Origin: Ischnura elegans
Lineage: Eukaryota > Arthropoda > Insecta > Odonata > Coenagrionidae
Assembly: GCF_921293095.1 (NCBI RefSeq)
Contig: NC_060258.1
Location: 4,154,001-4,218,000, forward strand
Direction of reading: 5' to 3'
Length of the DNA stretch: 64,000 nucleotides
Shown here one piece after another: positions 1-64,000 of this stretch. The number at the start of each line of letters is the position of its first letter. Position 1 is the first letter of the stretch. Both the position numbers and the translations under genes were made by a program. The notes under the pieces were generated by a model. That model ran no database searches and was not told where the DNA came from. It saw nothing but the letters and a program-made list of their open reading frames with translations.

Positions 1-196
1 TGACATCTTGGTTTAAATAGTTATTCCAGTTTCACCAATCTGTATGTCTCCACACTCATGAGGCATGTGATAGTAGTCGCCAGAGGTCTTTAACCCTTAT
101 ATGCATTCGCTGCACCTTAGCAGTGCTCGTGGTTTTAAAATTGGTGTAAAAATTTTCCATTCCGATGGAAAGATGATGATGAAAGATTTAGATGTT
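1..196. other. unassigned sequence
   Basis: No gene is recognised. A TTAACCCTT string near position 91 resembles the outer end of the piggyBac-type repeats found elsewhere in the window, but no partner end is seen. Confidence 0.3.
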
Positions 197-1481
197 CAGA
201 GACTCTCGTTAATACGAACAACGTTATTACGAAGTACTCGTTTTTACAAAGAAAATCGTTGGCCTCAACGAAAAGGCCTATCCTAGCTATAGGAAAAGAA
301 ACTTTAGTACGAAATTTTCGTTTTTACGATATTACGAGCCTCAGTCCCGGTCCTGGCGGTTAAAAAATGAACTTTATTACGAAGTTCCACGCATAAGCTA
401 TAGCATTTAGATTGATATTCACTACGCTAAGTTTTAATAATCACGCCACGTTTAAGTTGTCCTCGTGTACTGTGATCGAGAGCGTCATTTATGGTATTTC
501 TTCAACATTCGCGCAACGTTTTACCATAAGCTTCATTCCTGGGGGATCATGGTGACAGACTCATTACAGCTCGTCAATTTGATGAACAGTTAGTTCTCTT
601 CCTACGCACATTCGATTTAAGAATTTTTAGGTGTGACAGCATTAAAAATTTCAAATTTGGAATTTGGCGCCTTTTGATTTGGCCGTTTTACGCCGTGCGG
701 CGTAGAGGAGATCGTACTCTGGGCATAATTTGAACAAAGTATCATTCATTCCGGTGTGAAGTTAGGAACTGACTAGCGTTTCGCCCGTTGTTCCTTGCCG
801 CGGAGAATGATTTTTTCGGCTCCGGCTGCGTTGCACGCCCATTTAGTTCACTTCGTCACAATGGTGAGTTAGCGCATGATTTTTGTGAAGTGTTGCATTG
901 TGCAGGATAACCGTACTCCTCAATGCCTTCCATACAGTACGACAGGTGACGGCACAATAGGAGGTGCGGATTACCCTTCGCCAGCACGGTTTGCAGCAAA
1001 TCGCTGTCCCCCAAACACACCTCACGTTGTCGCCTAGTCTTATAACGTTGTCAAATGCAAACAGAGCAGCGAAATAAGCCTGATCACGCTCGTCGTCCTT
1101 TTCGTCTCCTTTCTTCACGGAAGCCATAGGCGTTTCACTTACTCACCTGGCAACGCTGCCCCAACGTAGACTATTCTTCCAGTCATCAGACAACTCTCGG
1201 CGGCCGGACGGTGGGTTTATCAACTTGGGACCAAGGTCGTGGAACGCATCGAGTTCGTAAATGGTGCTTACTGTATTCGGGAGGATATCAACCCTCGATT
1301 ACGTCATGCCGCATGCCGAAACTGAAATGAATTTTTCTGTTTATATATATTTCCGCGTAATTCAATCGCATTTATCATCCACGGAGTTTTCGACGATTCC
1401 TGAAAGACTCGTTCATACGAACTTCGTTATTACGAATCTTCATATTTTCGGTCCCGTGACTTTGTAATAACGAGAGTACAG
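197..1481. mobile_element. TIR DNA transposon remnant with CTCTCGTTA-type ends
   Basis: The left end reads CAGAGACTCTCGTTAATACG. The right end, on the opposite strand, reads CTGTACTCTCGTTATTAC. Both ends carry further inward repeats of the type CGTTATTACGAA (around 222-236 and 1424-1436). CAG ends with such subterminal repeats suggest a Tc1/mariner or pogo-type element, but this is inference. A 94-codon minus-strand reading frame (1127-843) lies inside and matches no family I recognise. The element is just upstream of the first recognised exon of the plus-strand zinc-finger gene. Confidence 0.45.
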
Positions 1482-1645
1482 TTTTTACCATTATCAGTAG
1501 AAAATTTGTAAATAAACGCTAACTTTGAAAGAAATTAACTGAAAATGAAACACCATCTCTGCGGCACCGTAAATCCTGTGACGTAACTAAATTCGTAAAT
1601 CCATATGAGGGTTAAACTCTGCACTTAAGCTCCGTACATTTTCAG

Positions 1646-1798
1646 GATGCATGTGGATTGTCTCAATGTTTACAATTTTACGAAATGCATGACAATTTTC
1701 CAGAAATAGTGGAAAGAAATGAAAGAGCGAAAAGAGAATTGGTGTCAAGACCACCAGCATCTTTCGCCAACATTGAGAATGTTGAAACATCTAGGTTG
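1646..1798 (+). CDS. internal exon of C2H2 zinc-finger gene (possible ZAD half)
   Basis: The exon is preceded by acceptor TACATTTTCAG and followed by donor GTGAAG. It is open in phase 0 for 51 codons and joins in phase to the exon at 3075. The peptide contains Cys-x4-Cys followed by an F-Y...F pattern and a charged helix (ERNERAKREL). This is loosely like the second half of the insect ZAD domain, a dimerisation module common at the N-terminus of insect C2H2 proteins. The ZAD reading is tentative because the usual spacing is C-x2-C. Exons encoding the protein start are not identified. Confidence 0.45.
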
Positions 1799-1884
1799 GT
1801 GAAGCTGAAAGAACAAAATATACAACCCCTGGGTTGCCAGGCGACGATGTTTGCTTGCTGTTGCTGAGTCAGCAAGTGTATTAA

Positions 1885-2937
1885 CCCTTTCACTGCCATC
1901 GGGCCGATATATCTGCCCTCGCTGGTTGAGCGAAAAATGCCAGGGGCCAATTTATCGGCCCTAATGGGGAGCATGCACAATTTTTTTTAAGTACTAGAAT
2001 AAGAAGGCCTCTACCTCAAATGTACTTGCCGAAACTTTCGCCTATGAATAATGCTTCTCAGCTGAGTTATGAGTCTTTAAAAATTGATCTTCATCGGCTG
2101 CTTGAAAAAAAGACGTCATCGGAGCGTGACGTCACGGCACGGTATCCATTGATGACACACTGAGGAAGTGGATAGAAAATCGATCTACGAGGGCTCAAAT
2201 GCAAATTCGGCGAAAATAATTGCTGTTGTAAGGACAAAATGCAGAGTGAATATTTTGGGTTGCCTAGGCGTTGTTGAAATAAATAAAGGGGATTGTTTGG
2301 GGAGATTTGGAATGAGAAAAAAATTAGCCCCCATAAGGGAATTGAGCTAAAGTAAACTGATGTATTTTGGTTTCTTATATCCCTCTTGAGTCAATTTGTC
2401 TAATTTTAGGAATTACTACACAGCGCGACGAAGATTTTTACCTCGATATCTTGCATTCAAGGCTCTACCACTCTACTCTTTTAGCAAAGTGAATAGTGTA
2501 CCGTGTGACGACGTCAGGAGGCGTTTCAGGTCACGTGAATTCAAGCGATATTCGAGCATTTTAATTAGCAATTATTGACGTAAGCAGAGTACTAGGAGAG
2601 TTTTGGCTCATGTATTTGGACTCGTGAGAAAATTTTCCATTCAATGAAACTAACTAGCATGATGAACAAATTTCATGCATGTTCCCCATTATTTCACTTT
2701 TTTTCCTGATTGTGACCTTTTCAATGGCTGTAATTTATGTAAACCCCCATAATCTATCTTTGTTTATAAGAAGTAATTGTATCTTAAGAATTGGGAAAAA
2801 AATCTATATGCATTAAATAAAATTGAATAGCTGTAAATTTTTTAAAATCTGAAATGATGCTAATTTCAGAAAATAGCCTTGGCACTCTTTGTACATCCCA
2901 TTTGAAATTGGCTGGCAGTGAAAGGGTTCAGGTTGGT
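1885..2937. mobile_element. piggyBac-type non-autonomous element in intron
   Basis: The left end is TTAA followed by CCCTTTCACTGCCA. The right end is TGGCAGTGAAAGGG followed by TTCA, a one-base variant of TTAA. TTAA flanks and CCC...GGG ends are the signature of piggyBac-family elements. A palindrome-like block (GGGCCGATATATCTGCCC) follows the left end. No transposase is visible in about 1.05 kb, so it is a MITE-like derivative. A second member lies at 38940-39209. Confidence 0.65.
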
Positions 2938-3074
2938 CATTAGAATCTCAGGCATACACAGTTTTGACCAGCTTGAGTGGCCTCTGGAATAGGACATGGT
3001 TCTATTGTTATGGATTAGAGATGTCGTAATTATTATATGGCTTTTATTGAGTGAAATTCAACATTCCCTTTTAG

Positions 3075-3194
3075 TTTAATGAGAAAGAGGGGAATGAAGA
3101 GCTCCTCAATGAAGAGAATTATCATGCATTTAACTCACCGAAAGCAGTTGGCACCTCAAGTGATGCTGTGGACCCCCTGGAAGTTGATGACGAG
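3075..3194 (+). CDS. internal exon of C2H2 zinc-finger gene
   Basis: The acceptor is CCCTTTTAG and the donor is GAG|GTAAGT, a strong match to consensus. It is 120 nt (40 codons), open in phase 0, and encodes an acidic linker (EGNEELLNEENY, DPLEVDDE). It is phase-compatible with the exons before (1646-1798) and after (7503-7575). Acidic linkers between an N-terminal module and the finger array are usual in this family. Confidence 0.55.
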
Positions 3195-4135
3195 GTAAGT
3201 GCACTTTTACCATGTTAAGTTTTTCTGTCACAAAAATGCATTCCTCTCTGGAACTTTCCTGAAGTCATTCAGTAGAAGCACTCAATTTTTGTCTCACATG
3301 GTAATGTAAACTGTCCCTTTTGTTCATTACCTACATGTTTGAATTTTGCTCCTGAAAAAGCAGTGAAATCCATTTATTTGCCGATGATAATGTCATAAAT
3401 AAATCAAGCTAGTGTTTGCTCTGACTTTTAAATTCTGCGTTTGGATTTGAATAATGTTTATCTGAGGAGAAAAGAGTGGGGCATAGGAGTTAATCTGAGT
3501 AAATCCCACTTAACTCATGGGGCTTGGTCTGTGAAAACTTTGCATGGTTGGCACCTGAAGGAACATGCATCCTTTGCATTCACAGTACCAAGAGCTGACG
3601 AGGACCGATGTGAACGGCATATAGAGTTTTGAAGCAGTGGTCGCACTCGAGTGACCATTCAATCCCAAGGGAAAATGGCATAATTGTATCAATAACTTAC
3701 CTTCTCCTCCATTTTGCTGAAGCTTCGTTGGTGTGCAATATCACACTTATTGTTTCAAAATGATAATTTCATTCTTCTCTCAATACCTCCAGCTATTATT
3801 GGCCACACCAACATTGCTTACCATAACCTGGTGGTAGCATTAAAAAATACTGTTATTGATACAAAAATATTATTTCGGTAACCCGTGGACGAAGTCTTTG
3901 TGCAACTATACAAGCATCGGCAGTTAGCCTGGAAAAATCAGGATCCAATATCTACTTCGAGTTTTTATTTTCAACCATTTGTAAAAAGACTCACAACAAA
4001 GTAAAACAACAAACCCTTGACTACAAAAAAGTGTTTAGATACTTTTTCTGTCAATAAAAAACGGCGTTGTCCGCAAATATACAAAATTATACATTTCATA
4101 TAAATCTTAACAGTTATATGTATAGGTAACCAATC
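3195..4135 (+). other. intron sequence, no recognised element
   Basis: This is the first part of the intron between exons 3075-3194 and 7503-7575. Only short spurious reading frames are present. Confidence 0.4.
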
Positions 4136-6776
4136 GGGTAGTTTCCTTCATCATAGAAAATGAAAGGCATTGGTGCGATTCATTACCCACCATTAGTGAA
4201 AACATAATACACAAATTCTTTCGTTTTAGAAATACCAGTATGGCAATGGTCCATTTTAACCTGATTTGAAAAAGGCCGGATTGGAGCCCATGTGATGCCA
4301 CTCCAAGTGACATCATGGGGACCTAGTTTCTATATGAGTAGATAGGAGTTTTACATCGTCTGAGATAAGCAATGCATGCATGAGGCACAGAGCTCAGGAA
4401 AACATCTCATAATGATCACCTATTAAAATTGCCTAAGTTCGGAAAGTTTCCTTTGTTTGATAGGGGAATAACAATCCTTGTTTAAGCCAAGCGCTACCTG
4501 CTAGGAGGTACTCTGCTACCTGCTAGCAGTCTGCATCACAGTAGCTCACATATCATCGCCACAAGGTCACCTCACACGATGGCAGCGGGAACCAGAATGA
4601 AGTCACATGGGCTTTTCCCATCATTCATACTTAGCTGTCACATTTTCGTGCGCTTGAAAATTTTCACTTTATTTAATCGCGAAAAATAAATATTGTCATT
4701 TAAAAATCCAAAAGTGTTAAATGCATACTCCAGAGGTAATAATCTTTCGATTTAGGCAATAAAAAATTCAGTAAAACCTTTCTACATTGTAATGGAGGGG
4801 ACCAAAATTTGGGCAATTTGATATATGCAGGTTCATTATAGAGAGGTTTCAGTGGTAGGCAACATTTTTTCATATCCTTGGGAAATGAAAGGTGCTACAG
4901 TCTTTTAAGCCATTACATTAATATATTTAAACATGTATGCATGCATAGGTAAACATATATTTACAATTTAATGATTAAGCAAAGGTAAAAGTAACTTGTT
5001 CAAGAGGCCTTCTTTGAAAATAAAATAAGTTGTTGAGTTTGCTTAAAAAAATTTCAAACTGTTTCGAAATAATGTTTTTAATTCCGTGAGCACTTTTTAA
5101 TGTCATTTTCACTATAAATAAATCACTAGCTGTTTTCGTTGATGCCTTTTGACCTAAGAAATAATTCCCTGGTCTAAGGGTTGTAATTAACTAAGTGTTC
5201 GTAGGAAAGTGCATTAGTTTTATATTTCTAAACATAATTTCTTTATCCTCGTATGTCACTGCCTGAGTTATTTTTATTTGTGCAGCCTAGATATACAGTT
5301 TCTTCTGTTTTTCCTCGGTGGTTTAAAATAGATTTCAGGGTGAATGATGGCATTCCAAAGGTTACTGCTATGTCTTTCTTCTGCCTGCCCTCTTTGATGG
5401 CTAGGAAAATTGCTAATTATGTGGTAATGTCAAGCAGTCGCATTTTATTTCTCGAATCCATCATCAGCCTAAGATGAATTATGTAATTTTCATATGTTAT
5501 GGCAAATAATTGAAAATACTCCTTATAATATCTTTTAGAAAATTGATTTATCATTCTTATAACATGTGACTTGTTAAAGATTATAAAAAAATTAATAAAC
5601 ACGTGACTACTGCAAAAAATAGACAAGAAATTGAGCGTTATTTTCAAAATTTCATTGAATTCCCTCTCTCCAAAATACAATGCACGTAGCATTCCAAAGA
5701 AAAACTCACAGAAATGTTAGTTCTGCGTAAGGAAGTGATTTCTTTGTGAGAATGCTTGGCGAACTACTTCAGGATGTGGCGGCGACGGTAAAAAATTTCA
5801 TTGCCCTACTGATTATCAGCTAATTAGCTGTCTCCTTCACCTAACGTTGTCACCCATGAATTGATGTTCATTCAGTATTGCTGGAACCAATTCCGATACC
5901 CGGACTCCTGATGGAAGAGTCAGATTTTGCGGCATAAATACGCAAGTAAGACATATGACTGTTGTTAAGTGCAATAAATTGTAAACTACCATCGTTCATG
6001 AAAGCTTCGAAAAAATTACCTAGGCGGTAGTTAGAAAGTGCTACACTGGGAAATATGGGAATAAAATAACTGCAAAACTATTTGATTTATTTCAAGTCAC
6101 GGTGAATTCATGAAATATTTTCATTTTAGAAGCGGAAGTAGCAATGCGGTCGAGTAATTCACTCTCCATGGACGGGAGTGAAGACAGTTCAAATATTTCC
6201 TCCAGCAAGTGATTCAGGGTGCGCTGGTGGCCTCTTTTATTAACTGAACATAGTATGTAGGCACTTGCAAGAAAATAAAGCCATAAGTAAAAGAAAGCAA
6301 GTGCTATTGCGCGATTTTGTCCATGATTCGAGAGAAAACAATGTGTTCCGTCTTCATTTACTGTCACTTAATTTGATTACGATAGCTGGATGCCTTTTTC
6401 TTATTTACTGCCAGGTATGCTCTCATATGGAACAAAATTGCCCTAACTAATGGTTAATGTAATTATTTAAGGTGTATAAAAAAAATAAGCCTGAAAAATT
6501 AATTGCTGAAAATGTCATTCCATTTACATAATCGCGGCTGCATTAATGGTCTCAAGTTGTCTCGGTACGATTTGCGGAGGTAGTTAGGCGGTCTTGGGGG
6601 TGTCTCGTTGGTATGATATATGGACGTTTTATGAGATAAAGAAGTTCACTATATAGAGGTTTGCCTATAAATTTACATGTAAATCTGATGGGAGCAGAGG
6701 GTTGGTACGAAGTATGGAGGTTTACGATGTAAAGAGGTTCACTACATTGAGGTTTTACTGTAATAGGAAACCACCC
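4136..6776 (+). mobile_element. GGGTAGTTTCC MITE copy A, split by a pogo/Tigger-like insertion
   Basis: The MITE starts with GGGTAGTTTCC at 4136 and ends with GGAAACCACCC at 6776. The two parts, 4136-4768 and 6761-6776, flank a 2-kb insertion (4769-6760). Internal landmarks shared with the other copies are TTACCCACCATTA, a TGA-C-TCA-like block, the TAGGAGTTTTACATCGTCTG block and the CTTTCGATTTAGGCAATAAA tail. The element is non-coding. Confidence 0.7.
4769..6760 (-). mobile_element. pogo/Tigger-like DNA transposon, degraded
   Basis: The ends are CAGTAAAACCT and, inverted, AGGTTTTACTG, with subterminal repeats such as GAGGTTCACTACATTG. It sits in MITE copy A at a TA-rich site. On the minus strand, around 5440-5255, a degraded helix-turn-helix reads IKEGRQKKDIAVTFGMPSF, a good match to the CENP-B/Tigger N-terminal psq-type DNA-binding motif. 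The frame is broken by a stop just upstream. No DDE domain was recognised in the rest, so this copy cannot encode an active transposase. Confidence 0.6.
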
Positions 6777-7502
6777 TATTCCTGTTTAGGTGATGGTGTA
6801 GGCCTAAGGTGTTACTGACCATGGTTAGGACCGCAGTTGGGTGAACAATTAAGTGAATGATTTTCTTAAATAAATATGGAATCTCCTAGTTGTATAATGG
6901 ACCAAAACAGAAGAATTGTCGTTTCGTTTACACAGATATTTACTTTACAAAAGGATTGCCATGTACCAAAATATAGCCTTTATTCTTTGCAGCACAGGAA
7001 TTATTACTGTTGAATAAAAACTTTTGGGCTATGTCACCGCATCAATTACAGGGATGGCCCAACATAACCGACCGATTCTGGTCGCTTTCTCAATGGAGTC
7101 TGATGTGTACCCACAGAAGTAATGAAGAATCAGGAATTATAACCTTTGTAGGGTTGGTAATGTTATTAATGTATATCGCTTCCATGGACAGTGGCTTGTT
7201 TTCCATTGGGTAATGGAATTACTATCTGCTATAAAAGTAGCTCTACATTCGGTATGAATCATGAGAAAATGAAGTCAACTATAAAAATTGTATAAATGAT
7301 TACAGGAATGGCACAGTATTTAAGGCACTGTTATTCAATTTAGAATGAACATTATTCAAAGACTGTCTCATTGTTCAAAGAAATTACAAAGTGTTCATTG
7401 CTGTATATGTGTGGATGATAGTTCTATATTGTAAAAGAATGGTGTAATAAAAGAATATTGATTCTTATGTTCATTGATTAATGTGTTGATTCCTACTTTC
7501 AG
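6777..7502 (+). other. intron sequence, no recognised element
   Basis: This is the rest of the intron before exon 7503-7575. It ends in acceptor CTACTTTCAG and contains nothing else I can name. Confidence 0.4.
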
Positions 7503-7575
7503 CATATGTTTACAGAGGACGAAAAAGTGATTGTTAATTCTGAAATGACCAATGACTCTATGACTGAGGCTGTAG
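7503..7575 (+). CDS. internal exon of C2H2 zinc-finger gene
   Basis: The acceptor is CTACTTTCAG and the donor is GTAG|GTGAGT. It has 24 codons plus one base, open from phase 0 to phase 1, and encodes an acidic/polar linker (HMFTEDEKVIVNSEMTND). The single left-over base completes a Gly codon with the first two bases of the exon at 8752. Confidence 0.5.
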
Positions 7576-8751
7576 GTGAGTAAACTCTAGGTCTTGCAAA
7601 TATATGTGCGTGGAGAGGGTGTTGTAACTTTTTTGAAGCATGAAGACCCTAAGTTAGTCATCCATGTGTAACTTTTGTTTTATTTAGTTTACATGTCACT
7701 TAAATATGAGAGAATGTTTATCGTTACATTTGTGTGGTCTGGATTTCTAATAATATGAAATGTAATGTATTATATTTGTAAATGTAATGTATTTAATGTA
7801 ATGAATTATCACAATTTCCTTTAACATTTATGTACAGTAGAAGTCCTTTTAATGTAAAATATTTTATTCTGCTGAAGTCTATCGATATTTAACTTGTGCG
7901 ACCATTGGCTAGTAAAATTTCATATTTTAGTGACATATTGCATTTATGGCAGTGAAAGATTCGTATGAGATCTGCACTCTAGTCCAGTCAATGAGCTTCA
8001 ACAAATGAGTTCTTTATGACTGGTGTTATAGACAAAAATTTCTAATTATTAATGATCCATTACGAGTGCTTAGCATGATAAACCAGTGCCCGTACAAATA
8101 AGGGTGTTATTTGCATAAAAACATGTGGGTGGAATTCAGTGAAATGACTGAATGAAATTGTTTCCGACTTCTTTTGGCAGAAATGCGATACATCCATGTT
8201 GAAATACATAACACCGGTAGTACTTTCCACCCATTTATGCACTACTCCACCGCCTACTTTTTGCCTAGTTTTGACACTCAAATGTCATTCTGAATTCTTT
8301 CTGGCCTGTGTCTATGGAAGGAAAACGTTTTCTGTGCTATGGGTAGCATGATAATATTTGAAACCTCTTCGCATGGAGTTCTTTTTTTTGGGGTTGAGTT
8401 ACCCTGGTATCCTTTTCCTTGTTATTTGGGACCCAGCCGGTCCCTTACTCCAACCACTGGAGTGGACCGTAGAACCCTTTCTTAGCACGAATCCACATCC
8501 AACTCATTGCATTGCTAGTGCATTTTTTTTACAAAATATTGCAATTGATTTTCAAAAATTTATTCTTCCAAAAGAAATACTAACATTATATAGGAATTTT
8601 TTAAGTTAAAATGGATGTCTAGCATTAATTACAGCCAAATTAGTGAACACAAGGCACTGAGAGTGTAAGTCCCGAAGTGGTATTAGCATGTTGAATTTAT
8701 AAAATTAGCTTGAAGTTTGTAATGCACAGTCTTATTCAATTATTTTTGTAG
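7576..8751 (+). other. intron, no recognised element
   Basis: AT-rich intron between two phase-compatible exons. No repeat ends or coding remnants were recognised. Confidence 0.4.
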
Positions 8752-8814
8752 GCATGAAAACTGCTTGGTTAGATGTAACAGTGAATCATGTCAGAAAATA
8801 CTTTGTAACAGAAA
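8752..8814 (+). CDS. internal exon of C2H2 zinc-finger gene
   Basis: The acceptor is TATTTTTGTAG and the donor is GAAA|GTAAGT. It is 63 nt, entered and left in phase 1, and encodes MKTAWLDVTVNHVRKYFVTE. It joins in frame to the last exon at 10073. It is short, so it depends on the splice signals and on the phase agreement of both neighbours. Confidence 0.5.
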
Positions 8815-10072
8815 GTAAGTAGATATATTACGGATTTCAGAAATAAATACCAGAAGACAAATCAATACTGCTAAGTTGCAGCACAACTCAATTTTAATAA
8901 CTTGTGTGTTACAGTTTGCTGCTATTGATTAAAAAAATGATAATCCCTAATATTTCAATATACTTATGTGGATCTCATCAGGAGGTTGATCAGGAAATGA
9001 TTTAGATGGATATCATATTTAACCTGTAAAAATGTAATTGCTCCCTTTATGACTTTTTAACTGTTATCCTTAAGCGGACAAAAGGGGGAAATTATTTAAT
9101 TTTTAAGAAATTTTATTTTTTTAATCAAATTTACCTCTGATTGTTAACAACGCTTGATTCATGGTTGATGCTTCCTTTTTGACAAAAAAGTGGTGTGAAT
9201 TTTTAAATAGAAATGCATGAACTGTGGCCTCTTCCATGGCACACGTGATTTCCATTGCTAAGTACTTTATGAAAAATGTTTACTTATTGGTGTGAAAAGT
9301 AATATGTAGCTGCTAAAAGTAAACTCATATTTAAAATCTGGAGCAATTTAACATTAAAGGAATTATATTCCTAAAATATTTTGATAATTGTTGTTCTCTC
9401 ACGTAGAAGGATTAGGACAGCATTATTTTCTCCTCAAGTATTCTCAAAAGAAAAATCTATGCCATTTTAAATATTAACTTAAGGAACATTACGATGTGTA
9501 TAATCCATAACCACTGAACACATGTTTTTGTCTTTTAAATGGATATTTTTTAAAAGGGCATGATTTAATTTTTCTTCAGCAATTTCAAGCTTGATATGAG
9601 ATAATTCTTGATGCCTGACTTCTCTTTTTGGACAAAATTGTAGTTTATTGAAATTACCAAAAAAGACTGACTTCTGATCTACTTGCAAAGGAATGAAAGG
9701 AAAACATTATTCTCTCCTTAAGTATTCCTAAATGAAAAATTATTTTTCATTTAAAATATCAGCTTCAACAACATTACTATTTACATAATACAAAATTACT
9801 GAGCACACATTTGTCTTTTGAATGAACAAATTTTTATAGGGGATGATTTAATTTTTCATCAACAATTTCAATATAGTGATTATTATGGATGCCTGCCTTC
9901 CCTTTTCAGACATAATTGAACCAATATTGAAATTGCCAAAAGAGAATGATACCTTATTTGTGTTTAGCAACCAGCGAAAATATTAATTAAAGGGAATAGG
10001 TTTCAATCTATCAAATGGTTTTTAAAAATTAGATCTTTGAGTCCTAGATTGTAATATGATTTTCTTTTCTAG
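8815..10072 (+). other. last intron, with a tandem duplication
   Basis: This intron ends in a long pyrimidine-rich acceptor (TTTTCTTTTCTAG). It contains the 284-bp tandem duplication listed separately at 9410-9965. The remaining sequence is AT-rich and unassigned. Confidence 0.45.
9410..9965. repeat. tandem duplication, period about 284 bp
   Basis: The blocks beginning AGGACAGCATTATT (9414) and AGGAAAACATTATT (9698) align through shared landmarks: TTTAATTTTTC, CAATTTCAA, GATGCCTG and GAAATT-CC-AAA. The copies have diverged by many substitutions, so the duplication is old. Confidence 0.6.
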
Positions 10073-11868
10073 GGCTGTCAACTCCTGACCAAGTGCTGGT
10101 AGAAACAACACCAACTTCACACCTGCTGGCAGAAAGAAATGTATGGATTGACCTTAACGATGATTGTATTGGTTCATCAGCCTCAGTGACACACATTCAA
10201 TCCAAGACTGTGGCATCCCCATGTGGGGATGGAACGAATGTGATGGATAAAGATTTGAAAGAAGACATTGCTCATCATGCTGACAAGGTACTGCCTAACT
10301 CAATTCCTGATGATGGACACAGTTATATGAAACACATTCCAGCATCTAGAAACAGTGGAAATGGAGCCACAATGACTGTTGTTGGGGATAGAAGGGATGC
10401 ACCAAATATCACAGGTAGCCTTAGGTTGATCAGAGTCGGTGAAAACAGAAGAAGTGGCATTGAGGCAGAAATGGAAAACAAGAAAGAGATGAGTTATTGC
10501 TTCATCAAAAATCCTAGAAATGGTAAAAATTCAAACGAAAAGTTATATTATTGCTCCCACTGCAGATATGGGTTCAACACCAATGACGATCTGATCAAAC
10601 ACATGGGAATTCATTCTGGTACCAGCAATTTGGATCCTAATGATGAATCATCCATGGGAAAAGATGAGTCTTTCACAGTCCCCGCATCAAGAGAAGAAAG
10701 TAATGATTCTCGTGAGTCGTCCACCTCTGAGACATCGACGGGATTGAAAAGGAAAAGACGAGGGGCGATGCAAAAAGTAAATGCGCCCGTGTTAGAAATC
10801 TGTGGTGGAATTGGAGAGAGGAAAACTGCGGAACGAGTGGGAAGTTCTGATGGGGATGGGAAACCATACACGCAGAATATGTCCTCAGAGTCCACCACCC
10901 CTTGTGCGAGAATCCTCCAAAATCACGCGGTAGGAGGCGCAAAAGGAGGGCCTTTCAATTGCAGCGTCTGCAACAAGTCGTTCCCGCTGAGGAGCGGTCT
11001 TAGCAATCACATGCGTTCGCACAAAGAAAGAAAACGTTATCCGTGTACGATCTGCAGCAAGTCTTTCGCTTCGAAGTCTCGCATAACTAAACACTTGCGC
11101 ACACATACGGATGAGAAGCCTTTTTCGTGTAGTGATTGCATGAAGTCTTTCTCTTTTAAAGGCAACCTCATGAGGCATTTGCGCACCCACACAGGGGAGA
11201 AGCCTTTTTCTTGCAATTATTGCGCAAAGACTTTCACTGGAAAGTACAATCTCATTAAACACTCGCTTGTTCACACAGGCAAGAGACCGTTTACATGCGA
11301 GATTTGCAGCGAGTCTTTTGCCTCGAAGTCTAACATTACTCAACAGATGCGCAGGCACACGGCAGAGAAGCCTTTTTCATGTAGTGATTGCATGAAGTCT
11401 TTCTCTCTTAAATGCAACCTCAAGATGCATTTGCGCACCCACACGGGGGAGAAGCCCTTTTCGTGCAATTATTGCGCGAAGGCTTTCGCTAGTAAGGCGA
11501 AACTCATCCAACACTCGCGTGTACACTCAGGAGAGAAGCCTTTTTCTTGCAATTATTGTGCAAAGGCTTTCAGTAGAAAGGAGAATCTCATCCCACACTT
11601 GCGTGCACACACAGGGGAGAAGCCCTTTTCGTGCAATTATTGCTCAAAGGCTTACAATAGAAAAAAGAACCTCGTCCAACACATGCATACCCACACAGGG
11701 GAGAAGCCTTTTTCGTGCAATTATTGCGCAAAGACTTTCATTAGAAAGGACACACTCGTTGAACACTCGCGTGTACACACAGGAGAGAAGCCTTTTTCTT
11801 GCAATTATTGTGCAAAGACTTTCCCCAGAAAGGACAAACTCATCCAACACATGCATACGCACACATGA
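10073..11868 (+). CDS. multi-C2H2 zinc-finger protein, last exon
   Basis: This exon opens after acceptor TTTTCTTTTCTAG and runs to a TGA at 11866-11868. From 10093 it gives about 591 residues; the upstream exons add about 143 more. An acidic/polar linker is followed by one isolated finger (YYCSHC...H, near residue 153 counted from 10093). A basic stretch (GLKRKRRG) comes next, then eleven tandem fingers with TGEKPF linkers (about residue 289 to the end). Sequence-specific DNA binding and nuclear location are expected for the family; no target can be read. Fingers 3-5 and 6-8 are a duplicated three-finger unit (11041-11292 and 11293-11544). In the finger at about 11290-11355 the first zinc-binding His is replaced by Gln. 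The array ends abruptly at HTHT, and fossil fingers continue beyond the stop. It is paralogous to the minus-strand gene at 34307-35895. Confidence 0.85.
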
Positions 11869-12062
11869 TAGAAATCTTTTTCATGTTATCACTAAATCTT
11901 TAATTAGGAAAGAAAGTCTCATCGAGTACTTGCATGCACACACACAGACAAAAGACCGTTTACATGCAATATTTGCAGTAAGTCTTTCACTTCGAGTTCT
12001 TCTCTCACCAATCACATGCAAAAACACTCAGGAGAGAAACCTTTTTGTAGAGATGTGCGAAC
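11869..12062 (+). pseudogene. two decayed C2H2 fingers downstream of the stop
   Basis: Directly after the TGA the linker homology continues, with GGGGAG of the normal linker replaced by TGATAG. In a shifted frame [17 protein letters not shown] is readable. Back in the original frame [17 protein letters not shown] and a following HSGEKPF linker are readable. This was once part of the finger array and is now 3' UTR or untranscribed sequence. Confidence 0.75.
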
Positions 12063-12640
12063 AGCATCCGCGAATACTCAAATGCTAGAAAGTATTCCAT
12101 ATACGAGATCTCGATTAATTATGCTACAGCTAAAATCTTGAATGCTTTGAATTTTGCACCATACACTGTCGCACGTACATCGTTGGTAGTATACTCAGAC
12201 AATGTAGAGAACTCTAGTCAATTAGTGCATGCAGTGCTGTTTTAGGCAAGTTGACGAAATACATCGGAAAAAATCGGAAAATCCCCAGTTTCCCCCACCA
12301 GGAGAACCTCAGTGCCATGAGATAGTAACTGTGTGGCACAATTCCCAAAATCAGCTACCCCCTCCATCCATCAGTCATCGGCCCGACGCTTTCCTCCTCT
12401 CCAGAATCAAAACGGCCCCAGCTTGCGCAGGGTTCGTATTACGAAGATCATAAATCTAAAGCTTCAAAAGAAAATATCTGGTTACAGGAGAATAATAGAA
12501 TCATGTTTCGCTCTTCCCTCTTTCTCCACACTGACCTTTTTCTGCTTACCTGATTCGAAGTTCCCCATTTCTGGAGGTCAACTTCTGCATGAGTTATCTG
12601 CTAGCCCAAAAGCTGTCACACAATGACTTTAGGCAATTGA
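12063..12640. other. unassigned sequence 3' of the zinc-finger gene
   Basis: No coding homology was recognised, and the overlapping short frames look accidental. It may include 3' UTR, but no clear poly(A) signal close to the stop stands out. Confidence 0.3.
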
Positions 12641-13425
12641 TATTACACCTTTATTAGATTGAAATATTAGTAATGTGCGCATAATGTAAAAGAAGAATAA
12701 GACCAAACACGACATATTTCTGACTTTATTTAAGCATTTAATGTAAGGAAATAAATGCCAAATACGATGGAGACTTCTCACTTCACCTGTTGCCTTTATG
12801 TTAATACCATCCACTGCATAAACATGGTTAGAGTTGGACGAATTCAACAAGAAATGTACTGCCATGCATTTGCTCAGATTAATTTCGAGTTCCCACTCTT
12901 GGCTCTACAAATGAACATTTTTTTAAGTCGATGATGGAATTTCATAGTCAGAGTGATCACTAATTTGGCGATAGATGACAGCGTTGTCAGCAAATAAACA
13001 TATTTTACTGCTAATGCAGGAGCAGAGATCATTAATGTATATAATAAACAACAGGGGGTCGATTACGCTTCCTTGTGGAACACCTGATGAAAGTTTGACA
13101 ATATCAGTGCTAATTCTGTCATGAACTACTTTTTGTTTATAATCTCTGAGAAAGTCGCGTTTCCAGTTTACAACTGTCTTGTTAAATCCGCATAACTGTC
13201 ATTTGCATAATAGTTTGTTGCGTGGTACAGTGTCGAAAGCTTTCTTAAAATCTAGAAATAGTGCGTCAGCTTGTCTTTTTGATTCATCAGATTTTATGAT
13301 GTCTTGAAGAAAGAGCGTGAGCTGTGTTTCTCAATATCTACCTTTTCGGAATCCATACTGACAGTCATGGAGGAAGTTATATCTGTCCAAGAAAGTCATG
13401 ATATCTATTAAATTTATTATTATAT
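12640..13425 (-). pseudogene. CR1/jockey-like LINE reverse transcriptase fossil
   Basis: On the minus strand, in order, the RT blocks QYGFRKG, ALFLDFKKAFDTVP, SGVPQGSV, PLLFIIYINDL and FADNAVIYR are readable, followed by a NLSKCMAVHF-like thumb region. Stops and shifts interrupt the frame (for example after GFRKG, and before the WELEINLSK block). The catalytic box reads FADN instead of FADD. This is a 5'- and 3'-truncated dead copy of a non-LTR retrotransposon of the CR1/L2/jockey type. The clade is not resolved. Confidence 0.75.
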
Positions 13426-13559
13426 TATATATATATTATTTATTATTAGATACCTATTATTATTTCATTTATTTTAGAAAATCGGTGTAAGAAAGAAACC
13501 CCCAGAAGCGAGAAAATGAGGCCGATCTTTTGACCTCCTATTTATCAAGGTTTTCGACT

Positions 13560-15340
13560 GTACATACATTTTTCTCATTGCGACTGTAAAAAATAAACCA
13601 CTGATTTTCTGCACATTACAAATACCCATGATAAAATACCGAGCATATCCTGAATGCTATGCAGTCCAGTCTGGCCTACAAATTTAAGTGTTAGGTTTCA
13701 TAAGGATGATCACTCGTGGCTGGAAATTGCGGGCCCGTTTGTACATGTATATTTTTTTTCAATTAAATGTTATATGCACCTATTTGATTCCTCAATGCTG
13801 TGATGCGTACCCAGTACACTGACTGATCTTCTTCAAGGAATAAATTTCTCATTGAGATATTTTATTTTGAATTAAAAACATCCAGTATTTTTTTTAAGGA
13901 ATTGAAATAGTAATGTGTACTTTGTTTTTCTGACCCCCATGGCAAAATTATTTGGTTTTTTCCATTCATAATACATTTAGAGCGGTATTTTGTATTTTTT
14001 GTAGCATTTTTCTCGTTATGTCTGTAAAAATAAACCACTGATGTGCTACTAATAACAAAAAACCATTGATAAAACATCAAGCATATCCTGAATCTTATGC
14101 ACTCAAGCCTTTCCTGCGAATATAGGAGTGTTGCATATTATAAGGATGACAACTAGTGGCTGGAGAATGCAGACCTGTTTGTTCATTTATTTTTTTTTCA
14201 ATTAAAATGCTACACATACGGCATATTTGACCCCTCAACGCTGTGATGTGTACCCAGTACGCTTACTGATCTTCTTCATGCAAACATTTTTCTCATTGAG
14301 ATATTTTTTATTTTGAATTTAAACAAAATCTGTGTTTTTTTGAAGGTATTTAAATAGTAATTCGTAATTTGTTTTGCTGACCCCCAAGTCAAAACTACTG
14401 CGTATTTTCCATTTAAAATACATTTGGAGTAGCATTTTGTATTTTTTGTGGCATTTTTCTCGTTATGCCTGTAAAAAATAAACCGCCCATGTTCTACACA
14501 TTACAAAAACCCTTGATAAAACATGAAGCATATCCTGAATCTTATGCACTCAAGCCTATCCTACGAATGTAGGAGTGTTGCATATTACAAGGGTGACAAC
14601 TAGTGGCCGTATGTCAGAAGGGGAGATTGTACCTTTGCTCTGTGAATTAAACATGTGGAACCAGACGTCTGACTTGTCTTCTCATTCTGCCTTCTACGAA
14701 CCTGGCCCTTCCTATTTAGCTTAGCGCTTATAGTGTATATTTTATTTTGTATTTCAAATATGTACAGAGTTTCGGTATTTACCCATTCGAAAATAAAAAA
14801 ATACATCCTTAAAATACTTTTGGAGTAGCTCTGATAACACTTCCGTAACATTATGATTCAAAGAATACTTCTTTTTTGTAATAATAGTTTTCTTCATGTT
14901 TCCAACTATACATAACTTGCCACGGAGGTTATATTTTTTTAAGATTCTTTAGTTTCCATAGAAATGTTTTTCATATTTTAAAAGGTATTTACATAGTAAT
15001 TCGTAGTTTGATTTTCTGACCCCGAAGTCATAGGAGCGGTATTTTGTATTTTTATGTAGCATTTTTTCATTTTTATCGTTATGTCTATAAAAATAAACTG
15101 CTGATGTGCTACCCATAACAAAAAACCATTGATGAAGCATCAAGGATATCCTGAATCTTATGCAATGAAGCCTTTCCTACTAATACAGGAGTCTTGCATA
15201 TCATAAGGATGACAACTCGTGGCTGGACCTGTGTTCATTTATTTTATTTTTAATAAAATGTTACACATACGGCATATTTGACCCCTCAACACTGTGATTT
15301 TTTATTTTGAATTTAAAAATATTACTGTGCTTTTTGAACG
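13560..15340. repeat. degenerate tandem repeat, period about 440 bp
   Basis: The landmark GTAAAAA(A)TAAAC recurs near 13585, 14024, 14471 and 15085. Each is followed by TGATAAAAYAY...GCATATCCTGAAT and later by GACCCC(C)A-G-CAAAA and GGTATTTTGTATTTTT-GTAGCATTTTT. The first two intervals are 439 and 447 bp. The third is longer because of an inserted block at about 14600-14760. It looks like an old satellite-like array or serial duplication; no coding content was seen. Confidence 0.7.
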
Positions 15341-16007
15341 AACGTTTTTTTCTTCCCAATAAATTTTCATTGTGATTTCATTTATAAAAATTTTATTTTG
15401 TAGTTTTCCATGACTTTCGGTTTCACACTGGTGAGTTGGCGAATTTGGTCTGAAAAGTAAACGCCTTCCTTCAACTGTATGCATTGTCGCTCCAGATAAT
15501 TCGTCGTGAAAATTTATCCATTCTGTTTATTGGATTTGTTTGATTAATTAAAACGTTTACTATTGGCACCACAACATATAGGGTACGACTACTCCTTCAG
15601 ACAAATGCCATTGGAAAGCTGAATTATAGTTGCGTAGATTGTGCAACTTTCATAATAGCAGGCGTGACTAGAGATTTTCCGAGAAAAAAAAATGATCAGA
15701 TTTGAAAAACATGCTAAGAGAACGGGGATCAGTGATTCAGGGGGAAAATTTCAAATTAATTGAAACTGGTGAAAGAAGGCCTCGATATAAAAATGGATGA
15801 ATTTATGATTGAGACTGAACAGAGAAGAGAAATTGAAGTACAGGTACTACTAAAACATTCACAGAAGAACATGAGAGGTGAGATAGGCAGCTGAGAGAAG
15901 AACAAGCACAGAGGGATGGGACAGTAGGGGAGATATAAGAGAGTTTAAAGGATATACAAGATGGCCTGGGAATTAACTAGAAGACGTATAGTGGGAGATC
16001 CGACAAA
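15341..16007. other. unassigned sequence
   Basis: No recognisable coding or repeat ends. A purine-rich stretch at 15780-15960 is open in short pieces only. Confidence 0.3.
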
Positions 16008-16161
16008 CATGGGCGTACCCAGCAAGGAGCAGGAGGCGACAGCTGCCCCCTCCTTTTTTGAAACTATTTAGGCACTGTTTTATTTTGTTAAAATGTTGGT
16101 TTCATGCTTAAACTTTACTACTTGAACAACCATGGCTTGCCCCCTCCCTAGTTACATCCTG
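16008..16161. mobile_element. small hAT-like MITE remnant
   Basis: The left end is CATGGGCGTACCCAGC and the right end is CCCTCCCTAGTTACATCCTG, an imperfect inverted match (CA-GG-GTA-C-AG). Short elements with such ends are common in insects. The right end abuts the 4.3-kb element at 16162. No convincing 8-bp duplication was found. Confidence 0.35.
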
Positions 16162-18057
16162 TAGGGGTTTTCTCTAACTCGTTAACGAATTGTTGTTAAC
16201 GGGCTGTTAACGAAAGTCCTCTCTTGCAACGACACCCTCTTATCAAAAGTGTGTTTCTGTATCTGACCTTAATGACAGCTCGTCGTTGCAAAACAAGGCC
16301 ATGGCTCGTCGATAGCAAATAATACACCGTCGGCGCCTGCGAGTGAGGCTAGTGAATTTTCAACCAATCACAATGCCTAGATTTATTCGTTCGGTATCAT
16401 CAAGAAGCAGTGCCTAACTACGGTAACTAATAAACGATAAATAGTCACCATAAACATATAAACATAAACATAGACCATAAAAAAACAAGAAGCTGCTAAA
16501 GAACGCACCGGTCGATTTGGAAAAGAATTATAAATGATGGAGAAAACTGATGAGTATTATTTTAGTAGTGGATTCATTTACTGTTTTTATGATGTGTCGT
16601 TATATATTTCCATGAAGAACAAAATAAAATAAGGGGGAAACAAGTGTAAATAAGCGTGTATATTCAAGGATTCAACAGTCGTCGATAGAAGAATATTGGC
16701 TACTTTTGGTGCACTATGTATCGTAATGTTCAAGTATAATTATCTTGAAGAGGACTTTTTCTGCTACTTACTCGTTCACCTACGCCTATAATAATTTTAC
16801 ACTTGTTATTATTGTAGTAACAAAATTATTTTTATTAGTATTGTAACAATGTAAATTTCGGAGTGCATCTTCAGCCACGGCTTGTTTACATCGTTTGCCT
16901 TATTTCCGCTTTAAGTCCACAACTTCCACAGCGGTAGTTATTCAATTAGAAAAACTTATTGACGCTTTCATCATATTTTGAGATGCTTTAAATCAATTCG
17001 TTGATAAAAAAAATACCGAGATTACGCGGATGTCATGGAAGGAATCATCGTGAGTGTTGTGATTGTGAGCTCGTGTCACATACTTAACGCTTTTTAGTGT
17101 CAATTTCTTGAGTAAAGATTACGGAAGTGTTAATGTTGTTGGTGTTGTTATTACTTATAATTATATTCTACGCAAAGCGAAGATAAGCACAATATAGTAA
17201 ACATAGAAAAAATGTGCAATTAAGGAAGTAATATAAATATTTTCATAGTCGCCCACCATGTTGAGGCATCAAATCACTGATTAAATTCACACAAAAGCAA
17301 AGCGTAGCATAGGTTTATCGTTGGTAGCTACAATTAGGCATAGGAAATCACTGCAATCAGCAGCTGAAAATGATACTAAAATAAGTGTATGCACGTACCC
17401 ATCAAAACACAGGCATATTTTTCGTTGGGACTTAGTTTAACAGCATTGCAAAAGTTAAAAGTGACGACTAATGAGTTCTGAGTAAATGAGGGAAACCGTA
17501 ATTATTTTCGTGAACGGTGGCTTTAGCCAGCCAAAACAAGGCGTCAAAAAACCCTTCAGTGTTACGGCCACATCGGGGGTTATTCAAAAGGTAGTTTTTA
17601 ATTAAAAATTCGGCGAAAATTAGGATTCTGAACATTCCCTAGTCGTCTTCTCTGCACTAGATGCTTAATTACATTTGCTCTCTCCTCAAGATGTGATTAG
17701 ATCCCTACCTAAAAAGTTAAGACCGATCAATCGAGCCTAAATAAACTATCGACTGAAAATAATCGGAGCACTATAATTGGAATGTGTAAATGTTATTTTC
17801 ACAAGGTAAATAACTGTCTTAAATCTACTTCAAACAACATGTTTACTCTCCCGCAAAAACTTATGTTTCTGTTGCCACTTTTTATAATCATTGATTGCTG
17901 CAAAACGTTTCAATGCTTCCCATCTCCTTTGCAAAAGTGTATCTATAATTTTTCAAGTAAAAATACCTTTATCCCTTTGTGGTAGCAGAATTATAACTTT
18001 ACCACGCACTGAGCAACCGATACCTAAAAACTTTATAGCGGGCGTCGATAAGCTTAA

Positions 18058-20280
18058 CCCTTGAACGGCTAGCGTGCCCATATGGGCACAGCTGCAGTGG
18101 TCTAAAGAATTTCGTATAAATTCCGACCCAAACATTATAGAGCATGCTGTCTTCGCCAAAAATGATTACAATGTATCACTTTATTCGGTTCGTGTGCTTA
18201 CGACCAGCATTTATAGCAGTAGTTGACTGTGGCAGGATAGGTATTCTAACTCACTCTGTTCGAGGAGGCAAAAGAGAAAAAATGGCGAAGTGTCTTCAGT
18301 AAATGCGATTTTTTTCCTTTTTATTTTTTACACTCGGCTAAGTATTTAATCTTATCCTCATAATGAATGTTGTCAACTTCGGTTTCTTCTGCCAGCATTG
18401 TGATATATTTCGTATGAAACAAGGAATTTTAATTTATTTTTTGGTGACCCCATATGGGCACGCTAGCCGGTAGCAGGGGGTCTTTTTTGGCTGGTGTCCA
18501 TCGCTACAAACGTCATTATTGGGTCTGTTATCATATAATTTCGATGTAAAACGCTAAGTTTTTGTCAATCTTTCATTTTTTCTTATGTCACTCGGTTTTA
18601 ACGACTTAAATATTTTTTGCTGTATTTTTTTGTAATATTTCCATTAATTTTTAGTACAAAAAATACATTTAATACTATTCAACACTTTTATTCATGGTGC
18701 TTGCATTATACTTTGCTCAACTATCTAGTATGAAGAATGATAGGGCTATTTTCTACCACTGGTATACATACCCAACAATCAAGGGCATGGTGGAAGGGTT
18801 AAGGATGAGAAAGCTAAAACATGACGAATCCATGATAAAATATTTTGGCAATCATGGCTGCAAACAGTTCATACGGGGTGAACCTATAAGTTTTGGCTTT
18901 AAATTATAGTGCTTGAATGCTCCTCAAGATTACTTGGTGGACTTCAGCATATAGCAGGGAGTGAGTGCTAAAGAAAAAAGTAACTACCATAAATTCGTAG
19001 GTAAATGCTCTTCGTATTTGCTTATCAAGTTGACAAATTTACTAAAGCAAGCGATAAATCTTTTCCATTTATTTTGACAATAAGTTTACTAGCTTCCCTC
19101 TCATAAGTCAGTTAAAATCTCAAGAATGTGAGGGTACTGGAACAGTTCTGAGAAAAAGGATACTCAAAGGTCGAAAAAAACAGCTAGTTAAGCATGCTAA
19201 GCTGCTCCCATGCTTTCGCACGAGAGAAAAAAAGGAATATTGTTGTTAGATAGAATGACTTTTCGGTAGTGACTGTCAAGTCACCTTGCCAATGTGTTCA
19301 CCCACTCACAAAAGTCACGAGATTCCCGCGTGTTACCTCAAAAATGGTACAATTTAGGCAGCCAGCAGTGGTCTCTAGCTACAATATATAGATGGGCGAA
19401 GCTGATTTCACGGATCAAAATATCAACAGGTACAGGAATGTTATCAGAGGAAAAAATGGTGATGGTCCACATGAAGCTATTTCCTTGATGCTGTCATTGT
19501 AAATGCCTGGATCTATATGGAATTTTCTGGTTCAAATATACCGCAGTAAACCTTTAGGCGAGATATTGCACAAGTGTTTTTGTAACGAAAATGTACCTTT
19601 CCCAGACCTGGTGGTCGTATTAAATATTCCCTATCAAGTGTAACTAATCATAGAAAGTCTGATGACATAAGGTATGATGGCAGGGATAACCAATTTGTCC
19701 CGTTTGATAGACGCCGATGTTTTTATGATGAATATTCTTCCCGCGCGCGCTAAGACTGTGCTAAGTGCCCAGGTCTTTGCCTTCAATGAAATTCTAACTA
19801 TCATACTCGGCAATTGAAAACCCAATATATAGTACTCAAAGACTCTACCAGCAATACAGGACTAATTTTGTTAATAAACTCATCGATAACGTGTTTTTTT
19901 ATTCAATAACTGTTTTCAAATCTGAGTTTTATACTGTGATCTTAGGACAGCCAAAAAAAATGTTTTAACCGAAAAAATAATGTAAAATGACTTGAAATTA
20001 CTTCAAATTGCCAAATAAAAGAAGTATTATAGGTAAATGCGAAAATATATGGCGTATCACGCAGTAAAAATAAGAATTATGATGGTTCGAGCGATTCTTC
20101 TGCAGAATGCAGACCGGTGGCCGGAACGGCTAGCGTGCCCATATGGGCACACCCCCTCTAGCAAGAACGAATCAACAGAATTTTAAAACTAAGTGTTTAT
20201 CTGAATCCTTAGGAGGTAATTAAGCAGTTTTTAACGGAAAAACAAAATAAAACTCCGAAAAAAACTCCGCTGTTTAAGGG
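18058..20280 (+). mobile_element. piggyBac-like element, nested and dead
   Basis: It begins after TTAA (18054-18057) with CCCTTGAACGGC. The probable right end is AAGGG at 20276-20280 followed by TAAA, a decayed TTAA. A palindrome GTGCCCATATGGGCAC lies just inside both ends (about 18074-18090 and 20136-20152), and part of it recurs at 18449-18461. A broken transposase lies between (18694-19806). Confidence 0.65.
18694..19806 (+). pseudogene. piggyBac transposase fossil
   Basis: DDE transposases of this family cut and paste at TTAA. The first stretch encodes [20 protein letters not shown] and then EPISFGFKL, matching the piggyBac block around the first catalytic Asp (DESM) and the K-P-I-x-x-G-x-K-L motif. 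Further on, DYLVDFSIYQG and FDNKFTSFPLISQL correspond to the next catalytic region. A late R-R-R-C segment at 19700-19790 resembles the Cys-rich tail. The frame is closed many times and the N-terminal third is absent, so it is clearly inactive. Confidence 0.75.
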
Positions 20281-20457
20281 TAAAGACGGGCTCCCAAGTT
20301 CCCGGATAAGCTATCGGCATTTTTCGTTAGTGCTATCGAGGAAATATCTTTAAGCGAGCGTAGAGAAAACCAATTGTCGTTAGTTAAGATTTTCGATAAG
20401 CTAACGACGCAGCAACGTCGATAAGACTTGCTATCGAGTTAAAGAAAGCCCCTACTG

Positions 20458-21446
20458 GACACTCTCTTTCATCGGAAAATAGAGGAACATACGCAAAAAT
20501 GTCATCAGATGAGACAGGTGATCGCTGACGTAAGCGGTTTAGGGTAGATAGCAAAACAAAATGCAAAAACAAATATTATGAAGAGTAAAGAGAGGGTGAA
20601 TAACTGTTGTGTGTAAAAAGTGTTATGACTATATGTATATTCATTGTATTTATATTAGTTTGTAGTGAAGAGATGGCCAAGAAGGAACAGAAATGGAACT
20701 ACAGTACACTCTCAATTATCTGGGAAAATGAGGGTGGAGAGAAAACACGGACAACCCAAAGTTTCGCTTTAATGTCTTTTAATGCTCATAATTTACCAAA
20801 AAAAAACAGAAAATATGCTGTTACCATTTATGCCGTTATTTTTATTTCAGAGTGCTTCCCGGACTCATTGACAGTTTTCTTCGCCAGTTTGCGATCTTAT
20901 AAGCGACGACAACATACTTGTACTCGTATTATCAATGCTCCATGTAAGGCCTGGTTTCGAAAACCACACATCCGCGGCTGTGTTCGCGGATTCAGAAAAT
21001 TGGTTTGCACGAATGCTTCAAAATCACTGCTCGACGTCGGAAACTACACAGTCAGGCATCGTGCTATGGGTTGCAACTGCTGCGGGACGTGTATCAGTGA
21101 TCAAAGAGCATGGTCGCGCACTGCGAGGCTTAAAAAACAGGATCACGGATCTTCCGTGAACGCAGGAACTCGGTGCAATCCTTTCTGTTTTACGAAATGG
21201 ATTCTAACTGAAATAATAAGCACGATGTGTCCTAGCATTAATGAAGTAATTCCGATGAATTTGCGTACGATTTCATTTTTTTTAAATGGCGCAGAAAATG
21301 TTGAGCGAGAGTGAATATCATGCACGGATTATCCGAAACACGGATACGGTGCAGCCGGAAAATCGGGAGTCGGCTGAAGTTAAAAACATACCATAATTTT
21401 TGCATTGGAGCAGTATGAATGTGTAACGAGACATATTCACAGTGCT
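20458..21446 (+). other. unassigned; one long unidentified reading frame
   Basis: A frame of 235 codons (20607-21314) starts with a hydrophobic segment (TICIFIVFILVCSEE). The rest is Cys- and Arg-rich without any domain I recognise. Composition changes along its length and there is no supporting splice or homology evidence. A chance frame across repeat DNA is the most likely explanation. Confidence 0.2.
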
Positions 21447-21529
21447 GGTTTACCCTTTCACTGCTGTTCGATCTCCAAAAACTTTCTCCTCTCATGTGGT
21501 GAAGAGGTTAAAATGCGTTTCGTAGAGCC

Positions 21530-22420
21530 ACGGAGAGGGTATTACCAGGATGGGCATGGTACACCCTCGGAAGGGTGTAACATGCTCATTCTCCGAGCTC
21601 ACCCTCACTGGTCCCTCTCCTCGACCCTCCAAGCGAGGGGCCTCCCTCCCTAAAAGTGACCGCCTTGACTGCATTTTGAACATCTTTATTAATCAATCAA
21701 TCCGATCATCAAAAAATGATTGTTAGCATCGAACTCCTGCCAATCAAGCAATCAAATACGCCGTTGAACCGTGTTTCTGCGATGAAAATTAACGATTCCA
21801 TGACAAAAACAAGCCTGCGGACCACCGGAAAATGCAAAAGGGCAATATAAGTGTTTGATGTTGCGCGCTTTGCCTTTCCTGCTTTTTCCAAGAATTTTTC
21901 AAAATCATATTTTAAGCCTCTAATCTCCTCCACGATTTTATCCGCTGCAGCTTGCCGAAGGTATAACGTAACAGATCAACCATAGCCGTGATATTATAGC
22001 AGTAGGATTACTAGGAGGCTAGTAGTATCAATTGCCAACCTCAAGAACATCCTCATGATGTGCTATCAAAGGGAATCCAGCCGATTTCCAGCAATTTGCG
22101 ATTTTAGTGGACGAAATGAAGTACATCTTTGAACCGTGTCTCTGCGATGAAAAATGACAATTATATTAACTTGGCCATTTTAGCAAAGTAAACGAAATCG
22201 TCACCTTTTATCGCGGATACACGGTTCAAAGACGTACTTGTTTAGCGGAAGTGCGACGCAAACAATTATTTTTTGACGAACGCAGTGATTGATGAAGAGA
22301 TTTTCAAATTGCAGTCGGAGCGGTCACTTTCCGGGAGGGAGGCTCCCCCGCTCGGATGGTCGACGAGAGAAGCCAGCGAGGGTGAGCTGGGGGGTGTTTC
22401 AGAGTCTCCCTTTCCGAGCG
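21530..22420. repeat. fold-back (inverted) repeat region
   Basis: The block 21530-21725 read on the minus strand matches 22263-22420 on the plus strand. Shared landmarks are CAAT-ATTTTTTGA, TGATTGAT, GCGGTCACTTT, GGGAGGGAGGC and GAGGGTGAGCT. Inside, a second hairpin pairs ACATCTTTGAACCGTGTCTC (22122-22141) with the ACGGTTCAAAGACGT segment near 22221-22235. The structure suggests a fold-back transposon or two MITEs in opposite orientation. Confidence 0.5.
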
Positions 22421-23230
22421 GATCGGGAGACTTGACGCGGATTCTGCGTCACTTACTATCGGCCAGGCAATCCGTGCGTTTCAGACCGGCTTCCTATCGA
22501 CTCAAGGCCGGCTTTCCTATCGGATAGAAGTCGAGTGGGCTAGAGGTGCCGGAAACTCATTCCGGTGGCGAGTGGAGATATGTTATATTGCTGTTTTTTA
22601 TTAAGTATTTGGCTATAATAAAATCATACCACTTTATTTCATGAGTGCTGATATATGTGGATATTCTGATCGAGTAATATAAGTGCAAGTGACTTTAATT
22701 CTCGTGTAAATTAGGCGATAAATAGGCAGACTGTATCACTGACGATACGAGTTCGTTTGCGTTGTTATTTGGACGAGTAATTTGGAAAAAAGAACGTGAA
22801 ACAAGTTGGAATGCATGGCATAATGACTTACAAATATGCAGGTAGCATAATGCATTGAATACGTGTCCGTGGGTTAGGAAATATAACAATTTGTATAGTT
22901 TCCCAGACGGCACAGAACCCTCCGTATCTAATTCGTATGTACATAGTACCCATTGACTAAGGAGATACTGTGCCGCTTCGTCGCTTTTCGTCAATGGATA
23001 TTTTCCGTTCGCGGCCTGTCGACGAAGCGCGTACGCAGCATGTGAATGTCCGCTACTAAGCACGTACGATTGGATACGAAGCGCGCAGGAACACGGCACT
23101 CAGGCTAATCTCAATCGATTAGGTCGAAATTAGATATATCGTAACTCGCACGATCGAAAAATGTATCGAACGCAACACAATCGATAGCTACCGACCGTAG
23201 CGAGAACCTTGATACGAATCATTATGAATT
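22421..23230. other. CpG-rich then unassigned sequence
   Basis: The GC-rich part (to about 22560) shares GGGGGGTGTTTCAGAGT and TCCGTGCGTTTCA with the minus strand of 26650-26910, so it is a dispersed repeat. A 134-codon minus-strand frame (23099-22695) has no recognisable domain and is not called a gene. Confidence 0.3.
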
Positions 23231-23375
23231 GTAAGTTCTCAATAGGTAAATAACACCATATCATGAATTCTAATTACCATGAAAGACTCACGACCGACAA
23301 AGTTTTTGTCGGTTGTGAGTTTTTCATGGTAATTAGAATTCATGATATAGTATTATTTACCCATTGAGAACTTAC
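23231..23375. repeat. 145-bp near-perfect hairpin
   Basis: Two 71-nt arms (23231-23301 and 23305-23375) are inverted repeats with a 3-nt spacer and about five mismatches. The outermost bases are GTAAGTTCTCAAT and, inverted, the same. All five differences are transitions, so one strand's transcript pairs with G-U wobbles. It could be a palindromic MITE or a small-RNA precursor; no target duplication was identified. Confidence 0.8.
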
Positions 23376-23964
23376 AAAACTTACTCGGCCACTTAAATAA
23401 CTCTGCGAAAAATGAGATTCTCACGGCTAATTCACGCACCCCCAGCATCCAGCATTGTTAAGTGGCTCGTACTTACTTGGAAACCTTGAGATGTTAATGA
23501 GAGTAAATTCTTATTAATTTTGACACTAAATAAGACATCACATAGCCCACGAGCATTGAAAAGCTTACCCTTAAGCCTGACGAAATAAAATTTTTAAATA
23601 AAAATTGCCGATGAAACAGGATTGCTGACACATCTGCTATTAGTATGATCGAATTCATCAAAATGCAAGCAAAAATTAACGTATAGTTCAGTCTCAGCTA
23701 CTAAAATTTACCCATATCAGGCGCTAAAGTATTTGAAAAATTATTTGGGATGAGTAAAAGTCTCTAGGTCACTGCAGTAAATGTATCAACCTATTAAAAA
23801 TATGAAAGTCCTGCCAAATCACCAGCATAAACACTTGTAAAATAAAACATGGTATCTCTTAGATCACACCTCCGATTTTATACTTACTTTGCATGAAGTC
23901 ACCACCACAAGAAATTTTAAAGAGGCAGGAAAGAAAAAACCCACAGAAATACAATACATATATC
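23376..23964. other. unassigned sequence
   Basis: AT-rich, with no recognised coding or repeat signature. Confidence 0.3.
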
Positions 23965-24450
23965 ATGTATTTTCTATTGTCAACCACAATAATATTTCCA
24001 ATTTTCTCTATTCTATCCCACATCTAATTTAGCGAAACAATTACTCTTATTCTCTTTCGAATAGAAAATTATTTAAAAGAGGACTGGTCGATACATAAAA
24101 ACTATCTTCAATACTTTCTCCGCTGAACGTCCACTATCACAGCATCAACTTGCACAAATCAAATCCACATTCACAAATATGTCACTTCTGCCACAATGTC
24201 TGTATATTATGTATTTTCTATTGTCAACCACAATAATATTTCCAATTTTCTCTTCCATCCCACATCTAATTTAGCGAAACAATTACTCTTATTCTCTTTC
24301 GAATAAAAAATTATTTAAAAGAGGACTGGTCGATACATAAAAACTATCTTCAATACTTTCTCCGATGAACGTCCACTATCACAGCATCAACTTGCACAAA
24401 TCAAACCCACATCCACAAATATGTCACTTCTGCCACAATGTCTGTCTTCT
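23965..24450. repeat. recent tandem duplication, period 244 bp
   Basis: The block starting ATGTATTTTCTATTGTCAAC at 23965 is repeated at 24209 with few differences, down to CACAAATATGTCACTTCTGC at the end of each. The second copy runs into the last exon of the THAP pseudogene, so its end was duplicated with it. Confidence 0.8.
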
Positions 24451-25220
24451 TGGCGACAGGTAACAATGAAGCAATGGTACCTTCCTCCAATCTGGGCACC
24501 TTCAATTCAGCAAGAATTTTCTCCTCGTCTTCTCGTCCAAGGCCACAGATTACTTTCTGATATCACAATGGTGCGATGTGAAGCTCACACACCTAAAATT
24601 AATAAATAATAAAATACCATGTAACTTATTAGGTCAAATCATTTCCAATTTTTGGTATTTCTGCATGAGAAATCAAATTACTAGGCTCGTAAATATAGTA
24701 AATATTTGTATGCCTGATATTTTTATTGTTTTATACTATAGCATAAGATAATTTGAAATGATGAAAGCCGACGTGTAATACACCACAGGGCAAGCTAAGA
24801 AGCAATATTCGATCCTATAAACTTGGCAGCTTATTCCTAGTTTCTCCTTTAACCATACGTTTACCGAATGAATTAATACAAAAAAGACAACTAAAATACA
24901 AGAATTTTCAAAAGAATTGCTGCTACAATATTTTGAATCACCATTTTTAGTACTGAATAGTACTTTAGTACTTCAGTAATGAATAGTTCGGGATGTTGAT
25001 GCATCAACATCCCGAAGCCACTTCTAACTTAAAATTACATCCAAATAATTACAGCGAGAAAGAGTACATACCTCACAGCTTTTCGTAGGGGTGAAATGTT
25101 TTCTTCTTATCGCCCAAATGCACTTCTTCTTCAACTCAGGATCTTTTGGAAAGCTAAAACCTTGAACCATGTCCCGGAGTTTCCATTACGTCATCCCGAC
25201 AATAAACACACGAAAGGCAT
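24440..25220 (-). pseudogene. THAP-domain pseudogene (two exons)
   Basis: THAP is a C2CH zinc DNA-binding domain found in P-element-type transposases and host regulators. Exon 1 (25220-25072, minus) starts ATG and encodes MPFVCLLSG, but the expected second Cys codon is TGA. After a frame change GFSFPKDPELKKK, IWAIRRKHF and TPTKSCE follow, matching the FPKD, Trp and Pro landmarks. The donor GAG|GTATGT (intron 25071-24593) joins in phase to exon 2 (24592 down) encoding VCELHIAPL, the last Cys and His. After a stop, a conserved post-THAP stretch (PRLEEGTIASLLP) is readable. The splice sites survive, so it decayed in place rather than being retrocopied. Whether the parent was a transposase or a host gene is unknown. 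Confidence 0.7.
24987..25016. repeat. perfect 30-bp palindrome in the THAP intron
   Basis: TTCGGGATGTTGATG is followed immediately by its exact reverse complement. It lies inside the intron of the THAP pseudogene and is flanked by further short AGTACTT-type inverted repeats. Confidence 0.85.
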
Positions 25221-25898
25221 TTTTAACAAAAATATCTCACAAACACGTTTCTGAAGCCCAGTGAATGAAATTAAAGAATAAGGGAAACTTCACTATTACC
25301 AGACACACTATTTTTCACAAACTTAACCACAAAAATCCCTGAAATGTGGTAAGACGTTACGTAAACGACGCGATCTCCAACGGCTTGTGCTAGCTTGTGA
25401 AGACATGTGATCTTTCTAGGAGGATATGGCACGATGGCACCACCCGCGAAAGAAAATAGTCCCAGACCGAATACAGTTTTATCGATGAGATACAATTTTA
25501 TCGATGCATATGAATTTGCCAGTCCTCTTGCATCTTTTTTCGTCATTATAGGAAATAAAGAAACAAAACCTTTTTAGTAACTTCCTAAGCGCGATTTTTG
25601 TATCTTGATGGTCCACCCTCGTATTCAGGTACGAAAACTTCCTGTGCCGTCTGGGTTGTAATGATCGTGTGTGACTTGGCATCGTAGTCACATCGAATTT
25701 AGACGTGGATATGTACCTAATTCAGTTGATTCCATGGTACATGGTTTCAGTACATTCCATGTACATTCTAAATATTAATTTAAATATGAAATATTAGTTC
25801 AAGCATAACGGGAATAGCCACGATAACAACTATACCGAAGCTCCCTCATACCATCCTTTTATTTATAGGTTACAAATTTCAGTCGATTGTCAACAATT
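25221..25898. other. unassigned sequence upstream of the THAP pseudogene
   Basis: May include the former promoter of the pseudogene. Two short minus-strand frames (25546-25271 and 25691-25479) have no recognisable domain. Confidence 0.3.
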
Positions 25899-25970
25899 GA
25901 CGGTGGCGCAGCGGGTTAAGGCAGCATACCGCGAGGTTAAGATTATGGGTTCGATTCCATTTTGCAGCAA
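25899..25970 (+). repeat. tRNA-derived SINE head or tRNA pseudogene
   Basis: A pol III A-box-like TGGCGCAGCGGG and a perfect B box GGTTCGATTCC are spaced as in tRNA genes. The 5' GACGGTG and 3' ends do not form a proper acceptor stem, and a T-rich stretch follows. A tRNA-derived SINE head is more likely than a functional tRNA. Confidence 0.55.
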
Positions 25971-27047
25971 TTATTTTTTTTATTTGTGGAATTTTCGCTC
26001 ACTGAAATATAATTTAGAATATGTATTACAAGGTGCATCAATGGCAACAATTTGTCATTTTCGCACCAAATAAAATGGTGTTATAGAAATGACCGAGAAC
26101 GTGCAAAACAGATAACAAAATTATTTTGCGTTATTTTATCGTACATAACTCGAACCATTACTATTAATGGACACTATTCAACCTAATGTAATCGCTGTAT
26201 TTTCTTCCAGCGTACCTCCACTTTCACGGAAAAAATTTGTAAGACGTTTACGGCATATCATGAAGGCCATAACATCATTTATGATGATCAATATTCATAT
26301 TTAATTGAGATACTGAATGAAAATATGACATTTTGGTTAAACAATTGAGAAAGTAATCCATATATTGTTGGAAAAATTATGGATTTCGTGACTGCCTGTA
26401 GTTTAGTTCTTAAGAACAATCAACCATGCTCTCACGAGAATGACAGAACAAACTCGTTCAAAATTTTCCTTCATTCCCGTAATACGCTCAAAACGACAGG
26501 GTATTACGTTAAAAAAAAGTACATACGAACAATTCTAAAATAATTTTACCCGGCAACAGCGTCAATTATGTGACACTGTATCAATTAGCACTTATTTTTG
26601 CCCGTACATACCTTTCGCCTCCCTTGTGAAGTATCAAATCTTGCGGGAGGTTATTTTCGCTGCTCACTTGTCTCTTGAAAATAATGACGTTTTCTCGTTT
26701 CCCGGAGGAGGATGACTGTTGACGTCATACCAAAAGCGGAACGCTTTCCGATAGTATGTGTGAAACGCACGGAAGACGAGCGTAGGATAGGTTCCCGATC
26801 GACTCGGAATGAATCCGTTTCCGACGCCGCCAATCCTACGACACTCTGAAACACCCCCCTGGACGAGGAAAGGGTCCCGGATTAGCGACCCTTCGGAGCG
26901 CTTCGGCGAAAGTGCTGACCACATGGCAGGGACGAAGAAAAACTTCGTTCACAGCAACCTGCCGTGCGAATGCACCAGGCACGTTCCAATCAGTGAAAGG
27001 GTTAGAAAATGAACAGGAAGGAGAATTGATGCGACGAATAGTAACAT
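25971..27047. other. unassigned; CpG-rich dispersed repeat at 26640-26940
   Basis: The minus strand of 26640-26940 shares several blocks with 22396-22500. It is followed at 26991-27001 by CAGTGAAAGGG, a piggyBac-type terminus motif. No gene was recognised. Confidence 0.3.
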
Positions 27048-27094
27048 GAGGATATTGTTTTTTTATATCCTACACTGAAAGATTATCACTCCTG

Positions 27095-29222
27095 GGGGTC
27101 TATTCTCTAACTCGAAGCTCCCGTCGTGGTAGCTTCGAACTAGCTACCAGAATTGGCTACCAACCTTATTCTCTAACAGGGAGTAGCTTTCTCAGACCGA
27201 GAATTTCTGGTACCTTTCTCAGACCGGATATGGGGTATGAGAAATATTTCGTGCGAACTCAGTTTTTACTCTTAGAACCAATGAAATCGCTCGTTTCATT
27301 TCGTAACCTGCGCGAAAATCATAATGTAGTCGTTCTCGGCTGACTTTTTCTTCTAGTTGAAATTAATGTGCTTTGTAAATTACGAAATGCTGAGTGCCTT
27401 CAGCTTTCATAATAATAGAAATACGAATAATAATAGAAATACGTAGAAATAATTATATTTGGCTAAGCGGCTTTTATATCAATTCAATAGTTTCGATCGA
27501 TGCAGCACTTTATGTCACGATTGATAATCATGTAGGCCATGTAAATATAATGAAGAGAAAATGTTAGTAAACTACCAACACATTAAACCAATGCTATCAC
27601 ATTGTCGTTCTAATTCCCAAGAACTTTACACTCAGCGCTCCTTATGCCTTTGCCTGTTTGATGCAAAAATTTTGATGACCAACTGTTTCTGTGCAGAGAT
27701 TGTTCCTTCTTGCACTGCGAGAGAATATCGCAATAACATGTGCATACGATAAATGTATATTATTTCGGGAATATCTTCAACAAAGTTAATGGGAAGGTGG
27801 AGAAAATTATGTTTGAAAGTTACGTAATTTCACTCAATTGGCCTAAGCAATCATTTTGGGCTCACAATATGCTTCAAACGATATTTACACAAATCTCTAC
27901 TGTCGTGCCGTTCTCACGACGGCTAAATTAATATTTAAATGGTTTTATGAATAAGTATTATATGCCAACCGCCAAGCTTGCACTATTGCAAGCGAGGGCG
28001 ATTCATTAGAACTTGACCATCATTATGAAAAAACAACCTATTAAACGTAGTTCCTTCACCCAATATTAAAGTCATATTACATTATTGTTTTTGTGATGAC
28101 TTCCTCCGTGGGCTTCTGGAATATCCATGGCTACACTTTCTCAAAATTCAAAACAAATACACCAACTTGACTACCGGCACTGAAATTAAATGCGTATATA
28201 CGGCCAAAGACACACAAATGAAAGCAGAATGATATCATGAACACATTTATTCATTGGAAGAGCAAAAAATTTATTAATAACTATCATGAAACACCTTACA
28301 TTGCATTATAACACAATAATATATCCACCTCTCTACGGTCTGCATCTATGTAACACTAAACTCTCTTCACACAATCACTTCACAACAAAGATCGTTGCTA
28401 ATAATGCACGGTAAAGTTAATCATAAATGTATAAACACTTGCAAAAATAAGACATCCATCTCTGTGCAGTGGATACATTGGCATTGGTTTCAACGCATCA
28501 ATTTGTACCGTCACTACAACAGTCTCTCGCAACATCAATAATAATCACTGTTTTCGGGTTTTTTCTTCTCACTAATAATGACTTCATGCAAAATAAGATT
28601 TCACGTGATATAAAATGATTGAAAGCAACATTTTTCTTCTCCAAATAATGAAATCAACTAGTTCACGCGATCGAAAGTTCACTCCGAAACATATATGTTT
28701 AGTCACGAAATTTGTCACTCATGCCCACTACTTTGTTAAGAATACAATAATTGAAGGCTTCAAATAATTTACGCAGCATTCCCGACCTCATTAAAGAAAA
28801 TAATTACGCAAAACAACAAAAATAGTCAACACTTTTCTTGTTTACCACTCAATCGCTAGCCGTGTCAAGAAAGACTGATGGGATAGAACAAAAGATTAGC
28901 GACACGCGGCACTTGGTTCACGGCGGTTCATAGGAATTCCCATGGCCCTATGGGAATTCCCTATGTATTTTGATGGTAGCTAGCTGAAGCGCGGGGTTCG
29001 AGGGCGCGCTTCGCGAAGCTACCGTGTTAGCTAGTTTGAAGCTACGGAAGTAGCTTCAAATCCCATAGAGAATAAGGGTTGGAGCCTAATAAGCTACCGG
29101 TAGCTTCTGCAAGCTCCCTTCGCCGGAGCTTCAGCGTTAGAGAATACAAGTGGTAGCAAGTAGCTTAATTAAGCATCTTTCCACCAGAAAGCTACCGCGC
29201 TTCGAGTTAGAGAATAGACCCC
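27095..29222. mobile_element. 2.1-kb non-autonomous TIR element with CTG duplication
   Basis: The ends are perfect inverted repeats (GGGGTCTATTCTCTAACTCG at the left), flanked by CTG on both sides (27092-27094 and 29223-29225). Other copies of the host MITE supply the uninterrupted target ACTCCTGGAGT. Subterminal regions hold many AGCTACC/GGTAGCT repeats and inner echoes of the end (TTATTCTCTAACAGG; ATAGAGAATAAGG). No transposase was seen. The CTG duplication and TTCTCTAACTCG ends match the element at 16162, so both probably used one Harbinger-like transposase. Confidence 0.75.
28929..28965. repeat. 37-bp imperfect palindrome
   Basis: CATAGGAATTCCCAT and ATGGGAATTCCCTATG are inverted repeats around GGCCCT-like centre bases, inside the 2.1-kb element. 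Confidence 0.7.
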
Positions 29223-29917
29223 CTGGAGTGCGTATTTCACGCTTTTACATTTTTAAATGACGATACCTATTTTTCGCAATTAAATCAAAAGTGAAAAATT
29301 TCAAGCTCGCGAAAACGCGACGGTTAAGTATGAATGATGGGAAAAGCCCAAGGGACGTCATTTTGGTTCCCGCTGTCGGCGAGTGAGGTGACCTTGGGGT
29401 GAGATTATGTGCGCCGCTAAGATGCATGCTGCTAGCTGGTAGCAGAGTACCCTGGTAGTAGGTAGCGCTTGGCTTAAATAAGGATTATTATATTTTATCA
29501 AACGAAGGAAACTTTCTGACCATAGGAAATTTCATTATGTGATTATCAAGACATGTTTCCCTGAGTTCTGTGCCTCATGCATGCATTGGTAATCTCAGAC
29601 GATGTAAAACTCCTATCTATTCGTATAGAAACTAAGTCCCTGTGACGTCACGTGGAGTTGCATCGTATGGGCACCAATCTGGCCTTTTTCAAATGAGGAT
29701 GAAAATGGACCATTGCCATTCGTCTAACTGGGATTTCTAAAACCAAATAATTTGTATATTATGAATACAAAAATGGTGAGTATTGAATCGCAATCTGTGC
29801 CATTCGTTTTCTTTGATGAACTATCCTATTCATGCATTCGACCGAACATGACATAAGGTTACACTCGAAGGTGTTGGGGCTTTGATTGTAGAAAAAAAAG
29901 ACTATGGTTACACAATA

Positions 29918-31536
29918 GGGTAGTTTCCTTCACAGGAAAAACGAAAGGAATTGATTGTGATTCGTTGCCCACCATTATTGTATTCGCAATATAAAAATTA
30001 TTTGATTTTAGAAATCCCAGTTCAGACGATGGCAATGGTCAATTTTAACCGCATTTGAAAAACGCCAGATTGGCGCCCATGCGATGCCACTCCAACAGGG
30101 TGTGTCAGAGGGTGCGGTCCGTAGATAACCAATGCTTCTTAGCGCCACGACGAGATCCCAGGCGGTACGTTATTCTCTACGGAGCAATACAGGTTAAGGT
30201 GTGACGTCACGGAAAACGTCACACACCCGTTTCCCACCTCGCTCCGGACGCTCCCTGTAAACTTGGGTCGCGGAGGAGCGAGTCATTTGTTGGCGGAAAT
30301 TCGAAGGGAATTCACTGAGGCAGTGGAGAGCTTACTAACGTTGCAGTTGTTGGAGGCTGACTGTGGACGCCTTCTTTCTGTAAATGTGACTACGAAGTAA
30401 CGTAGCAGGTGCAGATAGTAAATAGATGTAAATTTTATTGTGATTTATATAAATATAAAGCAAACACTATCTATCCGCAAACATTCTCGTATCTCCCCCA
30501 AAATGAACTCAAATATCTCTGGAAGCAGCCTTTACATTCAAAAGCGAACAAAACATTATTAAAAGGCGCATGCAATATAAGAAAGGATTGTAATAACATA
30601 AATCGACAAATCAACTCATGCCAAAAATTAAAATCTGAAGAAAAATATGATGTACTTGAAATGGATTAATGTTTTTTTAATAGTCGTTAGCCATAATAAG
30701 TTAATATGTTTCAACTGAGACAACGGCAGGGTACCTATTTTTTCCTTTACTAAGGTAATGAATTTCAATTAGAAGGGGTAGGCGAGGGTAGGTGTGAGAA
30801 ATACGGTCCGAAGTTTCTTGCTTTACTTTGTGGAACCTCGCTTGTAGAAAATAAAATTCATTTAAATGATATTCGAAATTATTTATTAATATTCATTGAC
30901 CATAATCGCCTCAATTCGCATTAAAAACCATCTCTTGGATTTTATAATCCCAGTTTCCCCGCCCTCGTTCATTTCCGCCATTTTGACTTTGCTCCTGACC
31001 GAAGAAATTCTCGTAGCGAACGTAGCGCCTATGGACCTGGACCGGTGCTTCAGAGCACTTCCGTCTGTAGCGTCTGGTAGCGAAAGTATCATTCATTGGA
31101 CCTCAACCCATACGAATAGATAGGAGTTTTACGTCGTCTAAGATTACGAATGCATGCATGAGGAACAGAGCTCAGGGAACCATGTCTTAATAATCACCTA
31201 TTTAAACTGCCTAAGATCGGAAAGTTTCCTTCGTTTGATAGGGTATTAATAGTACTTATTTAAGCCGAGCGCTACATGTTAGCAGCCTGCATCTTAGCGG
31301 CGCACATATTCTCACCCCAATTTCACCTCACACGGCAACAGCGGGGACCAGAATGACGTCACGCGGAGTTTTCCCAGCATCCATACTTAGCCGTCGCATT
31401 TTTGCGCACTTTAAATTTTTCACCCTTCAATTAATGGCGAAAAATAGATATTGTCATTTAAAAAACTAAAAAATGTGTGAAATACGTGCTCCAGAAGTCT
31501 TTCCATTTAGGCAATAAAAAAATAAAAGAAAACCAC
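29918..31536 (+). mobile_element. GGGTAGTTTCC MITE copy C, split by a ~1-kb insert
   Basis: Forward orientation, beginning GGGTAGTTTCCTTCAC at 29918 and lying head-to-head with copy B about 90 bp away. The 5' part (to about 30094) and 3' part (from about 31097, ACGAATAGATAGGAG) are separated by about 1 kb of foreign sequence. The end AAAACCACCA at about 31527-31536 is a decayed terminus. Confidence 0.65.
30095..31096. other. unclassified ~1-kb insert inside MITE copy C
   Basis: It begins ACAGGGTGTGTCAGAGG and has a CpG-rich part (30170-30380) with CRE-like sites (TGACGTCA near 30203 and ACGTCAC nearby). A minus-strand open stretch at 31092-30886 includes a GCG-rich ATG context. I could not assign it to a family and saw no clear target duplication. 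Confidence 0.3.
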
Positions 31537-33640
31537 CATATTTTTTGGTTGCATTATCAAAGTTTCGATGTCTTTTTCTAGAAAATGGTTAGGCACATAA
31601 ACTGTTTCTGTAAAATACAGAAATTTACAACTAATGCCAAATTTTTCCGGGACAATGTGAGGAAAAACATAGGAAATATATAATAATGGATAACAATTTT
31701 TATTTTTACAGCTAAAATAAGGAAAAAGAATATCATATAATTGAAACAGTGGTGTTTGGTCGACCGTGTTATCCTTCCTAGTTTTTCGTCCTGATTACCA
31801 ATCAATGGTGTCTTTGATTTGTATTAATTCGATAAGTGTAAAGAAGGTGAACATTTCATTATGAAAGAATAATGGGTGAATCAAAACTTTATCTCAATAG
31901 TTGACTTACTAGCATCATATACTTCAGCCATTGGTATTTGGGATTTTAAGGTCCTATGACATAAAAATTGTAGTGAATATGCCAAAAGATGAGCTATGGT
32001 TCCAATCTTAACCCACTGTAACCCGATGTTGCTTCACATTGGGATACAAATATAGAATTACAACTACAAAAATCACATCAAAAACATACATTTTCAGCTG
32101 AATTCAGGAAAAATTTCAACTACCCTTAATTTTGTATTGTTAAGTTTAAGGGTGAAACAAATGGCTGCCACAATAATTATAAATTATTAGAAAATTTTGT
32201 AATTGAAAAGTCTAAAATTTAATTATTCCCTGAAGAAGCTCTGGGTTAAAAAGGGTGAAATTGGATATCCTAAAATTCTTTTTTTTTCATGTACCTACAG
32301 TGGTTATTAAAAGACTTTTCTAAAGTCCATTCCTAAAAATCTGTAAAAACCCTACGCAGCAGCCATACCATCATGACTTATGGAAACTGGGCCTTTTAAT
32401 AATTTTCAATTGAGTGTTTATAGATGCCATATTATATTGAAAGTATTATACTCTAGAAAATATCATCTCTGGATATAGTCCAAGCCATACACAAGCAAAA
32501 ATATGCAGTGACGAGTTTTTAAATACCACAGGGACCAATGAGACATATATACAATGGAATTGTTGGTAATTCTAATGGAAATAAAATTCCCTACATTTCT
32601 TTGTGGATTCACTGTTAAGTACTAATACTGGCCGGCAATGTTTTGTATACAGATGCATTTTATTGTCATTTGTTTAACACATATAGGTGCATAATTACAG
32701 TAAGAAACAGGTTACCCTAAAACAGAACAATCACAATGATATTGGGAAGCACATGGTAGCAGCAACCATAACACAGACCCCTAAGTCAGATACCTTAGGT
32801 TAGACACTTTCCATGGCCATCCTAGTTTACCATCTAGTTTATCTATAAAGGGAAAATTATTCTTAAGATACAGTCCACAAAAATCAAATAATAGACCAAC
32901 AAAGGATTCATTACATTAAAATAACTACGATTTGCGAAAGGAAAAATTTTCAGTTAGAAAGAATAATGACAGTTGTATGACAATATTTTACAATATAAAA
33001 AGACAATATTTTACCAATGAAAAATTACCATTATTACCATTCCCAACTGGGTATTTCCTCATCATTTTTAACAATACTTGAGTAAACGACAATGAATTAT
33101 GCGCCTATATATAGATTAGTAAACGTTAAAATGAGAACAATCGTGATACAACTGTAACAATATTTTTATGCTATTGGCACAATTTGTACAATTTCAACCC
33201 AGAAAACATCATTGATTTCATTATTAATTCACAGTGAGAAATACAAAGGAATTAGAGGAACATAACAAAAGATAATAGACCTTGAGCAGACAAATTCGAG
33301 TGAAAGTTAGTGGCATTTTGTCTTAATGCAGAGTGAGCTAAGTGGGTGACCTTGCAATTTTTTGGTACCCAGCTCCTACAAAATATAAAACAAAAACCCA
33401 TGACTTCTCCATGCATTCACTACTACCTCTCACCATCCCTATTGGGTATTTTCTCATCATTATTAAACACTTATTGTGTAAACGATAATGAATTACGTGT
33501 CTCCTGAACTTTTTGCATAAGGAAAAATGTCAACAAATGCAATCTTAATGTGTATCATTCCAGCGAGAATACATGCCAGGTGCATTTCAGTAACCAATTT
33601 GAGTAAGCCCTTCATACCGTCAACTAAACAATAATGCCTC
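31537..33640. other. intergenic, mostly unassigned
   Basis: An old direct repeat is visible: 33046-33120 (GGGTATTTCCTCATCATT...GTAAACGACAATGAATTA) resembles 33440-33505, about 395 bp on. It may contain 3' UTR of the minus-strand zinc-finger gene. No coding homology was recognised. Confidence 0.35.
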
Positions 33641-34306
33641 TTAAATGTGGGGACGGAAATGCCTCATGAAGTCCCTCTTCCCAGAGAAAGTTTTCCCACA
33701 TTCTCTGCAAGAATAGGGTCTCCCTCCTATCTGGGTGATGGTCGAGGGTGGACTTGTGAGCAAAAGCCTTGCTGCAGGCATTGCATGAACAAGGTCTGAC
33801 TCCTGTAAGCGTGAGCTTATGTACGGTGCATGGAGATTCTAAGAGAGAAGGATTTCAAGTAAATGCTACATGCATAAGGTTTGTCTCCTGTGTGCGTACG
33901 TTTGCGTGTGGTTAGCTGGCTACAGTGATAGAAAGATTTGCAGGAAATGTTACATGAACAATGTCACTCCTGTGTGCATGTGCATATGGCTTTTCAGGGT
34001 ACTAGTATACGTGAAGGACTTCCTGCAGACACTGCAGAAATAGTGTTTATTCCGTGTATGTGTGTGTGTGTGTGTGGGTATACGCATGTGCTTGGTAAGG
34101 TTAAAATTATGACTGAATGATTTACAGTGTACTCTACATGAAAAAGTTTTTCTCCTGTGTGCGTAAACATGGTTGTACAAGGTGCTTCCCTGAAAGAAGG
34201 ATTTCCTTCAGGCACTGCAGGAATAAGGTTTATCTCCTAGGTATATACGCATATGCTCGGTAAGGTGATCACTACGACTGAATGATTTACAGCATTTTTA
34301 CATGAA
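33641..34306 (-). pseudogene. decayed C2H2 finger tail of the minus-strand gene
   Basis: Past the TGA at 34307-34309, about six more finger units can be traced with indels and stops. Readable pieces include CKSFSRSDHLTEHMRIY, FSCRVHCKSFSHNFNLTKH, YFCSVCRKSFTYTSTLKSH and a final well-kept YSCRECGKTFSGKRDFMRH before a TAA at 33641-33643. A CA microsatellite (34048-34073) has expanded inside one linker, giving repeated T-H. The ancestral protein therefore had about 16-17 fingers. Confidence 0.75.
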
Positions 34307-35895
34307 TCAGGCCACCCTCTTGTGCGTACCCATATGCTTGTTGAGGCTGCTCCTCTGAGAGAAAGACCTATTGCAGACACTACAGGAATAAGGCTTATCC
34401 CCAGTGTGAATACGAATGTGCTCGGTAAGGACATCACTGCGACTGAATGATTTACAGCATATTTTACATGAATAACGCCTCTCTCCTGTGTGGGTACGCA
34501 TGTGTTTGGTGAGGTTGCTCCTCACAGAGAATGACTTATTGCAGACACTACAGGAATAAGGCTTATCCTCAGTGTGAATACGGATGTGCTCGGTAAGGGC
34601 ATAACTAAGACTGAATGATTTACAGCATATTTTACATGAATAAGACCTCTCTCCTGTGTGGGTACGGATATGGGTGTTGAGGTGGCCTGTCATAGAGAAA
34701 GACTTATTGCAGATGCTGCATGTATAAGGTTTCTCTCCTGTGTGTGTATGCCTGTGGTTGTTGAGGCTGCTCCTGTGAGAGAAAGACTTATTGCATACAC
34801 TACAGGAATAAGGCTTATCCCCAGTGTGAATACGGATGTGCTCGGTAAGGGAATAACTGCGACTGAATGATTTACAGCATATTTTACATGAATAATTCTT
34901 CTCCCCCGTGTGGGTACGGATATGGGTGTTGAGGTGGCCACTCAGAGAGAAAGACTTATTGCAGATGCTGCATGTATAAAGTTTCTCTCCTGTGTGTGTA
35001 CGCTTGTGGTTGTTGAGGCTGCTCCTCTGAGAGAATGACTTATTGCAGACGCTACAGGAATAATTCTTCTCCCCTGTGTGTACACGCATGTGTCTGCTGA
35101 GAGTAGAAGACTTAGCGAAACACTTATAGCACACACTACAGGAATAAGGCCTCCCTCTTGCACTGGAACACTTTCCCTTTTTGACGTCTCTAGTGCAAGA
35201 GGAGGAATTTAAGGAATCACTTTCTACACATGTGTCAGCTCCTACAGCAAACCTTCTCCCTTTTCTATCCATTCCTTTCTCCAGGGTCCCTCTGGATACT
35301 TCCTTTAGAGGCCCATTTCCTTCATGCCTCAGCACTTGTTTTCCACTGTTTGTCCCTTTTATATCTAGCACCATGGATGACTCATCATCCACGACTAAAT
35401 TGCTGGCACCAAAATGAGTTTCAAGGTGTTTTTTAAGCTCACTTTTGGTGCTGAATCCACCTGTGCAGTGGTAGCAATTATATGAAGTTTCGTTTGACAT
35501 TTGTCCCTTTGCAGCATTTTTCGCCGCACAATTACTAAACTCATCTTTGTTCCCCATGCCTGCCTCTGCACAACTCCTCTTCCTACTAGTTCTGATCATC
35601 CTGAGGGCATTAGGGATAATTGGTGCTTCACAACCACTTCCACCCCTCACCTCACCCATTGCGACTCTGCCTCCACTGATTTTGGATGCCTGCTTGTCCA
35701 TCATATAGAATTCAGCAAGATGTTGACTTATCAGCAAGAACAGCTCCACATTTTTCCATGTCTTCATTAATCACATTCCTTCATTCCCCTGCATGAGATG
35801 CTCCATTCGCAGAATTAATGACTGTCAGTGAGGCTGAGGAAGGAATAGTCACCACTTAGATGTTTCCCCAAACTTCCTTTCACCAGCTGGAATCC
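34307..35895 (-). CDS. multi-C2H2 zinc-finger protein, last exon
   Basis: An acceptor CTCTTTTCTAG on the minus strand places the exon start at 35895. The open frame begins at ATG 35767 and runs 486 codons to a TGA at 34307-34309. It has one isolated finger (residues ~96-120, YNCYHC...H), a linker with basic patches, then ten tandem fingers (residue ~208 to end). Fingers repeat in a three-unit pattern (SVCNKSF, SICNKSF, KICCKSF), as in the plus-strand paralogue. Shared features with that gene are the acceptor context, an LR-IR stretch, the NK-E(M/F)S-C block, the isolated finger and the ASNL/DESSM stretch. Sequence-specific DNA binding is expected. Between 35895 and 35767 all three frames are closed, so the 5' part is untranslated or has decayed. 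Upstream exons were not found. Confidence 0.75.
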
Positions 35896-36216
35896 CTAGA
35901 AAAGAGTTTTAATATTTTAATCACAAAAGAAAGCTATACTGGTCTAATTTATAAAAGCCCTTTAGTTGATAACTAAGGCCATTCGATAGAAAGCAATGTA
36001 CCGGCCTCAAAGTATCTAGACGGGCCGCCCTTTTTATTTTATGTTCATTTTTCATTTGATCTAACAATAAGGTCTTGTGTCTTTCAACTACAATAAAACT
36101 AAAATTTGGAGCCAGTACTCAATAAAATTGATAGCACAAACAATGAAGTACATGAACAATGGTCATAGTTGAGCTTCCTATTGAATTATTTTTTTGCATT
36201 GAAGGAAGGTCAAGAA
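35896..36216. other. unassigned; probable upstream intron of the minus-strand gene
   Basis: Lies directly 5' of the acceptor at 35896-35897. No exon homologous to those of the plus-strand paralogue was recognised here. Confidence 0.3.
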
Positions 36217-37060
36217 GAAGTAGTAAAATTGTGTAACAAAATATACAATAAACGTACACGGCCAAGGGAACCTGTAAAGACAATAATGATACCGATTCCA
36301 AATAAAGGAAGCAACAGAAAGTGAGAGGAACACTGAAACATCAGTCTGATTTCATTTATGGCTAAGGCATTGCTGAGAATTCTGAATCTGAGACTTGAAC
36401 GAATAGCAGAAAAGAATGTTGGTGACGAGCAGTTTGGCTTCAAAAGAGGTCGGGGTACCATACAAAATATTGCACATGTAAGAAAATTGGAGAAATGTAC
36501 TGGGGAAGAGGGAAAGATGTCAGCTTTGGCTTTATGGACCTGGAAAACGCATTTTACAGGGAAAAATGGGATAGGCTATTGGGTATTCATAAGATAAAGA
36601 AAGTAGACTGGAGGGATGGTAGGCTGATCAGGGAATTGTACAAAACCAGACAGTGGCTATGAAAGTTTAAAGCATGAATCTGTGCCGGGCAGTAAGCAAG
36701 GGCTGCTGCCTTTCACTCACAATACTTAACACATGCATGGAGGAGATGGTCAGAAAAACCAAGAAGAGTGAAAAATGAGAAGGGTATGGAGGATGCAATA
36801 AAAAATCATCAAGTTTTTCGTCGACATGGAGATTCTCGCCAATGACAATTGGGAACTTCAAAAAATGAGGATGAACAGTTTAGAGGAAGGAATAAAAGTA
36901 TGTGTAGTGAAAACTAAAGTGTGACCGTAAATGACGATGGAAATGTGACTGTTTTATCAATGGGGAAAAGAAAGAGGAAATAGGAAGGTATACATATTCA
37001 GGAAGCGTGCTGATATAAGACTGAGGAAGTAAAGCAGAGATAAAGGCAAAAAAATATGGG
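36217..37060 (+). pseudogene. RTE-like LINE reverse transcriptase fossil
   Basis: Readable RT blocks in order are TIMIPIPNKG, LRILNLRLERIAEKN, DEQFGFKRGRGT, FGFMDLENAFYREKWDRLL and a decayed QGC-type region. They are spread over several frames with stops. The pattern matches the RTE-like LINE at 45551-47537, but this copy is much older and lacks the catalytic box. Confidence 0.7.
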
Positions 37061-38303
37061 AACGGTAGCTATGCAATTAATTATTTTACAAAGTCGAAAA
37101 ACTTGTTAAATAGATGAAAAAGGGAACAGAATCCCAATCCCAAAAGCCAGAAACAGGGCTGCATCATTATAATGCTATTGTAATCGCTTGATGGTTGAAC
37201 TGGGAATTGAAAATTGCGTTGGGAATTGCTTATAGTAAGTTGCAGAAGTATTTTATTCGCATCCCTTATCTCAAATTTGAAGATGCAATTAAACAAAGCA
37301 ATGTAAAGTAAGAAAGCTGGGAGAAGTCCAGAGCAGTGATGGCTGCTCTTGGGAAAAAGGAGACAGAGGACAATTGCTATCTGCCATCTTTACCACTGAT
37401 TGTGCTGAATCCATGAGGGTGCTTTTTAAAGTGGACAGAGTTTAGATTAAATTCCAGGGTAATAACAATATGGAAAAGGTAATGTGTAAAAATGTGATGA
37501 TATCTATCAAAGAATATTGTAATGCACAGAAATGCATCAATCAATGGCCTGTCAGGTCAAAATTTTCAGAATATTTTTTCTGTTGATAATGTATTTATAG
37601 TAATTACCCTGTATGCATCAGTGTTTACCTTTGTAATCAATTTATTACAATTTATACTTTCTATGTAAAGTAACTTGGAAAGAGCAATCTAATACTATTA
37701 TATACGATTTTCTTCTAATCATTTTAGTACTTGCTCACATTATACAAAATGAATTATTTCAGTTGGTAAATCAATTTTAAAAGTACTAAAAATAAATTAA
37801 TATAAACAATTATTTTAAAGTTAAGACTTCTCATATTATAACATATTCAACTAAATATTTGGCTTTTTCGCCAATTCATGTTTCTTAACCATATTTATGT
37901 ATTAGTTGTAACTATATTACTTTGTTTGTTTAAAACCTTCCTTCTATAAAACACCGTGTAAACATTGAGATACATAAGTCGTACGTGAATTTCGTACACT
38001 TCAATATTCGTGACATATTCATTTGGATTATCAAATTAATAAGTCTCAGTCCTTTTATTTTCCAAAAATGCCATTTTTATTTGTTTGAGTTTTTTGCATT
38101 CAAACGCTCATTTTCAGAAATGGAGGCTAGAATCCTAGGGTTAGGGCTAACAAATGAAAAATCAGCCACATTTCACAAGTTCATCTGTTATTAATTTCAT
38201 ATTTATCTACAATACAAGAATATTCAATTCAAAACGATCTCTTGTTCCTTATATCACTATGGTTACTAAGATAACAGACAACAAACTTTTGTCAATTATA
38301 TCC
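37061..38303. other. unassigned AT-rich sequence
   Basis: No coding homology or repeat ends recognised. Confidence 0.3.
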
Positions 38304-38422
38304 AAGGGCCTAACTATGACTGAACAGGAGTATAGACATGTGGATAAGGAATTTTTAAGTGTGGAGAACTGCATTAACAAGTTTCTCAACATGGTACATG
38401 GACATCCATTTGTAATGTGCAC
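38304..38422 (+). pseudogene. Ty3/gypsy RNase H fragment
   Basis: The frame reads GLTMTEQEYRHVDKEFLSVE and then KFLNMVHGHPFVMCT. This matches the RNase H start of Ty3/gypsy pol (LT..E..Y...EKE.L.......F..YL.G..F...TDH). It breaks off exactly where the hAT-like MITE begins. Only about 40 codons remain. Confidence 0.65.
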
Positions 38423-38718
38423 CAGGGGCACAGCCAGGAATAATGGCTGGGGGGGTTTCAGGCGCAACTATTACTGAGGTGCCTGCGTGTATGGCATACC
38501 TGATAGGGTTATCGGCAGAAGCGAGGGCCCTCTGCCAGAAAAATTAAGATAAATGGTAAAAAATTGTGAGTTAAAAGGCCTCTGAGGGATTTTTTTTATT
38601 AATCCTTGCACTACTCTAAAAGTAATATTGATCCAAATAAATAAAATATATCAAACTTCAAAAATTGTCTGAGCTCTGGGGGGTGTTATCCCCATAAACA
38701 CCCCTCGCTGTGCCACTG
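38423..38718. mobile_element. hAT-like MITE, 296 bp
   Basis: The left end CAGGGGCACAGCC is an imperfect inverted match of the right end (GCTGTGCCACTG). Flanking 8-mers ATGTGCAC and GTATGTAC agree at five positions and could be an old hAT target duplication. It interrupts the gypsy RNase H fragment. Non-coding. Confidence 0.55.
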
Positions 38719-38939
38719 GTATGTACTGACTATATACCAGTGTAGAATATAATGATTAAGGCTATCGATAAAATAATCCCAAGCAAGCTTCAAAGTCTGA
38801 GATTAAAATCAGAGAAATATAATGCGACAATAAAGTGCAAAGCAGGTGAATGCTTGGTCATGGTCAAATTTGAAAATGTCAAATATTTTTGTCCAGAGTT
38901 GAAAAGTGGAGATAGGATTTAAAGTAATGACTCTTACCC

Positions 38940-39209
38940 GCAGTAGAATATAGTGATTGAGGCTATCGATCACTTGCAGGAGAATTGTCTTAATTTTATT
39001 TAATACGTCTAGATTTTTTTTAACAATTCTTAAGATACATTCAAATCTTAAAACCATAGATAGATTATAGGGGTTTACATTAATTACAGCCGTGGAAAAC
39101 GCCACAATCACAACAATAAAGTGAAATAATTTGGGTCAATTAATCGGCCCCTGGCAGTTTTTGCGCAACCAGCTAGGGCAAGTATATCGGTCCGATTGCA
39201 GTAAAAGGG
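38940..39209 (-). mobile_element. truncated copy of the 1885-2937 piggyBac-type element
   Basis: Read on the minus strand from TTAA (39210-39213) it gives CCCTTTTACTGCAATCGG and then long matches to 1900-1970 and 2690-2830 (for example ATAATCTATCT and CTTAAGAATTG). The middle of the first copy is missing, and the far end was not found. The flanks differ from those of the first copy, so this is an independent insertion. Confidence 0.6.
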
Positions 39210-39229
39210 TTAAGGATGGAAAATAATAA

Positions 39230-40800
39230 GCCTCTATCAGCATAAAAAAGCAAGTTCACAGCAGAAAATGATCACCCCAAGCAAAGCATTTGCCATGAAT
39301 ACCCCCAAAAAATAATGAACACATAACCAAGCATTATGAACAAATAGAAACAGATATCTCCAGAACAGAAATTAAAAAGAGAGTCTATCAGCTTTAAAGA
39401 AGCATAATCAAGAGAAAAAAATGATCAAGCCTATTCAGAGCAGTTGCCATGATCATCAGCCAAAACTCGGAATGAAAAGAAGCATTACAAAACTTGGAAA
39501 GCCAATCATCGGAAGCACAAAGTAATCAGGCAGCTTCAAGGCAAATGTCACGAGCATCGCACAAGCCTCAGTATTAAAAGAAGCAATATGAAAAGTTTGA
39601 AATAGGTACATCATGTCAGCAATTAAAAAGAGCATCCTTAAAAACTTGGAAAGTAAATTCACCATTCATAATATTCAGGCTTCTTCAAAGGAAATATCAT
39701 GAGCATTCCTGGCAACTCAGCACTAAAAGAACTTTTTAAAAACAATTGAAAAGAGGGCACTTCAGAGTGACAGTTGAAAAGAGCCCCTATGAGCACTAAA
39801 AAGGCACGTTCTATTATACAAAATATTATAGCAGCTAAAAAGCAAAGAGGAATGCACTGAGGGTGCCCAATTCCATCCCATAGAATTCCTTTCTATTGCC
39901 ACTCCGTCACATTTTAATCGACTTTCAAAAATGTCCGCTGTGATGATTGCATAGCAATCCGATTTTTCCCAATATTTTGCTCAATGGAAATAGCAAATGC
40001 AAGGAACAGTATTGAAGATATATGAATTTGATGAATAACATCATCCTCAATGCATATTTAGGTTCACACCCCTCATTACGCCTTATTTCCCCATGAAACT
40101 TGTATCAATTAGTTCGTCACCGACGTGAGTGGAGACTTGTATACCCATTTAAATGCATGGTGGGTGAAAGCTCGTTTAAATTAGAAGATCCTCTTTTGTA
40201 AAATTCGTTTATAAAGCCATTGTAATTGGAAACTTCATACGCTTCGTACTAAATAGAGCAATACAAACGAATACTACATTGATATTATGATGACAATTAA
40301 AATGAGTATCCATTAATACTAATAAGGCATGTTCAATTTTACAAAATGATCATGCAGGTTAAAAGCAATGACTTGAGCATCCCCTAAAAATAAGCACTAA
40401 AATAAATATAAAGGTCGAACGAAAATAGTATCTCTATAATGGCAATAAAAGGAACGTCTATCAGCAGTCCGAAAGCATGTTCTCTAGAACACAATCATGA
40501 GGCAGTCCAAAAGCAAATGTCATTAGAATACCCAATACTCAAAACGTTTACTGCATTATGAACAAATGGGTATAGATACTTCATGATGGGAATTAGAAAG
40601 AGCATCTACCACCACTCGAAAAAACAAAGTCACATACACAAAGCAATAATGGGCAGCTTAAAAGCAAATGTCATGGTGATACCAGAAAAATCAACATTAA
40701 AATAAGCAATGTTAACAATTGTAAACAGGCACTCCATGATGAAAATTGAAAAGATACTCCCTTATAATTTGCCACGAATAAACAGGCATCCTAATCCATG
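39230..40800. repeat. degenerate satellite, period about 150 bp
   Basis: The landmark AAAGCAAATGTCATGAGCAT-CC recurs in variant form near 39284, 39438, 39541, 39689, 40362, 40510 and 40662. In between come AATTAAAAAGAGCATCTA and GGCAGCTTAAAAG. Most spacings are 148-154 bp. A non-matching block at about 39850-40310 interrupts the array. Confidence 0.6.
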
Positions 40801-42223
40801 AAACGTCAAATCAAGTCAGCCACAAATTGTATTTAATAAACGAACTTATGCGCTCACCAATTACGTCATCTCTGTTTGCTTGTTATTTGAAATCAAGTCA
40901 GCAGATACTTTTAAACGGGATGCGGAACCCCAATGCTCTCCATATAAAGCATCATGATACATTAAACTGAATATATAAAGCTCACATCTCCATGAATGAT
41001 ACCTAAACTTAAGTACTTAGTCGTCCTAAAACATGTCACTCAGAAAACTGTCGAGGTTAAAGCCAAATGTTCGGAGAAACAGATATCAACATTCAAAACA
41101 AACACGAATTATATTTTATATTCTTGGATGTCACATCTCAAAACAGATCCTACGTACTTACAAACATCTATATTCTAAAAAAAAGAATCACATTTGAAAC
41201 TTTTCATAGAGAACCACGCCTCTAATCAATTGTATTTGCTGAAGTTGGAGGTTTCCGGTTTACAATTTCATATTTTCGCTACTTTTCCCAAAGATCATAC
41301 AAAGCCAATATATAAAAAAGTAAGCTTTTAAGGCTTAAATTGCGACGGTTTAAATATTTCTGCGACGTTGACAAAGAAGAATGTGATACTTCAAATGCCG
41401 TGAGAGGATTTTCATACACATGGTATGCCTACCAATAATGATATTTAAGGACACAAAAGTAGATAAGACAAAAAAGTATGATAACACCATGTAGTACATA
41501 TACTTGGAAACATTTAGAACACATAATATCATTACGACAGGGCCAAACAACTCCGAAATGTATATAACATCACCTAGAATATGGTATACTTGCTATCACA
41601 CCAAGAGAGTAATCCTGATTAATGAGAGACCACTTGCATGATTTTACTATGAGGTGATGATGTGTAACTATTCATTTTTAATGAGAACCATAAACAACAA
41701 AACACAGTAGATAGTCGCGCAGTATTCTCCACCATAAATATGGATATGATCAAGAAGCCTATTTATAGGGTTCTTGGATATGATACACGAATAAGAAGTC
41801 GTGACGCCGGCATGAAAACAGAAGATTATGTACTAATATCTCCATATAAACACAAAAACGACGGATTCGGCACCACCTCAATATCTATTTTGCTAATAAG
41901 TCGGAAATATTGAGTCCTCTTGTTTAAAGACAAAATTAACACATGTGTATAATTACGTTAACATGTTTACCCACGAAAACTACTTAAATCGACTTGAAGG
42001 AAGTCCTGCTCAAACGGGAATGTCTAATTATGAGAACACTATCTTCTATAACGCACACAAAAAACAGATTTTGTTTCTCTCCGGAATACACAAAGCTACT
42101 TCAAACTCCCTTTCATTAAGTAATCGAACCGTCGCTTCACATCATACCCATACATATAGGCTACATATACTAGCTAATCAAACCAAGAAAATAATCTTTG
42201 TACGAGAATAATTGTATACATTA
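40801..42223. other. unassigned AT-rich sequence
   Basis: Short low-identity echoes of the satellite may continue to about 41000. Otherwise nothing was recognised. Confidence 0.3.
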
Positions 42224-42410
42224 CTTCACTATGAGGTTCTTACATGAAATTGTGCATTTTAAGGGACCCATCATCATACAAAACACACCACCAAATGCAC
42301 ATCAATCTCCGCATCATCAACTTCACTATGAGGTTCTTACATGAAATTGTGCATTTTAAGGGACCCATCATCACACAAAACACACCACCAAATGCACATC
42401 AATCTCCGCT
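42224..42410. repeat. recent tandem duplication, period 97 bp
   Basis: CTTCACTATGAGGTTCTTAC and the next ~75 bases occur at 42224 and again at 42321 with about one difference, so the duplication is very young. Confidence 0.85.
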
Positions 42411-43711
42411 GAAAATATGGATATTATACACGAATACGAATTCAGAGCGAGGGCCTCACAGTAAAAAAATATCCAATAATTTTCTCAACTTAATTGACAG
42501 GAAACAAAGGATCCAGAAGCAACTTAAAACCTATTTTGCAAATAAGCAGATAACGTTTTAGTTTAAGGTCAACAACAACACATTCAAGTAGGTACTTATA
42601 TAGCTTAACCACTACCATCTTTACAAACAAAGAACTACTAACCTCGACTAAAAAGATTCCCGGAATCAAAATAAATCCAAAAGGAATGCTTAATAATGAG
42701 AGTACCACCTCTCAAAGCAAACAAAATAGGGAGTTTATTAATTTCCGTCATAAACACAATTTCCCGACATGCTCCCTCTCACGAACTAATCGATCGGACA
42801 CTCGACTCGACGTTATCGACTCAAAAGTCGAATTCAAAACGCATCAACGCATCGATATTAGACTTCGCGCAGCGGTCATTTCAGAATGGATATACATTTC
42901 AGCCTCAAAACAAACTAAAGATAGCCTGGGTGCTAACATCTGTTATTACCAATCTTATTATTGAATCTGCGGTTATTTCAACAATTACTCGTTTCATGAA
43001 TTACAAGGCCTTAGCTGCTTAGCTACCTGAAAGCAATACGAACTATTCATTTGAGTGAGACTTTGATCACAATATCCCAGAAGGAAACTACTTTCATTTG
43101 GATGATAAGTGAAAACACTGAGGAATACTCAAGGCATGGTCCATAAAAGTCAGCTATTAATAAATCACCTCAAATATATATCACGATGCAACAGCATGAA
43201 TATAGAATATAATCAACAATTTTCACCATAGAGTTTACATTACTATGTAAGTGTAGAGTATTTACGATTTCCATGGTCATTTGACACGGTCACATCATCC
43301 GTGAAATAACCATGTTAACGTAAGACCATGTATACAAGGTTGGTTTAGAATCGCGGTTTTATAGTTGCTTTTTCTTCCGCTGAGAGCATACCGAGGCCAA
43401 AGTTTGAAGCCTACTTGCATCAAATGGTCACTTCATTTGAAATTCACGAATATTCCTTTGATTTACTGCAGATTATCAAATTTTTTGTTACGATTATGTA
43501 TATATAAGACCAGAAAGGAATTTAAGCCCAATTTCAGCTCCCATATATTGCTTAACTCCCTTTTGTTGGCAAAACGATTCCAGAATTTCTTTATTTTAGA
43601 GTTCAAAATTTTTTTTTTCAAAATAGCCATGTCAAGACTCATGCAATAAACCTCAATAATATATCAGTTTAAATTAATGCAAATGGAAGAATTCTTAATT
43701 TTTCGACGAAA
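42411..43711. other. unassigned AT-rich sequence
   Basis: Several short open frames but no recognisable domain or repeat end. Confidence 0.3.
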
Positions 43712-43933
43712 GGCCCATTGTATATTTAGTCTTCTCATGGTAAGATACACACTTAAAGCCCTGAGTCTAAACTAATCTTTGCTTGATTGGGCTGTTATCA
43801 GCTAGGGTGTCAATGAGCATTTATGTATTTTATGTCTGTCTGTTGTAACGTGATTTTTAGGTGATATTTAAAAGTGTGCTTTTTATAGCCCCTTTTTATG
43901 GTGTACGTGTCCCTATTTTATATCGGACAAGCT
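43712..43933 (+). repeat. 222-bp direct repeat, copy 1
   Basis: GGCCCATTGTATA... through TATCGGACAAGCT is repeated with a few substitutions at 51122-51343 in the same orientation. The family is unknown. The second copy abuts the end of the left arm of the inverted duplication. Confidence 0.85.
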
Positions 43934-44650
43934 AATCAATGACTGGTTTAGATTCCAGGTTTGTAGCTGCAATTCTTCCCGCTAGCAAACCTTGTAGACC
44001 ATCGAAAAGTGATGAATTCTTGCATTCTAAATGTAACTGATATAGTAGAGTTTATTTGCATGAACTCCGACATACCTATTTAGAAAACCCTTTCTGCATA
44101 CTAAAGAAATTTGGAAATTATGTTTGTCAATGAAGCTGCCGATATGGTGCTTAAATTCCACTTTGACACAAACATCATATCACTAAGTGAAATTGTCATG
44201 CATTGTATGGGAAAGAGGCTAATACTTAAAGGAGGATATTTGAACTCTTGTAGATGTGTCTCTAGTGGTAAAAACCGCAACTACGAATCCTTCTAAATAA
44301 GTACACTAGTTTTTCCATATGTCTCATATTACAAAGTGGTGTTTACGTGTCAATGAGCATGAGAATTGTTATGTATATTGTGTTTAAGCTGTTGCAATGT
44401 AACTTATTTTTAAGTTGATTTATGAGTTGTTTGCTTTTTTAATCTTTTTGTTGAGCATTGCAAAGTATTTTCATGCATCATCGCAGTGAATGCAGTTTAC
44501 CTGTGGGAATTGGAAATCTGTGTCAATGCTGATCAGTGACAATTGCTTATACGCAATTCCTTTCCGAACCTTTACTTATCTCTGGTTGTAATCTATGGAG
44601 TTCTCTCTCCTTACCTAAAAAAATTCCCCTTCCATAATCATTTGCAAATA
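43934..44650. other. unassigned sequence
   Basis: No coding or repeat signature recognised. Confidence 0.3.
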
Positions 44651-45307
44651 GGGTAGTTTCCTCCATCAAAGAAAACGAAAGGCATTGATTGCGATTCGTT
44701 ACCCACCATTACTGTATTCATAATACACAAATTATTTGGTTTTTCAAATACCGGTTTAGACGAATGGCAAGGGTCAAATTTTATCCTCAATTGATAAATG
44801 CCAGATTGGCACCCATGCGATTCCATTCCACGTGACGTCACAGGGACCTAGTTTCTACGCGAGAGAGTAGGAGTTATACATCTTCTGAGGTGAACAATGC
44901 ATGAATGAGGCACAGAGCTCGGGGAAACATATCTTAATAATCAACTATTAAAACTGGCTAAGGTAGGAAAGTTTTCTTCGTTTGATAAGGTATTAATAAA
45001 CCTTTTTTAAGCCAAGTGCTACCAGCCAGCAAGGTCAGCTACCCGCTAGCATCCTGCGTCCTATCAGCGCTCAGAGCCTCGATCAAGGTCACCTCACAAG
45101 GCCGGATGGGGAACCAGAAATACTTCGTACAGACTTTTTCCCTTCATTCCTACTTACGCGTTGCGTTTTCACGCGCTTGTAATGTTTCACTTTTAATTTA
45201 ATCGCGAAAAATAGATAACGTCATTTAAAAATCTAGAAGCGTGAAATACGTACTCCAGGGGTAATAATCTTTCGATTTAGGCAATAAAAAATAATAGGAA
45301 ACCACTA
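44651..45307 (+). mobile_element. GGGTAGTTTCC MITE copy D
   Basis: It begins GGGTAGTTTCCTCCATC and ends ATAATAGGAAACCACT. It is unbroken, about 657 bp, and marks the outer end of the left arm of the inverted duplication. Just after it (about 45318-45402) is an extra fragment of the family's middle, also present in the right arm, so it predates the duplication. Confidence 0.8.
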
Positions 45308-45550
45308 TTAAGGCGTGGTAAGTGCTGAGGTTACAAATGCATGCATGATGCACAGAGGTCAGGGAAACATGTCTTAATAATCACCTATTAAAACTGGCTA
45401 AGGTAGCCTGTTGACTGACCTAAGATAGCATGCATCAACTTTAAACTACTTCAGGAAATTTTTCTAGGCTTGTTTAAATTCTCAGATTCATTGTAAAATG
45501 AATGCATTAATAACCGAAAAAGAGTTTTGGATTTACATTCCTCTCTCTGT

Positions 45551-47537
45551 CATCATCATCACTGGTCAACAATCCTAGGATTGGTTTGACGCAGCTCTCC
45601 ACTCAGTTCTCCTATCAGCTAATCTTTTCACTCCTACGTATTTCTTCTCTTTCACATCTCTCTTTACTTGTTCCATATATTTTGTTCGAGGTCTTCCTTT
45701 TCCATTCTTGCCTTCCACCTGTCCTTCGACGATTGTCTTCATCAGGCCATCATGTCTCAAGATGTGGCCTATAAGGTTGTTCCGTCTTCTTATTAAGGTT
45801 TTCATGAGGCTTCTCTTCTCTCCTACCCTTCTTAGGACTTCCTCGTTACTAACTCGGTCGATCCATTTGATTTTCATCATTCTTCTGTAGCACCACATTT
45901 CAAAGGCCTCTATCCTTGCTTTCTCCGCTGCGGTCATTGTCCATGCCTCACTTCCGTATAGGAGCATACTCCAGATGTAGGTTCTTATAAATTGTTTCTT
46001 CACATCCATATTTAAGTTTCCCGCTGTAAGCAGGTCTCTCTTTTGGTGGAATGCTCTCTTCGCCTGGGCTATTCTGCTGATAATTTCTTTCTTGCTTCTC
46101 CCGTCACTAGTTATCTTGCTTCCCAAATAACAGAATTCATCCACTTCTATCAGTTTTTGCCTCCCTATTTTAATGTTGGTCTTGACTTCTTCTCTTCTGC
46201 TGCATACTAAGATCTTGGTTTTCTTCGTGCTTATTTTCAGTTGATATCTACTCATTACCCTACCCATATTAACCAGAATATTTTTCAAATCCTTCTCTGT
46301 TTCTGCTATAACGGCTATGTCATCGACAAATCTTAGCATGCTTATTTTTTCTCCATGGATATTCACTCCCAATCCCTTTTCTTTGATTTCCTTAATGGCT
46401 TTTTCAATGTAAACGTTGAAAATTACGGGCGACAATGTACAGCCTTGTCGCACTCCTTTCTTAATTCTTGCTTCTTCACAGCTGGGCCCTGATTTTATCA
46501 CGGCTATTTGGTTTTTGTATAAACTGTGGATGATTCTTCTGTCATTATAAAGAACCCCGATTTCCTTTAGGATTCCAAGCATTATGCTCCAATCCACGTT
46601 ATCAAATGCTTTCTCTAAGTCCACAAACGCAACGAATGTTGGCTTGTTCTTTTCCATTCTCTTTTCTATGAGCAGTCTTAGGGCCAATATTGCTTCCCTT
46701 GTGCCTTTGTTTTTCCTGAATCCAAATTGGTCCTCATCCAAGTACTCTTCTGCTTTTCGTTCTATTCTTCTATAGATGATCCTTGTCAGTATCTTTGATG
46801 CATGTGTAGTAAGGCTTATGGTCCTAAAATCTTCGCACTTCTCCGCTCGTTTCTTCTTAGGAATAGGGATTATAATGTTCCTCTCGAAATCCTTTGGTAT
46901 CTCACCTGTCGTATACATTTCACTAATGATTTTGTATAGCTGGCTCAACGTCTTCTCTCCTGAATTTTTGATTAGTTCTGCAGGAATGTCATCAATGCCA
47001 GACGCTTTATTTATCCTGAGGTCTCTTACAGCCGCATCAAATTCCGATCTTAAAATTGGGGCTCCCATGTCATCGTCATCCACTTCCCTCTCGTTTTCGA
47101 TAGCATTCGTTCTGAGGCAACTTCCTTTGTACAAATCTTCAAGATATTCCTTCCATCTCTTCCCTTTTTCTTCGTTTTCAATCAATAGTTCTCCGTTTTT
47201 GTCCCTAAGGGTATTACATCTTACGCCCCTTTCCTTAAAGTGGTTCCTCACTATCCTATAAGCGTCCTCTACTTTTCCATGTTTAAGATTGTTTTGCACG
47301 TCTTCGCATATGCTTTTCATCCACGTTTCTCTAGCCTTCCGCGCTTTACGACATATTTCGTTCCTTATCCTCTTGTAACGATTCTGTCCTTCCTCTGTTT
47401 TCGCAGCCTTGTATTTTCTTCTTCTTTCAATGAGATCTAATACTTCCTGCGTGATCCATGGTTTTTTCAAAACGACTCTTCTTTTACCAAGAACTTCCTC
47501 AGCTGCCGCCTGCAGACCACTTCTAATGGTTTTCCAA
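45551..47537 (-). mobile_element. RTE-like LINE, 5'-truncated, nearly intact reverse transcriptase
   Basis: An 8-bp duplication CTCTCTGT flanks it (45543-45550 and 47538-47545). The other arm keeps the empty site at about 58830-58850. The frame is open from the truncated 5' end to the stop at 45575 (more than 640 residues, continuous upstream of 47470). RT motifs in order are IIIPIPKKK, DEDQFGFRKNKGTREA, AFVDLEKAFDNVDW, KKGVRQGCTLSPVIFN, RFVDDIAVIAE and YLGSKITSDG, followed by the RTE-type C-terminal ESW-like and W(C)xRRxxxxxW region. The endonuclease is missing. The catalytic box is FVDD instead of the usual FADD, though both Asp remain. The 3' UTR is only about 24 nt and ends in TGATGATGATG, as in RTE elements. 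It cannot move alone but is young. Confidence 0.85.
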
Positions 47538-47545
47538 CTCTCTGT

Positions 47546-48353
47546 AAAGTGGTAATTTTATAATTTATTTCTTAAAGCCTTCTCAAGGGATCACACTTTC
47601 CCCGTGCTTGGGGTAAGTGAGTTCAATGGACAATGTGCAATATATTTCCACATTACATGGCACATGGGCTAAGTGCGATTTGCCCAGATATTCAGCTTTA
47701 CATTGCTTTTGAAGCTACCAACTTATATTCAACCATTCTTGAAAAATTCAATTACCATTTCCAATACCCTATCCAAGGTATTGGAGTTTTTGTCTATTTT
47801 TTGAAAGAAATTGATTGATTATTGTAATAATCATACCTACCATAATTACATTATATTTTTATCTACGAATAACTTATAGTGAATTTACTTTAAACAATAT
47901 ATCTACAATTTGAATAATCAGAACAACAATAAATCAATTATATTCATATCAGGATTGATTTCAATGGCAGGAATTCCTCTAATTGTGGTAATTAATTTAT
48001 ACTAAGATCTTATGTTAAGTAAACAAGTAGCCTACAAAGCCTCAATTAAAAGTAGTAATCTTTTAGGTCTTAGTTTATATTAACAACTTTAGAATTGCAG
48101 TCTAATATCATTCCTTTTGACTATAAGCCCAATGACTTCCAATAGCTTCCCCAAGGTATTGGAAGTGGATTTTTTGCATCTTCAGGTTAATTAGATGTTA
48201 CACAAATGAATTTTAGCGTAAATGGTTTTACTAATGATGGTGGCAGTATTTGAATTGCACAAATTTATTTACATGTGTTTTATAAATAGCTTATGTGTAG
48301 AAGCTGAATAATTAATGATAAAAATAGCATCAAGTTTGCAAGATATCTAAGTA
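47546..48353 (+). repeat. duplicated segment between LINE and Helitron-like copy
   Basis: Inverted counterpart at about 58010-58835. A short frame MCNIFPHYMAHGL... (47633-47818) is open in both arms. However, the arms differ there by six replacement and three silent changes, so it shows no protein constraint and is not called a gene. Confidence 0.75.
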
Positions 48354-49089
48354 TCCTATCTATATACAGCCCTTGTGGTGACTGACTCACTCATGGATAC
48401 AAATTCCCGACCACTTCTAGAAGTGCTGCAGAGCTGAAATTTGGCACGCGTGCGGGGAACCCGAAATGATTCGGAGGAAAAATCCGAAAACCGGAAGTTT
48501 CCGCCACGTGTCGTCGCTAGGACGACAAAATGGCCGAAATCGCGCTTTTTCCGGGGACCGTCTTTCGGTTTTAATTATACTGCGCGCGAACCGTGCGTGC
48601 CACTTGGATGTTTAATGCATTTCTTGAAAGCTTATAAACGTGGTCACGTAATAATGTAATGTTATTAGTTTATTTTTAAGAAATTGCCAGCCAAAATGGC
48701 GTCCAAAAATTGGCTTTTCGAAAAATATTTCATACCTTCCGCTCCCCTCGACTTAATTTAAGGTGTAAGATAACGAAAATGATTATTATATATGCTAATA
48801 ACATCGTCTACGAAATGTAGGTAACAATTTTCTTTCGTCGGCCTTGGTTACTCAGAAAAAAATTAAAATAATCCGAAAATCACCGAAAATAAGGATTTCC
48901 GAAAGATTAACACAGGATTTTTTCAATTTTAACCTGACCGATTTCTTTCAAACTTTGTAGTTACATGCAACTATTCATTATCTTTTAGAAAACATAAGCA
49001 TTTAATGAATGGTGTTATGAATTTAACCGCGAAAAAATAAAAATGGCGGGCACTACCAACTTTTTTCGGGGTTTGGTTTGCTTTTTATT

Positions 49090-50095
49090 GCACTACTTTC
49101 GAAATATGGATGTCATAGGGCACACTTCCGTTAGATATGACAGTAAACGAATATGACCATATAATATCGTCATTTTTAAACCCCCCAAAACCCCCTAAAA
49201 ATTTAAAATTTGCATATAAGTAGCCTTTTCGGGTATTTTTCGTCACAATTTCGCCGCTTTCCCAAGCTTTACCAGTCATCGCTACGGAATTGATGTGGTC
49301 GATTGATGACCCCTGGCAGTAACAACCTATAAACCCCCGGTAAACCCACATACACCCCCAAAGAATAAATTTTTTCACATAAGTCTACCTTTATGGATCT
49401 TTTCGTGACTATTCCTATGCCCCCAACGGAATTTATGTGAACGGATGGTGACCGCAGGGAGTACACATATAAACCCCCGGTATCCCCCTGAAATTCCCCC
49501 AAATGTAAAATGTGCCATTAAGTCTCCTATTTGGGAACTTCTCGCGAGCATTACGCAGCACTACCCGTCCCCTCTGAGCTCTAGATCCGGAATATTTGGT
49601 GAGGGCGAGCCACTGTAAACCATACGGGAAAAAAGACCAGAAAACCCCTGGAACCTCCTGGAACAGCCGAAAAAAATAAAAATATTTCAAAGTCGCCTTT
49701 CGGAGTAGTTTTCGTCACAATTTAACCGTTGCCCCTACCACCTATTAAAACCCCCGATAAACCCGTGAAACTCTCAAAATATTTCTAATAAATCGCCTCT
49801 CCATGTAAAAGAATCGTCAGACCACTGTTTTGGACCCCTAAGACTTACCGGCACCGAATTTATGAGAACGATTTGTGACCACTGGCTTAACTCAAATATA
49901 AAACCCCCGGTATTCCGTTGGGACCCCCCGCAAAAAAATGAAAAACTTGCCATTAAGTCTTCTTCTATGGGTACTTGCCGCCACTATTACTCCGCATTGC
50001 ACTACCCTTTACAATCATCGCTACGTGATCACTGTGGACGATTGGTGACCGCATGCATAACACATTAAAACCCCCGAATCCCCCTGGGCCCCCTC
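49090..50095 (+). repeat. internal tandem repeat of the Helitron-like element
   Basis: About five or six diverged monomers of roughly 165-180 bp. Landmarks are GAATT-ATGTG-(A)CGATTGGTGACC, AAACCCCCGGTA, AAATTTGCCATTAAGTC and TTTTCGTCAC-ATT. The same stretch occurs in copies 2 and 3 at +4814 and +7335. Confidence 0.7.
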
Positions 50096-50154
50096 TCGGT
50101 GGAGAAGAGCATTAATGAGCACAAAGCGGAGCAGCTGCAGGGGGGCTCCTCAAC

Positions 50155-50660
50155 CCCAAGGCGGCGAAGCCGCCCCACAACGAGGAACGGCGAAGCCGTT
50201 CCGAGGAGTAACTGGCATATGCGAGGGGGAGCTTCAGTAACCCTCGGGCGGCGAAGCCGCCCCGATGTTCAAGTGGCGCAGCCGCTGTGGACTCCCCCCC
50301 TCTCTGGGCGGCGAACCCGCCCCTCAAACGAATAACGGTAAAACAGTTCCGAAATGCCCTCGCCCTCTGGGCGGCCTTGGCGACCCCAGACGAGAAACTT
50401 CGAAGACGTTCCGAGTATTAAGCGGGAGAGCCCCGGGGGGGCACACTCAACCCCGGGGCGGCAAAGCCGCCCTTCAGCGAGGAACGGCGAAGCCGTTCCG
50501 AGGAATGAGTGGGGCGACTCCCCACCCCCTGGCCGGCGAAGCCGGCCCCTAGCTGAGGTGAGATTATTCGAACTTCGAAAGTCGTCGAACAACCACAAAT
50601 GTTGACGGCGAAGCCGGAACCGGGGTTTTTAAGGGGCGGAGCCCCTTAACGAGCGCGCGG
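50155..50660 (+). repeat. array of GC-rich mini-hairpins
   Basis: At least nine short perfect or near-perfect palindromes, most with the core CGGC-GAA-GCCG. Examples are at 50160-50174, 50184-50202, 50246-50263, 50307-50324 (one mismatch), 50457-50474, 50482-50500, 50532-50548 and AAGGGGCGGAGCCCCTT at 50631-50647. They are spaced about 25-130 bp apart up to the 3' end. Equivalent arrays lie at 54969-55474 and 57490-57995. Confidence 0.85.
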
Positions 50661-50671
50661 AGCGCAGCGAG

Positions 50672-51118
50672 TAAATTAGTATAAAGAAGGAAAGAAAATC
50701 CTGGATACGGCCTTGCTTGTGCCCCCCTCTCCCAGGAAGAAATCCTTATCCAGTAAATTCATCCTATGGTGCACAGAATTTAAATTATTATGTCTGAAAT
50801 AATCCATCTCTCACTTACCATGGCACTTTTTGGGACGATATCTGCAGTGTTCAGTGGGAATGTCTGTCACAGTTACGAATATTAGGTTGAAAGAATTATT
50901 TGTGGGTGACATTGATTTCGTTTTTAAGAAGAAAAGGATTTCATGAGGCTCTCAACCGGTTGCGGGTTCATTAATGTCTTTTCTACCGTGTGTTGCCATC
51001 CTTGATAAACAATGGAGGCCTAACACCTAGTACCACAAGCTATGGTAAAATTGTTCTAGGAATATGCATTGTGATATGCACTGTCAGCCAGCAATGGTTT
51101 AATTTTTTGCAGCAGTCC
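50672..51118 (+). repeat. inner segment of the left duplication arm
   Basis: The inverted counterparts are 55486-55688 and 52954-53167, split in the right arm by Helitron-like copy 2. It contains the left-arm version of a candidate membrane-protein exon, here disrupted by an indel and stop (about 50943-51117). Confidence 0.8.
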
Positions 51119-51121
51119 ATT

Positions 51122-51343
51122 GGCCCATTGTATACGTAGTCTTCTCATGGTAAGATACACACTTAAAGCCCTGAGTCTAAACTAATCTTTGCTTGATTGG
51201 GCTGTTATAAGCTAGGGTGTCAATGAGCATTTATGTATTTTATGTCTATCTGTTGTAATGTCATTTTTAGGTGATATTTAAAAGTGTGCTTTTTATAGCC
51301 CCTTTTTATGGTATACGTATCCCTATTTTATATCGGACAAGCT
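51122..51343 (+). repeat. 222-bp direct repeat, copy 2
   Basis: Same orientation as 43712-43933. It ends exactly where MITE copy E begins, so the junction marks a rearrangement or an insertion into MITE sequence. Confidence 0.85.
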
Positions 51344-51953
51344 TTCGTTACCCACCATTAGTGTATTCATAATGCACAAATTATTTGGTTTTTGAAATAC
51401 CGGTTCAGACGAATGGCAAGGGTAAAATTTTATCCTCATGTAAAAAAGGCCGGATTGGGGCCCATGCGATTCCACTCCACCTGACGTCACAGGGACCTAG
51501 TTTCTACACGAGAGGATAGGAGTTATCCATTGTCTGAGATTACCAATGCATGAATGAGGCGCAGAGCTCACAGAAACATGTCTTACTAATCATCTATTAA
51601 AACTGGCTAAAGTCGGAAAGTTTTCATCGTTTGATAAGGTATTAATAAACCTTTTTTTAAGCCAAGTGCTACCAGCCAGCGAGGTACTCAGCTACTCTCT
51701 AGCATCCTGCGTCCTATAGGCACTCAAGAGCCTCGATCAAGATCACCTAACAAGGTGGGAGGGGGAACCAGAAATAATCCCTTCATTACTTATTACGCGT
51801 TGCGTTTTCGCGCGCTTGAAATTTTTCACTTTTCATTTAATCGCGAAAAATAGATATCGTGATTTAAAAATCTAAAAGCGTGAAATACGTACTCCAGGAG
51901 CAATAATCTTTCGATTTAGGCAATAAAAAAATAATAGGAAACCACCCTATTTC
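51344..51953 (+). mobile_element. GGGTAGTTTCC MITE copy E, 5'-truncated
   Basis: It begins inside the family at TTCGTTACCCACCATTAG and runs to the intact end ATAATAGGAAACCACCC. Non-coding. It lies in the spacer between the duplication arms. Confidence 0.75.
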
Positions 51954-52950
51954 CAGTAAGCCCTTATATCCATTTTATTTATTATTTATCATGTCTTTAT
52001 AAATAATATAGAAAAAATGTGTATAATTTTTATCCATTACCCAATTTTTACTGTACTACTATCAAACTTTTTTTATTTTCTAAGCAGAAATGGATGGATG
52101 CATTTGTTTTTGAAAAACCCGTAGCATAAAGAAACATTATGCCTTCATTCAAATTTGACAAGTGTTTAATGCTCTGCCAATAGGGGACCTAACCAATCTT
52201 AAGTAATGATACTCCATTTGCAATGCAATTCACAGTTTTTACATTTTATACACTTCTTCAAGCCATAAAATAATGAAATTAGGCAATGAATGAAAACATT
52301 TGTATTAAAATGATTATATAACTATACGTAACAACTAAATAGAGTTTTATACTCGTACTTTATTTATAACAGGAGGTATTCAATTTTCCTTCTGGAGCTT
52401 GTTGGAGAATAAATATTCTTAACTCTCTTGATGCATATGATTAGCACATGTTTCAACGGAAGTGGTTGCCAGCTTCCCCTGTTCTACTATTATCTCATAA
52501 AGGTCCTCCTCTCTGAGATTGAGAATGAGATATGGATGATAGAGTATTTTCAGTACTATTAGCAAAGAGACAACATAAAAGGGCCCAATTCCATTGCATA
52601 CAAGCATGACCGATGTTGTCATTTGAGGAGCATTGTAAACGGTTCACAGAAACGTCTGCAGCGTGGAAATGACTGCAGAGTGTTCCATTAACTCATGATA
52701 TTTGTAACAGAATAAACTCCAAATTACCTGTGCACACATTTTGAGTTGTTGATGGACAGAATTTAAACAAATCTAACATGAAATTCTATTCTACAGTGAA
52801 GCTTGATGCTACTTGAACACTTAATTACCCAAATGCTATATTTTCCTTCCTATCAACAAATCAGGACATGCTCACGAAAAAATTAGCATCATTGAGTTTT
52901 AGTTCCTTTTACAAATGAAATACACATGAGTTTCAATGAGAAGAAATTAC
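51954..52950. other. spacer of the inverted duplication, unassigned
   Basis: AT-rich, no recognised coding or repeat content. If the exon at 52951-53120 is real, this is its intron (donor GTAATT reading leftwards). Confidence 0.3.
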
Positions 52951-53120
52951 CTTGACTGCTGCAAATGAAACCATTGCTGGCTGACAGTGCAGATCACAAT
53001 GCATATTCCTAGAACAATTTTACCAAAGCTCATGGTACAAGGTGCTAGGTCTCCATTGTTTATCAAGGATGACAACACGCGAGAGACATTGATGAACTCG
53101 CAGCCGGATGAGAGCCTCAT
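52951..53120 (-). CDS. candidate exon with a membrane segment (unidentified)
   Basis: On the minus strand an ATG at 53120 opens 56 codons ending at a consensus-like donor (TCAAG|GTAATT). The peptide starts MRLSSGCEFINVSRV and contains a hydrophobic segment GKIVLGICIVICTVS near residues 33-47. The duplicate in the left arm has an indel that closes the frame, so only one copy could work. Helitron-like copy 2 sits about 50 bp upstream. No family was recognised and a chance frame is quite possible. Confidence 0.2.
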
Positions 53121-53167
53121 GAAATCCTTTTCTTCTTAAAAACGAAATCAGTGTCATCCACTAATAA

Positions 53168-55485
53168 TCCTATCTATATACAGCCCTTGTGGTGACTGAC
53201 TCACTCATGGATACAAATTCCCGACCACTTCTAGAAGTGCTGCAGAGCTGAAATTTGGCACGCGTGCGGGGAACCCGAAATGATTCGGAGGAAAAATCCG
53301 AAAACCGGAAGTTTCCGCCACGTGTCGTCGCTAGGACGACAAAATGGCCGAAATCGCGCTTTTTCCGGGGACCGTCTTTCGGTTTTAATTATACTGCGCG
53401 CGAACCGTGCGTGCCACTTGGATGTTTAATGCATTTCTTGAAAGCTTATAAACGTGGTCACGTAATAATGTAATGTTATTAGTTTATTTTTAAGAAATTG
53501 CCAGCCAAAATGGCGTCCAAAAATTGGCTTTTCGAAAAATATTTCATACCTTCCGCTCCCCTCGACTTAATTTAAGGTGTAAGATAACGAAAATGATTAT
53601 TATATATGCTAATAACATCGTCTACGAAATGTAGGTAACAATTTTCTTTCGTCGGCCTTGGTTACTCAGAAAAAAATTAAAATAATCCGAAAATCACCGA
53701 AAATAAGGATTTCCGAAAGATTAACACAGGATTTTTTCAATTTTAACCTGACCGATTTCTTTCAAACTTTGTAGTTACATGCAACTATTCATTATCTTTT
53801 AGAAAACATAAGCATTTAATGAATGGTGTTATGAATTTAACCGCGAAAAAATAAAAATGGCGGGCACTACCAACTTTTTTCGGGGTTTGGTTTGCTTTTT
53901 ATTGCACTACTTTCGAAATATGGATGTCATAGGGCACACTTCCGTTAGATATGACAGTAAACGAATATGACCATATAATATCGTCATTTTTAAACCCCCC
54001 AAAACCCCCTAAAAATTTAAAATTTGCATATAAGTAGCCTTTTCGGGTATTTTTCGTCACAATTTCGCCGCTTTCCCAAGCTTTACCAGTCATCGCTACG
54101 GAATTGATGTGGTCGATTGATGACCCCTGGCAGTAACAACCTATAAACCCCCGGTAAACCCACATACACCCCCAAAGAATAAATTTTTTCACATAAGTCT
54201 ACCTTTATGGATCTTTTCGTGACTATTCCTATGCCCCCAACGGAATTTATGTGAACGGATGGTGACCGCAGGGAGTACACATATAAACCCCCGGTATCCC
54301 CCTGAAATTCCCCCAAATGTAAAATGTGCCATTAAGTCTCCTATTTGGGAACTTCTCGCGAGCATTACGCAGCACTACCCGTCCCCTCTGAGCTCTAGAT
54401 CCGGAATATTTGGTGAGGGCGAGCCACTGTAAACCATACGGGAAAAAAGACCAGAAAACCCCTGGAACCTCCTGGAACAGCCGAAAAAAATAAAAATATT
54501 TCAAAGTCGCCTTTCGGAGTAGTTTTCGTCACAATTTAACCGTTGCCCCTACCACCTATTAAAACCCCCGATAAACCCGTGAAACTCTCAAAATATTTCT
54601 AATAAATCGCCTCTCCATGTAAAAGAATCGTCAGACCACTGTTTTGGACCCCTAAGACTTACCGGCACCGAATTTATGAGAACGATTTGTGACCACTGGC
54701 TTAACTCAAATATAAAACCCCCGGTATTCCGTTGGGACCCCCCGCAAAAAAATGAAAAACTTGCCATTAAGTCTTCTTCTATGGGTACTTGCCGCCACTA
54801 TTACTCCGCATTGCACTACCCTTTACAATCATCGCTACGTGATCACTGTGGACGATTGGTGACCGCATGCATAACACATTAAAACCCCCGAATCCCCCTG
54901 GGCCCCCTCTCGGTGGAGAAGAGCATTAATGAGCACAAAGCGGAGCAGCTGCAGGGGGGCTCCTCAACCCCAAGGCGGCGAAGCCGCCCCACAACGAGGA
55001 ACGGCGAAGCCGTTCCGAGGAGTAACTGGCATATGCGAGGGGGAGCTTCAGTAACCCTCGGGCGGCGAAGCCGCCCCGATGTTCAAGTGGCGCAGCCGCT
55101 GTGGACTCCCCCCCTCTCTGGGCGGCGAACCCGCCCCTCAAACGAATAACGGTAAAACAGTTCCGAAATGCCCTCGCCCTCTGGGCGGCCTTGGCGACCC
55201 CAGACGAGAAACTTCGAAGACGTTCCGAGTATTAAGCGGGAGAGCCCCGGGGGGGCACACTCAACCCCGGGGCGGCAAAGCCGCCCTTCAGCGAGGAACG
55301 GCGAAGCCGTTCCGAGGAATGAGTGGGGCGACTCCCCACCCCCTGGCCGGCGAAGCCGGCCCCTAGCTGAGGTGAGATTATTCGAACTTCGAAAGTCGTC
55401 GAACAACCACAAATGTTGACGGCGAAGCCGGAACCGGGGTTTTTAAGGGGCGGAGCCCCTTAACGAGCGCGCGGAGCGCAGCGAG
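53168..55485 (+). mobile_element. Helitron-like non-autonomous element, copy 2 (2,318 bp)
   Basis: Same length and, as far as I can read, same sequence as copy 1. The flanks ACTAATAA and TTCTTTCAA rejoin to match the uninterrupted left arm (AATAATTCTTT on the minus strand near 50905), again A|T with no duplication. It splits the duplicated segment within a short open stretch. Confidence 0.7.
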
Positions 55486-55688
55486 TTCTTTCAATCTAAT
55501 ATTCATAACTGTAACAGACATTCCCACTGAACACTGCAGATATCGTCCCAAAAAGTGCCATGGTAAGTGAAAGATTCATTATTTCAGACATTATAATTTA
55601 GCACCATAGGATGAATTTACTGGATAAGGATTTCTTTCTGGGGGGGGGCATAAGCAAGGCCGTATCCAGGATTTTCTTTCCTTCTTTA
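55486..55688 (-). repeat. duplicated segment between Helitron-like copies 2 and 3
   Basis: Reverse complement of about 50682-50905 of the left arm, with scattered differences including a longer run of G (ten, against CCCCCC in the left arm). Confidence 0.8.
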
Positions 55689-58006
55689 TCCTATCTATAT
55701 ACAGCCCTTGTGGTGACTGACTCACTCATGGATACAAATTCCCGACCACTTCTAGAAGTGCTGCAGAGCTGAAATTTGGCACGCGTGCGGGGAACCCGAA
55801 ATGATTCGGAGGAAAAATCCGAAAACCGGAAGTTTCCGCCACGTGTCGTCGCTAGGACGACAAAATGGCCGAAATCGCGCTTTTTCCGGGGACCGTCTTT
55901 CGGTTTTAATTATACTGCGCGCGAACCGTGCGTGCCACTTGGATGTTTAATGCATTTCTTGAAAGCTTATAAACGTGGTCACGTAATAATGTAATGTTAT
56001 TAGTTTATTTTTAAGAAATTGCCAGCCAAAATGGCGTCCAAAAATTGGCTTTTCGAAAAATATTTCATACCTTCCGCTCCCCTCGACTTAATTTAAGGTG
56101 TAAGATAACGAAAATGATTATTATATATGCTAATAACATCGTCTACGAAATGTAGGTAACAATTTTCTTTCGTCGGCCTTGGTTACTCAGAAAAAAATTA
56201 AAATAATCCGAAAATCACCGAAAATAAGGATTTCCGAAAGATTAACACAGGATTTTTTCAATTTTAACCTGACCGATTTCTTTCAAACTTTGTAGTTACA
56301 TGCAACTATTCATTATCTTTTAGAAAACATAAGCATTTAATGAATGGTGTTATGAATTTAACCGCGAAAAAATAAAAATGGCGGGCACTACCAACTTTTT
56401 TCGGGGTTTGGTTTGCTTTTTATTGCACTACTTTCGAAATATGGATGTCATAGGGCACACTTCCGTTAGATATGACAGTAAACGAATATGACCATATAAT
56501 ATCGTCATTTTTAAACCCCCCAAAACCCCCTAAAAATTTAAAATTTGCATATAAGTAGCCTTTTCGGGTATTTTTCGTCACAATTTCGCCGCTTTCCCAA
56601 GCTTTACCAGTCATCGCTACGGAATTGATGTGGTCGATTGATGACCCCTGGCAGTAACAACCTATAAACCCCCGGTAAACCCACATACACCCCCAAAGAA
56701 TAAATTTTTTCACATAAGTCTACCTTTATGGATCTTTTCGTGACTATTCCTATGCCCCCAACGGAATTTATGTGAACGGATGGTGACCGCAGGGAGTACA
56801 CATATAAACCCCCGGTATCCCCCTGAAATTCCCCCAAATGTAAAATGTGCCATTAAGTCTCCTATTTGGGAACTTCTCGCGAGCATTACGCAGCACTACC
56901 CGTCCCCTCTGAGCTCTAGATCCGGAATATTTGGTGAGGGCGAGCCACTGTAAACCATACGGGAAAAAAGACCAGAAAACCCCTGGAACCTCCTGGAACA
57001 GCCGAAAAAAATAAAAATATTTCAAAGTCGCCTTTCGGAGTAGTTTTCGTCACAATTTAACCGTTGCCCCTACCACCTATTAAAACCCCCGATAAACCCG
57101 TGAAACTCTCAAAATATTTCTAATAAATCGCCTCTCCATGTAAAAGAATCGTCAGACCACTGTTTTGGACCCCTAAGACTTACCGGCACCGAATTTATGA
57201 GAACGATTTGTGACCACTGGCTTAACTCAAATATAAAACCCCCGGTATTCCGTTGGGACCCCCCGCAAAAAAATGAAAAACTTGCCATTAAGTCTTCTTC
57301 TATGGGTACTTGCCGCCACTATTACTCCGCATTGCACTACCCTTTACAATCATCGCTACGTGATCACTGTGGACGATTGGTGACCGCATGCATAACACAT
57401 TAAAACCCCCGAATCCCCCTGGGCCCCCTCTCGGTGGAGAAGAGCATTAATGAGCACAAAGCGGAGCAGCTGCAGGGGGGCTCCTCAACCCCAAGGCGGC
57501 GAAGCCGCCCCACAACGAGGAACGGCGAAGCCGTTCCGAGGAGTAACTGGCATATGCGAGGGGGAGCTTCAGTAACCCTCGGGCGGCGAAGCCGCCCCGA
57601 TGTTCAAGTGGCGCAGCCGCTGTGGACTCCCCCCCTCTCTGGGCGGCGAACCCGCCCCTCAAACGAATAACGGTAAAACAGTTCCGAAATGCCCTCGCCC
57701 TCTGGGCGGCCTTGGCGACCCCAGACGAGAAACTTCGAAGACGTTCCGAGTATTAAGCGGGAGAGCCCCGGGGGGGCACACTCAACCCCGGGGCGGCAAA
57801 GCCGCCCTTCAGCGAGGAACGGCGAAGCCGTTCCGAGGAATGAGTGGGGCGACTCCCCACCCCCTGGCCGGCGAAGCCGGCCCCTAGCTGAGGTGAGATT
57901 ATTCGAACTTCGAAAGTCGTCGAACAACCACAAATGTTGACGGCGAAGCCGGAACCGGGGTTTTTAAGGGGCGGAGCCCCTTAACGAGCGCGCGGAGCGC
58001 AGCGAG
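55689..58006 (+). mobile_element. Helitron-like non-autonomous element, copy 3 (2,318 bp)
   Basis: Identical in length and apparent sequence to copies 1 and 2. The flanks CTTCTTTA and TCCTAATTTATAC rejoin to match the empty left arm (CTTCTTTA|TACTAATTTA on its minus strand). The insertion point is A|T without duplication, 10 bp from the paralogous position used by copy 1. Confidence 0.7.
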
Positions 58007-59077
58007 TCCTAATTTATACATAGATATCTTCCATTAAAAAAAAATTGATGCTATTTTTATCATTAACTATTCAGCTTCTACACATAAGCTATTTGTAACA
58101 CACACGTAAATTAATGTATGCAATTCGAATACTGCCACCATCATTAGTAAAACCAATGTCACTAAAATTCCTTCGTGTAACATCTAATTAACCAGAAGAT
58201 GCAAAAAAGTCACTTCCAATACCTTGGGGAAGCTATTTGAAGTCATTGGGTTTATAGTCGAGAGAAATGATATTAGACTGCAATTCTAAAGTTGTTTATA
58301 TAAACTAAGACCTAACAGATTATTACTTTTAATTGAGGCTTTGAAGGCTACTTGTTTACTTAAGATAAGATCTTAATATAAATTAATTACCACAATTAGA
58401 GGAATTCCTGCTATTGAAATCAATCCTGATATGAATATAATTGATTTATTGTTGTTCTGATTTATTCAAACTGTAGATATATTGTTTATAGTAAATGCAC
58501 TATAAGTTATTCGTAGATAAAAATATAATGTAATTATGGTTGGTATGATTATTGCAATAATCAATCAAGTTCTTTCAAATAATAGACAAAAACTCCTATA
58601 CCCTGGATAAGGTATTGGAAGTGGTAATTGAATTTTTCAAGAATGGTTGAATATAAGTTGGTACCTTCAAAAGCAATGTAAAGCTGAATATCTGGGCAAA
58701 TCGCACTTAGCCCATGTTCCATGTAATGTTGAAATATATTGCACATCGGCCGTGGAACTCACTTACCCCAAGCACGGGGAAAGTTTGATCCCTTAAGAAG
58801 GCTTTAAGATATAAATTATAAAATTACCACTTTACAGAGAGAGGAATGTAAATCCAAAACTCTTTTTGGTTATTAATGCATACACTTTACAACAATTCTG
58901 AGAATTTTAACAAGCCTAGAAAAATATCCTGAAGTAGTTTAAAGTTGATGTATGCTATCTAGGGTCAGTGAACAGGCTACCACAGCCAGTTTTAATAGGT
59001 GATTGTTAAGACATGTTTCCCTGAGCTCTGTGCCTCTTGCATGCATTGGTAACCTCAGCACTTACCACACCTTAATA
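58007..59077 (-). repeat. outer segment of the right duplication arm
   Basis: Reverse complement of 45308-45550 plus 47546-48353, with the LINE missing. Small frames here mirror those of the left arm and show no constraint. Confidence 0.8.
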
Positions 59078-59734
59078 GGGTGGTTTCCTATTTTTTTAAT
59101 GCCTAAATCGAAAGATTATTACTCCTGGAGTACGTTTTACACGCTTTTAGATTTTTAAATGACGATATCTATTTTTCGCGATTAAATGAGAAGTGAAAAA
59201 TTTCAAGCGCGCAAAAACACGACGCATAAGTAGGAATGATGGGAAATAGTCGTGCGACGCATTTCTGGTTCCCTCTCTCGCCTTGTGAGGTGACCCTGAT
59301 CGAGGCTCTGAGTGCTGATAGGATGTAGGATGCTAGCGAGTAGCTGAGTACCTTGCTGGCTGGTAGCGCTTGGCTTAAAAAAGGTTTATTAATACCTTAT
59401 CAAAAGAAGAAAACTTTTCAACCTTAGCCAGTTTTAATAGGTAATTATTAAGATATATTTCCCTGAGCTCTGTGCCTGATGCATGCATTGGTAACCTCAG
59501 GCGATGAATAACTCCTATCCTCTCGTGTAGAAACTAGGTCCCTGTGATATCACCTGGATTGGAATCGGCTGGGCGCCAATCTGGCCTTTTTCAATTGAGG
59601 ATAAAATTTGACCCTTGCCATTCGTCTAAACCGGTATTTGAAAAATCAAATAATTTGTGTATTATGAATACACTAATGGTGGGTAACGAATCGCAATCAA
59701 TGCCTTTCGTTGTGTTTATTGAATGAAACTACCC
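59078..59734 (-). mobile_element. GGGTAGTTTCC MITE copy F
   Basis: Reverse orientation, from AGGGTGGTTTCCTATT to GAAACTACCC; unbroken. Counterpart of copy D at the outer end of the other arm. Confidence 0.8.
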
Positions 59735-60326
59735 TATTATGTAAAATAAAATATTTACCATAAAATAATTTGAATAAAGGTTTTTATAATCAAGCACATA
59801 AAAAATTTATAAACCTCTGACAATTTTAGCATATAATATTGTTATCAAATCACTCAAATATCATACAAATATAAAAAAACCAAATATATAATATTTTAAC
59901 ATAACAACGGACAAGTACACTAAATAGCCATGGTGTGTTAAATCATTTTTCTTAGTATGCTTTAGAAATTTTAATCTTTTTGTTTAAGTATTTTATTCGA
60001 TGCTTTTTGAGTAGCTAATTTACCTTTTAGTACTTGTCTACTTATGCATTTCTCTCATCTCTTAAAATTTAATACAACTTTAAACTGGCAAATGAACTTT
60101 GAAAACGTCCGCAAATATGATTCTGTAAATCACCTAAACTTCAAGAGTTCAAATTTAAATCCAAGCAGGAGGTTTAAAGCAAGAAAAAGATATCAAAAAC
60201 AAATCCCAAAAAATTATTCGTATCTATTGATTTCCATAATTCGTAGGTCATAGTTGAATTCCAATTACCCAATAATTTTATGCTAGGATTATATTTTAAA
60301 CACATAGTTGTACGAAAAGAAAAAAC
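59735..60326. other. unassigned AT-rich sequence before the copia LTR
   Basis: No coding homology; target region of the copia element. Confidence 0.35.
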
Positions 60327-60485
60327 TGTTGAGTTTACACTCCAGTGGCATTTCGTTGTTCATTTGTCATGTATCATTCTCTCGTGTACTGCTGTGCACT
60401 TCAAGCCTTTTTCTCCGTTCTTGTCTGTCGTACGAGCAATAAAGACGTGTGTGTTCCGCTCGACGTTTGCCTCGTTCTTTCAACA
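60327..60485 (+). repeat. 5' LTR of the copia element
   Basis: A 159-bp segment starting TGTTGA and ending TCAACA, the inverted terminal hexamers of an LTR. It contains AATAAA (60438-60443). The 3' LTR lies beyond the window, so the boundaries rest on the terminal hexamers and the adjacent primer site. Confidence 0.7.
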
Positions 60486-60499
60486 GGTTATGAGCCCAG
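60486..60499 (+). promoter_or_regulatory. primer binding site for a half initiator-Met tRNA
   Basis: GGTTATGAGCCCAG directly after the LTR resembles the copia primer site, which pairs with the anticodon half of initiator tRNA-Met. This supports both the LTR end and the copia assignment. Confidence 0.7.
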
Positions 60500-60606
60500 A
60501 CAGCCTCAAACTGCATTAGTGATCGTTATAGGCCAAACTTGCGTTTATTCCGTAGTCATTGGTTTCTTTGAGTGAAGCTTGCATTCTAATCCGCATTTTT
60601 CATAAT

Positions 60607-63600
60607 ATGGCTACTAATACTGCGCCAGCAATTGAAAAATTATCGGGCATGAATGACTATAACTCGTGGGCCTCTTCAATGGAGATGTACCTTGTGCATG
60701 AAGAATTGTAGGATTATGTTGCCGGGGTTAAAATACCAGAGAAAGACTATTCCGCGAAACTTGATAAGAAATCTCTGTCAAAAATAGTACTTATGATATG
60801 TCCAGAGCTGTATTCGTACACGAGGAAGGCAAAAACCACCAAAGAAGCAAGGGATTCGCTTCGAAATACTTTTGCACCTTCTGACGCGAGTGGTAAGAGA
60901 CTTCTTCTGAAGAAATTATGCATGTTAAAGCTCCAAGACTACCCAGATATGGAGGCGTATGTTGGTGGTGTCATGTCGGTGGTTCATAAGTTGTCAGATA
61001 TGAACTACGACACTGACGATGAGCTAATTGCCTACGTGCTCATTAACGGTCTTGGTGAGTCGTATGATGCTCTTTCAACGGCCCTTGACAACTGCGGGAA
61101 GACCCTGTTATCAGCATTCGTCAAGTCAAGGCTATTGGCAGAGGATGCTAGGCGAGGAGAAAATAAGGCGGAGGCAGCAGCCTTAGCAGTTAAGAACCAC
61201 GGGAAGCATCAGTACAGCCGATCCGAGCCCGCGCAGATGCAGAGGAGAACAACGAATTCCAGGAAATACAAGTGCAACAAGTGCCAAAGATTTGGGAACA
61301 AGGGTTCCGAATGCCGTACCATCGTGAGGAGCCAGCCTTCCCGGGACTATAAAGAGAAGGTTTCAGCTTTCCAGACAGCGATGGGCGTATCATCAAGAAA
61401 AATCGGTTGGTATTTGGACTCTGGTTGTACTGAACATATGTCAAACCAACGACATCTTCTGAAGAAATTTATTCCCAGAGAAGGATTAACTGTAAGTGTT
61501 GCAAATGATAATACCTTAGATTGTAAGGGAATTGGTATGTCAAATGCTCATATTGATGATGGTGCTATTACAGTTAATAATGTGTTGCTGGTGCCTGGTC
61601 TCTCAGCTAATTTATTGTCAATATCCCAAATGGCTAAGAAAGTCTTAATTCTTGTATTTTCTGAAAAGGGATGTGATATCTATCATAAAAACAATGTATC
61701 TATATGTGGCAGAGTCAGTGGAACTGATTCACTAGTGGAGGGTTTATACAAATTAAATGAAAAGCTTCCTATGAAAAATTTTAATGTTAACCATGTAGAA
61801 TCTGTTAAAGGTAATGCTTCAGCTAAGTTGTGGCACAGGAGACTTGGTCACATGAGTCCAGAAAGAATGAAGCAGTTGTCCAAGATAGTGGATGGCTATG
61901 ATTTTACGAGTGGTATCCAGATTCCATGTATAAGCTGTTGTAAAGGGAAACAGGCAAGGAAACCCTTTCATTCTCAAGGTAGCAGATCAAGTGCTCTTTT
62001 GGAATTGATTCATAGCGATGTTTGCGGACCAATGGAGGTAAAATCAGTTAATGGTGCTCGATTTATGCTAACGTTCATTGATGACTATTCACGCAAAATA
62101 TTTGCTTATTTTTTGAAAAGCAAAGATGAAGTCACTCAAGTTTTTATAAAATTTAAGGCCAGAGTTGAAACAGAAACTGGTCGAAAAATAAAGACATTGC
62201 CATCTGACAATGGAGGTGAATATGTCAATAAGAATTTAAAAGATTTCTTGACTTCAAATGGAATCATGCATGTTCTCACAGTTCCCTATTCACCTGAACT
62301 TAATGGAGTTGCTGAGCGTGCTAATAGATCAATTTGTGAAATTGCAAGAACCATGCTACATGATACTGAATGTCCCAAGTATTTGTGGGCAGAAGCTTGC
62401 AATACTGCAGTCTTCATAAAGAATAGGTCCCCTCATGCTGCCCTCACTAATATTACTCCTGAAGAGCTATGGTCTGGTAGAAGGCCAAACATTCAAAATT
62501 TTAGTATTTGGGTGTAAGGCAATGGTTCATATACTAGATGTTAAGAGAAAGAAATGGGATGTAAAGAGTGAGCAATATAGATTTGTAGGTTATGCTGATA
62601 TCTCTGGCTGCTACAGGCTGATGAATAGCAATAATGACGTTATTGTTGCCAGAGACGTTATCTTTGACGAAAATAATGAACAAAGTGATGATGTGTCTGA
62701 TAACTCTAATTTTGTGCCCGTAATGGAATTGTTACACCATAATACTAAAGGGGAAATGGGAGCTGAAATGTCTTCAGAGGGAGACACACTTTCTGAAAGG
62801 AGGTATCCCTTGAGAGAGAGAAAATCAAAGGTCTTCCCTGATTTTGTTACTTACAATGTTCAGGATTTGAATCTGTTAACTGATCCACTGTCCTCAAGAG
62901 AAGCCCTCTCTAGACCAGATGGAGACAAATGGCATGCGGCCATGCAAGATGATTTAAAGTCCCTAGCTGAAAATGGTGCATGGTCTATTGTTCCTAGATC
63001 AGAGGGAGTAAAGGTAGTACCTTGTAAATGGGTTTTCAAATTGAAGAAGGGAATAAATGTGAACCCTGATCGATATAAAGCTCGATTAGTTGCGAAGGGG
63101 TTTATGCAAGGTATCAATTATGAGGAAACTTATGCACCTGTAGTTCGTGTTGAAACATTGAGACTATTAATTGGGAGAGCAGTAGAATTATCTTTGCAGA
63201 TAGATCATCTTGATGTCAAAACTGCTTTTTTCAACGGGAAGTTAAATGAAACTGTATACATGGAATTGACTGATGGTGTGAAATGCAATGAATCCACAAA
63301 TAGTGTGGCACACTTGCACAAAGCTTTGTATGGTCGGAAGCAATCTTCCAGGGTATGGAATGAAACTATTCATAATGTTCTGATTGAGCTAGGTTTTGTT
63401 CAGTCTAGGCACGAAGCTTGTGTTTATTTTAAGAAAGATGGTACTAGTATTTTAATTGTTGCATTATATGTTGATGATTTGTTATTGTTTCACAATGATA
63501 AAAAGGAAACAGATGTCATTAAAGAATAATTAATGAAGAAATTTAAAATGCAGGATTTGGGCAGAGCAAAAATATGCATTGGCATGAGAATTTCTCAGAA

Positions 63601-64000
63601 TAAATTTGATGGTAGCATCTCTTTGGATCAAAGCCATTACATTTAGGAATTGTTAAACAGATTCGGGATGCAAGATGCTAAACCAATAAACACTCCACTT
63701 GAAGTAAATGTTAATTTGAAAAAGAATGACCCAATGTTACCTAAACCTGATGTACCTTATCAATGTTTAATTGGCTCATTAATGTATGTATCTGTTTGTA
63801 CACGTCCTGATATATCTTTTTCTGTAAATTATTTAAGTCAATTTAACATTTGTTTTTCCAGTGAGCACTGGAGGAGTGCTTTGAGAGTACAAAAATATTT
63901 AAAGCAAACTTCAAATGAAAAACTTGTGTTTAAGCCAACAGGCAAAAGCATTGCTGGCTATGTCGATGCTGATTGGGCTGGTAATCATAATGATCGAAGG
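60607..64000 (+). pseudogene. Ty1/copia gag-pol, lightly damaged, cut by the window end
   Basis: Copia polyproteins carry gag, protease, integrase, RT and RNase H in one frame. ATG at 60607 opens a UBN2/gag-type N-terminus. A TAG at 60709 breaks it, where family members normally have Trp. Gag continues to a zinc knuckle CNKCQRFGNKGSEC in which the His is Asn. Protease DSGCTEHM, integrase HRRLGH...CISC, then the catalytic Asp, Asp (SDNGGEY) and Glu (GVAERANR) are present. A small indel near 62500 shifts the frame by +1. RT follows with YKARLVAKGF, YAPVVR and YVDDLLLF, then stops at 63527 and about 63644. RNase H begins (GYVDADWAGN) at the window edge. Few lesions imply a fairly recent death. 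Confidence 0.85.

What the first reader, a model, noticed from the sequence alone, without database searches (positions are those of the whole stretch)
48354..58006. Three apparently identical 2,318-bp Helitron-like insertions with natural empty sites
Copies at 48354-50671, 53168-55485 and 55689-58006 have the same length and show no difference I could find. Each lies in one arm of an older inverted duplication whose partner arm is uninterrupted at that point. All three joins resolve to insertion exactly between A and T with no target duplication and a 5' TC. That is rolling-circle (Helitron) behaviour. The 3' end is GCGAG rather than the canonical CTRR, so this may be a divergent or undescribed terminus class.
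Basis: partly seen in the sequence, partly recalled or inferred. Interest (0 to 1): 0.88.

Follow-up and report, generated by a model that had tools for sequence, protein, structure and literature searches.

The report
Damselfly Helitrons with unusual CGAG tails
Three identical copies of a rolling-circle jumping gene sit in a damselfly chromosome beside natural uninterrupted copies of their landing sites; the family joins host DNA the standard Helitron way but ends in CGAG behind a run of hairpins of a kind known to be very stable, a variant tail that its likely driving enzyme gene shares.

Summary
Confirmed and extended. The three 2,318-bp copies are identical; each sits between A and T without target duplication, and the partner arm of an inverted duplication (91.5% identical) keeps each site unbroken. 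Its genome holds 1,004 matches to the 5' end (reversed control 71). In 40 sampled exact matches the left neighbour is A (23) or GAG (17; 16 of these end a recognisable element, 1 does not). Eleven of 11 free 3' ends are followed by T. So CGAG is a real 3' terminus class, and many copies are joined head-to-tail, as rolling-circle transposition predicts. RepHel genes (HUH-Y2 plus Pif1, related to Helraiser) are followed by the same CGAG end and the same kind of joint in 4 of 4 cases where the end was reached. I therefore call this a non-autonomous Helitron with a variant 3' terminus, not a new transposon type. Unusual: the CGAG end; GNA-loop mini-hairpins all on one strand (11 versus 0), often followed by CGAG, one apparently used as an alternative end; and three identical copies within 10 kb, found nowhere else in one search. 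Not settled: the RepHel element's 5' end, whether Repbase has this terminus, why insertions cluster.

The parts
48354..50671 (+). Copy 1, non-autonomous Helitron (family A), 2,318 bp, inserted A48353|T50672
   Evidence: identity, flanks; empty site in other arm
53168..55485 (+). Copy 2, identical; A53167|T55486
55689..58006 (+). Copy 3, identical; A55688|T58007
48354..48371 (+). 5' terminus TCCTATCTATATACAGCC of copy 1 (shared by most A-family copies seen)
50126..50668 (+). Stretch holding all 11 GCGNAGC (GNA-loop) motifs of copy 1; 0 on the other strand
50629..50649 (+). Main 3' subterminal hairpin TTAAGGGGCGGAGCCCCTTAA (9-bp stem, GGA loop)
50668..50671 (+). 3' terminal CGAG in place of CTRR
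47538..51117 (+). Part of arm A of the older inverted duplication (interrupted by copy 1); holds the unbroken sites of copy 2 (A50895|T50896) and copy 3 (A50681|T50682)
52954..58841 (-). Part of arm B (interrupted by copies 2 and 3); holds the unbroken site of copy 1 (A58016|T58017)

Best explanation
The three inserts are recent copies of a non-autonomous Helitron of Ischnura elegans. SHOWN: insertion exactly at A|T without duplication, a 5' TC, a shared 3' hairpin + CGAG end, precise head-to-tail CGAG|TC joints, and RepHel genes followed by the same kind of CGAG end and joined to A-family elements (2 cases) or to other TC starts (2 cases). INFERRED: a RepHel transposase (HUH-Y2 nuclease + Pif1-type helicase) nicks the top strand at the 5' TC, peels it off while host synthesis refills the donor, pauses at a GNA-loop hairpin, cuts after CGAG, and joins 3' end to 5' end into a circle, or runs on to make head-to-tail multimers. 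The circle or multimer is then inserted between A and T. CGAG takes the place of CTRR. The array of strand-specific GNA mini-hairpins, often followed by CGAG, acts as a set of redundant stop signals. The three window copies came from one founder that inserted locally at least twice more.
For: Identity and empty sites. Left neighbour of 40 sampled 5' ends: A in 23, GAG in 17, others 0 (40 of the 100 places listed, all exact matches). Of the 17, 15 show the family hairpin + CGAG end, 1 (L078) an internal-type hairpin + CGAG, 1 (L060) unrecognised sequence ending CGAG. In the loci plus the window, 5' ends outside joints follow A in 13 of 14 and free 3' ends are followed by T in 11 of 11 (weak matches set aside, see full report). 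15 direct CGAG|TC joints in 8 of those 13 loci. RepHel: 119 Helitron_like_N matches, pieces counted apart; an open frame of 1,880 residues with Helitron_like_N, PIF1 and Pif1_2B, aligned to Helraiser 7lcc at E 6.6e-157 with PHAHI and KYLFKY aligned; CGAG|TC joint after the RepHel stretch in C13, C15, C3, C5. Terminal hairpin: 96.7% of cells paired, against 30-66% for slid versions. GCGNAGC 8-26 on + and 0 on - in all 20 elements listed, which are related.
Against: The 5' end of the RepHel element was not found: C3 was read 15.8 kb upstream of Rep. The link to RepHel therefore rests on the 3' end and shared arrays, and the C13 and C15 cases are 95.7% identical copies of one arrangement. Two of six group-3 RepHel stretches (C7, C14) stopped before the end. 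One stretch each of three other RepHel groups showed no such end; one of those, L037, matches Helraiser better (E 4.6e-211), and its own ends are unknown. Two 5' ends (L060, L012 position 832) follow GAG in sequence where no known element was recognised. Covariation in the terminal hairpin is thin: the number of pairs with double changes (2) is reached by 213 of 500 shuffles, while cells with double changes and the covariation score are reached by 2 of 500. ViennaRNA DNA parameters do not favour the + strand consistently. No activity was tested.
Confidence: 0.92

Rival explanations
1. Helentron/Helitron2-type element (T|T insertion, subterminal inverted repeats, endonuclease-bearing RepHel) rather than a canonical Helitron.
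For: The RepHel partner has an N-terminal herpes-tegument-like (VTD) domain; PMC9741609 (passages) places the VTD-bearing Helitrons it found in the Helentron subclass.
Against: Insertion is A|T, not T|T. The 1,880-residue frame shows no endonuclease domain, nor do the precomputed domain lists of P0001-P0003, three I. elegans relatives. Of four inverted pairs of 14 bases or more found in the element, none joins the two ends (shorter repeats were not looked for). Helraiser is its best match in the PDB.
Confidence: 0.05
2. The three copies are one insertion that was duplicated or homogenised: segmental duplication or gene conversion inside the inverted repeat.
For: All three lie within homologous arms and are identical, and copies 2 and 3 are only 203 bp apart.
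Against: Three different target points, each with an unbroken partner; copies 1 and 3 are 10 bp apart in homologous position and opposite relative to the arms; the adjoining arms stay about 8.5% diverged. Conversion would have to stop exactly at the element ends each time.
Confidence: 0.04
3. Head-to-tail arrays come from unequal crossing-over of singly inserted copies, not from rolling-circle multimers or insertion of circles.
For: The two A copies of the A-B-A array in L015 are identical to three decimals, and gaps between neighbouring 5' ends cluster at about 2,167-2,246 bp, as unequal crossing-over could also give.
Against: Exact CGAG|TC joints between different families (A next to B, RepHel next to A) cannot start by crossing-over between flanked single insertions, which would keep host DNA in the joint. 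Crossing-over may expand arrays later.
Confidence: 0.1

Closest known systems
Canonical animal Helitrons, e.g. Helibat/Helraiser (PMC4778049 and PMC5876387; passages seen)
   Same: 5' TC, A|T target without duplication, subterminal 3' hairpin, RepHel with HUH-Y2 and Pif1-like helicase, head-to-tail joints; [quoted passage not shown]
   Different: 3' CGAG instead of CTAG/CTRR; several GNA-loop hairpins instead of one; partner RepHel has a tegument-like domain
Hel1 Helitrons of Lepidoptera and other insects (PMC6544945; passages seen)
   Same: A|T insertion, TC start, 3' hairpin, insect hosts, another departure from CTRR (CTRY)
   Different: In C. suppressalis consensus lengths of 162-257 bp; CTRY, not CGAG; no array of GNA hairpins mentioned in the passages seen
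Non-canonical Helitrons of Fusarium (Helitron2-like; PMC5148889; passages seen)
   Same: Non-CTRR 3' ends, circles, occasional tandem copies
   Different: Asymmetric terminal inverted repeats; FoHeli1/2 insert next to TNAT and end in ATTTT, the other group ends in CTCCTGT
Tandem Helitrons of plant centromeres (Xiong et al. 2016; known only as cited in PMC5148889 and PMC5876387, not read)
   Same: Tandem Helitrons linked to rolling-circle amplification
   Different: PMC5148889 describes them as truncated copies in centromeres; here full-length elements and mixed families in small arrays at many places

Membership tests
Helitron (canonical, Helitron1) | Insertion between A and T without target duplication | tested here: met
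   3 natural empty sites; A| in 23 of 40 sampled, the other 17 being GAG|; T after 11 of 11 free 3' ends
Helitron (canonical, Helitron1) | 5' TC | tested here: met
   one search sampled exact matches to a pattern that begins with TC, so it does not test this
Helitron (canonical, Helitron1) | 3' CTRR | tested here: not met
   ends in CGAG; none of 7 CTRR in the last part of the element is followed by T
Helitron (canonical, Helitron1) | Hairpin near the 3' end | tested here: met
   9-bp stem ending 22 bases before the 3' end in the window copies; 96.7% of cells paired in 10 distinct ends. Distance given in PMC13286980 is 10-15 bp (passage)
Helitron (superfamily) | Autonomous partner encoding HUH-Y2 Rep and Pif1-like helicase with the same ends | tested here: inconclusive
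   RepHel present and same kind of 3' end in 4 of 4 cases reached, 2 of 6 not reached; 5' end not found
Helitron (superfamily) | Rolling-circle footprints (precise head-to-tail joints) | tested here: met
   15 joints in 8 of 13 loci; 15 of 40 sampled 5' ends follow a family hairpin + CGAG end
Helentron / Helitron2 | T|T-type insertion | tested here: not met
   A|T
Helentron / Helitron2 | Subterminal or asymmetric inverted repeats at the two ends | tested here: inconclusive
   None of 14 bases or more joins the ends; shorter ones not looked for
Helentron | Endonuclease domain C-terminal to the helicase | tested here: not met
   Pfam scan of the L036 frame; domain lists of P0001-P0003; other copies not scanned
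MITE / cut-and-paste DNA transposon | Terminal inverted repeats and target duplication | tested here: not met

The most novel reading that the evidence does not exclude
A Helitron lineage in which termination is modular: every unit 'GNA mini-hairpin + CGAG' on the transferred strand is a usable stop, so elements carry arrays of redundant terminators, may end at different modules, and readily run on into head-to-tail multimers of mixed families. A second part is that new copies prefer sites near the donor, perhaps single-stranded DNA exposed in an inverted repeat, which would explain three identical copies within 10 kb.
Probability: 0.3. Interest if true: 0.72.

Novelty: new variant of a known kind. 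Interest (0 to 1): 0.56.

Why it matters
Helitron finders that rely on the 3' CTRR would miss a family with about a thousand 5'-end matches, A|T insertion and a CGAG end. The natural set (single inserts with empty sites, exact joints, one apparent alternative end at an internal module) makes it directly testable how a RepHel enzyme chooses its stop. It also suggests a link between the extraordinarily stable GNA-loop DNA hairpins and eukaryotic rolling-circle transposition. In the library searched, one paper holds both 'Ischnura elegans' and 'Helitron' (listing only: an oyster lncRNA paper), and three hold both 'Helitron' and 'GCGAAGC'; in the one of these I looked into, the motif occurs in bacterial REP sequences (passages), and the other two were seen as a listing only.

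Tried and rejected
Viral contigs: a 5' sub-terminal pattern and a 3' pattern gave 0. The 5' 18-mer gave one match (L001), rejected by eye because the 1,144 bases around it show none of the other features. The RepHel protein gave no relative there: 16 stretches matched a pattern, none confirmed. Phage records: no DNA match. DNA folding energies do not separate the strands in the 8 elements tried (largest gap B, -167.1 against -155.4), so the strand argument rests on motif counts and the published GNA rule (PMC4686876, passages). One stretch each of RepHel groups 1, 2 and 4 (L038, L037, L035) showed no family ends. Attempts to find the RepHel 5' end failed. A genome-wide count of ATCC... never came back; the 40-place sample stands in for it. 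The notebook entries that give 11 bp between copies 1 and 3 and count 19 elements are wrong; it is 10 bp and 20 elements.

Full report
What was checked. The three copies are letter-for-letter identical over 2,318 bases and on the same strand. With the inserts left out, the two arms of the inverted duplication align over 1,271 columns with 1,163 identical. Each insertion point is unbroken in the partner arm, always between A and T. Copies 1 and 3 sit 10 bp apart in homologous position but in opposite orientation relative to the arms, so they are separate events. The longest frame listed inside the element is 109 residues (not searched).

Where it is. The window is C13:4154001-4218000 of a 1.72-Gb assembly. 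Three proteins found with the RepHel query lie on contigs whose lengths equal those of C14, C4 and C5, and are named as Ischnura elegans proteins (against contig lengths). The host is therefore I. elegans by inference.

The family. A DNA search listed 51 matches, of which only the three window copies are full-length at 100%; the next is 96% over positions 1-1907 (17 of 2,225 candidates were scored, so counts are lower bounds). The 5' 18-mer has 1,004 matches at up to 2 mismatches against 71 for the reversed control. Of the 100 places listed, all exact matches on C1 to C3, 51 have another within 10 kb (uniform placing: mean 0.53, largest 4 in 200 trials), and adjacent places within 10 kb are on the same strand in 30 of 31 pairs. 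These counts include array neighbours.

Ends. I scanned the 13 loci and the window for both ends. Set aside were three weak 5' matches (window -, L010 258, L019 2998) and four 3' matches that are weak or internal modules (window 5573, L013 1291, L014 3534, L021 3385). 5' ends not in a joint are preceded by A in 13 of 14; in one of these (L019) the A belongs to a doubled 5' end, and the exception is L012 position 832, preceded by GAG in unrecognised sequence. Free 3' ends are followed by T in 11 of 11. Fifteen joints in 8 of the 13 loci run directly from CGAG into a TC start; L013 and L014 are near-identical copies of each other. I then took 40 of the 100 listed places: 31 on C1 (all not seen before) and 9 near the end of the list on C3. 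The left neighbour is A in 23 (one, L083, again a doubled 5' end) and GAG in 17. Fifteen of the 17 are hairpin + CGAG family ends, three of them (L073-L075) from one array. One (L060) is unrecognised, with no match to the reference elements 4.5 kb upstream, and one (L078) is an internal-type module. In L078 a B-family element begins after A, runs 2,581 bases and stops at GGAACGGCGAAGCCGTTCCGAG, directly joined to an A-family element, whereas the B copy in L015 is 3,246 bases with the usual end. A deletion between modules could also explain that single case.

Hairpins. Copy 1 has 11 GCGNAGC motifs on the + strand and none on the other; 500 dinucleotide shuffles give a mean of 0.29 and a maximum of 3, and the 57,046 bases of the window outside the copies hold 5. 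All 20 elements listed show 8 to 26 against 0, but they are related, and modules may multiply by duplication, so these are not independent. In 21 sequences, perfect hairpins with a stem of at least 6 and a 3-base loop have GNA loops in 122 of 143 cases; by distinct stem and loop it is 13 of 24, with none of the mirror type TNC. The C7 and C14 pieces, cut before the end, have none. In window 1-48353 the same search finds 25 hairpins, 2 GNA and 2 TNC. CGAG follows within 12 bases in 75 of the 122. GNA-loop DNA mini-hairpins are reported as extraordinarily stable, with GCGAAGC at Tm 78 C (PMC4686876, passages). In Helraiser only the top strand of the joint is cut (PMC5876387, passages) and the hairpin acts as terminator (PMC4778049, passages). 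The GNA loops here lie on the corresponding strand. That they act as stops is an inference. On 10 distinct 3' ends the terminal stem pairs in 96.7% of cells (shuffles 93.7%, reached by 23 of 500); double changes occur at 2 of 9 pairs, a number that 213 of 500 shuffles reach, in 5 cells, which 2 of 500 reach.

The partner enzyme. Helitron_like_N has 119 matches in the genome, pieces counted apart. One of the 115-bit group (L036) has an open frame of 1,880 residues, stop to stop, with a herpes-tegument-like domain, Helitron_like_N and Pif1 helicase. It aligns to Helraiser (7lcc) over residues 518-1858 at E 6.6e-157; the 168-bit group's L037 matches better (E 4.6e-211). In C13 and C15 (95.7% identical to each other there) and in C3 and C5 the RepHel stretch is followed by a hairpin + CGAG end joined directly to a TC start: an A-family element in C13 and C15, other starts in C3 and C5. 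In C7 and C14 the stretch taken stopped short. An end like that of the C3 RepHel (CTACAGCGAG) precedes A-family 5' ends in L051, L067, L072, L084 and L088, though non-autonomous elements may carry it too. The 5' end of the RepHel element was not found in 15.8 kb upstream of the C3 Rep domain. Partnership is therefore likely, not proven.

How it works and what is new. The anatomy is that of a Helitron moved by a RepHel enzyme through top-strand peeling, circle or multimer formation and A|T insertion. It fails one listed feature of canonical Helitrons, CTRR; departures are known (CTRY, PMC6544945; Helitron2-type ends, PMC5148889). Tandem Helitrons are also known (PMC5148889; PMC5876387). I saw no report of the CGAG end with A|T insertion, the strand-specific GNA hairpin array, or such a local triplet in the listings or in the passages I saw; these were keyword searches of one open library. 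Repbase was not available, so prior description there cannot be excluded.

Noticed in passing
L036:2730-8369 (- strand): RepHel frame with an N-terminal herpes-tegument-like (VTD) domain but no endonuclease domain; PMC9741609 (passages) describes the VTD-bearing Helitrons it found as endonuclease-bearing Helentrons.
   Followed up: partly
L036 RepHel: Closest named relatives outside the damselfly are leafhopper, sharpshooter and psyllid proteins, mostly about 69-73% identity (one psyllid genus 61-63%), then thrips (mostly 56-60%) and Lepidoptera (about 48-52%): a candidate for horizontal transfer, not tested.
   Followed up: no
L091 end (C1:70929541) and L012:832: Two 5' ends preceded by GAG in unrecognised DNA with no match to the reference elements 4.5-4.8 kb upstream; in L012 a GCGAAGC starts 30 bases before the joint. 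Possibly new 3' ends made by read-through of an unknown element.
   Followed up: partly
L010:7254-4927 (- strand): A copy is cut after 131 bases by another copy preceded by A, then the array goes on head-to-tail: a self-insertion inside an array.
   Followed up: no
C3:112068605/112068649 and 112074255/112074299; L019:2973-3017: Doubled 5' ends 44 bp apart at two places 5.6 kb apart.
   Followed up: no
window 47538-48337 and 58041-58841: Both arms hold a mitochondrial-looking stretch: Rfam tRNA match at 48065-48130 (- strand, 34.1 bits; ARAGORN found none), and the neighbourhood reads like the end of ND2 (my reading, not tested); perhaps an old nuclear mitochondrial insert.
   Followed up: no
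window 45575-47557 (- strand): 660-residue reverse-transcriptase-like frame of non-LTR type (label recalled, not searched) inside arm A; arm B is continuous at that point.
   Followed up: no
window 60712-63529 (+ strand): Two overlapping frames that read like a copia-type gag-integrase-RT split by a frame change (label recalled, not searched).
   Followed up: no
window 10060-11868 and 34307-35770: Two frames that read like zinc-finger arrays with many C2H2 repeats (label recalled, not searched).
   Followed up: no
C13:4917074, 4982617, 5022581, 5085137: Four RepHel matches with equal scores and one TAG each, within 170 kb on the window's own contig: a second sign of local amplification or duplication.
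   Followed up: no
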